Below, piece by piece: positions 1 to 42,803 of a stretch of DNA of 42,803 nucleotides. Position numbers and translations under genes: made by a program. The notes under the pieces are model-generated. The model saw only the letters and a list, made by a program, of their open reading frames with translations. It had not been told where the DNA came from and did not search any database. The stretch covers positions 1 to 42,803 of the forward strand of contig CANRYZ010000008.1 of the NCBI GenBank assembly GCA_947644365.1, given 5' to 3'. Origin of the DNA: an uncultured Oscillibacter sp. Its GTDB lineage: Bacteria; Bacillota; Clostridia; Oscillospirales; Oscillospiraceae. Every line of letters starts with the position of its first letter. Position 1 is the first letter of the stretch.

Positions 1-3
1 GAG

Positions 4-35
4 AAAAGAGACACATCGCAAGATGTGTCTCTTTT
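4..35. terminator. Rho-independent terminator of a gene outside the window
   Basis: A stem of at least 11 bp (arms 7-17 and 22-32, loop GCAA) is followed by a T run to position 37. The stem extends with A-T pairs, so it could work in both directions. It closes whatever lies upstream of the window. Confidence 0.8.
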
Positions 36-113
36 TTGTTACCATTTTGTCTCCCATTTGTGATGATTTGCCCCTCCCCGTTTGTTAGAATACAGATAAA
101 AGGGGGGCAGGTT

Positions 114-1040
114 ATGAGAGAGAAAGCAATTTTATGGGCGCTGCTGCTGGCCTTGATTCTAACGGCCTGCGGACAGAGCGGGGAAACATTGCCGGAGGAG
201 CCGCCGCCGGAGCCGGAGATGGAAGAGCCGGAGCACAGTGAGGAGGTTCCGAGGAACCGTCAGCGGATCATGTCCGAGGAGGCGCTGGAGTACACCAACC
301 AGGAGGACTGCTCCAACGGCTTCCTCCTGGCGGAGCGGGGGGAGGGCGGAACGCCCTTCCTGGAGTTTACCCGCCCGGAGGAGCCGAATTTTTCCCTGTG
401 CATTAACCGGGACCTGACGGAGGCGGTGGTGGACTACCAGGGGCGGACCATGACCCTGGGGCGGGTGGAGACGCCCAACGGGTCGCTCTATGACTGGGAT
501 GTTTCCGCGGGCTATGGCGGGCTGGTGTCCGGGTACAGTATGCCCTTTTGGGTGGACCTCACCGGGGACGGCCAGCCGGAGCTGGCGTGGCTGCGGCACG
601 GCTATGGAACCGGCTTTCACGAGAGCGTCTGTACCGTCTACAACATCAGTGGGGAGGGGGAGATCATTTCCCTTGTGGAGCCCTGGGAGGAGATGGCCGC
701 GTCTGTCACTGTGGAGCCCCAGGACTGGGAGGACGGGTGTATTCGCAGCCTTGTGACGGACGGCGAGGGGAATACATATACTGCATGGCAATATTGGGGA
801 CAGGAGGAGACTTGGCAGCAAGTGTGTTACCAGCTGGGGAAGAGCGGGTGGGCCAGTCTGGAGATTGACCAGGAGCGGGGGATTGTAGAGGCTGTTATGA
901 TGTTTGGCCTGGAGGGACCTCACTTCTTTGGCATGTATATGGGCGAGCTGCACACAGAGCTCAGCTATGATGCGGAGCGTGGCGTGATCGCCTGCTCCGG
1001 CCCCATCTCTGTGTCCGTCTTTGACAAACCGGAGGCATAG
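114..1040 (+). CDS. Putative lipoprotein of unknown function
   Basis: Encodes 308 residues. The start at 114 follows a purine-rich ribosome site (AGGGGGG at 101-107); an earlier in-frame ATG at 36 lies in the terminator region and would put a non-signal extension in front. The N-terminus is a typical lipoprotein signal: charged MREK, a hydrophobic stretch, then a lipobox LTAC with the acylated cysteine at residue 19. An acidic Glu/Pro-rich linker follows (about residues 25-50), then a globular part with no motif I recognise. It is probably anchored to the outer face of the membrane. It stands alone, with a terminator on each side. Function unknown. Confidence 0.8.
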   Translation: MREKAILWALLLALILTACGQSGETLPEEPPPEPEMEEPEHSEEVPRNRQRIMSEEALEYTNQEDCSNGFLLAERGEGGTPFLEFTRPEEPNFSLCINRDLTEAVVDYQGRTMTLGRVETPNGSLYDWDVSAGYGGLVSGYSMPFWVDLTGDGQPELAWLRHGYGTGFHESVCTVYNISGEGEIISLVEPWEEMAASVTVEPQDWEDGCIRSLVTDGEGNTYTAWQYWGQEETWQQVCYQLGKSGWASLEIDQERGIVEAVMMFGLEGPHFFGMYMGELHTELSYDAERGVIACSGPISVSVFDKPEA

Positions 1041-1044
1041 AGGA

Positions 1045-1071
1045 GCCGCGCCCATTTTGGGCGTGGCTTTT
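1045..1071 (+). terminator. Rho-independent terminator after the lipoprotein gene
   Basis: Arms GCCGCGCCC (1045-1053) and GGGCGTGGC (1059-1067) pair with one G-U pair and are followed by TTTT. The element starts five bases after the stop codon. Confidence 0.75.
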
Positions 1072-1076
1072 CGTCC

Positions 1077-1105
1077 TTGACAAGCCTTGGTCATCTATGT
1101 ATAAT
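1077..1105 (+). promoter_or_regulatory. Consensus sigma-70 promoter of the padR operon
   Basis: TTGACA at 1077-1082 and TATAAT at 1100-1105 are both perfect consensus hexamers with 17 bp between them. The -10 box spans the inner end of the left arm and most of the spacer of the palindrome at 1084-1124. Confidence 0.9.
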
Positions 1106-1124
1106 ACACATAGATGACCAAGGC
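1084..1124. promoter_or_regulatory. 17-bp perfect palindrome, likely PadR operator
   Basis: Arms 1084-1100 and 1108-1124 are perfectly complementary over 17 bp with a 7-bp spacer. The core contains ATGT and ACAT half sites, as in known PadR-family operators. It covers the spacer and -10 of the promoter, so a bound dimer would block RNA polymerase. Autoregulation by the next gene is the natural reading, but it is inferred. In RNA the same sequence could also fold into a 5' hairpin. Confidence 0.8.
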
Positions 1125-1143
1125 ATGGGAGGGAAGAAGCGGC

Positions 1144-1479
1144 ATGAAGATCGACAAGAGCCTCATGAGCGGCAGCACTACGCTGCTCATTTTATCCCTG
1201 TTGGCCAAGGAGGAGATGTACGGCTACCAGATGATCGTGGAGCTGGCCCGGCGGTCCAACAGGACCTTTGAACTGAAAGAGGGGACGCTGTACCCCATCC
1301 TCCACGGCCTGGAGGCGGAGCGGCTGGTGACGGTGCGGGAAAAGGAGGCCGACGGCCGGGTGAGGAAATACTACCGCATCACGAAGAAGGGCTTGAAGGC
1401 CCTGGAGGCCAAGAAGGAGGAATGGGGCGTGTTTACGGAGCAGGTCAATGCCGTGATCCACGGCGCGTCCCTGGCGTGA
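1144..1479 (+). CDS. PadR family transcriptional regulator
   Basis: Encodes 111 residues, the usual size for a small (subfamily 2) PadR protein. The PadR winged helix covers roughly residues 10-80, with the recognisable run LAKEEMYGYQMIVEL and then KEGTLYPILHGLE, which is the wing and recognition helix region. The C-terminus is a short dimerisation helix. The start at 1144 is chosen because GGGAGGGA lies just upstream; the ATG at 1114 lies inside the operator palindrome. It is followed after 9 bp by a gene with a HAAS/DUF1700-like N-terminal domain, a pairing seen repeatedly with PadR regulators. It probably represses its own operon. Confidence 0.92.
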   Translation: MKIDKSLMSGSTTLLILSLLAKEEMYGYQMIVELARRSNRTFELKEGTLYPILHGLEAERLVTVREKEADGRVRKYYRITKKGLKALEAKKEEWGVFTEQVNAVIHGASLA

Positions 1480-1488
1480 GGCGCGGCC

Positions 1489-2259
1489 ATGCGGGACGAC
1501 TTTCAAATCTGGGTGGACGCGGTGTGCGAGCAGGTCCGGTTCCGGCCGGACCGGAAGGGCATTGAAAAGGAGCTGCGCATCCACTACGAGGATCACTGTA
1601 AGGCGCTGGAGCGGCTGGGCTACGAGGGGCCGCTGGCGGCGGAGCGGTCCCTCCGGGCCATGGGGAACGCCCAGGAGGTGGGCCGGGCGCTGGACGGGGT
1701 ACATAAGCCCTGGCTGGGCTGGCTGTGGGAGTTTAGCCGCTGGATGGTCCGGGGGCTGGCGATGCTGCTGGTGATGACCATGCTCTGGTCCGTTGACTGG
1801 GATATTTTGATAAAGTGTACCCGGGATGAACTGGCCTGGGAGGAGCCGCCACCAGGGACGGCCCGCGTAGAGCTGGAGCACGGCACTCTCTGGGCCGCGC
1901 CGGGGGACGTGACCCAGGACCCGGACGGCACCACAGTGGCGGAGATTGACCTGTGGCTCCAAAGACGTGACCCCCTGGGAACGGATAGTACCGAGCATTA
2001 TTACAGCTCGTGGAACGAATTCTTCACCTATCGGGATGAGCAGGGGGAACTGACGGTCAGAGTGGTGGACGAACGTACGAGGATGTCCGCCCGCAGCCGT
2101 TATTGGAGGAGCAAGTATTCGGAGGAGCGCACGGGCTGGACCCGCTGTCAGAAGACGGTGGAGCTGGTGCTGGACGGACCGCCCCGGTGGGCGGAGGTCT
2201 CCTATCCCCTCTCCGGCAGAGACTGGGTCCTGCGGGTGGAATGGGAGGTGGAGCCATGA
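1489..2259 (+). CDS. Membrane protein with DUF1700/HAAS-like N-terminal domain, partner of PadR
   Basis: Encodes 256 residues. The first 70 residues form a helical domain with the order seen in HAAS/DUF1700 proteins: a short helix, ELRIHYEDH, then the ERSLRAMGNAQEVGRAL repeat. One transmembrane segment follows at about residues 87-103. The remaining 150 residues, rich in charge and tryptophan, would face outwards. The family is often encoded next to PadR regulators and is thought to act as a signalling module; the exact job is unknown. It lies 9 bp after padR, and its stop overlaps the next start (ATGA at 2256-2259), so it should be co-transcribed and translationally coupled. Confidence 0.7.
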   Translation: MRDDFQIWVDAVCEQVRFRPDRKGIEKELRIHYEDHCKALERLGYEGPLAAERSLRAMGNAQEVGRALDGVHKPWLGWLWEFSRWMVRGLAMLLVMTMLWSVDWDILIKCTRDELAWEEPPPGTARVELEHGTLWAAPGDVTQDPDGTTVAEIDLWLQRRDPLGTDSTEHYYSSWNEFFTYRDEQGELTVRVVDERTRMSARSRYWRSKYSEERTGWTRCQKTVELVLDGPPRWAEVSYPLSGRDWVLRVEWEVEP

Positions 2260-2987
2260 GGCTGACACGGGGACAGAAGATTGGCCGGAACCTGTTGCTG
2301 TCTGTTCTGCTGGGCGCTGTGCTCTATGTGCTGCTGTGGTTTCCGCCCTGCACGGTCCGGGGGATGCTGGACCGGGTGGAGCGGCAGTACCTCCTCTCGG
2401 ACCTGGAGCCGGTGCTGGTGGAGCGGAAGTCTCTGCTCTACAGCAACGAATGGCTTTCCACCCATTTCACCTATCTGATTGCCCGGTCCGGGGAGACCTA
2501 CATTGCCACGGAGTTTAGCCGCCATGGACTGGAGGTCCGGTCTGAGTGGAGGAGCCTTCTGAAAATGAGCCGGGAGGTCCTGTGCATGGGGTTGGACGGA
2601 ACGCTCTATGTGGCGGGGGAGTTTACAGACGCGGCCTCCGCCTCCATGGAGGTGACGGCGGAACGCACCACCCGCATGTATGACCCGGACACGGAGGAAT
2701 ATAACCTGATCATCGGGGAGCGAAAGACCTTCACCTATGAGGGGGAGAAGGCCGGCGACGCGCTGTTCACCTTCCGCCTTCGGAAGGGAACAGGATGGGA
2801 TCACGGCGGCCTGGAGGAGGTGTCGCGTGAGTGGTACAGCGCGCGTGTCATCGGGGACACCACCGGCGCCCGGGGAATCCTCCACAGGGACCTTCCGGTG
2901 AGGGCGACGCTGTACGGCCAGGACGGCGGCGTTTTGGATACGCTGGAGCTGGCCATTGACAATTATGAGCTGCACAGGACTTGGTAA
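2256..2987 (+). CDS. Membrane-anchored protein of unknown function in the PadR operon
   Basis: Encodes 243 residues. The start at 2256 is set by the ATGA overlap with the previous stop and by GGGAGGTGGAG just upstream. A hydrophobic segment at about residues 12-29 predicts one N-terminal membrane anchor, with the rest probably outside. I recognise no domain. It resembles its neighbour in architecture (an anchor followed by a charged extracytoplasmic part). The operon logic suggests that padR controls the two proteins together, perhaps in a response to a membrane or envelope signal; that is inference. Confidence 0.7.
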   Translation: MRLTRGQKIGRNLLLSVLLGAVLYVLLWFPPCTVRGMLDRVERQYLLSDLEPVLVERKSLLYSNEWLSTHFTYLIARSGETYIATEFSRHGLEVRSEWRSLLKMSREVLCMGLDGTLYVAGEFTDAASASMEVTAERTTRMYDPDTEEYNLIIGERKTFTYEGEKAGDALFTFRLRKGTGWDHGGLEEVSREWYSARVIGDTTGARGILHRDLPVRATLYGQDGGVLDTLELAIDNYELHRTW

Positions 2988-2990
2988 AAA

Positions 2991-3018
2991 GAGGACGGTA
3001 TCTTTCGATACCGTCCTC
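2991..3018 (+). terminator. Hairpin terminator of the padR operon
   Basis: Perfect 12-bp stem (2991-3002 and 3007-3018) with loop TTTC. It starts four bases after the stop codon and is followed by TCTTCG, a weak T tract, so termination may be partial. Confidence 0.6.
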
Positions 3019-3100
3019 TCTTCGTCAAAGCAATTCTGCGTTGCCGCCGCTCCGGCCTGGTGAATCACCGGATAGCCAGAGCGAGATAAAGTTCTTTTTG

Positions 3101-3128
3101 GATACTTTTTCTTTCAAGAAAAAGTATC
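3101..3128. repeat. AT-rich 13-bp inverted repeat overlapping the oadA stop
   Basis: GATACTTTTTCTT at 3101-3113 is perfectly complementary to 3116-3128 with a 2-base gap. It overlaps the oadA stop codon (3127-3129). No T tract follows on the minus strand, so it may protect the 3' end of the mRNA rather than terminate. Confidence 0.55.
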
Positions 3129-4590
3129 AGCCCTTGAACTCCACGTACAGCTCCCGCACCGCGTTGGGGTCCGCCGGGGCCTTGGGCGCCGCCGCGGGAG
3201 CGGCAGGGGCGGCGGGCTCGTCGTGGGGGCCGTCCCGCCAGGCCAGGAATTTGGGGGCCACCTGGGGGAACAGGGCCAGGGAGAGCACGTCCTCGTCGCT
3301 CTTGGCCACGTCCTTGAACTCCTGGCGGTACTTCTCCACCTCCGGCTCCAGCTGGTCCGCCGGGCGGCAGGTGATGACCTCCTCCGGCTTGATGCCGGCC
3401 AGGGCCCGGACCTCCTCGTTGACCTCGCCGGGGAGTTTGCCGTACTCGCCCTTCAACAGGGCCTTGGACTCCTTGGGGAAGGTCTTGTACTTGCCCACCA
3501 CCACGTTCATGACGGCCTGGGTGCCCACGATCTGGCTGGTGGGGGTGACCAGCGGGGGATAGCCGAAGTCCTTGCGGACACGGGGGATCTCCGCCAGCAC
3601 GTCGTAATACTTCTCCTCCTTGTTCGCCTGCTTGAGCTGGGAGATCAGGTTGGAGAGCATGCCGCCGGGGACCTGGTAGAGGAGGGTGTTGGTGTCCACG
3701 TTCAGCACCTTGGGGTCCAGAGAGCCCGCCTCCTTGAGGCGCTGGGCCACCTTGCGGAAGTGGGCGGCGGCCTGGCTCATCTTGTTCAGGTCCAGTCCGG
3801 TGTCCCGCTCCGTGCCCTGGAGGGTGGCCACCAGGGACTCCGTGGCGGGCTGCGCCGTGCCGTTGGCCAGGGGGCTCAGGGCCGTGTCCACAATGTCCAC
3901 GCCGGCGTAGGCGGCCATGAGATACACCATGTCGCCGGTGCCGGTGGTGTTGTGGGTGTGCAGGTGGATGGGAATGGAGACGGTCTCTTTCAGCTTCTTG
4001 ATGAGGGAGTAGGCGTCCATGGGCAGCAGGAGGTTGGCCATGTCCTTGACGCAGATCACGTCCGCGCCCATCTGCTCCAGCTCCTTGGCGAGGTTCACAA
4101 AATACTCCTCGCTGTGGATGGGGGAGATGGTGTAGCTGAGGGTGGCCTCCACCATGCCGCCGTACTTCTTGGTGGACTTGATGGCCTGCTCCAGGTTCCG
4201 CACGTCGTTGAGGGCGTCGAAGATGCGGATGATGTCGATGCCGTTCTCAATGGACTTGCGGCAGAAGGCGTCCACCACGTCGTCGGCGTAGTGCTTGTAG
4301 CCCAGGATGTTCTGGCCCCGGAAGAGCATCTGCAGCTTCGTGTTGGGCAGGGCCTTGCGGAGCTTTCTCAAACGCTCCCAGGGGTCCTCGTTGAGGAAGC
4401 GCATGCAGGAGTCGAAGGTGGCGCCGCCCCAGCACTCCAGGGACCAGTAGCCGATGGAGTCCAGCACCTCGCAGGCGGGGAGCATGTCCTCGATGGTCAT
4501 GCGGGTAGCCGCCTGGGACTGGTGGGCGTCCCGGAGGATGGTGTCGGTGATATACAGGGGCTTCTTAGACAGAAATTCCATTGTTTCCAT
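3127..4590 (-). CDS. oadA: Biotin-dependent decarboxylase alpha subunit (oxaloacetate decarboxylase type)
   Basis: Encodes 487 residues. It is the carboxyltransferase subunit: it moves CO2 from a carboxylated substrate, most likely oxaloacetate, onto biotin. The N-terminal HMGL-like barrel shows DTILRDAHQSQAATRM at residues 16-31 and the metal-binding HLHTHN motif. The middle part is the conserved PYC_OADA domain. It ends in an Ala/Pro linker and lacks a biotinyl domain, which agrees with the separate carrier gene at 6040-6384. The start at 4590 follows AAGGAGG by 6 bases. It is the last gene of the oadG-carrier-oadB-oadA set, but 168 bp of stem-loops separate it from oadB. Pyruvate carboxylase subunit B is the main alternative name; the oadB and oadG neighbours favour the sodium pump. 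Confidence 0.88.
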   Translation of the reverse strand: METMEFLSKKPLYITDTILRDAHQSQAATRMTIEDMLPACEVLDSIGYWSLECWGGATFDSCMRFLNEDPWERLRKLRKALPNTKLQMLFRGQNILGYKHYADDVVDAFCRKSIENGIDIIRIFDALNDVRNLEQAIKSTKKYGGMVEATLSYTISPIHSEEYFVNLAKELEQMGADVICVKDMANLLLPMDAYSLIKKLKETVSIPIHLHTHNTTGTGDMVYLMAAYAGVDIVDTALSPLANGTAQPATESLVATLQGTERDTGLDLNKMSQAAAHFRKVAQRLKEAGSLDPKVLNVDTNTLLYQVPGGMLSNLISQLKQANKEEKYYDVLAEIPRVRKDFGYPPLVTPTSQIVGTQAVMNVVVGKYKTFPKESKALLKGEYGKLPGEVNEEVRALAGIKPEEVITCRPADQLEPEVEKYRQEFKDVAKSDEDVLSLALFPQVAPKFLAWRDGPHDEPAAPAAPAAAPKAPADPNAVRELYVEFKG

Positions 4591-4636
4591 AGAACTCCTC
4601 CTTTCAAAAAAGGGAATGGGGTGGTCAAATCCGTTT

Positions 4637-4753
4637 CGGGCGGGCTTTGCCTGCCCGGAACACTACTGCCCGCGCCGCTGGGCGCGGCGCCTTTGCCGTG
4701 CAAAGGCGGGGGGATTCAGCGGAGCGTCCAAAGGGGACGAAGTCCCCCCTTGG
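4637..4753. repeat. Four consecutive stem-loops between oadB and oadA
   Basis: Within 120 bp lie hairpins at 4637-4658, 4670-4687, 4689-4707 and 4728-4753. Stems are 7 to 10 bp, GC-rich and nearly perfect. None has a T tract on the minus strand, so they look like RNA processing or stability elements rather than terminators. They separate oadA from the rest of the operon. Confidence 0.6.
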
Positions 4754-4758
4754 ATGTC

Positions 4759-6021
4759 TTATCCGAACAGGGAGATCATCACGCCCGCGGCGATGGCGGA
4801 GCCGATGACGCCGGCCACGTTGGGGCCCATGGCGTGCATCAGGAGGAAGTTGCCGGGGTTGGCCTTCTGGCCCTCCACCTGGGAGACCCGGGCGGCCATG
4901 GGCACGGCGGACACGCCGGCGGAGCCGATGAGGGGATTGATCTTCTCTTTCAGGAACAGGTTCATGATCTTGGCCAGGATCACGCCGCCGGCGGTGCCGA
5001 AGCCAAAGGCCACGATGCCCATGCACATGATGGCGATGGTCTGGAGGCTGAGGAAGGTCCGCCCGGTGGCGGTGCAGCCTACGGATACGCCCAGGAAGAT
5101 GGTGACGATGTTGATGAGCTCGTTCTGGGCGGTCTTGCTGAGGCGCTCCACCACGCCGCACTCCTTAAAGAGGTTGCCCAGCATCAGGCAGGCGATGAGG
5201 GGGGCGGCGGAGGGCACCAGCAGGGCCACAAAGATGGCGACCATGATGGGGAAGATGATCTTCTCGGTCTTGGAGACCTGCCGCAGGGGCTTCATGACGA
5301 TCTTCCGCTCCGCCTCGGAGGTGAGCAGGCGCATGATGGGGGGCTGGATGACGGGCACCAGGGCCATGTAGCTGTAGGCCGCCACGGCGATGGGGCCCAG
5401 CAGCTCCGGGGCCAGAAGGGTGGAGCAGTAGATGGCGGTGGGGCCGTCCGCGCCGCCGATGATGCCGATGGAGCCGGCCTGAGCGGAGGTGAAGAGGTTG
5501 GAGAGACGGCAGCCCACGAAGGTGACGAAGATGCCCAGCTGGGCGGCCGCGCCCAGGAGCAGGCTCTTGGGGTTGGCGATCAGGGGGCCGAAGTCGGTCA
5601 TGGCGCCCACGCCCATGAAGATCAGGCAGGGGTAGATGCCCAGCTTCACGCCCAAGTACAGGATGTCCACAAGGCCCGGCGTGATGGACTGGCCCACCGT
5701 AGCGGTTGCCAGCACGGCGTCTGAGACGTCCACCGCCGCCAGCTCCGCCAGGAACTCCGCTGTGACGGGAGCCCCGCCGATGAGGTTCCAGTGGATGTGG
5801 CCCCCGGCGAAGAAGATCTCGTGGAACATGTTTGCGCCGGGGAGGTTGGTGATGAGCATGCCGAAGGCGATGGGCACCAGCAGCAGCGGCTCAAATTTCT
5901 TGACGATGCCCAGGTACAGAAGGCCGCAGGCAATGAGAATCATCACCAGGCACTTCCAGTTGTCCCCCTGGGCAAACAGCGCGAAGCCCGAGCTGTTTAC
6001 AAAATCCAGTATAGCTTCCAT
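4759..6021 (-). CDS. oadB: Sodium-translocating decarboxylase beta subunit
   Basis: Encodes 420 residues, the full family length. It is the integral membrane subunit that decarboxylates carboxybiotin and pumps sodium out. Many hydrophobic segments are visible, and the conserved signatures are present: GVGAMTDFGPLIANP, then GIIGGADGPTAIY, which carries the aspartate known to be essential for coupling in this family, and later YMALVPVIQPPIM. The C-terminal segments contain the second conserved repeat, SVGCTATGRTFL. It starts 18 bp after the biotin carrier gene on the minus strand, in the same operon. The beta subunit is shared by oxaloacetate, methylmalonyl-CoA and glutaconyl-CoA decarboxylases, so it does not settle the substrate. 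Confidence 0.92.
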   Translation of the reverse strand: MEAILDFVNSSGFALFAQGDNWKCLVMILIACGLLYLGIVKKFEPLLLVPIAFGMLITNLPGANMFHEIFFAGGHIHWNLIGGAPVTAEFLAELAAVDVSDAVLATATVGQSITPGLVDILYLGVKLGIYPCLIFMGVGAMTDFGPLIANPKSLLLGAAAQLGIFVTFVGCRLSNLFTSAQAGSIGIIGGADGPTAIYCSTLLAPELLGPIAVAAYSYMALVPVIQPPIMRLLTSEAERKIVMKPLRQVSKTEKIIFPIMVAIFVALLVPSAAPLIACLMLGNLFKECGVVERLSKTAQNELINIVTIFLGVSVGCTATGRTFLSLQTIAIMCMGIVAFGFGTAGGVILAKIMNLFLKEKINPLIGSAGVSAVPMAARVSQVEGQKANPGNFLLMHAMGPNVAGVIGSAIAAGVMISLFG

Positions 6022-6039
6022 GTGTGACCCTCCAGCGCC

Positions 6040-6384
6040 TTACTGGATGACGCACAGCAGCGTGCCGGACTCCACCGCCGCGCCCTTGGAGGTGTTGACG
6101 GAGGCCACGGTGCCGTCGCAGGGGCACATGATCTCGTTCTCCATCTTCATGGCCTCCAGGACCATCAGTACGTCGCCCTTCTTCACGGCGGCGCCCTGGC
6201 TGACCTTCACATCCAGAATGGTGCCGGGCATGGGGCTGGTGACCTGCTCGCCGCCGGCGGGAGCAGCGGCGGCGGGGGCAGGGGCGGGAGCGGGAGCGGC
6301 GGCAGGGGCGGGAGCGGCGCCGGTCAGCTCCTCCAGCTGGATCTCATAGGCCGTGCCGTTGACGGTGACTCTGTACTTTTTCAT
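6040..6384 (-). CDS. Biotin carboxyl carrier protein of the sodium pump
   Basis: Encodes 114 residues. It carries the biotin that shuttles CO2 between the alpha and beta subunits. Residues 1-22 form a short N-terminal segment. An Ala/Pro/Gly-rich hinge of about 25 residues follows (repeats of APAP), then a complete biotinyl domain with the EAMKMEN motif; the lysine of that motif is the attachment site. The free carrier fits oadA, which lacks this domain. It lies 24 bp after oadG and 18 bp before oadB. GcdC, OadA C-terminal and MmdC carriers all look like this. Confidence 0.92.
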   Translation of the reverse strand: MKKYRVTVNGTAYEIQLEELTGAAPAPAAAPAPAPAPAAAAPAGGEQVTSPMPGTILDVKVSQGAAVKKGDVLMVLEAMKMENEIMCPCDGTVASVNTSKGAAVESGTLLCVIQ

Positions 6385-6408
6385 GATAGAACTCTCTCCT
6401 TTTTCCTC

Positions 6409-6675
6409 TTACAGTTTTTTCATGGATACAATGCGGATGCCTGTGACGTCGGTGCCCAGCTCCTCCGCGATGGCGGCGGAGACGGCTGCCACCAGCTCCT
6501 GACGGTTGGGTTCCGCGGCCGCGGGCGCGGCGGAAACGACTGCGGGCGCGGCGGCGGGGGCCGCATGACCGCCCACGAGCTTGCCCATGATCGTCGTCAG
6601 GACGATGAGGCAGATGAGCCCGAAAAACACGGTGCCCATGCCCATTAGGCAGACAAACAGACTTGAAGGTTCCAT
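6409..6675 (-). CDS. oadG: Sodium-pump decarboxylase gamma subunit
   Basis: Encodes 88 residues. One transmembrane helix at about residues 8-30 (MGMGTVFFGLICLIVL) is followed by an Ala/Pro linker and a short C-terminal domain, the OadG/MmdD layout. The gamma subunit holds the alpha and beta subunits together at the membrane. The start at 6675 is chosen because GGGAGGG lies about 6 bases upstream and because the membrane helix then sits at the N-terminus; the reading frame stays open further upstream but without family resemblance. It is the first gene of the operon. Confidence 0.85.
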   Translation of the reverse strand: MEPSSLFVCLMGMGTVFFGLICLIVLTTIMGKLVGGHAAPAAAPAVVSAAPAAAEPNRQELVAAVSAAIAEELGTDVTGIRIVSMKKL

Positions 6676-6707
6676 ATACTCCCTCCCATAAAAATGATAG
6701 TAACGGT

Positions 6708-6736
6708 ATTGTATCAATTCCCGCCGCAAAAAACAA
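6708..6736 (-). promoter_or_regulatory. Promoter of the decarboxylase operon
   Basis: On the minus strand TTGTTT (6731-6736) and TACAAT (6708-6713) are 17 bp apart, about 32 bp before the oadG start. The surrounding sequence is markedly AT-rich. Confidence 0.6.
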
Positions 6737-6813
6737 TGACTTTCCAAAATTTTATGCGGAAAATTTATTCGAAATTTTCCCGGCAAAAACGATTGCTTCT
6801 TTCGCAGAGGGGC

Positions 6814-6842
6814 TCGACTGGACAGGAAAGATGTGGTATGAT
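6814..6842 (+). promoter_or_regulatory. Promoter of the sfsA operon
   Basis: TCGACT (6814-6819) and TATGAT (6837-6842) are 17 bp apart and 47 bp upstream of sfsA. It diverges from the oad promoter. Confidence 0.6.
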
Positions 6843-6889
6843 GATATGACATATCCGGGGCCCCGGCCCCTGCGGAAGGAGGAGGCGCC

Positions 6890-7570
6890 ATGCGCTACGG
6901 AACCGTGATCCCGGGCCGTTTCGTGGACCGGCCCAACCGTTTTGTGGCCCGTGTGGAGACGGCGGAGGGGCTCCAGACCGTCCATGTGAAGAACACGGGC
7001 CGGTGCCGGGAGCTGCTGATCCCCGGCGCTCCGGTTTACCTGGAGAGGGGGAACGGCTCCAAGCGCAAGACGCTCTACGATCTGATCGCGGTGGAGAAGG
7101 GGGAGCGGCTGATCAATATGGACGCCCAGGCCCCCAACAAGGTCTTTGGCGAGTGGGTGCGGGGCGGCGGCTTTCTGCCGGGGGTGACGGCGGTGCGGCC
7201 GGAGGTCTCCTACGGGGACTCCCGGCTGGATTTCCGCCTGGAGACGGCGGCGGGCCCCTGCCTGGTGGAGGTCAAGGGCGTCACCCTGGAGGAGGGCGGC
7301 GCCGCCCTCTTCCCGGACGCCCCTACGGAGCGGGGCGTGCGGCACATCCGGGAGCTGCGGAGAGCGGCGGAGGCCGGCCTGGGGGCCGCCCTCTTCTTTG
7401 TGGTGCAGATGGAGAATATCGCCTCCGTGGCCCCCAACGACAAGACCCATCCCGCCTTCGGCGCGGCGCTACGGGAGGCGGCGGCAGCAGGCGTCCGGGT
7501 CTGCGCCTGGGACTGCGCGGTGACGCCGGAGAGCATCGCGATCCGCCGCCCGGTGCCGGTGATTTTGTGA
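6890..7570 (+). CDS. sfsA: SfsA family nucleic-acid nuclease/binding protein
   Basis: Encodes 226 residues, the usual length. Characteristic SfsA stretches are present: FVDRPNRFVARV at the N-terminus, KNTGRCRELL, the DFRL followed by LVEVKGVTL region of a PD-(D/E)xK-like fold, and FFVVQM near the C-terminus. SfsA was first named for sugar fermentation stimulation in E. coli; family members bind DNA and have nuclease activity. The start at 6890 follows GAAGGAGGAG. Its stop overlaps a GTG that begins the small frame at 7567. It leads a four-gene run ending at the terminator at 8453. Confidence 0.92.
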   Translation: MRYGTVIPGRFVDRPNRFVARVETAEGLQTVHVKNTGRCRELLIPGAPVYLERGNGSKRKTLYDLIAVEKGERLINMDAQAPNKVFGEWVRGGGFLPGVTAVRPEVSYGDSRLDFRLETAAGPCLVEVKGVTLEEGGAALFPDAPTERGVRHIRELRRAAEAGLGAALFFVVQMENIASVAPNDKTHPAFGAALREAAAAGVRVCAWDCAVTPESIAIRRPVPVIL

Positions 7571-7668
7571 CGGAGGAGCCGCCGGCGGGTCTCATAAAAG
7601 TCCGGCGGGCCTCGTACGATAAAAGGGTGCGGGAGATATACAGAGAGATGGAGGAGCGTTGTCTATGA
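7567..7668 (+). CDS. Possible 33-residue small protein bridging sfsA and the MntP gene
   Basis: GTG at 7567 overlaps the sfsA stop (GTGA), and the TGA stop at 7666-7668 overlaps the ATG of the next gene (ATGA at 7665-7668). The 33-residue product is strongly charged and helical, with the run RRASYDKRVREIYREMEE. The two four-base overlaps are the layout of translationally coupled genes. There is no clear ribosome site of its own, so it would depend on ribosomes leaving sfsA. I know no family for it. The alternative is that the frame exists only because the intergenic stretch happens to be open. Confidence 0.4.
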   Translation: MTEEPPAGLIKVRRASYDKRVREIYREMEERCL

Positions 7669-8231
7669 GTTTTTTGGAGCTGCTTTTGATCGGCGTGGGC
7701 CTCTCTATGGACGCCTTTGCCGTGGCGGTCTGCCAGGGGCTGTCCATGACCCGGCTGAACTGGCGCCGGGCCGGGGTGATCGCCCTGTTTTTCGGTGGGT
7801 TCCAGGCGGTCATGCCCCTGCTGGGCTGGGGACTGGGATCCCGGTTTGCCGTGTACATACAGGAGCTGGACCACTGGGTGGCCTTCGTCCTCCTGGGGCT
7901 CATCGGCGGCAATATGGTGCGGGAGGCCCTGGGCCCGGAGAAGGAGACCGGCTGCGCCTGCGGGGAGCTGGACCTGCGGCAGCTCTTTTTGATGGCGGTG
8001 GCCACCAGCATCGACGCCCTGGCGGTGGGCATCACCTTCGCCTTTCTGGAGGTGGCCATCCTCCCGGCGGTGTCGGTCATCGGCGTCACCACCTTCTGCC
8101 TGTCCCTGGCGGGCGTGGCCGTGGGCAATTTCTTCGGGGCCCGGTACAAGCGGCGGGCGGAGCTGTCCGGCGGCGTGATCCTGATCCTCCTGGGGGTGAA
8201 GATCCTGCTGGAGCACCTGGGGGTGTTCTGA
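7665..8231 (+). CDS. mntP: MntP-type manganese efflux pump
   Basis: Encodes 188 residues with six predicted membrane segments in two repeats. Each repeat opens with the family's conserved aspartate motif: GLSMDAFAVAVCQG near residue 16 and ATSIDALAVGITFAF near residue 113. These acidic residues are needed for manganese export in characterised MntP. The ATG at 7665 is preferred over the TTG at 7659 because GAGGAG ends 8 bases before it. A yybP-ykoY riboswitch, common before such genes, is not visible here. The gene sits third in the sfsA run. Confidence 0.85.
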   Translation: MSFLELLLIGVGLSMDAFAVAVCQGLSMTRLNWRRAGVIALFFGGFQAVMPLLGWGLGSRFAVYIQELDHWVAFVLLGLIGGNMVREALGPEKETGCACGELDLRQLFLMAVATSIDALAVGITFAFLEVAILPAVSVIGVTTFCLSLAGVAVGNFFGARYKRRAELSGGVILILLGVKILLEHLGVF

Positions 8232-8236
8232 CAGGG

Positions 8237-8446
8237 ATGGAAGATATGGAAATTTCCAAAGAGGAGCTGGCGGAGGCCCGGCGGCAGATCGGATCTACGC
8301 TCCACAAGCTGCGGGAGACGGTAAAAACCTTGGAGGGAAAAGAGCGCCCGGAGCGGTACAGGTCCCAGATCACGCTGGCGGTCCGGCGAATCCGGGCGTT
8401 TGAGATCGCGGAGGCGCTGATTGTCCGGGAGCTGGGAGAGGAATAA
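8237..8446 (+). CDS. Small conserved helical protein of unknown function
   Basis: Encodes 69 residues, or 66 if the ATG at 8246 is used; the ribosome site is unclear for both. The sequence is almost wholly charged helix, with the run ARRQIGSTLHKLRETVKT and then SQITLAVRRIRAFEIAEAL. Proteins of this pattern and size are common in Clostridia and have no assigned role. It starts 5 bp after the MntP gene and ends just before a strong terminator, so it belongs to the same operon. Confidence 0.7.
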   Translation: MEDMEISKEELAEARRQIGSTLHKLRETVKTLEGKERPERYRSQITLAVRRIRAFEIAEALIVRELGEE

Positions 8447-8452
8447 ATGGCG

Positions 8453-8478
8453 GGGACGCGGCTGAAAAGCCGCGTCCC
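8453..8478. terminator. Bidirectional terminator between convergent genes
   Basis: Perfect 11-bp stem (8453-8463 and 8468-8478) with a GAAA tetraloop, followed on the plus strand by CTCCTGCGTTTATTTT. It lies between the stop at 8446 and the stop of the minus-strand gene at 8487. Confidence 0.75.
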
Positions 8479-8486
8479 TCCTGCGT

Positions 8487-8936
8487 TTATTTTACCCGTT
8501 TGGCGTATTTCTCCCTGGCGTACTCATAGCTCTCGGCGATTAGGGGCCTCAGCTCCTCGAAGGTCTGGCGGGAGGGATTTAGGACGCAGGCCCAGCCCAT
8601 CCAGGCGTAGACGGGGTGGGGGAGCAGGGCGTCCAGGGCGGAGAAATCACAGGGCAGGTCCGTCACGCCGCCCTTGGGCGGCCGCGGGGGCAGGGGGCCG
8701 AAGAGACGGCGGAAGGTCTCCCGCCGCAGGCCCAGGTTCACCCGGTACACGCCCGCCCGGTCCAGATGGGAGCTTTTGTCGTTTTCTCCGTCCTTCTCCT
8801 TTACCGTCAGCACATAGACGCCCCGTTTCAGCTTTCCGCCGGGGTTGTAAAAGATGCCCCGCTCTCCCCAGCTGGAGACCGGGACGGTTTCCTCCAGGGT
8901 GCTGAGACAGTAGCCGAGGATTTCATCCGGTGTCAT
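8487..8936 (-). CDS. DUF6194 family protein
   Basis: Encodes 149 residues. The run SWGERGIFYNPGGKLKRGVYVLTVKEKDGENDKS and the later HPVYAWMGWACVLNPS are typical of the DUF6194 family, cytosolic proteins of unknown function with a likely YjbR-like alpha/beta fold. No signal peptide or membrane segment is seen. The start at 8936 follows AGGAGG. It is a single-gene unit with its own promoter. Confidence 0.75.
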   Translation of the reverse strand: MTPDEILGYCLSTLEETVPVSSWGERGIFYNPGGKLKRGVYVLTVKEKDGENDKSSHLDRAGVYRVNLGLRRETFRRLFGPLPPRPPKGGVTDLPCDFSALDALLPHPVYAWMGWACVLNPSRQTFEELRPLIAESYEYAREKYAKRVK

Positions 8937-8968
8937 GCCATCGCCTCCTCCCCTTTTTTGTGAGCGGT

Positions 8969-8997
8969 ATTATACCACGGGGGCCGGCGCCTGTCCA
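8969..8997 (-). promoter_or_regulatory. Promoter of the DUF6194 gene
   Basis: On the minus strand TGGACA (8992-8997) and a perfect TATAAT (8969-8974) are separated by 17 bp, 32 bp upstream of the start codon. Confidence 0.7.
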
Positions 8998-9022
8998 GAT
9001 GGTGGGAATTGCGGGCCCGCTA

Positions 9023-9051
9023 TTGTGTCAGGACGGAAAAGGGCGTACAAT
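9023..9051 (+). promoter_or_regulatory. Promoter of the EndoQ-type gene
   Basis: TTGTGT (9023-9028) and TACAAT (9046-9051) are 17 bp apart, ending 30 bp before the ATG. It diverges from the DUF6194 promoter. Confidence 0.65.
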
Positions 9052-9081
9052 GGATCTCATCTTACGGGAAGGAGTACCGCC

Positions 9082-10329
9082 ATGTACATCGCCGACCTCC
9101 ACATCCACTCCCGGTTTTCCCGGGCCACCAGCCGGGACTGCGACCTTCTCCACCTGGACTGGTGGGCCCGCCGCAAGGGCATCGGCCTGGTGGGCACCGG
9201 GGACTTTACCCATCCCGCCTGGCGGGCGGAGCTGCGGGAGCTGCTGGTTCCGGCGGGAGAGGGGGTCTATGCCCTCAGAGAGGAGCGCCGCCTGCCGGAG
9301 GCCCCGGCGGGGGAGGCCCCCCGGTTCGCCGTCACCGGGGAGATCAGCTCCATCTATAAGCGGGACGGCAGGACCCGCCGGGTCCACAACCTGATCCTCC
9401 TGCCCTCCCTGGAGGCGGCGGACGCCCTGGCCGCCCGGTTGGAGCGGGTAGGCAACATCCGCTCCGACGGCAGGCCCATCCTGGGCCTGGACAGCCGGGA
9501 CCTCCTGGAGATGACGCTGGAGGCCTGCCCGGAGGCGGAGCTGATCCCCGCCCACATCTGGACGCCCCACTTCTCCATGTTCGGGGCCTTCACGGGATTC
9601 AGTACATTGGAGGAGTGCTTTGGGGACCTGGCCTCCCACGTCCGCGCCGTGGAGACGGGCCTCTCCTCGGACCCGCCCATGAACTGGCGGGTGCCCGCAC
9701 TGGACGGGCTGACCCTGGTCTCCAACTCCGACGCCCACTCCCCGGCGAAGCTGGGCCGGGAGGCAAACCTCCTGGATACGGAGCGGACCTATCCGGCCCT
9801 GGTCCGGGCCATCCGCACCGGGGAGGGATTCGGCGGCACCATCGAGTTTTTCCCGGAGGAGGGGAAGTACCACCTGGACGGCCACCGGAGCTGCGGCGTG
9901 TGCCTGACGCCGGAGGAGACGGAGGCCCGGGGCGGCGTCTGCCCGGTGTGCGGAAAGAAGCTGACCGTGGGCGTGGAGCACCGGGTGGAGGAGCTGGCGG
10001 AGCGTCCCGCGGGCTTCCGGCCCCCGGACGCCAAGCCCTTTGAGAGCTTGGTCCCCCTGCCGGAGGTCATCGCCGCCTCCCTGGGAATCTCCCCAGCGGG
10101 GAAAAAGACGGCGGCGCTGTATGAGGCCCTGCTGGAGGCGCTGGGCCCGGAGTTTCACATCCTGCGGAGTGCCTCCGCGGAGGATATTGCCCGGGTGGCG
10201 GGGCCGCTGGCGGCGGAGGGTGTCAGCCGCCTGCGGCGGGGACAGGTGACCCTGCGGGCGGGTTTCGACGGGGCCTATGGGACCGTTTCCCTGCTGACGC
10301 CGCGGGAACGGGAGGCGCTGAGCCCATGA
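9082..10329 (+). CDS. EndoQ-type PHP-domain DNA repair endonuclease
   Basis: Encodes 415 residues. The N-terminal PHP metal-dependent phosphoesterase shows DLHIHSRFSRATS (residues 4-16), GTGDFTHP, GEISSIYK, IPAHIWTPHFSMFG and SNSDAHSP, which together supply the His/Asp/Glu metal ligands. A zinc ribbon follows (CGVC then CPVC), then a C-terminal segment. This layout is that of EndoQ, which cuts DNA 5' of deaminated bases and abasic sites and is known from Thermococcales and some bacteria. The start at 9082 follows GGGAAGGAG; a longer open frame exists upstream but crosses the promoter. Substrate range here is inferred from the family. Confidence 0.88.
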   Translation: MYIADLHIHSRFSRATSRDCDLLHLDWWARRKGIGLVGTGDFTHPAWRAELRELLVPAGEGVYALREERRLPEAPAGEAPRFAVTGEISSIYKRDGRTRRVHNLILLPSLEAADALAARLERVGNIRSDGRPILGLDSRDLLEMTLEACPEAELIPAHIWTPHFSMFGAFTGFSTLEECFGDLASHVRAVETGLSSDPPMNWRVPALDGLTLVSNSDAHSPAKLGREANLLDTERTYPALVRAIRTGEGFGGTIEFFPEEGKYHLDGHRSCGVCLTPEETEARGGVCPVCGKKLTVGVEHRVEELAERPAGFRPPDAKPFESLVPLPEVIAASLGISPAGKKTAALYEALLEALGPEFHILRSASAEDIARVAGPLAAEGVSRLRRGQVTLRAGFDGAYGTVSLLTPREREALSP

Positions 10330-10335
10330 GACGCA

Positions 10336-10376
10336 CAGGACCTCCGGCTTTCGCCGAAGGTCCTGCAATTTTATTT
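10336..10376. terminator. Terminator between convergent EndoQ and DUF815 genes
   Basis: CAGGACCTCCGGC and GCCGAAGGTCCTG pair with a single mismatch around a short TTTC loop and are followed by CAATTTTATTTTT. It starts a few bases after the EndoQ stop. Confidence 0.75.
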
Positions 10377-11678
10377 TTGGCTCAGTCCCTGGACATAGTT
10401 GACAAACTGCTGCGCCACCCGGCCGGAGAAGCTGCCGTGGCGGACCTCCCAGGTGTTGGCCAGGGCCAGCAGCTCCTTCTCCTCCATCCGAATGCCCTGC
10501 CGCTGGGCCAGGGCCAGAACGATGCACTGGTACTCCTTGGGCGTGGGGGCGCTGTAGTTGATGGTGACGCCGAACCGGGCGGAGAGGGAGAGCTTTTCCT
10601 CCACCGTGTCGGAGCGGTGGATGTCCCCGTGGTGTTCCATGTCCGTGCGGTCGTTCCAGGTCTCCCGGATCAGGTGGCGGCGGTTGGAGGTGGCGTAGAT
10701 CAGTACGTTGTCCGGCCGGGTCTCCACGCCGCCCTCGATGACGGCCTTGAGGAATTTGTACTCCACCTCGTTCTCCTCAAAGGAGAGGTCGTCGATGAAG
10801 ATGATGAAGCGGTAATTCCGGTTTTTCACCTGGGCCAGCAGAGTGGACAGGTCCTCGAACTGGTGCTTGTAGATCTCGATCATCCGCAGACCCCGGCTGA
10901 AATACTCGTTTACCAGCGCCTTGACGCTGGTGGACTTGCCGGTGCCCGCGTCGCCGTAGAGCAGCACATTGTTGGCGGGCCTGCCGTCCAGGAAGGCCTC
11001 GGTGTTCCTCCGGAGCTCCTGCTTCTGCTTTTCGTAGCCCAGCAGGTCCTCCAGCAGGACGCGGTCCACGTTGGTGATGGGCAGGAACTCCAGCGCCCGC
11101 CCGTGACCCTGGACGCGGAAGGCCCGGTTCATGGCGAAGAGGCCGAAGCCGTACTGCCGGTAGTAGCTTGTCATCAGGGAGAAGACGTCCTCCCCGTCCC
11201 GGGCCCGGGCCAGGGACCGGCTGAGGACCCGCACCTGCCAGCTCACGTCCCGGTTGTACATCCGCGCCCGCTTGGGCAGGGCGGCGTAGTGGGTGATCAC
11301 CGTGAAGCAGTCGATGCCCAGGTCCTTTTCAATGGGGGAGAAGTCGTAGTGAAACAGCCGGCGGAAGATGGCAAAGTCGCCCTTCACAAATTCATTTACG
11401 CTGCCCTCCCGGCTGCCGGAGCGCTCGCAGATGAGGGTGAAGGCGTTTTTGTTTGTCATCAGAAGCCACGTGAGGTAACAGTGCCACAGGTTTTCATCAA
11501 ACCCGCAGACGGCGCCCAGCTCCAGGAGCCGCTTGATCTCCCGGTAGATTCGCCGGATGAGCTCGTCCGGGTCGGAGCCTCCCCGCTCCCAGTCCCGGAG
11601 GATCTCCGAGAGGCGGAGGAGGATGCTGTCCTCCCCCAGATCGCTGTACATCAAAAGACGCGCCACGTCGCGATACAT
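10371..11678 (-). CDS. DUF815 family AAA+ ATPase
   Basis: Encodes 435 residues. The N-terminal 190 residues are helical and specific to the family. The ATPase part shows a Walker A motif YGDAGTGKSTSVKAL, Walker B FIIFIDDLSFE, and a sensor-1 asparagine in YATSNRRHL, with SLSARFGVTI after it. The family is widespread in bacteria as a predicted ATP-binding protein; its role is not established. The start at 11678 follows AAGGAAG. It is convergent with the EndoQ gene, and ilvD ends 60 bp upstream on the same strand, so weak read-through from ilvD is possible. Confidence 0.88.
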   Translation of the reverse strand: MYRDVARLLMYSDLGEDSILLRLSEILRDWERGGSDPDELIRRIYREIKRLLELGAVCGFDENLWHCYLTWLLMTNKNAFTLICERSGSREGSVNEFVKGDFAIFRRLFHYDFSPIEKDLGIDCFTVITHYAALPKRARMYNRDVSWQVRVLSRSLARARDGEDVFSLMTSYYRQYGFGLFAMNRAFRVQGHGRALEFLPITNVDRVLLEDLLGYEKQKQELRRNTEAFLDGRPANNVLLYGDAGTGKSTSVKALVNEYFSRGLRMIEIYKHQFEDLSTLLAQVKNRNYRFIIFIDDLSFEENEVEYKFLKAVIEGGVETRPDNVLIYATSNRRHLIRETWNDRTDMEHHGDIHRSDTVEEKLSLSARFGVTINYSAPTPKEYQCIVLALAQRQGIRMEEKELLALANTWEVRHGSFSGRVAQQFVNYVQGLSQK

Positions 11679-11738
11679 TACGCCACTTCCTTCGTTGTGT
11701 TTGGGCCGCCGTCCGCGGCGGGGCGGCGGCGCTGAGAG

Positions 11739-13400
11739 TCAATCCAGAACGGCGCCCCGGTCGGCGGAGCTGACCAGCCTGGCGTACCGGGCCAGATACC
11801 CGGTCTTGATCTTGGGCTCCGGACAGGTCCAGGCGGCCTTCCGCCGGGCCAGCTCTTCGTCGGGGACCTTCAGCGCAATGGTGTGGGCGGGGATGTCGAT
11901 GGCGATGAGATCGCCCTCCTCCACCAGTCCGATGGGGCCGCCGCTGGCGGCCTCCGGGGAGACGTGGCCGATGGAGGCGCCCCGGGTGGCGCCGGAGAAC
12001 CGGCCGTCGGTGATGAGGGCCACGTCCTTATCCAGGCCCATGCCGGCGATGGCGGAGGTGGGATTCAGCATCTCCCGCATACCGGGGCCGCCCCGGGGGC
12101 CCTCGTAGCGGATCACCACCACGTCCCCGGCGTGGATCTTCCCGGCGTAGATGGCCTCAATGGCCTCCTCCTCGCTGTTGAACACCCGGGCGGGCCCCTG
12201 GTGGACCATCATCTCGGGGGCCACGGCAGACTGCTTCACCACGCACCCGTCGGGGGCCAGGTTGCCCTTGAGCACGGCGATGCCGCCGGTTTTGGAGTAG
12301 GGGTTCTCAATGGGGCGGATCAGCGTTTCGTCCCGGTTCGCCACGCCCTCCAGATTCTCCGCCACGGTCTTTCCCGTGCAGGTGAGGCAGGAGGTGTCCA
12401 GCAGGTCCGCTCTGCGCAGCTCCGCCATGACGGCGTACACGCCGCCGGCCCGGTCCAGATCCTCCATATAGGTGTCCCCGGCGGGGGCCAGGTGGCACAG
12501 GTTGGGGGTCTTGGAGGAGATCTCGTTGGCCATGTCGAAGGACAGCTCCACGCCGCACTCGTGGGCGATGGCCGGCAGGTGCAGCATGGTGTTGGTGGAG
12601 CAGCCCAGGGCCATGTCCACGGTCTCGGCGTTGTGGAAGGCGGCGGCGGTCATGATGTCCCGGGGGCGGATGTTCTTCTCCACCAGCTCCATGATCTTCA
12701 TGCCGGCGTGCTTGGCAAGGCGCAGCCGGGCGGAGTACACCGCCGGGATGGTGCCGTTGCCCCGCAGGGCCATGCCGATGGCCTCGGTGAGGCAGTTCAT
12801 GGAGTTGGCGGTGTACATGCCGGAGCAGGACCCGCAGGTGGGGCAGGCGTTGTTCTCGTACTCCTCCACGCCGTCCTGGTCCAGCTTCCCGGCGTAGTAG
12901 GCGCCCACGGCCTCGAACATGTGGCTCAGGCAGGTGCGGCGGCCGTCGTTCAGGCGGCCCGCCAGCATGGGGCCGCCGGAGACGAAGATGGTGGGAACGT
13001 TGACCCGGGCGGCGGCCATCAGGAGGCCGGGCACGTTTTTGTCGCAGTTGGGAATCATCACCAGGCCGTCGAATTGGTGGGCCAGGGCCATGGCCTCGGT
13101 GGAGTCGGCGATGAGGTCCCGGGTGACCAGGGAGTATTTCATGCCCACGTGGCCCATGGCGATGCCGTCGCACACGGCGATGGCGGGAAACTCCACCGGA
13201 GTGCCCCCGGCGGAGCGGACGCCGGCCTTGACGGCCTCGGCGATCTTGTCCAGGTTCATGTGGCCGGGGACGATCTCGTTATAGGAGCACACCACGCCGA
13301 TCAGCGGCCGCTCCAGCTCCTCCCGGGTATAGCCCAGGGCGTAGAGCAATGAGCGGTTGGGGGCGGCGGGGATGCCGGATTTTACTACGTCGGAACGCAT
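11739..13400 (-). CDS. ilvD: Dihydroxy-acid dehydratase
   Basis: Encodes 553 residues. It dehydrates 2,3-dihydroxy-isovalerate and 2,3-dihydroxy-3-methylvalerate to the 2-oxoacids of valine and isoleucine. Family signatures are clear: [36 protein letters not shown] with the cluster cysteine, [18 protein letters not shown] with a second ligand, and the C-terminal [12 protein letters not shown]. The start at 13400 follows AAGGAGG by 7 bases and begins [10 protein letters not shown] as expected; the frame is open upstream but runs through a non-coding repeat. It is separated from ilvC by the repeat and two small genes, so it is a transcription unit of its own. I see no riboswitch or attenuator before it. 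Confidence 0.95.
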
Positions 13401-13463
13401 AGGGATGCCTCCTTGTATTCTGTCATGGGGATGACCGCCCGTTCCGGGCGGCGGGGCTTTTTC

Positions 13464-13712
13464 CTGCCCTTGCGGGCGGGGGGATTTCAGCCATGCCGAT
13501 GGCTGGTCCGGGGATGCACCCCCCATTTTCTCTTTTCTCTCTCTTGCGAGAGAAAAGAGAAAACGGGCCGTGCACGGTCCAAAAGAGAAAAGAGAACGCT
13601 TGGGCACTTGCGGGAGCCTCACGCTTCGATGGAAGGGGATGGAGGAAATTTGATGGGTAGACGCATCGGCTTCCTTCTCTTCCCGCGCTTCGCGCCTGGC
13701 TTGCCGCGTGCG
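13464..13712 (+). repeat. Non-coding repeat family, copy 1
   Basis: About 250 bp closely matching the reverse complement of 19190-19434 and the core of 18796-18931. It contains a perfect hairpin of TTTCTCTTTTCTCTC type arms, the palindromic core GGGCCGTGCACGGTCC at 13565-13580, and a distal block with CTTCCCGCGCTTCGCGCC. The frames open across it translate into low-quality Arg/Pro/Gly sequence, so I read it as non-coding. Confidence 0.7.
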
Positions 13713-13880
13713 GGATGCTCCCTCCGTCTATCGCTGTATCCCCGGTGTACGCCGTAGGGGTTGCCGCTCTCGGCGGTCTGCCCCTTGATACTTTCAATAG
13801 ACCTGGTAGGGACGGTTATCAACCGCCCGTTCCTCTCAAATATCGGACCTTCGGCAGAAGCCTGCAATAGGGACTGCCCC
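13713..13880. other. Intergenic tail of repeat copy 1
   Basis: I see no gene, promoter or convincing hairpin here. Open frames have no start with a ribosome site and no family resemblance. The stretch may be further repeat-derived sequence. Confidence 0.4.
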
Positions 13881-14069
13881 TCACCTGTCTGCCGGGCCGT
13901 CCTCCTCCAGACTCTCCAGCGCCCATTTGGTGGCCGCAATCACGAAGGCGGAGAAGGTGGTGTTCGTACCTTGAATCGCCTTCTCTACATTTTCAATTAC
14001 ATCGTTGGGAAAACGAATATTTTTTTGTGTGCTTCCCGGGACCGCAGGAATCTTAAATTTTCGATCCAT
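13881..14069 (-). CDS. Small ribbon-helix-helix-like DNA-binding protein
   Basis: Encodes 62 residues. The run KNIRFPNDVIENVEKAIQG followed by TFSAFVIAATKWALESL has the strand-helix-helix pattern of Arc/CopG/YlcI-type ribbon-helix-helix proteins. The start at 14069 follows AGGTGAGG. It is divergent from the small gene at 14180. The 110 bp between them hold a long imperfect dyad. Similar proteins occur in mobile elements and as antitoxins, but no toxin is recognisable here, so autoregulatory repressor is the cautious reading. Confidence 0.65.
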   Translation of the reverse strand: MDRKFKIPAVPGSTQKNIRFPNDVIENVEKAIQGTNTTFSAFVIAATKWALESLEEDGPADR

Positions 14070-14071
14070 AA

Positions 14072-14166
14072 CCTCACCTGCTATACATTTTGTGCTTTAC
14101 ATTGTGATGCAAAAGCGGTAAGATTTATGTATCCCAATATTATAGCCAAATGTATAGAAAGTGAGG
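14072..14166. promoter_or_regulatory. Dyad shared by two divergent small genes
   Basis: Arms 14072-14090 and 14148-14166 match at 16 of 19 positions in opposite orientation (CTATACATTT against AAATGTATAG, with CCTCAC against GTGAGG further out). They sit in the 5' leaders of the two genes, covering both ribosome sites. This is a candidate operator for the 62-residue protein. Confidence 0.5.
14096..14124 (+). promoter_or_regulatory. Candidate promoter for the 72-residue gene
   Basis: TTTACA (14096-14101) and TAAGAT (14119-14124) are separated by 17 bp, between the arms of the dyad at 14072-14166. Confidence 0.45.
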
Positions 14167-14179
14167 GGGCTGGTACGCT

Positions 14180-14398
14180 ATGGACATTTTACGAAAAAAC
14201 TTTGCGGAGTTTCTGCGAAAGAGCCAGATCAAATTGGAAATCACCGGCTTTGACATGGATGGCTTTGAAAAGGCCATGCGCCGGGACCTCAGCGGCCGTT
14301 TGAACGAGATCGGGGGGATCGTCTATGAGGACGGCGGCCGCCTCTCGGATTCTCAGAAAGTCGAGGCTGTCAAGCGCTGCCTGGAACAGGAGCGATAG
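14180..14398 (+). CDS. Small conserved-looking protein of unknown function
   Basis: Encodes 72 residues. The start at 14180 is supported by GTGAGGGGGC 10 bases upstream. The product is soluble and mixed helical, with FDMDGFEKAMRRDLSGRL in the middle and a charged C-terminus. I recognise no domain. It is divergent from the ribbon-helix-helix gene and ends just before a terminator. Confidence 0.55.
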   Translation: MDILRKNFAEFLRKSQIKLEITGFDMDGFEKAMRRDLSGRLNEIGGIVYEDGGRLSDSQKVEAVKRCLEQER

Positions 14399-14403
14399 GG
14401 AAC

Positions 14404-14432
14404 AGGCGCCCAGCCGCTCCGGCCGGGCGCCT
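14404..14432. terminator. Hairpin between the 72-residue gene and ilvC
   Basis: AGGCGCCC (14404-14411) pairs perfectly with GGGCGCCT (14425-14432). TTTGCG follows on the plus strand. It may serve both convergent genes. Confidence 0.6.
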
Positions 14433-14444
14433 TTGCGCTGAGCG

Positions 14445-15467
<1,023 letters not shown>

Positions 15468-15520
15468 GGTGAACACTCCTTACAAAATATTTATAGTGAA
15501 AGCGGTAAAACCGTTTTTTT

Positions 15521-15568
15521 ATCATATCACAGCTCCACAGCGCCGGAAAAAGAGCAGTCACTGTGATA
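15521..15568 (-). promoter_or_regulatory. Candidate ilvC promoter with dyad
   Basis: TATCACAG (15525-15532) and CTGTGATA (15561-15568) form a perfect 8-bp dyad with arms 36 bp apart. A TATGAT -10-like box on the minus strand (15521-15526) overlaps the proximal arm; its -35 (TTTCCG) is poor, which fits an activated or weak promoter. Confidence 0.4.
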
Positions 15569-15634
15569 CAACCGAGGAATATTTTGGCGCTGGCCGCAGG
15601 CATTCCCGCCGCCGGCGAAGATGACGGGCGGCCC

Positions 15635-16006
15635 TTATGTGATGGCGGACACCACCAGGCAGGGGCGCTCGGGGTCGCCGTAATGCTGGTCCGTGCAGGT
15701 CTGCGCCCATTTGTTTTCGATATAGACGCGCCGGGCGGGGGGCTTTAAAAGCTCGATCTTGAGCCGGGACGCCTTCCGGCAGTCAGCCACGCCGCCGGGG
15801 CTCAGCAGGGCCTCGGCAATCCGCTCCAGCAGGCCGTCGGAGTCCTGCCCCGGGCAGGTGATCCTGAGGCGGGAGCCGTCGGCCATAGTACACATCATCA
15901 CCGGATTGACATCCGCCGGGTGGTGCCGGAACCCGGTCAGGTCGTAAGCGGCCACCCCCAGCTTGCCGCTGTCCTGATCCGACGGCCGTTTGCAGATGAT
16001 TCGCAT
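15635..16006 (-). CDS. Unknown protein within the ilvBN-ilvC cluster
   Basis: Encodes 123 residues with no signal peptide or membrane segment. The sequence begins MRIICKR and contains VNPVMMCTMADGSRLRITCPG and a C-terminal basic strand region. I recognise no family. GGAGAGG precedes the ATG at 16006. The gap to ilvN is only 18 bp, so it must be co-transcribed with ilvB and ilvN. Its position between acetolactate synthase and reductoisomerase suggests an accessory role in branched-chain synthesis, but nothing in the sequence proves it. Confidence 0.65.
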   Translation of the reverse strand: MRIICKRPSDQDSGKLGVAAYDLTGFRHHPADVNPVMMCTMADGSRLRITCPGQDSDGLLERIAEALLSPGGVADCRKASRLKIELLKPPARRVYIENKWAQTCTDQHYGDPERPCLVVSAIT

Positions 16007-16024
16007 TGTCCTCTCCCGCCTTTC

Positions 16025-16591
16025 TCACAGTACATTTTTTCCGTATTCGTATTCTTCCCTCAGTTTGCTGTCGTCATATATCGTGCTGCGCCCCCGTTCG
16101 ATGGCGATCGTACCGGTTTTGGCGATCTCCAGGATGCCGAAGTCGGCCAGCATGGAGATCAGGGCGGTGTTCTTGCTCCGGCCGCCGAAGACCCAGATGG
16201 TCAGGCACTCCCGGTCCACGTCGATGACCTGGGCGCGAAAGATATTCACGATCTGGATGATCTCGTCCCGGGCGGTCCGGTCCGCGGCCCGGACCTTGAT
16301 GAGGGCGATCTCCCGCCGGATGCAGGACTCCTCGTCGAAGATCTTCACGGCCTTCACGGGCAGGAGCTTGCGGCACTGGGCGGCGATCTGCTCGATCATG
16401 AGCCCGTCCGCCGCCAGCTCGATGGAGATGCGGGTGATGCCGGGCCGGTCCGTGGCCCCGGAGACGATGGACTCGATGTTGTAGCCCTTCCGGGAGAACA
16501 GGCGGGACACCTGGCTCAGCACGCCGGGGATGTCCTCTACCAGGATGCACAGGGTGTAGAGCTTGCGCTCGGCGCTTGTCTGCTTTTTCAT
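16025..16591 (-). CDS. ilvN: Acetolactate synthase small (regulatory) subunit
   Basis: Encodes 188 residues. It binds the catalytic subunit IlvB, raises its activity and confers feedback inhibition, usually by valine. An ACT domain occupies about residues 11-85 (YTLCILVEDIPGVLSQVSRL, then GYNIESIVSG). The C-terminal ALS_SS domain follows, with ALIKVRAADRTARDEI. The length lies above the short E. coli IlvN type and matches the common long form. The start at 16591 overlaps the ilvB stop (ATGA at 16588-16591), which points to translational coupling. Confidence 0.95.
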   Translation of the reverse strand: MKKQTSAERKLYTLCILVEDIPGVLSQVSRLFSRKGYNIESIVSGATDRPGITRISIELAADGLMIEQIAAQCRKLLPVKAVKIFDEESCIRREIALIKVRAADRTARDEIIQIVNIFRAQVIDVDRECLTIWVFGGRSKNTALISMLADFGILEIAKTGTIAIERGRSTIYDDSKLREEYEYGKNVL

Positions 16592-18306
16592 AGGCTGCCT
16601 CCCTCGTCCAGCAGGAAGTCCGTGATGGGGGACCCGGCGGCCACCATGGGCCGTACCACCTCGTCTATATCCAGCACGCAGTCGATCACCGCGCCGGCGC
16701 CGCAGGAGAGGGCCTGGTCCAGCGCCGCCTCCATCTCCGCCCGGGTGGACGCCCGGAAGCCCCGCAGGCCGTAGGCCTCCGCCAGCTTCACAAAGTCCGG
16801 GCCCCGGTCCAGGGTGGTCTCGGAGAACCGCTGGCCGTAGATCAGGTTCTGCCACTGGCGCACCATGCCCAATGTGCCGTTGTTGAAGACCACGGTGACG
16901 ATGGGCAGGCCGTAGCGCTCCACGGTGCACAGCTCATGGCAGTTCATGCGGAAGCACCCGTCCCCGGTCATGTGGAGAACCCGCTTGTCCGGATTCCCCA
17001 TCTGGGCGCCGATGGCGGCCCCCAGGCCGAAGCCCATGGTGCCGAAGCCGCCGGAGGTCAGGAGCTGGCCGGGGTAGTCGAAGTGGAGGTACTTGATGGA
17101 CCACATCTGGTGCTGGCCCACGTCCGTGGCCACGATGGCGTCTTTGGGAGCCCGAAGGCGGATGGTCTCCAGCACCTGCTGGGGGGTGAGGCGGGGGCTG
17201 TCCTCCGCCACGGAGGGGGCCCGCAGGGGCAGGATGCGGTCCTTCCAGCCGCTGCGGCTGTACTGGGGAAGGCCCGCGTTCAGCATCTCCAGCACCTTGC
17301 GGGCGGAGCCGATGATGTGGTGGTCCGTCAGCACGTTCTTGTCAATTTCCGCCCGGTCGATGTCGATCTGCACGATTTTCGCCTGTCTGGCGAAGCTCCG
17401 GGGGTCCAGGGCCACCCGGTCCGAGAACCGGCACCCCACGGCGATGAGCAGGTCGCACTCGTCGCAGGCCACGTTGGAGGCCTTGGACCCGTGCATACCG
17501 ATCATGCCGGTGGTGAGAGGGTGGCTGCCGGGGAAGCCGCCGCCGCCCATGACGGTGATGGCCACCGGCGCGTCCAGCCTCTCGGCGAAGGTCCGGAAGG
17601 CCCGGTCCGCCCGGCCCCGGACCACGCCGCCGCCGCAGATCAGCAGGGGGCGCTCCGATTGCCCGATCATCTCCAGCAGCGTCTCCACGTCCTGGGGATC
17701 GGGACCGGGGTTTTTCAGGGGGTGGGCGCTGTTCAGCTCCCGGACGCCGCCGGAGGCCCGGTTCTCCCGCCAGGGGGTGAACTCGTAGTCGATCTCCTGC
17801 CTGGGGTCGGTGACGTTTTTCAAAAAGTCGATGAGCACCGGGCCGGGGCGGCCGTTGGCGGCCACGGCAAAGGCCTGGCGCATGACGTCGGGGATGGTCT
17901 GGGGGTCCCGCACCAGGAAGGCGGCCTTGGTGATGGGCATGGCGATGCCGGTGGAGTCCACCTCCTGAAAGGCGTCCTTGCCCAGCAGATTCTCCCCCAC
18001 GTTGCAGGTGATGAACACCACGGGGGAGGAGTCCAGGCAGGCGGTGGCGATGCCTGTTACGAGGTTGGTGGCCCCGGGGCCGGAGGTGGCGAAGCATACG
18101 CCCACCTTCCCCGTGGACCGGGCGTAGCCGTCCGCCGCGTGGGCCGCGCCCTGCTCGTGGGCGGTGAGGACGTGGCGGATCTTGCCCCGGTAGCGGTAGA
18201 GCTCGTCGTAGAGGTTTAAGATGGTGCCGCCGGGGTAGCCGAAGACGGTGTCCACCTCCTGCTCCAGCAGGCACTCCATGATGGCCGCAGGCGCTTTGAT
18301 CTTCAA
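16588..18306 (-). CDS. ilvB: Acetolactate synthase large (catalytic) subunit
   Basis: Encodes 572 residues. It condenses two pyruvates, or pyruvate and 2-oxobutyrate, using thiamine diphosphate. The N-terminus has GYPGGTILNLYDEL and the catalytic-glutamate region LTAHEQGAAHAADGYAR. The C-terminal cofactor motif runs from MTGDGCFRMNCHEL to VVFNNGTLGM. The start codon is TTG at 18306, with AAGGAGG 8 bases upstream; no better ATG exists. A 280-nt leader precedes it, with a promoter at 18586-18614, a peptide rich in Leu, Ile and Val codons and a terminator at 18348-18380. Expression is therefore probably controlled by transcription attenuation. The rare TTG start may lower basal translation. Confidence 0.95.
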   Translation of the reverse strand: MKIKAPAAIMECLLEQEVDTVFGYPGGTILNLYDELYRYRGKIRHVLTAHEQGAAHAADGYARSTGKVGVCFATSGPGATNLVTGIATACLDSSPVVFITCNVGENLLGKDAFQEVDSTGIAMPITKAAFLVRDPQTIPDVMRQAFAVAANGRPGPVLIDFLKNVTDPRQEIDYEFTPWRENRASGGVRELNSAHPLKNPGPDPQDVETLLEMIGQSERPLLICGGGVVRGRADRAFRTFAERLDAPVAITVMGGGGFPGSHPLTTGMIGMHGSKASNVACDECDLLIAVGCRFSDRVALDPRSFARQAKIVQIDIDRAEIDKNVLTDHHIIGSARKVLEMLNAGLPQYSRSGWKDRILPLRAPSVAEDSPRLTPQQVLETIRLRAPKDAIVATDVGQHQMWSIKYLHFDYPGQLLTSGGFGTMGFGLGAAIGAQMGNPDKRVLHMTGDGCFRMNCHELCTVERYGLPIVTVVFNNGTLGMVRQWQNLIYGQRFSETTLDRGPDFVKLAEAYGLRGFRASTRAEMEAALDQALSCGAGAVIDCVLDIDEVVRPMVAAGSPITDFLLDEGGSL

Positions 18307-18347
18307 GTTATCAGCCTCCTTGAGTAAAGGATCGGGGGGAGAGGCAA

Positions 18348-18380
18348 AAAGTCCGTGGCCCTGGCCGGGTCACGGACTTT
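18348..18380 (-). terminator. Attenuator terminator upstream of ilvB
   Basis: On the minus strand AAAGTCCGTG (18371-18380) pairs perfectly with CACGGACTTT (18348-18357) around a GC-rich 13-base loop, followed by TTTTTGCC. It ends about 40 bp before the ilvB start and 34 bp after the leader-peptide stop, the classical place for an attenuator. Confidence 0.8.
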
Positions 18381-18414
18381 CAAACGGTTGACTGCGGTTC
18401 CGGCTTCTTACCAA

Positions 18415-18552
18415 TTATCCTCGGCAGGAACCGGGGGCCGTATTCGCTGTGTGTGCATGACCAGGCGCACTATTCTGTTTTCCGGTAATAATCACCAGAG
18501 CCAGAATAATGTAAATAACCAGAATGCTGTTGAGAGTGAGCATACCAGCCAT
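18415..18552 (-). CDS. Branched-chain leader peptide of the ilvB operon
   Basis: A 45-residue ORF starting at 18552 with GGAGGAGG about 6 bases upstream. Residues 5-22 hold thirteen Leu, Ile or Val residues; the run ILVIYIILALVII spans residues 10-22. A Gly/Ala/Pro/His tail follows. Downstream come a 7-bp hairpin (CGGTTCC with GGAACCG) and then the terminator at 18348-18380. GGTCATG inside the ORF (18456-18462) can pair with CGTGACC in the terminator arm (18368-18374), a possible antiterminator. Stalling at uncharged Leu, Ile or Val codons would expose it. This mirrors E. coli ilvL logic but is not related in sequence. The alternative is a one-helix membrane peptide. Confidence 0.7.
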   Translation of the reverse strand: MAGMLTLNSILVIYIILALVIITGKQNSAPGHAHTANTAPGSCRG

Positions 18553-18585
18553 GGGAGACCTCCTCCGTGCCTGTCTTGTTTTGCT

Positions 18586-18614
18586 ATTATACCTGCCGGA
18601 TGGTGAAAGCGCAA
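18586..18614 (-). promoter_or_regulatory. Promoter of the ilvB operon
   Basis: On the minus strand TTGCGC (18609-18614) and a perfect TATAAT (18586-18591) are 17 bp apart. It lies 34 bp before the leader peptide and about 280 bp before ilvB. Confidence 0.75.
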
Positions 18615-18795
18615 CAAAAAAATTCGCCGGCCTGTTGATTCTGGATAAATCAACGAATATTTTGGGGAGATAAATCCACTTTATGGTGAAATACCACAGA
18701 GGATTTCGGGGGATTTCCCCTGGGTGCGCTGATGAATTTTCCAGACAACGCGGGATGTAGTATGACCGGCGGGACCTGTGAGGAGGGGGTTACGT
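18615..18795. other. Intergenic stretch between the ilvB promoter and repeat copy 2
   Basis: AT-rich at first, then mixed. No start codon with a ribosome site opens a credible gene, and I see no strong hairpin. Confidence 0.4.
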
Positions 18796-19140
18796 TCGCC
18801 CTGGCGGGCGGGGCGGGAGTCAGCCCCTTATCGGAGGCTGGTGCAGATGCACCCCCCATTTCTCTTTTCTCTGTCTTGCCAGAGAAAAGAGAAACGGGCC
18901 GTGCACGGTCCAAAGAGAAAAGAGAACGCCGGGCACGAATTTGACCGCGAGGGTCAAATTGTGCCCAAAGTACGGGGGCTGGCCTGAACCGGTGCCAAGG
19001 TGAATTGCCACCCCTCTACCGGCTGCGTCTGACAGCGTACCTTGCGGGGGCGCTCTGCCGCATTTGTGACTTCCTCCGAGGTTGTTTTGCTGCTTTGACG
19101 CATCGTCCCTAGCGCCTCTTCCCGCGCTTCGCGCCTGGCC
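18796..19140 (+). repeat. Non-coding repeat family, copy 2 (diverged middle)
   Basis: 18796-18931 carries the same head as copy 1: CTGGCGGGCGGGG, GCACCCCCCATTTCTC, the purine-rich hairpin and the core GGGCCGTGCACGGTCC. About 165 bp of unrelated sequence follows, and the tail block with CTCTTCCCGCGCTTCGCGCC returns at 19116-19136. The middle therefore looks replaced or inserted. Confidence 0.6.
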
Positions 19141-19229
19141 TGGCACGTTTGGGCAGGCCCGCCCGTCTACCGCCGGTAGACGAACCCTCTTCCCCGCACG
19201 GGACCGCTAGGCGCGAAGCGCGGGAAGAG
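19116..19229. repeat. 21-bp perfect inverted repeat joining repeat copies 2 and 3
   Basis: Arms 19116-19136 and 19209-19229 are perfectly complementary over 21 bp, because copies 2 and 3 meet tail to tail. A further 7-bp hairpin (GTCTACC, 19165-19171, with 19175-19181) sits in the loop. Confidence 0.75.
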
Positions 19230-19434
19230 AAGAAAGTCCATGCGTCTAACCATCAAATTTCCTGAGCGCCCTTCAATCGAAGCGTGAGACTTCCGAGAGT
19301 GCCCAAAGCGCCCTTTTCTCTTTTGGACCGTGCACGGCCCGTTTTCTCTTTTCGGCGCGGCGAAAAGAGAAAATGGGGAGGGCATCCCCGGACCAGCCAT
19401 CGACATGGCTGAATTCCGCCCCGCCCGCAAGGGC
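19190..19434 (-). repeat. Non-coding repeat family, copy 3 (inverted)
   Basis: Read on the minus strand it follows copy 1 almost throughout: CCTTGCGGGCGGGG, CAGCCATGTCGATGGCTGG, TCCGGGGATGC, the purine hairpin, GGGCCGTGCACGGTCC, TCTCACGCTTCGAT, GAAATTTGATGG and CTTCCCGCGCTTCGCGCC. The hairpin loop differs from copy 1. Confidence 0.7.
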
Positions 19435-19541
19435 GAGTACAGCCCCTTGTGCTATGGATGCAGAACCATTCGAAGAGTCCCTGTTCAAGGTTTGTGTTGT
19501 TAACAGCTGTTTTTCAAAAGTATTCGTCAAAACACCGAAAG

Positions 19542-19572
19542 CGGGCGGTCACCCTTGAATTGTGACCGCCCG
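19542..19572. terminator. Terminator of the methyltransferase gene
   Basis: CGGGCGGTCAC (19542-19552) pairs perfectly with GTGACCGCCCG (19562-19572). On the minus strand it is followed by CTTTCGGTGTTTTG. It lies 20 bp after the methyltransferase stop. Confidence 0.65.
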
Positions 19573-19591
19573 ATAAACTACCAATTTATTG

Positions 19592-20197
19592 TTATTTTTT
19601 AGCTTTGAGAAACAATCCTTGATTTTTCCTGTAAACCTGTACTATATTAAATCCCGCGTTATAAAAAAACGCCTTTAGCTCTTTCGGGCCGTATACCCTC
19701 ACATCTCCACTTTTTGAAAAGGGAAGCCAGAGGTTGTTCGCAAAAAATCTGAGTACTGCGCCAAAGTTGGGGTCGGCTAAATATACCGCGCCGCTTTTCT
19801 TCAAAACTCTTTTACATTCATTTGCAAACCCCTGCGGATTTTCAAAGTGATGAAATGCACAGCATACTGTTATGATATCAATGCTTTCATCACCCCATTC
19901 AAGTGGGTAGCATGGCTTTACTTTAAAGTTCATATTTGGATAACGCGTTTTTGCGGCATGGATCATATTCTTCGATATATCTATCCCATATGCTTGAATT
20001 TTTGCTCTTTTCGATAGTTCCCCCAACAGAGTTCCATTTCCACATGCGACATCGAGGACAATATCATTTTTTCTCAAATCTATAGTATCGGATAGTTCCT
20101 TGATATGAAATCTGGTATATTGCCCTTCTCTCGATGTATCATATTCAGATGCTATTTTATCGTACGCGATCCTTGATTCTTCTGTTTTCTTATCCAT
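19592..20197 (-). CDS. Class I SAM-dependent methyltransferase (UbiE/Methyltransf_11 type)
   Basis: Encodes 201 residues. The SAM-binding motif I is VLDVACGNGTLLGEL near residue 48, followed by the acidic loop AYGIDISKNMI, motif II around DIITVCCAFHHFENP and motif III KRVLKKSGAVYLADP. The substrate cannot be told; small molecules are usual for this type. GGGGAAATG precedes the start. The gene is visibly AT-rich and uses A/T-ending codons, unlike the GC-rich ilv and leu genes on both sides. Together with the adjacent inverted repeats, this points to horizontal acquisition. Confidence 0.85.
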   Translation of the reverse strand: MDKKTEESRIAYDKIASEYDTSREGQYTRFHIKELSDTIDLRKNDIVLDVACGNGTLLGELSKRAKIQAYGIDISKNMIHAAKTRYPNMNFKVKPCYPLEWGDESIDIITVCCAFHHFENPQGFANECKRVLKKSGAVYLADPNFGAVLRFFANNLWLPFSKSGDVRVYGPKELKAFFYNAGFNIVQVYRKNQGLFLKAKK

Positions 20198-20331
20198 ATC
20201 ATTTCCCCAAATTCCGATTTCTCTTTCTAAATTATAGCATGACGCAGACTTTCAGACAACTCATTTTCGTGGAATTGCCGAAGTTTCAACCAGCAGCATG
20301 AATCTTGAACAGGGACTCGAAAAATTCAGTC

Positions 20332-20360
20332 TTGACAAATCCGCCAAACTCCTGTAAGTT
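20332..20360 (+). promoter_or_regulatory. Promoter of the leuA operon
   Basis: TTGACA (20332-20337) and TAAGTT (20355-20360) are 17 bp apart. Transcription from about 20367 would begin just before the T-box leader. Confidence 0.65.
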
Positions 20361-20366
20361 ATTGAA

Positions 20367-20661
20367 AAAGCAAAATGCACAGATACGATGACAGGGAGAA
20401 AGTCCCCCCGGAGCGCTTCAGAGAGCCGCCGGTTGCTGCGAGGCGGCGCGGAGGGGGAGGACGTCACTGGCCCTCGAGTATTTCCGCTGAGCCCGGAGGA
20501 GGGTTAGGCGGGAACGGGTTTCCCCACCGTTACCATAGGGGCGGGATTCGCGCGGCGGCGCCGTACCGATCCCGGGAGCGGGCAGTTTTTTGCCAATGAG
20601 AGTGGTACCGCGGAAGTTTCGGCTTTCGTCTCTTCAAATTCGAAGGGGCGGAGGCTTTTTT
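20367..20661 (+). ncRNA. T-box riboswitch, probably sensing tRNA-Leu
   Basis: The conserved antiterminator sequence AGAGTGGTACCGCGG is at 20599-20613. The following terminator has a 14-bp stem (20622-20635 with 20642-20655, including G-U pairs) and six T residues. Stem I features are seen upstream: CAGAGAGCCG with its distal loop near 20411-20440, and a GAACGGG...CCGTTACC stem at 20513-20534. A CTC triplet at 20473-20475, in the expected specifier region, would select a leucine tRNA; that assignment is tentative. Uncharged tRNA should stabilise the antiterminator and allow leuA transcription. Confidence 0.92.
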
Positions 20662-20706
20662 GCTGTCTGTGCTGGCTTTGAACAAGCGTCAGGAGGAATG
20701 ATTACT

Positions 20707-22233
20707 ATGAGGCACATCAAAATTTTTGACACCACCCTGCGGGACGGCGAGCAGTCCCCCGGGTGCAGCATGAATCTCTCCGAGAAGGTGGAGATGGCCC
20801 GCCAGCTGGAGAAGCTGGGGGTGGATGTCATCGAGGCGGGGTTTGCCATCGCCTCCCCCATGGATTTCAGGAGCGTGCAGCGCATCGCCCGGGCTGTGAA
20901 GAGCTGCACGGTGGCGAGCCTCGCCCGCTGCACCAAGGGAGACATCGACGCCGCCTGGGACGCGGTAAAGGAGGCCGCCCATCCCCGCATTCACGTCTTT
21001 CTCGCCACCAGCGACATCCATATGCAGTACAAGCTCCAGATGACCCGGGAGCAGGTGCTCCAGCGCATCAGTGAGATGGTGGCCTACGCCAGGAGCTTCT
21101 GCGCCGACGTCGAGTTTTCCGCCGAGGACGCCTCCCGCTCCGACTGGGCGTTTCTGGCCCAGTGCTACTCCAACGCCGTGGCCGCCGGGGCCGCCACGCT
21201 GAACGTCCCCGACACCGTGGGCTACTCCACGCCCCAGGAGATGGGGGATTTGATCCGCTACCTCCGGGAGAATGTGGCGGGCGTGGAAAACGTGGACATC
21301 TCCGTTCACTGTCACAACGACCTGGGCATGGCCGTGGCAAACACCCTCTCCTGCATCCAGGCCGGGGCCACCCAGGTGGAGTGCACCGTCAACGGCATCG
21401 GCGAGCGGGCAGGCAACGCCAGCATGGAGGAGATCGTCATGGCGCTCCACACCCGCCGGGACTTCTACGACGCCGAGACCCAGATCAACACGAAGCAGAT
21501 CTACCGCAGCAGCAAGCTCCTCAGCTCCATCACCGGCGTGGCCATTGCCCCCAGCAAGGCCATTGTGGGCGCCAACGCCTTCGCCCATGAGTCCGGCATC
21601 CATCAGCACGGCGTCATCGCCAACGCCCAGACCTACGAGATCATGAACTCCGCGGACGTGGGCATCCCCCAGAACACCATGGTCCTGGGCAAGCACTCCG
21701 GCAAGCACGCCCTGCGGGAGAAGCTGGAGTCCATGGGCTACGAGCTCAGCGACGAGGAGCTGGAGAGTGTCTTCCAGCGCTTTAAGACCATGGCGGACAA
21801 GAAGAAGAACATCACCGGGTCCGACCTGGAGTCCCTGGTGCTCCACCGCCGCAACAACATCAATCCCACCTGCCGCCTGGTGGGCCACTCCATCAACACC
21901 AGCACCAGCGATGTGCTGCCCACCACCTCCTATATCAAGCTGGAGCGGGACGGGGAGATGATGGAGGAGGTGGCCATCGGCTCCGGCCCCGTGGACGCCG
22001 CCTACAAGGCCATCAACCGTATGCTGGGCATGGATGTCAGGCTGGAGGGCTTCAGCCTCACCGCCGTCACCGACGGTGAGGACGCCATCGGCGAGGCCGT
22101 GGTGAAGATCAGCGACGGCAGCGGCGAGTCCTACACCGGAACAGGCCTCTCCACCGACATCCTGGAGTCCTCCATCCGGGCCTACGTCAACGGCATCAAC
22201 AAGATCATCGAGGCCGGTACGGCGCACGACTAA
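20707..22233 (+). CDS. leuA: 2-isopropylmalate synthase
   Basis: Encodes 508 residues. It joins acetyl-CoA to 2-oxoisovalerate, the first committed step to leucine. The barrel begins with [16 protein letters not shown] at about residue 6 and has the metal-binding [14 protein letters not shown]; further signatures are [13 protein letters not shown] and HESGIHQHG. The C-terminal LeuA dimer domain, the seat of leucine feedback, is complete. The ATG at 20707 is chosen because AGGAGG lies 10 bases before it; the ATG at 20698 is too close to that site. It opens the leuACDB operon under the T-box. Confidence 0.96.
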
Positions 22234-22252
22234 AATGAAGGAGTACGCAAAA

Positions 22253-23518
22253 ATGGGAATGACTATGACGCAGAAGATCCTGGCCCGCCATGCGGGGCTG
22301 GACAGTGTCCGCCCCGGGCAGCTGATCCAGGCGAAGCTGGACCTGGTGCTGGGCAACGACATCACCACCCCCGTGGCCATCAACGAATTCGAGGCGGCGG
22401 GCTTCGACCGCGTCTTTGACAAGGGGAAGATCGCCCTGGTGATGGACCACTTCGCCCCCAACAAGGACATCAAGGCCGCCACCCAGTGCAAACAGTGCCG
22501 CGCCTTCGCCCGGCGGTTTGACATCGACCACTACTACGACGTGGGCGCCATGGGCATCGAGCACGCCCTGCTGCCGGAGCAGGGTCTGGTGGCCCCCGGC
22601 GAGGCCGTCGTCGGCGCCGACTCCCACACCTGCACCTACGGCGCCCTGGGGGCTTTCTCCACCGGCGTGGGGTCCACGGACATGGGCGCCGCCATGGCGG
22701 CGGGGGAGACCTGGTTCAAGGTGCCCTCCGCCATCCGCGTCCATCTCACCGGCAGGCTGCGGCCCCACGTGTCCGGCAAGGACGTGATTTTGACCCTCAT
22801 CGGCATGATCGGCGTGGACGGCGCCCGCTACCAGTCCCTGGAATTTACGGGACCCGGCGTGGCGGAGCTCACCATCTATGACCGGCTGACCATCTCCAAC
22901 ATGGCCATTGAGGCCGGGGCCAAGAACGGCATCTTCCCCGTGGACGACGTCACCCGCGCCTATGTCAAGGACCGCGTTCAGCGCCCCTGGGAGGCCGTGG
23001 AGGCCGACCCGGACGCGGAATACGAGCGCACCGTGGAGATGGATCTTGCCCAGGTGGACTGCACCGTGGCCTGGCCCCACCTGCCGGAGAACGCCCACAG
23101 CGCCCGGGAGGGCGGGGATATTGCCATCGACCAGATCGTGATCGGCTCCTGCACCAACGGCCAGCTGCCGGATATGGCGGCGGCGGCGGAGATCCTGAGG
23201 GGCCGCCGTCTGGCCCCCGGTGTCCGGGGCATCATCATCCCCGCCACCCAGAGCGTCTACCGCCAGTGTATGCGCCTGGGGTATACGGACGTATTCCTGG
23301 ACGCGGGCTGCATCGTCTCCACCCCCACCTGCGGGCCCTGCCTTGGCGGCTACATGGGCATTCTGGCGGCGGGGGAGCGGTGCGTCTCCACCACCAACCG
23401 CAACTTTGTGGGCCGCATGGGCCACGTGGAAAGCGAGGTCTATCTGGCCTCCCCCGCCGTGGCGGCGGCCTCCGGCGTGGCCGGACATATCGCCCATCCT
23501 GAGGAGGTGCTGAAATGA
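22253..23518 (+). CDS. leuC: 3-isopropylmalate dehydratase large subunit
   Basis: Encodes 421 residues, the shorter HacA/bacterial-archaeal type. With LeuD it isomerises 2-isopropylmalate to 3-isopropylmalate. The [4Fe-4S] ligands lie in IGSCTNGQ and in [33 protein letters not shown] is also diagnostic. The frame is open from an ATG at 22235, but that codon precedes the ribosome site (GAAGGAG), so 22253 is preferred; 22259 is also possible. Its stop overlaps the leuD start. Confidence 0.95.
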
Positions 23519-24012
23519 ACGCACACGGAACTGCGCACAAGTACGGCGACCATGTGGATACCGACGTCATCATCCCCGCCCGGTATCTCAACACCCAGAG
23601 CCACGCGGAGCTGGCCGCCCACTGTATGGAGGACATTGATAAGGACTTTCCCCAAAAGAACAGGCCCGGAGATATTATGGTGGCGGGGCTGAACTTTGGC
23701 TGCGGCTCCTCCCGGGAGCACGCCCCCATCGCCATCAAGGCCGCCGGCGTCTCCTGCGTCATCGCCAAGAACTTCGCCCGCATCTTCTACCGCAACGCCA
23801 TCAACATCGGTATGCCCATTCTGGAGTGCCCCGCCGCCAGCGAGGGCATCGGCGACGGCGACGAGGTGTCCGTGGACTTTGACACCGGCGTGATCACCAA
23901 TGTCACAAAAGGCGAGACCTATCAGGCCGAGCCCTTCCCGCCCTTCATCAAGGACATGATCGCCAGGGGCGGCCTGATGGCGTCCCTGAGAGCGAAGGAG
24001 GCGCGGATATGA
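23515..24012 (+). CDS. leuD: 3-isopropylmalate dehydratase small subunit
   Basis: Encodes 165 residues, the short form that pairs with the 420-residue LeuC. Signatures are [16 protein letters not shown] at the N-terminus and [18 protein letters not shown], the swivelling loop over the active site. It overlaps leuC (ATGA at 23515-23518) and leuB (ATGA at 24009-24012), so the three genes should be translated in step. Confidence 0.95.
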
Positions 24013-25079
24013 ACAAGACCATCGCCGTGATCCGGGGCGACGGCATCGGCCCGGAGATCGTGGGGGAGACCCTGGGCGTGCTGGACGCCGTGGCCGCCAA
24101 ATTCGGCCATACGTTCACCTACCGGGAGGCCCCCATGGGGGGCTGCGCCATCGACGCCTTCGGCGTGCCCCTGCCGGACTCCAGCCTGGCGGCCTGCCTG
24201 GCCAGCGACAGCGTGCTCCTTGGGGCCGTGGGCGGCCCCAAGTGGGACGGCCAGCCCGCCGGGAACCGCCCGGAGCGGGGCCTCTTGAAGCTGCGGGAGG
24301 CCATGGGCCTGTACACCAACGTCCGACCCGCCCGGATGTTCTCCGACCTCTCCGCCGCCTGCCCCCTGCGCCCGGACATCGCCGCCGGGGGCATCGACTT
24401 CGTGGTGGTGCGGGAGCTCATCGGCGGTATGTACTTTGGCCGTCACACCACCTGGGAGGAGAACGGCGAATTGAGAGCGGAGGACGTCTGCTCTTACAGT
24501 GAGCACGAGATCCGCCGGGTGGCCCGCGTGGCCTTTGACATGGCCCGAAAGCGCCGGAGGCGGGTGACCTCCATCGACAAGGCCAATGTGCTGGACACCT
24601 CCCGCCTGTGGCGGAGGACGGTGACGGCGGTGGCGGAGGAGTACCCGGACGTGGAGCTTTTGCACATGTACGTGGACAACGCCGCCATGCAGATCGTCCG
24701 GGACCCCGGCCAGTTTGACGTGATCGTGACGGAGAACCTCTTCGGCGACATCCTCTCCGACGAGGCCAGCCAGATCACCGGCTCCATCGGCATGATCCCC
24801 TCCTCCAGCATGGGGGAGGGCACCCGGGGGATGTACGAGCCCATTCACGGCTCCGCCCCGGACATCGCGGGGCAGGACAAGGCCAACCCCATCGGCACCG
24901 TGCTGGCGGCGGCCATGATGCTGCGCTACAGCTTCGACATGGCCGCCGAGGCCGCCGCCGTGGAGGCGGCGGTGGACGGTGTGCTGAAAGAGGGCTGGCG
25001 CTGCGGCGACATCATGCAGGGCGGCGGCAGACCGGTGGGCTGCCGGGAGATGGGCCGCCTGATCCGGGAGCACATCTGA
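24009..25079 (+). CDS. leuB: 3-isopropylmalate dehydrogenase
   Basis: Encodes 356 residues. It oxidises and decarboxylates 3-isopropylmalate with NAD to give 2-oxoisocaproate. It shows GDGIGPEIV at the N-terminus, the substrate-binding [21 protein letters not shown] region, [14 protein letters not shown], and the metal and cofactor region [15 protein letters not shown] and [15 protein letters not shown]. It is the last gene of the operon; the stop is followed directly by an unusual hairpin array and then a terminator. Confidence 0.96.
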
Positions 25080-25236
25080 TACTAATTTCAAATAAAACCA
25101 TTTAGTTTTATTTGAACTGGAAACGCATTCTGCGTTTCCGTTTTGCGCCAAAATGGCGCAAAACACGTCTCATAAGAATCCGACGCGCCTTCGGCGCTAT
25201 AAAAAGCTTTTCAAGCTTTTTAATGGATTCTAGTAT
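25079..25236. repeat. Array of five perfect hairpins enclosed by outer arms
   Basis: Five hairpins follow each other: 25088-25115 (11 bp), 25119-25139 (9 bp, loop TTC), 25140-25164 (11 bp, loop AAA), 25185-25197 (5 bp, loop TTC) and 25201-25221 (9 bp, loop TTC). The last two sit inside AGAATCC/GGATTCT (25175-25181 and 25225-25231). ATACTA (25079-25084) and TAGTAT (25231-25236) form outer complementary arms. Every stem listed is perfect. It begins at the leuB stop. It may be a mobile palindromic element or a structured 3' RNA. Confidence 0.75.
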
Positions 25237-25249
25237 GATCGACTGCATA

Positions 25250-25281
25250 AAAATTCCCCTGACATTTGTCAGGGGAATTTT
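25250..25281. terminator. Bidirectional terminator between leuB and the flotillin gene
   Basis: A 15-bp perfect stem (25250-25264 with 25267-25281) carries an A run on one side and a T run on the other, so it can stop transcription from both directions. It lies 16 bp from the flotillin stop. Confidence 0.9.
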
Positions 25282-25297
25282 CGTATCCGGATTGGGA

Positions 25298-26809
25298 TCA
25301 CATCTCCGGCGTCTCCGGGGCCGGGGTCTCCTGGACGGCCTCGCCGCCGTTGATGTTGATGACGGTCTGGCTGTCCCCGCCGCCGCCCGCGGCGATCTTC
25401 CCGCCCAGCAGGCCGGAGAGCAGGGACTTGATGTCGATGCCCATGCCCTCGGTGAAGCCCTCGGTGATCTGGGTGGTGCCGTTGACGATGTCCTGGAGGA
25501 GCTTGGCGCTGTTGCCCTCGCCGTACATGGTGATCTTCTCCACCTTCGAGAGGGGCTCCGCCACGTTCCGGGCGATGTCCGGCAGGGCCTGCATGACCAT
25601 CTCCACCATGGCGGCCTGGCCGTACTTCTTCATGGCCTCCGCCTTGCGGTCGATGCCCTCCGCCTCCGCCAGGGCCTTGGCCTGGATGGCCTCGGCCTCC
25701 GCCTTGCCCACGGCGGCGATGCCGGCGGCCTCCTGCTCTTTGGCGTACTTGGCGGCCTCCGCGGCCTTCTTGGCGGCCTCGGCGGCCTGCTCCTCCTCGT
25801 AGCGCTTGGCCTCGGCGTCCTTCTGGCGCTTGAAGAGGTCCGCCTGGGCCTCCTGCTCCATGCGGTAGCGCTCCGCGTCCGCCTGGGCGCGGATCTCCGC
25901 GTCCAGCTTCTGCTTGGCGATCTCCACCTCCTGCTTTTTCAGCTCCGCGTCCCGCTCGGCCTTGGCAATCTGGGCGTTGACCGTGGCGGTCTCGATGCTC
26001 TTTTGCTGCTCCTGCTGCTGGATGGTGTAGGCGGCGTCCGCCTCGGCCTTCTTGGTGTCGGAGATGATCTTGAGCTCCGCCTTCTTGATCTCCAGCTCAT
26101 TGTTCATCCGGGCGATCTCCGTGTCGGAGAGGACCCGGGCCTCGTTGGCGGCCTTGTCCGCCTCCGCCTGGGCGATGGCCACGTCCCGGTCCGCCTGGGC
26201 CTTGGCGATGGCGGCGTTCTTCTTGATGAGAGAGGTGTTGTCCGCGCCCAGGTCCCGGATGAGGCCGTTCTCGTCGGTGACGTTCTGGATGTTGCAGGAG
26301 AGGATCTCGATGCCCAGCTTATCCATGTCCTTGGAGGCCTTCTGCATCACCTGGTCGGAGAAGGAGTCCCGGTCGGTGTTGATCTCCTTGAGGGACAGCG
26401 TGCCGATGATCTCCCGCATGTTGCCCTGGAGGGAGTCCTGGAGGTCCCGGGTGATGTCCGCGGCCTTCTTGTTCAGAAAGTTTTTGGCCGCCAGCTTGAT
26501 GCCCTCCGGCGTGGGGGAGATGCGGACCTTGGCCACGGCGTCCACGTTGACGTTGATGAAGTCGTTGGTGGGGACGGACTGCTCCGTTTTGATGTCCACG
26601 GTCATCTGGCCCAGGTACAGCTTATCCAGCCGCTCGAAGAAGGGAACCTTGATACCGGCGCGGCCGATGAGGATCTTGCCGTCCTTTTTCAGGCCGGAGA
26701 TGATGTACGCCTGATCCGGCGGGGCCTTGACATAGCCCATCAGCAGCAGGACCAGCAGGATCACCACGGCGATCACGACGGGCAGGAAGGATAAAATGGC
26801 GTCAAGCAT
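25298..26809 (-). CDS. Flotillin family (SPFH domain) membrane scaffold protein
   Basis: Encodes 503 residues. An N-terminal membrane segment (about residues 7-25) is followed by a SPFH/PHB domain (about residues 30-200: AYIISGLKKDGK, then PTNDFINVNVDAVAKVRI) and a long Ala/Glu/Lys/Gln-rich coiled coil (about residues 205-400) with repeated EA and AEAE patterns. The C-terminus has a Gly-rich loop and a Pro/Glu tail. The closest characterised relatives are the FloT/YuaG type, which organise membrane microdomains. The start at 26809 follows GAGGAGG by 7 bases. No NfeD partner, often beside flotillins, is visible. It is a single-gene unit. Confidence 0.92.
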   Translation of the reverse strand: MLDAILSFLPVVIAVVILLVLLLMGYVKAPPDQAYIISGLKKDGKILIGRAGIKVPFFERLDKLYLGQMTVDIKTEQSVPTNDFINVNVDAVAKVRISPTPEGIKLAAKNFLNKKAADITRDLQDSLQGNMREIIGTLSLKEINTDRDSFSDQVMQKASKDMDKLGIEILSCNIQNVTDENGLIRDLGADNTSLIKKNAAIAKAQADRDVAIAQAEADKAANEARVLSDTEIARMNNELEIKKAELKIISDTKKAEADAAYTIQQQEQQKSIETATVNAQIAKAERDAELKKQEVEIAKQKLDAEIRAQADAERYRMEQEAQADLFKRQKDAEAKRYEEEQAAEAAKKAAEAAKYAKEQEAAGIAAVGKAEAEAIQAKALAEAEGIDRKAEAMKKYGQAAMVEMVMQALPDIARNVAEPLSKVEKITMYGEGNSAKLLQDIVNGTTQITEGFTEGMGIDIKSLLSGLLGGKIAAGGGGDSQTVININGGEAVQETPAPETPEM

Positions 26810-26960
26810 GGGGGGACCTCCTCTACAATTTGAATTTGTTTTTGGGATGATACATCCTATTGTGAAGAACGGGATTGTTTGCCGGCGGGCTCTCCCGCCT
26901 AACAAAAATCGACATGCCTCGCGCTTTTATGATAGCACGTTCCGGACTCCGGCACAAGGG

Positions 26961-27587
26961 TCAAAATTCCCCAGCGCCGCCGCCGGGGGCGGGGGGAAGG
27001 GGCGGCGGCGCGGCGTCCTGGAAGGCGCGGCGGAGCTGGAAGAGATAGAGCATGAGGGCGATGCCCAGCAGGGCGTATGCCAGAGCCAGGAGGAGCACCG
27101 CGCCGTCCGCAAGCCCGTCCGGCAGCCACCCGGGCCGCGGCAGATAGGGCGACGGTGCGATGGCGGTGACCAGCACCGTCTGCACGGTCCGGCAGAGGAG
27201 GATTTTCCGGCCCAGGTCCGCCGCCTCGGGTTCCCGGCAGTAAGCGTTCGCCAGGGCCGCCAGATCCGTGAGAAACTGGAAGAGGAAGTAGAGCTGCGCC
27301 ACGGCCACGATCAGGTCCAGGGGCGGAAAATGGCCGTCCACATCTTTTCCGGCCCAGGAGAGTAGCCAGTCCGCCCCAGTCCACAGGGCCAGCAGGACGC
27401 CCAGGGGCCGCAGCAGGGCCAGGTCCCGCCGCTCCTCCTTCAGCTTCTCGATGGCCGAGAGGAACAGCAGCCACCCGGCAAACCGGGGCAGGACGCTGAC
27501 ATTGCCCAGATTGAAGTCCAGGCACAGGAACAGATAGCCCCAGGCCGCGTGGGAGAGGCCCGTATACATGGTCTGCCGGTCGGTCAT
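26961..27587 (-). CDS. Integral membrane protein, third gene of the BlaI-BlaR1 operon
   Basis: Encodes 208 residues with about four or five hydrophobic segments (roughly residues 12-30, 37-50, 60-78, 90-112 and 150-185) and a Pro/Gly-rich C-terminal tail. I recognise no domain. The ATG at 27587 overlaps the stop of the M56 gene (27584-27587), so it is coupled to it and almost certainly regulated by the same BlaI repressor. It may be the effector or an accessory of the sensor; that is inference from position only. Confidence 0.7.
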   Translation of the reverse strand: MTDRQTMYTGLSHAAWGYLFLCLDFNLGNVSVLPRFAGWLLFLSAIEKLKEERRDLALLRPLGVLLALWTGADWLLSWAGKDVDGHFPPLDLIVAVAQLYFLFQFLTDLAALANAYCREPEAADLGRKILLCRTVQTVLVTAIAPSPYLPRPGWLPDGLADGAVLLLALAYALLGIALMLYLFQLRRAFQDAAPPPLPPAPGGGAGEF

Positions 27588-29578
27588 CGGGGGCCTCCTT
27601 CCACGGGGAGCAGGGTCAGCTCCCCGATTTTTTCGCCGTTCAGGTAGAAGTCCGCGGCGTAGGCCTCCGGGGGCTGGTACTCCCAGGCCTCGGTGCCGCC
27701 GCTTCTGCCGCCTCCGCCTCCGCCCAGAGGGATCTCATCGCCGTGCGCCGCCCAGTTAAAGTCGTCTCTAACGCCCCACTCGCTGCCGTCTGAGCTGGAG
27801 CCGCTGGTGCCGGGGATACCCGCATGCCGCAGCTCCGGCCGCTCCCCGCCGGCCTCCATTGGCGCGCAGGAGACGCCCACGCTCTTGATCTCCCGCCGCT
27901 TTTCCGGGGCCCCGGTGTAGACGGCCGTGAGGTCTGTGCTGTAATAGCCGCCGGTGAACTGCCCGTCGGGCTGGAGAGCGGCGCCGAAAAGATGGTACTG
28001 TGTTATGTAGCTTTCCTCCACCCAGCTGTTGGTCTGATACCGCATCCGCAGGGTGAAGTCCCCGCACTGGGCCTCGTAGACCCAGGCGGGCAGGCCCAGG
28101 TTCCCGGTGGCCCGCTCATCCCCCTGCACCACCTGGAAGTCCTCCAGGGGAAGGACGACCCAGCGGTTTCCCTGTTTCTCCGCCCGGAGGGGCTGGAGGG
28201 CCAGATAGCGGCTGTAAACGGTGCCGTCCCAAGGCGGCAGCTCTCTTTCGACCCACGGCGCAATGTTGTCGGTCTTCAGAACCAGCAGCCCTTCGTAAGC
28301 GCCGCCCTCCACAGGGCGGAGATTGTAAATCTGATAACCGGACTGCCGGTTCGGAGAGAAGGGCTCCAGATGGGGCATCCGTACAGCATCCCAGGTTTCC
28401 AGTCGGGAGGCCCGCCGCAGGCGGCTGCTGATCCACAGCTGGTTGTGGCCCTCCAGAGGGGAACACATGGCCAGGTAAACGGGATTTTCCGCTATGACTG
28501 CCTTGGCGTAGGTGTCAAAGGCCCCGGCATAAGTGGTGCAGGGGGTGGTGCGGGCGGAGGCCATGGCCACATAGGGCCGCAGACGCTGGGGGAGGGCGAT
28601 GTCCTGCCCCGTGTAGACGCTCTGGGCCCGGACGCCCATGAGGCAGGGCCCCGCCAGCACCAGCGCCGCGCACACGCTCACCAGGGCCATTCCGGCGGGG
28701 TACCGCTTGAACCGGGCAATGGCCTGGATGCGGCGGCGGATGTTCCTGCCGCCGTTGGCCATGGAGGAGGTGCCGGGAGCCCGGGCGTACCTCTCGTTGG
28801 CCATGGAGAGGAGGATGCGTCCGTAGTCCCGCCGGTCCTCCCCCGCCAGCCGCTCCAGCGCCCGCTGGTCGCAGAGGGACTCCAGGTCGTTTCCCGCCAG
28901 GTCCGCGCAGTACCACAGCAGGGGATTGCACCAGTGGACGCACCGGAGCAGGCAGATGAGAAGGCCCCAGGCGGCGTCATGGTGTCTCAGGTGCAGCAGC
29001 TCGTGGAGAAGCACCTTCTCGTCCGTCTCCCCTCCGGCGGGCAGGGCCAGCACGGGCCGGAACACGCCGCAGATGAAGGCGGAGGACAGCCCCTCCACCT
29101 CCACGGCGGGGCAGGCGGGCAGGCCGTACCGCGCCGCCGTCTCCCGGACCAGGGCGGCCCGGTCCCCGGCGGCGGGGGTTCCCCGGCGCAGAGCCAGCCG
29201 CAGCCGGAGATAGGACACGGCGTACTGCGCCGGCAGGAGGACCGCCCCCGCCAGGTATACGGCGTACGCCCACTCCGCCCCGGTCCGGGGCAGTCCCGCG
29301 GGATGGGGCAGGGGCACGGGGGCGGACACGCGGGTGAGAACGCCGAACTCCTGCGTCAGCAGGGAGCGCAAAAACTCCACCGCCAGAGGCCAGTTGATGA
29401 GGACATACCGCCCGCCCCGGCCCGCGGGAAGCAGCAGCGCCAGGGCCAATACGCCCCACACGGCGAACTGCCACCGGGGGGACAGCTTGTCCCGCAGCAT
29501 GGCTTTGACGGCCAGCAGCACCGCCGCCACGCCGGAGGCGGTGAGGGTCTGTAGGAGAAAGGACCAGATGTCAGACAT
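27584..29578 (-). CDS. M56 family (BlaR1-like) membrane metalloprotease sensor
   Basis: Encodes 664 residues. The N-terminal half is the BlaR1/MecR1 protease: membrane segments near residues 8-26, 37-51 and 104-121, then the zinc motif HELLH at residues 192-196, followed by HHDAAWGL and NPLLWY. A further membrane segment is near residue 305. In this family signal binding outside leads to cleavage of a BlaI-type repressor. The C-terminal 330 residues show no penicillin-binding SxxK/SxN/KTG pattern that I can see, so the signal is probably not a beta-lactam. The ATG at 29578 follows GGAGG by 8 bases. It lies 91 bp after the repressor gene. Confidence 0.88.
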   Translation of the reverse strand: MSDIWSFLLQTLTASGVAAVLLAVKAMLRDKLSPRWQFAVWGVLALALLLPAGRGGRYVLINWPLAVEFLRSLLTQEFGVLTRVSAPVPLPHPAGLPRTGAEWAYAVYLAGAVLLPAQYAVSYLRLRLALRRGTPAAGDRAALVRETAARYGLPACPAVEVEGLSSAFICGVFRPVLALPAGGETDEKVLLHELLHLRHHDAAWGLLICLLRCVHWCNPLLWYCADLAGNDLESLCDQRALERLAGEDRRDYGRILLSMANERYARAPGTSSMANGGRNIRRRIQAIARFKRYPAGMALVSVCAALVLAGPCLMGVRAQSVYTGQDIALPQRLRPYVAMASARTTPCTTYAGAFDTYAKAVIAENPVYLAMCSPLEGHNQLWISSRLRRASRLETWDAVRMPHLEPFSPNRQSGYQIYNLRPVEGGAYEGLLVLKTDNIAPWVERELPPWDGTVYSRYLALQPLRAEKQGNRWVVLPLEDFQVVQGDERATGNLGLPAWVYEAQCGDFTLRMRYQTNSWVEESYITQYHLFGAALQPDGQFTGGYYSTDLTAVYTGAPEKRREIKSVGVSCAPMEAGGERPELRHAGIPGTSGSSSDGSEWGVRDDFNWAAHGDEIPLGGGGGGRSGGTEAWEYQPPEAYAADFYLNGEKIGELTLLPVEGGPR

Positions 29579-29669
29579 TGAGAGGACCTCCAATTCATAC
29601 GCTGTCTCCGGCTGCGCCCGGCGGCGGAGGGCTTCCGGGAGAAATTCATGCCGCCCCCGCGGCTTTTGC

Positions 29670-30035
29670 CTATACCTCCATCTCGTCCAGCAGCTTCCTC
29701 AGCGCCTCCCGCTCCTGGGGGGAGATGGCGCTCTCCTTCAAAAACGCCGCCACCAGGTCCCCGGCGGCCCCCGGGTAGACCCGGCGGAGGAAGGACTGCC
29801 GCTCCCGGGCCCGGCAGTCCTCCCGGCCCAGGGCCGCCCGGTAGAGATGGGGATACCCCGTCTTGTCGATGGCCACCAGCCCCTTGGCCTCCATCCGGGT
29901 GAGATAGGTCAGCACCGTGTTCCGGCTCCAGCCCGTCTCGGTCCGCAGGGCCTCCGTCAGCTCTCCCAGCGTACTGCCGCCAGAGGCCCACAGGGCGGTG
30001 AGAACGGTCCACTCCCGGTCCGATAAATTCGCCAT
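29670..30035 (-). CDS. BlaI/MecI/CopY family repressor
   Basis: Encodes 121 residues. The winged helix covers about residues 4-70 with LSDREWTVLTALWASGGSTLGEL and then GWSRNTVLTYLTRMEAKGLV, the recognition helix region. The C-terminal half is the helical dimerisation part in which family members are cut by BlaR1. The ATG at 30035 is chosen because AGGAGG lies 8 bases before it; a GTG at 30044 overlaps that site. It is the first gene of a three-gene operon and faces three matching operator boxes in its own promoter, so autoregulation is very likely. Confidence 0.92.
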   Translation of the reverse strand: MANLSDREWTVLTALWASGGSTLGELTEALRTETGWSRNTVLTYLTRMEAKGLVAIDKTGYPHLYRAALGREDCRARERQSFLRRVYPGAAGDLVAAFLKESAISPQEREALRKLLDEMEV

Positions 30036-30048
30036 GAAGAGCACCTCC

Positions 30049-30083
30049 TACAAGTGTAGTTACAACTGTATACTACACCTGTA
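30049..30083. promoter_or_regulatory. Triple BlaI-type operator
   Basis: Three copies of TACAnnTGTA lie in a row: 30049-30058 (AG), 30061-30070 (AC) and 30074-30083 (CC). Their centres are 12 and 13 bp apart, about one helical turn. The outer sequence 30044-30059 with 30073-30088 also forms a 16-bp near-perfect palindrome. The boxes cover the -10 region and the leader of the repressor gene. Confidence 0.85.
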
Positions 30084-30098
30084 GGAGGAAGATGTCAA
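30070..30098 (-). promoter_or_regulatory. Promoter of the blaI-blaR1 operon
   Basis: On the minus strand a perfect TTGACA (30093-30098) and TAGTAT (30070-30075) are 17 bp apart. The -10 overlaps two of the operator boxes. Confidence 0.8.
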
Positions 30099-30100
30099 GC

Positions 30101-30135
30101 AAAACGGAGCGGCGGCTTGGCCGCTGCTCCGTTTT
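30101..30135. terminator. Terminator of the ECF S-component gene
   Basis: A 15-bp stem with one G-U pair (arms 30101-30115 and 30121-30135), A run on one side and T run on the other. It lies just after the stop at 30153 on the minus strand and just before the bla promoter. Confidence 0.8.
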
Positions 30136-30152
30136 GGAGGGCTCTTAAATTT

Positions 30153-30701
30153 TCAGGCGGGGACGGCTGCCGTTCCTTCGAAGAATCCGGCCCGTCTCAG
30201 GGCCATCACCAGCAGGGGGATCAGCACGATTTGGATGATGATGCCGGGAACGGCCTTCAAAAACGCCCCGGCCATGAACATCTGCCAGGTGAAGGGCTCT
30301 CCGGACACGCCGCTGAGGACCACCCGGACCGCGCCCCAGACCACCCGTCCCGCCAACATGGCGGCGATGAGGGACGCGTAGATGTTGGCGGGCCGCTTGG
30401 GCAGCGAGCGGTACAGCAGGCCGGACGTGAGGCCGTAGGCCGCCAGCTCAAAGCACATGGCGATGCCGGTGGGATAGAGTGCGGGGCTGTGGAACAGGAA
30501 AAAGCGCAGCAGCGGCGCGGCGGCTCCCACCGCCAGGGCCCACCAGGGACCGCAGAGGAAGCCCGCCAGCAGTACGGGGAAGTGCATGGGGCTCAGGGCA
30601 TTGCCGATCTGGGGGATCTGACCTGTCAGGAAGGGCAGGACCATGCACAGGGCCAGGCAGAGAGCCGCCGTGACCAGGTTCTTGGTGTTCGGGTTTTTCA
30701 T
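30153..30701 (-). CDS. ECF transporter substrate-binding (S) component
   Basis: Encodes 182 residues with about five or six membrane segments. The run GNALSPMHFPVLLAGFLCGPWWALAVGAAAPLLR is typical of ECF S components with the ECF_trnsprt fold, which bind a vitamin or related small molecule and dock onto a shared energising module. The EcfA and EcfT genes are not nearby, as expected for group II systems. I cannot assign the substrate: no TPP, FMN, cobalamin or preQ1 riboswitch is evident in the 120 bp upstream. GGGAG precedes the start at 30701. Confidence 0.82.
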   Translation of the reverse strand: MKNPNTKNLVTAALCLALCMVLPFLTGQIPQIGNALSPMHFPVLLAGFLCGPWWALAVGAAAPLLRFFLFHSPALYPTGIAMCFELAAYGLTSGLLYRSLPKRPANIYASLIAAMLAGRVVWGAVRVVLSGVSGEPFTWQMFMAGAFLKAVPGIIIQIVLIPLLVMALRRAGFFEGTAAVPA

Positions 30702-30825
30702 AGTGTCGTTCTCCCTTTCAATAGTGTATTGCCGTCTTGAACGGGAGGCCGCGCCTTCATGGCGCGATTGGGTGCGGGGATATCTATATGAATCTCCGGC
30801 TTGGCCGGGGAATTGCGCGGGGGGA

Positions 30826-31242
30826 TTACTGCGCCTCGGAGCACATGGCCCGCAGCAGCTCCACCGCCTCGTCCATGAGTTTGGAGAGGGTCATGGACTG
30901 GGTGCCCACCACCACGTTGTTGCAGTGATTCACCGGCAGAAGGAGCTTTCGGGCGGGACTCCGGCCCACGGCCACCGCCATGGCGGGGGTCACCTCCCCC
31001 AGCAGGGAGTCGGCGGCCAGGATGCCGATGGGGCCGGCGATGACGTCCGCATCCCGGCAGTTCACCACCACAGGGTTCTCTCCGGTGGCTCCGGCGTCCG
31101 CTCCGGCTTTCAGCATGGCGGAGGTGGCGATGGCGTTGGTGCCCACGGCCACGATTTTACAGGGCAGGGCGGCGGATTTGATCCGCTCGATGAGCACCTG
31201 TCCCATGCGGCCGCTCTGACCGTCGATGACCAGGACTTTCAC
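30826..31242 (-). CDS. DUF3842 family protein
   Basis: Encodes 138 residues. The start MKVLVIDGQSGRMGQVLIERI looks like a Rossmann-type nucleotide-binding strand-loop-helix, and the run VNCRDADVIAGPIGILAADSLLGEVTPAMA is the hallmark of DUF3842, a family restricted mostly to Clostridia. Its function is not known. Its ATG overlaps the stop of the kinase-like gene (31239-31242), so the two are translationally coupled. Confidence 0.82.
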   Translation of the reverse strand: MKVLVIDGQSGRMGQVLIERIKSAALPCKIVAVGTNAIATSAMLKAGADAGATGENPVVVNCRDADVIAGPIGILAADSLLGEVTPAMAVAVGRSPARKLLLPVNHCNNVVVGTQSMTLSKLMDEAVELLRAMCSEAQ

Positions 31243-32309
31243 TTCTCCACCTCCACGATCAGGTCACAGCGGCTTTCCGCCGCCGTGGCGTCGAAATATC
31301 TCTGCTCCAGGGGGATCCAGGTGTTGAAAAACCGCGCCTGGGCCGCCGGGTCATTCCGCTTTCGGATACGGGCCCGCTGGAGCTCCGGGGAAACGCGCAG
31401 GAAGGCGGAGAGGTCGTATCGCTCCGCCAGGGCCGGGTGCGTGCTGTAGGCCCCCTCCACGACGTTCAGCACCCGGGGCGCCATGGCCGCAGGGCCGCCC
31501 AAGGTCTGGGTATGGCAGTTATAGGGCCGGTACTGGACCGTCTCCCCCCGGCTCAGGGGCAGGAGGACCTCCTCCAAAAACCGCTCCCGGTCCACATTTC
31601 CGCCGGGATCCGCCAGACGGGCCTCCGTCCGCTGCTCCGGGCGGAGGAAGAAGTCGTCCATGTGGAACACATTGCAGTCCGGGTAGATTCTGGCCAGCAG
31701 GGCGGCCAGGGTGGTCTTGCCCGCGGCGCTGCCGCCCTCCAAGGCGGCGGTGACGCGCTCCCTCTCCGCCAGGAGCCGGTCCAGGGCCGCCAGCAGGGGC
31801 AGGAGCCGGACGTACTCCCGCCGGATCACCCGGTAGGCGGGGGCATAGGCCCGGCGGAACGCCGGGGAGTGGCGGCAGGCCGGAAAGCCCGCCTCCCGCC
31901 ACGATTCCACGGCCCGGGCGGTCTCCTCATGGGAGAAGGGCAGCCGCCCCTCCCGGGCCAGGTCCAGCAGGCAGAGGAGCTTTTCCTCCAGCGCCGCCGC
32001 GTCTCCGGCGGGCGGTTCGGCGGACAGGGCGAAGAGGCGGAACAGCGTCCGGGGGGCCAGGCCGCTGCCCCGCAGGTGCAGGCGGCAGAAGGGGCCGTCC
32101 AGCAGCTCCGGGCCGGGTCCCTCCGCCCCGGCGGGCAGGGACGCCAGCTCCTCCAGGAGCAGGCGCAGACCCTCCGCCTCGTCCGTGACGAAGTGGCCGC
32201 AGCCGAACACGCTCTGGTGCAGGGCCTTCAGGAGGTCCCGGGGCCGGAGGGCGGGATAGGCGCGGCACTGGGCCAGCAGAAATTCGGTTGTGGCTTGCCG
32301 CTCGTCCAT
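31239..32309 (-). CDS. Uridine kinase-like P-loop protein with extra N-terminal domain
   Basis: Encodes 356 residues. Residues 190-356 are a P-loop kinase of the uridine kinase/phosphoribulokinase type: Walker A EGGSAAGKTTLAALL, then NVFHMDDFFLRPEQR as the DD substrate loop, and RIRKRNDP as a lid-like basic stretch. Residues 1-180 form a separate helical domain with LLKALHQSVFGCGHFVTD and FCRLHLRG; such domains recur in Clostridia in front of these kinases and have no assigned role. A -10 box TATAAT (32348-32353, minus strand) precedes it, with a distant -35-like TTGACT at 32373-32378. The substrate is unknown. Confidence 0.78.
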   Translation of the reverse strand: MDERQATTEFLLAQCRAYPALRPRDLLKALHQSVFGCGHFVTDEAEGLRLLLEELASLPAGAEGPGPELLDGPFCRLHLRGSGLAPRTLFRLFALSAEPPAGDAAALEEKLLCLLDLAREGRLPFSHEETARAVESWREAGFPACRHSPAFRRAYAPAYRVIRREYVRLLPLLAALDRLLAERERVTAALEGGSAAGKTTLAALLARIYPDCNVFHMDDFFLRPEQRTEARLADPGGNVDRERFLEEVLLPLSRGETVQYRPYNCHTQTLGGPAAMAPRVLNVVEGAYSTHPALAERYDLSAFLRVSPELQRARIRKRNDPAAQARFFNTWIPLEQRYFDATAAESRCDLIVEVEK

Positions 32310-32448
32310 GGGCCCCTCCGTTTTTTGTGAGAAGTGCGCTTATCCCAATTATACAGCATGGAGCGGGGTCCAAGTCAAGAGGGGATTGCAAAAGTCCCGT
32401 TTCTCCTGTGTGCCGACCGCTTGGACCGCCGGCGGTTTCACCAATGCC

Positions 32449-32477
32449 TTGAAGCGGAAAATCGTCCATGGTATAAT
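32449..32477 (+). promoter_or_regulatory. Promoter of a 53-residue membrane protein gene
   Basis: TTGAAG (32449-32454) and a perfect TATAAT (32472-32477) are 17 bp apart, 33 bp before the ATG at 32511. Confidence 0.75.
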
Positions 32478-32510
32478 CAGTCTGACAAAACGTAATTTAT
32501 GGAGGCCAAT

Positions 32511-32672
32511 ATGAAAAGGATACTATCTATCATACTGATTTTAATCGGTCTAGCAGAAATTATAATTGTAGTGGTGGATATAAAGATGCCAATTATTATA
32601 ACAATTGTATTGGGCGTCATATTCATTGTATTAGGCGTTAAGACACTGATTGATACGAGTAAAAAGAAGTAG
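32511..32672 (+). CDS. Small two-helix membrane protein of unknown function
   Basis: Encodes 53 residues; too short for most gene finders. GGAGG ends 5 bases before the ATG, and a near-consensus promoter lies upstream. Two hydrophobic segments (about residues 4-22 and 27-46) flank a short DIKMP turn, and the C-terminus is the basic TSKKK, suggesting a hairpin with both ends inside. The sequence is much more AT-rich than its neighbours and dominated by isoleucine. I know no family for it. No terminator is obvious after it. Confidence 0.65.
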   Translation: MKRILSIILILIGLAEIIIVVVDIKMPIIITIVLGVIFIVLGVKTLIDTSKKK

Positions 32673-32823
32673 TAGAAAATCAGTGACACAGACCGGAATT
32701 TATTGGACAGCGGGCCAGAATGGTTCGCTGTCCATTCCGTCATTCTGGCGACGGGAAAATTTTATCAGCGTTTCAAAAAGTGAAAGAGAAAAGGGCGCTG
32801 CAAAAACGATGGCTTCCGCAGCC

Positions 32824-32852
32824 TTGAAAGGGAGGCGGGGTTGTGGTAACAT
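32824..32852 (+). promoter_or_regulatory. Promoter of greA
   Basis: TTGAAA (32824-32829) and TAACAT (32847-32852) are 17 bp apart. The transcript would have a leader of about 120 nt that contains a 25-codon ORF. Confidence 0.55.
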
Positions 32853-32896
32853 ACCAGTGATAGCTGTACCGCTTCAACATCGCGGGAGAGCGCGAT

Positions 32897-32974
32897 ATGG
32901 AGACGCGGGTGGAGGAGACATTGGACCAGGTGCCGGAGGCCTTTTTCCCGGTGCCTGAGACACAGGAGGAGTGA
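32897..32974 (+). CDS. Possible 25-residue upstream ORF before greA
   Basis: ATG at 32897 has GGGAGAG about 6 bases upstream, and the product is acidic, ending PVPETQEE. Its last codons form the AGGAGGAG ribosome site of greA, and it stops 5 bp before the greA GTG. It could couple translation to greA, or be a chance frame. Confidence 0.3.
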   Translation: METRVEETLDQVPEAFFPVPETQEE

Positions 32975-32979
32975 TTTCC

Positions 32980-33483
32980 GTGTACGACGAACTGACAGAG
33001 GTGGACATTAAAAAAATGCGGGAGGAGCTGGACCACCGGATTCGGGTCCTGCGGCCCCAGCTCATCGAGGAGGTGCAGACCGCTCGTGCCTTCGGGGACC
33101 TCAGCGAGAACTTTGAGTACAAGTGCGCCAAGCAGGCCAAGAACCGCAACGACAGCCGCATCCGCTACCTGGAGCGGATGATCCGCACCGCCAAGGTCAT
33201 CGAGGTCAAGGGCGGAGAGGACACGGTGGGCCTCTTTGACAGCGTGACCATCTACAACGAGCTCGTCAAGCGGGAGATGACCATCCGCATCGTCACCACC
33301 CTGCGCCAGGACGCCCTGAAAGGGCTTGTCAGCAAGGAGTCTCCGGTGGGGAAGGCCCTGCTGGGGCATAGGGCGGGAGACCGGGTCCAGGTGGAGGTGG
33401 ATTCCCAGACGAAATACTTTGTGGAGATCCGGGCCATCGAGAAGGGCACGGACGACGAGAGCCTGGACATCAGCTCCTATTGA
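32980..33483 (+). CDS. greA: GreA/GreB family transcript cleavage factor
   Basis: Encodes 167 residues. It rescues arrested RNA polymerase by stimulating RNA cleavage. The N-terminal coiled coil spans about residues 1-75, and its tip has GDLSENFEYKCAKQAK, with the conserved acidic pair (D and E) needed for metal binding in the polymerase channel. The C-terminal FKBP-like domain follows, with ESPVGKALLGHRAGD. The start is GTG at 32980, about 10 bases after AGGAGG; a GTG at 32971 is too close to it. A lipase gene starts 19 bp downstream. Confidence 0.9.
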   Translation: MYDELTEVDIKKMREELDHRIRVLRPQLIEEVQTARAFGDLSENFEYKCAKQAKNRNDSRIRYLERMIRTAKVIEVKGGEDTVGLFDSVTIYNELVKREMTIRIVTTLRQDALKGLVSKESPVGKALLGHRAGDRVQVEVDSQTKYFVEIRAIEKGTDDESLDISSY

Positions 33484-33502
33484 GAACGGGGGAGTGGTTT
33501 TC

Positions 33503-34873
33503 ATGAAATATGTCAGAAGGACAGTCTACGCGCTGCTGCTGACGGCGGCGGCGAACGCCCTGCCGCTGGTGTGGCTGCTGCACGCCAACAGTTTGATTCC
33601 CGGCGCGGGGTGGCTGTGTCTACCCCTGGCGGCGGCGTTCCTCTGGGTCAATTTCCGCCCCATTCCAAAGACCGGCCCCACCCAGCGCATCCAGCGGCTG
33701 GCGGAGGGCTATGAGCTGCTGTGGCTGTTCTGCGTCACCGCCACGGCCACAGTCCTGCTCCAGCTCCTCTGGCTGAACGTACTGCGTGTTGGTTTTCTGG
33801 AGAACGGCCTCCTTCCGTGGTGGACGTTTTTCGGGGGCGCCATGGGCCTGCTGCTGGCGGTGATCCTGGAGGCCGTGGTTTTCTGGAACGGCATGATCCG
33901 GGTCTACCTCACCTCTGTGCAGCTGGGGATCAAGCACCGCGTCCTGGCGGCCCTGTGCGGGTGGATTCCCCTGGTGAACCTCTGGTATCTTGCCAAGATC
34001 CTCCGCATCTGCGGGGACGAGGCGGAGTTTGAGACCCAGAAGTGGGAGCTGGACGCGGTCCGGGCGGAGAGCGAGGTCTGCAAGACGAAGTATCCCCTCC
34101 TGATGGTCCACGGCGTGTTCTTCCGGGACTTCCGCTATCTCAACTACTGGGGCCGCATCCCCAAGGAGCTGATCCGCAACGGGGCCACGGTCTACTACGG
34201 CCAGCAGCAGTCCGCGGCGGCGGTGGAGGACAGCGGGAAGGAGCTGGCGGAGCGCATCCGGCAGATCGTGGAGGAGACCGGCTGCGGGAAGGTGAACATC
34301 ATCGCCCACTCCAAGGGCGGGCTGGACAGCCGGGCCGCCATCGCCCACTGCGGGATGGCCCCCTATGTTGCTACCCTCACTACCATCAACACCCCCCACC
34401 GGGGCTGTATCTTCGCCGAGTACCTGCTGGGCAAGGTCCCCCAGGCCGCCCGGCTGAAAATCGCCGCGGCCTACAACGCGGCCATGAAAAAGGTGGGGGA
34501 CCCCAACCCGGACTTCCTGGCGGCGGTGACGGACCTGACGGAGAGCGCGTGCCTGGCCCGGAACGAGGCGACCCCCGACGCCCCCGGCGTGGTGTATGAG
34601 AGCGTCATGTCCTACTGCAAGAAGGCCCAGCATGGCAAGTTCCCGCTGAATATGACCTACCCCATCGTCAAGCACTTCGACGGCCTGAACGACGGGCTGG
34701 TGTCGGTGGAGTCGGCCAAGTGGGGGGAGCGGTTCACCCTCCTGGAGCCCCAGGGGAAGCGGGGCATCTCCCACGGGGACGTGGTGGATCTGAACCGGGA
34801 GAACATCCGGGGCTTCGACGTGCGGGAGTTCTATGTGAAGCTGGCGGCGGATTTGAAGCGCCGGGACTTCTGA
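33503..34873 (+). CDS. Membrane-anchored triacylglycerol lipase-like alpha/beta hydrolase
   Basis: Encodes 456 residues. The N-terminal 170 residues hold four or so membrane segments (about residues 8-24, 32-50, 72-92 and 108-128). The rest is an alpha/beta hydrolase: the oxyanion strand YPLLMVHGVFFRDF, the nucleophile elbow IIAHSKGGLDSR (serine in AHSKG), and a C-terminal histidine in GISHGDVVD. TINTPHRGC is a common lipase feature. It resembles bacterial class I lipases fused to a membrane domain, so it may act on lipids at the membrane. GGGGGAG lies 8 bases before the ATG. It is 19 bp from greA and probably shares its transcript. Confidence 0.82.
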   Translation: MKYVRRTVYALLLTAAANALPLVWLLHANSLIPGAGWLCLPLAAAFLWVNFRPIPKTGPTQRIQRLAEGYELLWLFCVTATATVLLQLLWLNVLRVGFLENGLLPWWTFFGGAMGLLLAVILEAVVFWNGMIRVYLTSVQLGIKHRVLAALCGWIPLVNLWYLAKILRICGDEAEFETQKWELDAVRAESEVCKTKYPLLMVHGVFFRDFRYLNYWGRIPKELIRNGATVYYGQQQSAAAVEDSGKELAERIRQIVEETGCGKVNIIAHSKGGLDSRAAIAHCGMAPYVATLTTINTPHRGCIFAEYLLGKVPQAARLKIAAAYNAAMKKVGDPNPDFLAAVTDLTESACLARNEATPDAPGVVYESVMSYCKKAQHGKFPLNMTYPIVKHFDGLNDGLVSVESAKWGERFTLLEPQGKRGISHGDVVDLNRENIRGFDVREFYVKLAADLKRRDF

Positions 34874-34885
34874 CGGTACATCGGG

Positions 34886-34913
34886 AGCGGGCGGGCAGAG
34901 GGGCCCGCCCGCT
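34886..34913 (+). terminator. Terminator after the lipase gene
   Basis: AGCGGGCGGGC (34886-34896) pairs perfectly with GCCCGCCCGCT (34903-34913), followed by TTCGTCTCTCT. It closes the greA-lipase unit. Confidence 0.75.
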
Positions 34914-34969
34914 TTCGTCTCTCTGGGGGAATCACGGAAAATTAGTTGCACATTACAACAATTTGCGGA

Positions 34970-34997
34970 TTGACTTGCCGCCGGGATGTGGTATCAT
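34970..34997 (+). promoter_or_regulatory. Promoter of the ABC exporter pair
   Basis: TTGACT (34970-34975) and TATCAT (34992-34997) are 16 bp apart, 39 bp before the start codon. A TTACAACAATTTG stretch just upstream is AT-rich. Confidence 0.6.
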
Positions 34998-35036
34998 TTT
35001 CTTGTAAGATGAACAAAGACAGGAGGAGGGAGAGCT

Positions 35037-36743
35037 ATGGGCACGGTGCTGGGATACCTGCGGCCCCACAGCCGCCGGGTGGCCTGCGGCGTGACGGTGA
35101 AATTCACCGCCGCGCTGCTGGAGCTGGTGCTGCCGCTGCTGCTGGAGCACATTGTGGATGTAAGCGTTCCCGCCCGGGACCTCGCCGCCATCTGGCTCTG
35201 CGGAGGGATCATGGCGGCCCTGGCCTTCGGGGCGGCCTTCTGCAACATCACCGCCAACCGCATGGCGGCGTGGGTGTCCATGGAGGTGACCCGGACCCTG
35301 CGGGGGGACCTGTACGGCCGGACCCAGCGCCTCTCCTGCGCACAGATGGACCGGTTCTCCGCCTCCTCCCTGGTGTCCCGCCTCACCAACGACACCTACA
35401 ACGTCCACCAGATGTTCGACAAGGTCCAGCGGGGCGGCATCCGGGCCCCCATGCTGGTACTGGGAGGGCTGGTACTGACCTTCCTGCTGGAGCCCGCCCT
35501 GGCGGCGGTGCAGCTGGCGGTGAGCCTGCTGACCTTTTTCACCATCTGGCAGGTGACCCGCCGGGGTATTCCCCGCTACGCCGCGGCCCAGGAGGCCGGG
35601 GACACGGTGGTGCGGATCATCCGGGAGAACGCCTCCGGCGTCCGGGTGATCAAGGCCCTGGCCTGCCAGGGCCGGGAGCGGCGGCGGTTCGGGGAGGCCA
35701 ACGAGGCCTCCCGCCGGGCGGAGGAGACCGCCGGGTGCGTCATGGCCGCCGCCAATCCCCTGACGGACCTGCTGCTGAACACGGGGCTGGTGCTGGTGGT
35801 GCTGGTGGGGGCCCTGCGGGTCAACGCCGGACAGATGCCGCCGGGCCAGATCGTGGCGTTTTTGTCCTACTTCACCCTGATCCAGACCGCCACCCTGGGC
35901 ATCGCCAAGGTATTCATCCGGATCAGCAAGGGCGCGGCCTCCGCCCGGCGGATCGAGGAGATTCTGCTGGCGCCGGAGGACCAGCCCCTGGGGGTCTCCG
36001 AGGCCTCCTCCGGGGCGGAGCTGAGGATGGAGGACGTCTCCTTCTCCTACCTGGGGGTGGAGCGGGACCTGGCGGATGTGACGTTTACCCTGCGGAGAGG
36101 GGAGACCCTGGGCATCCTGGGGCCCACCGGCAGCGGAAAGAGCACCCTGGCGGCGCTGCTGCTGCGGCTGTACGACGCCGGAGAGGGCGTGGTCTGGGTG
36201 GGGGGCCGGGACGTGAACAGCATTCCCCAGGGGGAGCTGCGGAGCCGCTTCGGCGTGGTGTTTCAAAATGAGGCCCTGCTGAACGACAGCGTGTACGAGA
36301 ACATCTCCTTCCTGCGGAACATCCCCCGGGAGGACGTGATTGCCGCCGCCAAAACCGCCCAGGCCTGGGACTTCATCCAGGCCCTCCCCCAGGGGCTGGA
36401 CAGCCGCCTGGACATCCGGGGGGCCAATCTCTCCGGCGGGCAGCGGCAGCGGCTGCTGGCGGCCAGGGCCCTGGCGGGGAGGCCCGCCGTATTGGTGCTG
36501 GACAGCGCCGACAGCGCCCTGGACTACGCCACCGCCGCCGCCCTGCGGGCGGCCGTCCGCCGGGACTGCCCCGGCGTGACGCTGGTGGTGATCTCCGAGC
36601 GCGTCGCCTCCCTGCGGGACGCGGACCGTATCCTGGTGTTGGAGGAGGGCCGCGTCACGGCCCAGGGAACCCACGGGGAGCTCATGGAGAGCTGTGCCCG
36701 CTACCGCCATATCGCGGAGCTCCAAAGGGGGGTGTTGCTGTGA
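35037..36743 (+). CDS. ABC exporter subunit with degenerate ATPase site
   Basis: Encodes 568 residues: a six-helix exporter domain (about residues 1-310), then an ATPase domain. Walker A GPTGSGKST is near residue 362 and the signature LSGGQRQR near 464. The Walker B region reads VLVLDSADSALD, with serine where the catalytic glutamate should be, and the switch histidine is replaced by glutamate (VVISERVASL). It should therefore not hydrolyse ATP at its own site but can lend its intact signature to the partner. AGGAGGAGGGAG precedes the ATG. Its stop overlaps the partner's GTG (GTGA at 36740-36743). The substrate is unknown; drugs, lipids or peptides are typical. Confidence 0.9.
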   Translation: MGTVLGYLRPHSRRVACGVTVKFTAALLELVLPLLLEHIVDVSVPARDLAAIWLCGGIMAALAFGAAFCNITANRMAAWVSMEVTRTLRGDLYGRTQRLSCAQMDRFSASSLVSRLTNDTYNVHQMFDKVQRGGIRAPMLVLGGLVLTFLLEPALAAVQLAVSLLTFFTIWQVTRRGIPRYAAAQEAGDTVVRIIRENASGVRVIKALACQGRERRRFGEANEASRRAEETAGCVMAAANPLTDLLLNTGLVLVVLVGALRVNAGQMPPGQIVAFLSYFTLIQTATLGIAKVFIRISKGAASARRIEEILLAPEDQPLGVSEASSGAELRMEDVSFSYLGVERDLADVTFTLRRGETLGILGPTGSGKSTLAALLLRLYDAGEGVVWVGGRDVNSIPQGELRSRFGVVFQNEALLNDSVYENISFLRNIPREDVIAAAKTAQAWDFIQALPQGLDSRLDIRGANLSGGQRQRLLAARALAGRPAVLVLDSADSALDYATAAALRAAVRRDCPGVTLVVISERVASLRDADRILVLEEGRVTAQGTHGELMESCARYRHIAELQRGVLL

Positions 36744-38470
36744 AAAGGCATATTCTGCGGCGGCTGGTCCGGTTTCTCCGGCCCTACGCCTGGTGGCTGG
36801 CCCTGTCCCTGGGGCTGACCGTCCTCTCCAGTCTGCTGTCCCTGGCGGCGCCCCTGCTGTCCGGCCGGGCGGTGGACGCCGTGGGCGTCACTCCCGGGGC
36901 GGTGGATTTCCCCGGAGTATTCCGGGCCTGCGGGGCGATGCTGGCCTGCTACGCCCTCTCCTCGGCGCTGAATTACGCCGTGGCGGCCCGGCTTATCAAG
37001 GTGGGGCAGGCCGTGTCCCGGGATCTGCGGAAGGCGGCCTTTGACCGCATGAGCGAGCTGCCCGTGGGGTATTTCGACACCCATCCGGCGGGGGACCTGG
37101 TGAGCCGGGTGTGCTACGACGTGGACACGGTGAACGCCGCCGTCTCCACGGACCTGCTGCACCTGTGCACCAGCGCCCTGACGGTGGGGGGCTCCTTCCT
37201 CATGCTGCTGGCCATCTCCCCCCGGCTGACCCTGGTGTTTTTCGTCACGGTGCCCCTGTCCCTCTTCCTCACCCGCTTCCAGATGAAGCGCATCCACCCC
37301 CTGTTCCGCCTGCGCTCCAGGGAGCTGGGGGGGCTCAACGGCTTTGCCGAGGAGCGGGTGGGCCGCCAGCGGGCCATCCGGGCCTACGGCGTGGAGGAGG
37401 CGGACCTGGAGCAGTTCCAGCGGTACAACGCCGCCGCCTCCCGGGCCTATTACGAGGCCGACCGGGCCAGCGCCTCTCTGGGGCCCTCGGTAAATTTCAT
37501 CAACAACCTCTCCCTGGCCGCCGTCAGCATGTTCGGTGCGCTGCTGTACCTGGGGGGCGGGCTGACCCTGGGGAATCTCTCCTCCTTTGTGCTGTACTCC
37601 CGGAAGTTCTCCAGCCCCATCCGGGAGGCGGCCAATCTTCTCAGCGAGCTCCAGTCCAGCGCGGCGGCGGCGGAGCGGGTGCTGGACCTGCTGGACGAAG
37701 TTCCGGAGCCCAGCGGCGGCCCCGGCGCCGTGGAGCCGGAGACCCTGCGGGGGGACATCGCCTTTGACCACGTGGACTTCGCCTACGACCCGGCCCGCCC
37801 TGTGCTGCGGGATTTCACCGTCCGGATCCCCGCCGGGAGCCTGGCGGCGGTGGTGGGGCCCACCGGGGCGGGGAAGACCACCCTGGTATCGCTGCTGCTG
37901 CGGTTCTACCACCCCCAGGGGGGCTCCATCGAGATCGACGGGGTGCCCCTGGAGAGATACGCCCGGGACGGCCTGCGCCGCCGCCTGGCTCTGGTGCTCC
38001 AGGACACCTGGCTCTTTGGCGGCACCATTGCGGAGAATATCGCCTACGGCGCGCCGGGGGCCACCCGGGCGCAGATCGTGGAGGCCGCCAAGGCCGCCCG
38101 GGTCCACCGCTTCATCACCTCCCTCCCCCGGGGATACGACACCGTCCTCACCGACGAGGGGGCGGGCATCTCCAAGGGCCAGCGGCAGCTGCTGGCCATC
38201 GCCCGGTGCTTCCTCACCGATGCGGACATCGTGATTCTGGACGAGGCCACCAGCAGCGTGGACACGGAGACGGAGGGGGAGATCAGCCTGGCCATGGAGC
38301 GGCTGCGGCAGGGGAGGACCTGCTTTGTCATCGCCCACCGGCTGGCCACCGTCCGCCGGGCCGACTGCATTGTGGTGCTGGACCAGGGCGGCGTGGCGGA
38401 GGCGGGGACCCACGAGGAGCTGCTGGCGGCGGGGGGCGTCTACGCCTCGCTGTCCCGGGCGGCGGAGTGA
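36740..38470 (+). CDS. ABC exporter subunit with canonical ATPase site
   Basis: Encodes 576 residues with the same layout as its partner. Walker A GPTGAGKTT is near residue 373, Walker B IVILDEATSSVD keeps the catalytic glutamate, and the switch histidine is present in FVIAHRLATV. Its signature is the weaker ISKGQRQL instead of LSGGQ. With the partner this makes one working and one degenerate ATP site, as in TM287/288, BmrCD and LmrCD. The start codon is GTG at 36740. Length and the six membrane segments fit the multidrug/lipid exporter class. Confidence 0.92.
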   Translation: MKRHILRRLVRFLRPYAWWLALSLGLTVLSSLLSLAAPLLSGRAVDAVGVTPGAVDFPGVFRACGAMLACYALSSALNYAVAARLIKVGQAVSRDLRKAAFDRMSELPVGYFDTHPAGDLVSRVCYDVDTVNAAVSTDLLHLCTSALTVGGSFLMLLAISPRLTLVFFVTVPLSLFLTRFQMKRIHPLFRLRSRELGGLNGFAEERVGRQRAIRAYGVEEADLEQFQRYNAAASRAYYEADRASASLGPSVNFINNLSLAAVSMFGALLYLGGGLTLGNLSSFVLYSRKFSSPIREAANLLSELQSSAAAAERVLDLLDEVPEPSGGPGAVEPETLRGDIAFDHVDFAYDPARPVLRDFTVRIPAGSLAAVVGPTGAGKTTLVSLLLRFYHPQGGSIEIDGVPLERYARDGLRRRLALVLQDTWLFGGTIAENIAYGAPGATRAQIVEAAKAARVHRFITSLPRGYDTVLTDEGAGISKGQRQLLAIARCFLTDADIVILDEATSSVDTETEGEISLAMERLRQGRTCFVIAHRLATVRRADCIVVLDQGGVAEAGTHEELLAAGGVYASLSRAAE

Positions 38471-38621
38471 GCGTCTCTGGAGAGAGGACACGAAAACGTA
38501 TCCGAAAACGCCCGAAAAGTCAATCGGCAAATTATAAAAATTTGGGCGGCAAATTTAGATAGTGTCCACAACAGTTGTGAAAATGGCCAAAAAACCCGCC
38601 GCAAAATAGGGAACATATCAA
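38471..38621. other. AT-rich intergenic stretch upstream of the importer promoter
   Basis: No gene or terminator with a T tract is seen after the exporter. ACAACAGTTGT (38569-38579) is a short palindrome, and CAAATTATAAAAATTTG (38528-38544) is a short AT-rich inverted repeat; both are possible binding sites. Confidence 0.35.
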
Positions 38622-38651
38622 TTGACAAAGGGTGGTAAAACTCTTTATAAT
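38622..38651 (+). promoter_or_regulatory. Promoter of the ABC importer operon
   Basis: Perfect TTGACA (38622-38627) and perfect TATAAT (38646-38651) are 18 bp apart. A 140-nt untranslated leader follows before the GTG at 38792. Confidence 0.8.
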
Positions 38652-38665
38652 GAAAATGCGAAAAC

Positions 38666-38677
38666 GCAAACGTTTGC
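38666..38677. promoter_or_regulatory. LacI/CcpA-type operator
   Basis: GCAAACGTTTGC is a perfect 12-bp palindrome with the central CG typical of LacI-family and cre sites. It lies about 8 bp downstream of the likely transcription start, a repressing position. One base (C for T) differs from the usual cre consensus. Confidence 0.6.
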
Positions 38678-38791
38678 ACAAATTTGCGCCTGATCACCGC
38701 GAATCTGTGGAGACGGAGCGAGAGTTGAGGGAAAAGAAGACTGATTTGTGTCCCAGCGATTCCCCGGCAGTAATCAGAAAGAGGTGTTACC

Positions 38792-40618
38792 GTGGCAAAG
38801 AAAGATCTTCCCAGAAAACCCCTGACAAAAACAAGGCTTAAAAACCTAATCCTGAATGTTCTGCGCAATCCCTTCAACATGATCGTGCTGGTCAGCCTCA
38901 TTGTGCTGTTCTGCCTGATCCTGATCCCTCTGCTGACGATGGTCAAGTCCACCTTCACCCTGGCGGAGGGCGAGCTCCGCCGCGTGGACGGCAACGTGGG
39001 CGATTTCACCCTGTACTACTGGTGGTACATGGCCGTCAGCAACATGTCCAAGGCCGTGTTGTGGAAGCCCCTGCTCAACTCCTTTGTCTGCGGCTTCTTC
39101 ACTACGCTGATCTCCGTGCCCCTGGGCTCGGTGCTGGCCTGGCTGATGATCCGCACCGACATCCCCGGCAAGAAGCTCCTGGGCATTCTGGTCACAGTGC
39201 CCTACATGATTCCCTCCTGGACCAAGGCCCTGGCCTGGCTGGCCGTGTTCCGCACCCCCACCAGCGGCGCCAACGGCTTTCTGACCGGCATGGGCATTCC
39301 CATTCCCGACTGGCTGGCCTATGGTCCCGTGGCCATCGTTCTGTGCATGTCCATGCACTACTACGCCTTCTCCTACATCCAGGTCTCCGGCGCGCTGCGC
39401 TCCATCAACTCCGAGCTGGAGGAGATGGGTGAGATCCAGGGCGCGAACAAGGCCCAGATCCTGCGCCACATCACCCTGCCGCTGATCCTGCCCTCCGTGC
39501 TCAGCGCCCTGGTCATGACCGTCTCCAAGTCCATCGGTACATACGGCGTGGCGGCCAACCTGGGCAACCGCATCGGCTACTACACCCTGGCCACCCGCAT
39601 GCGCGTGTTCATCGACCAGGGTCCCCAGGCCGTGGGCTACGCCATGAGCATTGTCCTGGTGGGCCTGGCCGCGCTGATCCTCATGAGCAACCAGAAGGCC
39701 ATCGGCGTCCGCAAGTCCTACGCCACCGTGGGCGGCAAGGGCGGCCGCAGCACCCTGATGCCTCTGGGCGCGGCCAAGAAGCCCATGATGGCGTTCCTGG
39801 CCATCTTCCTGTTCCTGGCCATGGTCATGCCCTTCTTCGTGCTGATTATGGAGACCTTCCAGATCACCACCGGCGCGGGCTACGGCCTGGACAACCTGAC
39901 CCTCTACAACTGGATCGGCACCGTGGACGAGGCCCAGAAGTACACCAACTATCCCGGCATCTTCCAGCATGACGAGTTCTGGAGCGCCTTTAAGAACACC
40001 GTCAAGCTGACGCTGATCGGCTCCATCATCACCGCCATCTGCGGCCAGTTCCTGGGCTACATCAGCTCCCGGGGCCGCGGCAAGTGGTATGGCAACCTCA
40101 CCGAGCAGCTGGTGTTCGTGCCCTACCTGATGAGCGGCGTGGCCTTCTCCACCATGTACTTCTCCATGTTCAGCATCCCCCACCTGGGAGGCCTGATTCC
40201 CTCTCTGTACGGAACCTTCACCCTGATCGTTCTGACCTCCGTGGTCAAGCACTTCCCCTTCGCCAGCCGCTCCGGCACCGCCAACATGCTCTCCATCAGC
40301 GTGGAGCTGGAGGAGGCGGCGGACATCGCCGGCGCCAGCTTCTGGAAGCGGATGGCCACCATCATCGTCCCCCTGGCGAAGAACGGCTTCATCTCCGGTC
40401 TGATGCTGGTCTTCATCTCCATCGCCAAGGAGCTGGACCTGATCATCATCATGATGACGCCCACCACCCGGACCATGTCCTTCCTGGCCTTCACCTACTC
40501 CCAGGAGGGCTACAACCAGATGTCCGACGCCATCTCCGTGTGCGTGCTGCTGTTCATCCTGGTCTGCTACATCGTCGCCAACAAGGTCGGCGGCGCCGAC
40601 ATCGGCAAGAGCTGGTAA
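38792..40618 (+). CDS. ABC importer permease with two fused permease domains
   Basis: Encodes 608 residues with about twelve membrane segments. The sequence splits into two homologous halves, each a complete BPD_transp_1 domain with its EAA loop: ELEEMGEIQGANKAQILRHITLPL in the first and ELEEAADIAGASFWKRMATIIVPL in the second. Such fused permeases are typical of FbpB-like ferric iron importers and of some thiamine, phosphonate and polyamine systems. The start is GTG at 38792, with GAGGTG nearby. It is the first gene of a permease, ATPase, binding protein operon. The substrate is not fixed by sequence. Confidence 0.9.
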   Translation: MAKKDLPRKPLTKTRLKNLILNVLRNPFNMIVLVSLIVLFCLILIPLLTMVKSTFTLAEGELRRVDGNVGDFTLYYWWYMAVSNMSKAVLWKPLLNSFVCGFFTTLISVPLGSVLAWLMIRTDIPGKKLLGILVTVPYMIPSWTKALAWLAVFRTPTSGANGFLTGMGIPIPDWLAYGPVAIVLCMSMHYYAFSYIQVSGALRSINSELEEMGEIQGANKAQILRHITLPLILPSVLSALVMTVSKSIGTYGVAANLGNRIGYYTLATRMRVFIDQGPQAVGYAMSIVLVGLAALILMSNQKAIGVRKSYATVGGKGGRSTLMPLGAAKKPMMAFLAIFLFLAMVMPFFVLIMETFQITTGAGYGLDNLTLYNWIGTVDEAQKYTNYPGIFQHDEFWSAFKNTVKLTLIGSIITAICGQFLGYISSRGRGKWYGNLTEQLVFVPYLMSGVAFSTMYFSMFSIPHLGGLIPSLYGTFTLIVLTSVVKHFPFASRSGTANMLSISVELEEAADIAGASFWKRMATIIVPLAKNGFISGLMLVFISIAKELDLIIIMMTPTTRTMSFLAFTYSQEGYNQMSDAISVCVLLFILVCYIVANKVGGADIGKSW

Positions 40619-40658
40619 ACCACGGACCACATGACATGACAGAAAGGAAAGAACGATA

Positions 40659-41780
<1,122 letters not shown>

Positions 41781-41799
41781 TCCCCCCCCGCCCATCCGG

Positions 41800-41847
41800 A
41801 TCAAGGCGCTCCCGGGCGGCGGAGGATGCCGCCCGGCCCCGCTTGAT
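41800..41847 (+). other. Long hairpin between ATPase and binding-protein genes
   Basis: Outer arms ATCAAG (41800-41805) and CTTGAT (41842-41847) enclose a perfect 9-bp GC stem (41812-41820 with 41828-41836). There is no T tract. It may stabilise or delimit the transcript so that the binding protein is made in excess over the other subunits. Confidence 0.5.
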
Positions 41848-41905
41848 TATACAGCTCCGGCGAAATTCCCCAATCATTCTGGAAAAACGAAAGGAGAAGA
41901 ACCCG

Positions 41906-42803
41906 ATGAAGAAGAAGTTACTGGCACTCTTACTGGCAGCCGTCATGGTGCTGAGCCTGGCGGCCTGCGGCGGCAAGACGGATACGCCGCCTGCCGAGAA
42001 CACCCCCGCGCAGAACGAGCCCGCCGCCGGCGGTGATTCCGCTTCCGATGCCGACACCGGCGCCAAGCAGTTCGGCTACAACCGCGAGACCAAGGAAGAG
42101 GTCTATGGCCCCTACTGGGACGAGTGGAGCGATATGACCGACGAGGAGCTCTATGAGCAGGCCCTGAAGGAAGTCGAGGGCGGCGCCAAGGAGATCAACG
42201 TCTACGCCACCTCCTCCAAGATGCTCAAGTGCGAAGAGGGCTTTGAGGAGAAGTATCCCGGCCTGGACCTGGTGGTCTCCGACCTGGATTCCGACGAGGT
42301 TTTGAGCAAGGCCGAGATCGAGAACAGCACCAACAACATCACCGCCGACGTGCTCCAGACCAAGGACGTCAACGGCAACGTGTTCTTTGAGTACTACAGC
42401 AAGGGCGTTCTGGAGCCCTTCTATCCCCGGGACATCTGCTCCCACATCGAGGAGGAGAACCTGAAGTTCAGCTTCCCGCTGTACGCCTCCCAGGCCTTCT
42501 GGTACTATAACACCGAGGCGTTCCCCGACGGCCAGCCCATCGACAGCTGGTGGCAGATCATCGAGAAGAACCCCGACGGCAGCCAGAAGTACCGCATCTT
42601 CGCCAAGGAGATCGGCCAGGAGACCGCCTACCTCTCCCTGTTTGCCAGCTTCATCACCAACGCCGACGAGATGGAGCAGTCCTATAAGGACATCTACGGC
42701 ACCGACCTGGAGTACACCTATGATCCCTCCGGCTTCGCCTTCCCCGTGCCCGAGAACAACGCCGGCGTGGAGTACCTGTGGCGCTTCACCCAGGCCAAGA
42801 TGA
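41906..42803 (+). CDS. ABC importer substrate-binding lipoprotein (cut by window end)
   Basis: At least 299 residues; the frame is open at the end of the window. The start at 41906 follows AAAGGAGAAG. The N-terminus is a lipoprotein signal with lipobox LAAC and the acylated cysteine at residue 21, then a low-complexity Pro/Ala/Asp linker. The mature part begins with a tryptophan- and acid-rich segment, and EINVYATSSKMLKCEEGFEEKYPGL is the first strand of a family 1 periplasmic binding fold as in iron, polyamine or sugar binders. It belongs with the permease and ATPase upstream. The ligand is unknown. Confidence 0.85.
   Translation, partial: MKKKLLALLLAAVMVLSLAACGGKTDTPPAENTPAQNEPAAGGDSASDADTGAKQFGYNRETKEEVYGPYWDEWSDMTDEELYEQALKEVEGGAKEINVYATSSKMLKCEEGFEEKYPGLDLVVSDLDSDEVLSKAEIENSTNNITADVLQTKDVNGNVFFEYYSKGVLEPFYPRDICSHIEEENLKFSFPLYASQAFWYYNTEAFPDGQPIDSWWQIIEKNPDGSQKYRIFAKEIGQETAYLSLFASFITNADEMEQSYKDIYGTDLEYTYDPSGFAFPVPENNAGVEYLWRFTQAKM

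What the first reader, a model, noticed from the sequence alone, without database searches (positions are those of the whole stretch)
18306..18614. Leader-peptide attenuator controlling ilvB in a Firmicute
Between a consensus-like promoter and ilvB lies a 45-codon ORF with its own strong ribosome site. Thirteen of residues 5-22 are Leu, Ile or Val. After its stop come a 7-bp hairpin and an intrinsic terminator placed just before ilvB. GGTCATG inside the ORF can pair with CGTGACC in the terminator arm, so a ribosome stalled on the branched-chain codons could favour antitermination. This is the ilvL principle of enterobacteria. Firmicutes are better known for T-boxes in this place.
Basis: partly seen in the sequence, partly recalled or inferred. 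Interest (0 to 1): 0.8.

Follow-up and report, generated by a model that had tools for sequence, protein, structure and literature searches.

The report
Leader-peptide attenuator ahead of ilvB
Ahead of the genes that make leucine, isoleucine and valine in a likely Oscillibacter-like bacterium lies a short reading frame packed with codons for those three amino acids, then a terminator; its RNA strands are conserved in related genomes and are predicted to let a ribosome starved of these amino acids switch the genes on, where T-box RNAs are the better-known switch in Firmicutes.

Summary
On the minus strand, between a TATAAT box and ilvB-ilvN...ilvC, lie a 45-codon ORF (18415-18552; 13 of residues 5-22 are Leu/Ile/Val), a hairpin and an intrinsic terminator (18346-18381). 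A model built from 38 leaders finds 45 strong places in 43 of 86 genomes of the genus, all ahead of ilv genes; the seven places not used to build it are too. Strand 1 (CATTATTCT, Ile-Ile-Leu codons) pairs with strand 2 (AGAATAGTG), with two-sided changes in 5 of 9 pairs. Strand 2 also pairs with the terminator's 5' arm, and the two co-vary (0 of 20,000 permutations match own pairing). In six leaders strand 2 is kept although read in another frame, so it is conserved as RNA, not peptide. In silico, a ribosome on strand 1 raises mean antiterminator pairing from 0.22 to 0.74 over 45 leaders; the window's own RNA forms it even without a ribosome, a caveat. Similar designs with other sequences stand at ilvB in other genera and families of the order. 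The principle is already known in Firmicutes (S. aureus, Listeria), so this is a new, well-supported member of a known kind. I had no expression data.

The parts
18586..18614 (-). promoter-like: TTGCGC (18609-18614), 17-nt spacer, TATAAT (18586-18591)
   Evidence: read from sequence; -35 only 3 of 6, not listed by the scan; similar TTG...TATAAT upstream of some relatives' leaders (seen by eye)
18559..18566 (-). Shine-Dalgarno of the leader ORF (GGAGGAGG)
   Evidence: sequence
18415..18552 (-). leader ORF, 45 codons, 13 of residues 5-22 Leu/Ile/Val
   Evidence: protein search gave 8 entries of 43-47 aa without domains, one of them identical to the window's own
18503..18511 (-). strand 1, CATTATTCT (Ile-Ile-Leu codons)
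   Evidence: pairs with strand 2: 98.8% of cells in 38 leaders, 5 of 9 pairs with two-sided changes
18468..18476 (-). strand 2, part pairing with strand 1, AGAATAGTG, inside the ORF
18456..18466 (-). strand 2, part pairing with strand 3, GCCTGGTCATG, inside the ORF
   Evidence: GGTCATG exact in 42 of 45 leaders; co-varies with strand 3
18395..18434 (-). intervening hairpin that straddles the ORF stop
   Evidence: 7-bp complement CGGTTCC/GGAACCG by eye; minimum-energy fold uses the overlapping CCGGTTC/AGCCGG
18364..18374 (-). strand 3, CGTGACCCGGC, 5' arm and loop of the terminator
18346..18381 (-). intrinsic terminator (strands 3:4) with T-run
   Evidence: terminator in 45 of 45 leaders
16588..18306 (-). 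ilvB, acetolactate synthase large subunit (regulated gene)
   Evidence: TIGR00118 657 bits, cut-off 538; Pfam
16028..16591 (-). ilvN, acetolactate synthase small subunit
   Evidence: TIGR00119 151 bits, cut-off 57
14445..15467 (-). ilvC, ketol-acid reductoisomerase (co-transcription not tested)
   Evidence: TIGR00465 415 bits, cut-off 226

Best explanation
The leader is most likely a ribosome-mediated transcription attenuator of the ilv operon: a ribosome held up at the Leu/Ile/Val codons of the 45-codon leader ORF would free strand 2 to pair with the terminator's 5' arm (antiterminator), whereas a ribosome that reads on would cover strand 2 and let the terminator stop transcription before ilvB. 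Shown by sequence comparison: the ORF, its codon cluster, strands 1 to 4, their co-variation and their fixed place ahead of ilv genes. Predicted by folding: the effect of ribosome position. Inferred: that uncharged Leu-, Ile- or Val-tRNA is the signal and that read-through changes in vivo. Which of the three amino acids matters most is open; Ile and Leu codons (ATT ATT CTG) lie in strand 1 itself.
For: (a) 45 of 45 leaders of the genus carry an ORF with 9-17 L/I/V before strand 2 (57% of 1131 residues) and a terminator 56-87 nt after GGTC. (b) The genome scan gave 45 strong places (52 bits or more) in 43 of 86 genomes, all ahead of ilvB, its acetolactate-synthase paralogue or, in G008, directly ahead of ilvC; 38 built the model, 7 were new. 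(c) Helix 1:2 co-varies (5 of 9 pairs with two-sided changes, 0 of 500 shuffles; slid registers at most 62% paired against 98.8%). (d) Helix 2:3: own duplexes average -15.4 against -13.4 kcal/mol for swapped ones, 0 of 20,000 permutations as good; the 7 core pairs are standard in 37 of 37 leaders with the commoner terminator type, and outer pairs change together. (e) In 6 of 45 leaders strand 2 is in another frame and in 2 the stop precedes GGTC: RNA, not peptide, is conserved. (f) Ile ATT in 174 of 200 leader codons against 15 of 157 in six window genes; Val GTA+GTT 125 of 164 against 12 of 177. (g) Masking strand 1 raises antiterminator pairing in 31 of 45 leaders; in the window a ribosome with its A-site at codons 12-24 leaves it at about 1.0, at codons 26-36 it is about 0. 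(h) Diverged leaders at ilvB in other genera and families whose strand 2:3 sequences differ yet still match.
Against: No expression data. In the window's own RNA helices 1:2 and 2:3 are predicted compatible (P 0.81-0.84 and 0.98-0.99 with no ribosome), so the anti-antiterminator role of 1:2 is weak here, and an untranslated leader would read through; with the ribosome at codons 38-44 the two transcript starts tried gave mixed values (0.00 to 0.99). In 2 of 45 leaders masking lowered, and in 12 did not clearly change, antiterminator pairing. The 8 leaders with the other terminator type, and L130, form only short 2:3 duplexes (-9.0 to -12.5 kcal/mol). In the commoner type the outermost 2:3 position is unpaired in 22 of 33 leaders and the next in 8 of 33. 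Sequences in one genus are related, so shuffles and permutations overstate independence. Half of the genus's genomes (43 of 86) lack the element; some of them have an ilvB. In Streptomyces coelicolor, mutating the codons of a similar ilvB leader had no effect (told in PMC1262725).
Confidence: 0.88

Rival explanations
1. The ORF encodes a small membrane protein that merely sits upstream of ilvB; the terminator ends its own transcript.
For: The L/I/V run is long enough for one membrane helix; 7 close homologues of 43-47 aa besides the window's own exist in the databases.
Against: None of the 8 entries has a domain; the 45 strong places in 86 genomes are all ahead of ilv genes; second half read in another frame in 6 of 45; L/I/V make up 81% of A/F/L/I/V/M/W/C residues and use unusual synonymous codons.
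Confidence: 0.04
2. The leader acts through the nascent peptide (ligand- or drug-induced arrest) or through translational coupling, not through tRNA-limited stalling.
For: Recurrent C-terminal ..NSxFGHA in many of the peptides.
Against: That motif is dictated by strand 2 nucleotides and is lost in the 6 frame-shifted leaders and the 2 that end before GGTC; the terminator lies before the ilvB ribosome site.
Confidence: 0.05
3. A T-box or metabolite riboswitch controls ilvB here.
For: T-boxes stand at ilvB in some relatives (L015, L068) and at leuA in the window.
Against: No Rfam match for the leader, even at E up to 5 apart from one irrelevant 13-nt hit.
Confidence: 0.02
4. A constitutive terminator that only sets basal ilv expression; pairing of strands is incidental.
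For: In the window the fold shows no sharp switch without a ribosome.
Against: Strands 2 and 3 co-vary, which a plain terminator does not need.
Confidence: 0.03

Closest known systems
Staphylococcus aureus ilv-leu (ilvD) leucine-rich attenuator peptide (PMC5794164, passages read)
   Same: Firmicute, BCAA-rich leader ORF and terminator before BCAA genes; ribosome stalling proposed to favour an antiterminator; reporter responds to Leu
   Different: Precedes ilvD; different structure (its proposed antiterminator pairs with the terminator's U tail); here a co-varying strand 2 lies inside the ORF
Listeria monocytogenes Rli60 (PMC5864092, passages read)
   Same: Ribosome-mediated attenuator of ilv-leu genes in a Firmicute, tested by reporter and by RBS, start-codon and terminator mutations
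   Different: 13-aa peptide; the alternative hairpins are described as downstream of the peptide, here strand 2 lies within the ORF
Histidine leader peptides of Bacillus (PMC2965389, passages) and of Clostridium difficile hisZ (mentioned in PMC4833913, passages)
   Same: Leader-peptide systems in Firmicutes at genes that carry T-boxes elsewhere
   Different: Histidine, other genes
Enterobacterial ilv/leu leaders (recalled)
   Same: Leader peptide with Leu/Ile/Val codons, mutually exclusive hairpins, intrinsic terminator
   Different: No sequence relation known to me; in the classical cases the ORF covers strand 1 only (recalled)
Actinobacterial ilvB leaders (PMC1262725 passages; PMC10272879 and PMC11857589 listings only)
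   Same: Leu/Ile/Val ORF and terminator before ilvB
   Different: Other phylum; in S. coelicolor codon changes had no effect
T-box leader (RF00230)
   Same: Stands at ilvB in some other Oscillospiraceae and at leuA in this window
   Different: Reads tRNA directly without translation; no T-box match in the ilvB leader

Membership tests
Ribosome-mediated (leader-peptide) transcription attenuator | short ORF with its own ribosome site before the structural gene | tested here: met
   ORF and SD present and in 45 of 45 leaders; that it is translated was not testable
Ribosome-mediated (leader-peptide) transcription attenuator | cluster of codons for the pathway's end products | tested here: met
   13 of 18 L/I/V; 0 of 3000 shuffles; conserved
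Ribosome-mediated (leader-peptide) transcription attenuator | intrinsic terminator between ORF and gene | tested here: met
   45 of 45
Ribosome-mediated (leader-peptide) transcription attenuator | alternative antiterminator pairing with the terminator arm | tested here: met
   weak in the 8 leaders with the other terminator type
Ribosome-mediated (leader-peptide) transcription attenuator | 1:2 hairpin that excludes the antiterminator | tested here: inconclusive
   1:2 co-varies and masking it shifts 31 of 45 leaders, but 1:2 and 2:3 are predicted compatible in the window
Ribosome-mediated (leader-peptide) transcription attenuator | read-through responds to charged-tRNA supply | not testable with these tools
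   needs reporter or RNA-seq
T-box leader (RF00230) | match to the covariance model | tested here: not met
   searches show none at 18200-18720; the leuA leader at 20379-20636 scores 92.6 bits against a cut-off of 93
Rfam families of amino-acid leaders | match to any of 4227 models | tested here: not met

The most novel reading that the evidence does not exclude
An unnamed, order-wide class of branched-chain leader-peptide attenuators in Clostridia in which the switching strand is written inside the leader ORF: Ile-Ile codons (AUU AUU) pair with Asn-Asn/Ser codons (AAU AAU/AGU) downstream in the same ORF, and the ribosome erases the antiterminator by reading through it. Its sequences turn over fast while strand 2 and strand 3 stay matched, and it takes the place of the T-box at ilvB lineage by lineage.
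Probability: 0.45. Interest if true: 0.6.

Novelty: new member of a known kind. Interest (0 to 1): 0.5.

Why it matters
T-boxes are the textbook amino-acid switch of Firmicutes. Here one genome keeps both designs side by side: a T-box before leuA-leuC-leuD-leuB and a predicted leader-peptide attenuator before ilvB. Within the order, ilvB is headed by a T-box in some lineages and a leader peptide in others, never both in the 80 upstream regions scanned. That makes a natural series for asking how one sensing system is exchanged for another at the same gene, and gives a covariation-backed RNA model for annotating uncultured Oscillospiraceae.

Tried and rejected
Rejected: T-box or riboswitch at ilvB. 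Small membrane protein. Weak R1/R2 matches (about 24-35 bits), mostly in His-rich repeat genes where GGTCATG repeats mimic the model, and without a leader ORF on either strand where both were scanned: L191, L193-L195, L197, L200-L205, L227-L231, L234, L236 and the G764 place (L319) (L200-L204 were read on the match strand only). Weak matches kept after reading: L190, L192, L226, L235, and two where the leader lies on the strand opposite to the match, L237 and L196 (the same place as L238).

No result: leader or T-box ahead of ilvB or its paralogue in genomes of the genus without the element: L148-L154 and L141 (Rfam and motif), L213-L220 and L224 (motif only), within the roughly 850-1160 bases fetched. 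L221-L223 were fetched and not examined. A second copy in the own genome: only a 15-bit match.

Literature: ten searches of a library that lacks most subscription papers found no description of an ilv leader peptide in Oscillospiraceae or other Clostridia. A survey by Lopatovskaya and others that PMC4833913 cites was not read and could contain one.
Full report
What is there. ilvB lies on the minus strand at 16588-18306, followed by ilvN and, after a gap of about 560 bases, ilvC. Upstream, still on the minus strand, the order is TATAAT (18586-18591; -35 box TTGCGC, only 3 of 6), a Shine-Dalgarno, a 45-codon ORF (18552-18415), a hairpin that straddles its stop, a terminator (18381-18346) and the ilvB ribosome site. 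Residues 5-22 of the ORF hold 13 Leu/Ile/Val; none of 3000 dinucleotide shuffles of the region contains an ORF with 13 of 18. No Rfam family matches.

Relatives. The genome is an incomplete assembly. Two contigs of its genus carry the title 'Oscillibacter sp.' (L009, L010; their contig lengths equal those of G035:C113 and G022:C14), so the genus is likely Oscillibacter-like. I located 38 leaders ahead of ilvB or of an acetolactate-synthase paralogue that heads the operon in many species (the paralogue's family was checked in one, L161). A covariance model from these (R1) was run over all 86 genomes of the genus held: 51 places at E up to 0.001 in 45 genomes. 45 places of 52 bits or more, in 43 genomes, are genuine; the other six (25-33 bits) were read: five lie in His-rich repeat genes, one in an unrelated gene. 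Of the 45, 38 had built the model; the seven new ones lie ahead of the paralogue (G066, G038, G070, G042), ilvB (G068), a reading frame joining the start of IlvB to IlvN (G080) and ilvC in G008, where no ilvB or ilvN stands between. So the leader follows the pathway rather than one gene. 43 of 86 genomes lack it; many of those have no good IlvB match, but a clade with 72-75% identical IlvB and a few others do, and there I found neither leader nor T-box.

Helix 1:2. RNAalifold on 38 cores, given no structure, predicts exactly one helix, CATTATTCT with AGAATAGTG. Counts: 98.8% of cells paired, 5 of 9 pairs with changes on both sides, 0 of 500 shuffles reach any measure, slid registers 34-62% paired. 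Examples: L140 CACCGTTCT/AGAACGGTG, L102 CATGATTCT/AGAATCATG. In a 24-sequence set that includes five leaders from outside the genus: 97.7% of cells, again 5 of 9 pairs; there 9 of 500 shuffles reach the number of pair types. The sequences are related, so the shuffles overstate significance.

Helix 2:3. Strand 2 continues as GCGTTTGGTCATG in most leaders; GGTCATG is exact in 42 of 45. It pairs with CGTGACCCGAC in the terminator's 5' arm and loop. Each leader's own pair averages -15.4 kcal/mol, swapped pairs -13.4; 0 of 20,000 permutations are as good; against shuffled strand 3, 37 of 45 have z below -1. In the 37 leaders with the commoner terminator the seven core pairs are all standard. In the 33 of them that fit one register (4 fit another), the outer positions, going outwards, read: U-G 22, C-G 5, U-A 5, unpaired 1; U-A 27, U-G 3, C-G 3; G-C 30, U-A 1, unpaired 2; C-G 15, U-A 8, G-C 1, U-G 1, unpaired 8; G-C 11, unpaired 22. 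Own pairs average 10.95 of 12, permuted 10.67; 0 of 10,000 permutations reach it. The window has GCC/GGC where most have GUU/GAC. The 8 leaders left out of that count carry a different terminator (..GGTTCGACCAACGAACC.. in several) and form shorter duplexes (-9.0 to -12.5 kcal/mol).

RNA, not peptide. In 6 of 45 leaders strand 2 stands in another frame, giving for instance ..NRIVRLVMR.. for ..NSAFGHA.., and in 2 the stop comes just before GGTC. The first half is conserved in kind: 57% of 1131 residues before strand 2 are L/I/V, and L/I/V are 81% of A/F/L/I/V/M/W/C; Ile is ATT in 174 of 200 against 15 of 157 in six window genes, Val is GTA or GTT in 125 of 164 against 12 of 177. The unusual codons may be dictated by pairing, or make stalling more sensitive; I cannot tell which.

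Ribosome position in silico. For nascent RNA ending before the terminator's 3' arm, mean antiterminator pairing over 45 leaders is 0.22 free and 0.74 when the stretch up to 12 nt past strand 1 is masked; higher in 31, lower in 2, about equal in 12. In the window free RNA already forms both helices (1:2 at 0.81-0.84, 2:3 at 0.98-0.99). A ribosome with its A-site at codons 12-24 removes 1:2 and leaves 2:3 at about 1.0; at codons 26-36 it removes 2:3; at 38-44 values differ with the transcript start chosen. Thus in the window the ribosome's direct cover of strand 2 would do the switching, and 1:2 seems less decisive than in relatives such as L198 or L120. Once the 3' arm is included the terminator wins in the free RNA. 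The mask sizes are my choice.

Beyond the genus. R1 over 400 genomes of the family: 12 with a match; 4 are the genus, 3 are leaders before ilvB (L190 and L192 of genus g45; L196 of g43, on the strand opposite to the match), 5 are false. R1 over 394 genomes of the order: 13 with a match; 2 are the genus, L190 and L196 again, two new ones, L225 (family f13, 75.6 bits, IlvB 79% identical to the window's, so transfer or misbinning is possible) and L226 (family f19), and 7 false. R2 over 391 genomes of the class: 4 with a match: the window, L235 ahead of a LeuA-like gene, which looks real, and two false. R2 over 394 of the order: 8 with a match; 7 real, among them the new L237 (family f23), before ilvB and opposite to the match, and 1 false. 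Their strand 2:3 pairs differ in sequence yet match: L226 GUUAAUGUU/AACAUUAAC, L190 CAAUUAGUCA/UGACUGAUUG, L192 and L012 GCUAAAUGUU/AACGUUUAGC and AAUGUUUAGC, L196 CUGAAAGUC/GGCUUUUGG (-10.7 to -15.7 kcal/mol); L237's is weaker (-8.2). These single duplexes have no shuffled control.

T-box or leader. In a 197-genome sample of the order 84 genomes encode an IlvB relative at E up to 1e-150. I fetched 80 of the 83 places outside the window (one cut short by a contig end) and scanned up to 650 bases upstream: 8 have a T-box core motif, 9 a leader ORF with 8 of 12 L/I/V and a Shine-Dalgarno, none both; the same ORF scan hits 10 of 400 mononucleotide shuffles, so about two of the 9 could be chance. 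The criterion also misses real leaders (L240 and L241 are the regions of L226 and L190). Of the 9, L299 has no terminator and looks like a membrane protein. The other 8 have a terminator and a 2:3 match; z against shuffled strand 3 is -1.8 or lower in 5 and -0.4 to -0.9 in 3, with a coarser search for the shuffles that flatters the observed value. A like scan of 78 upstream regions from named contigs gave 5 T-box motifs and 6 leader ORFs, controls 4 of 390. Rfam confirms T-boxes in L015 and L068.

Same genome, two designs. leuA-leuC-leuD-leuB, on the plus strand about 2 kb from the leader, is headed by a T-box (20379-20636, 92.6 bits, cut-off 93). By eye on the Rfam alignment its specifier reads CUG (Leu); uncertain. 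The genome has 13 T-box matches, 3 over the cut-off.

Known or new. Leader-peptide attenuation of BCAA genes is classical in enterobacteria (recalled) and has been tested in two Firmicutes: S. aureus (PMC5794164) and L. monocytogenes Rli60 (PMC5864092) (passages read); the former also says it is predicted in Lactococcus and Streptococcus. Naville and Gautheret (PMC2965389, passages) reported his leader peptides replacing T-boxes in Firmicutes, and PMC4833913 (passages) mentions one at hisZ of Clostridium difficile. Ten literature searches found no clostridial ilv leader peptide, but the library is partial. So: a new member of a known kind, with an unusual but not unprecedented place and, as a possible distinguishing trait, strand 2 inside the ORF.

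Noticed in passing
window 20379-20636 (+): T-box leader ahead of leuA-leuC-leuD-leuB, 92.6 bits, just under Rfam's cut-off of 93; specifier read by eye as CUG (Leu).
   Followed up: partly
window 13453-13734 and 18852-19446: Related repeats flank the ilvBNC region on both sides, as direct (58 nt at 79%, 43 nt at 91%) and inverted copies (101, 85 and 41 nt, the 41-nt pair 100% complementary); the 43-nt copies are themselves inverted repeats of the kind TTTCTCTTTTCTCT...AGAGAAAAGAGAAA.
   Followed up: no
L198 (G008) 2427-2508: Leader directly ahead of ilvC with no ilvB or ilvN between; in L199 (G080) the leader precedes a reading frame joining the first residues of IlvB to IlvN.
   Followed up: partly
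L235 (G1120), hit 1501-1582: Leader peptide MNMLTFTSNILLLIAIIILAITKQSKNSAVCRVLN with terminator ahead of a LeuA-like gene in another family of the class.
   Followed up: partly
L196 (G215) and L237 (G623): The covariance models matched these ilvB leaders on the wrong strand, because strands 1 and 2 are nearly palindromic; a scan that reads only the match strand discards them.
   Followed up: yes
G044 and G057: Two leaders per genome, one ahead of ilvB and one ahead of the acetolactate-synthase paralogue on another contig.
   Followed up: no
   Followed up: partly
L087, 69-165 bases before ilvB: Oribacterium sinus has an L/I/V-rich short ORF before ilvB but the script found no terminator.
   Followed up: no
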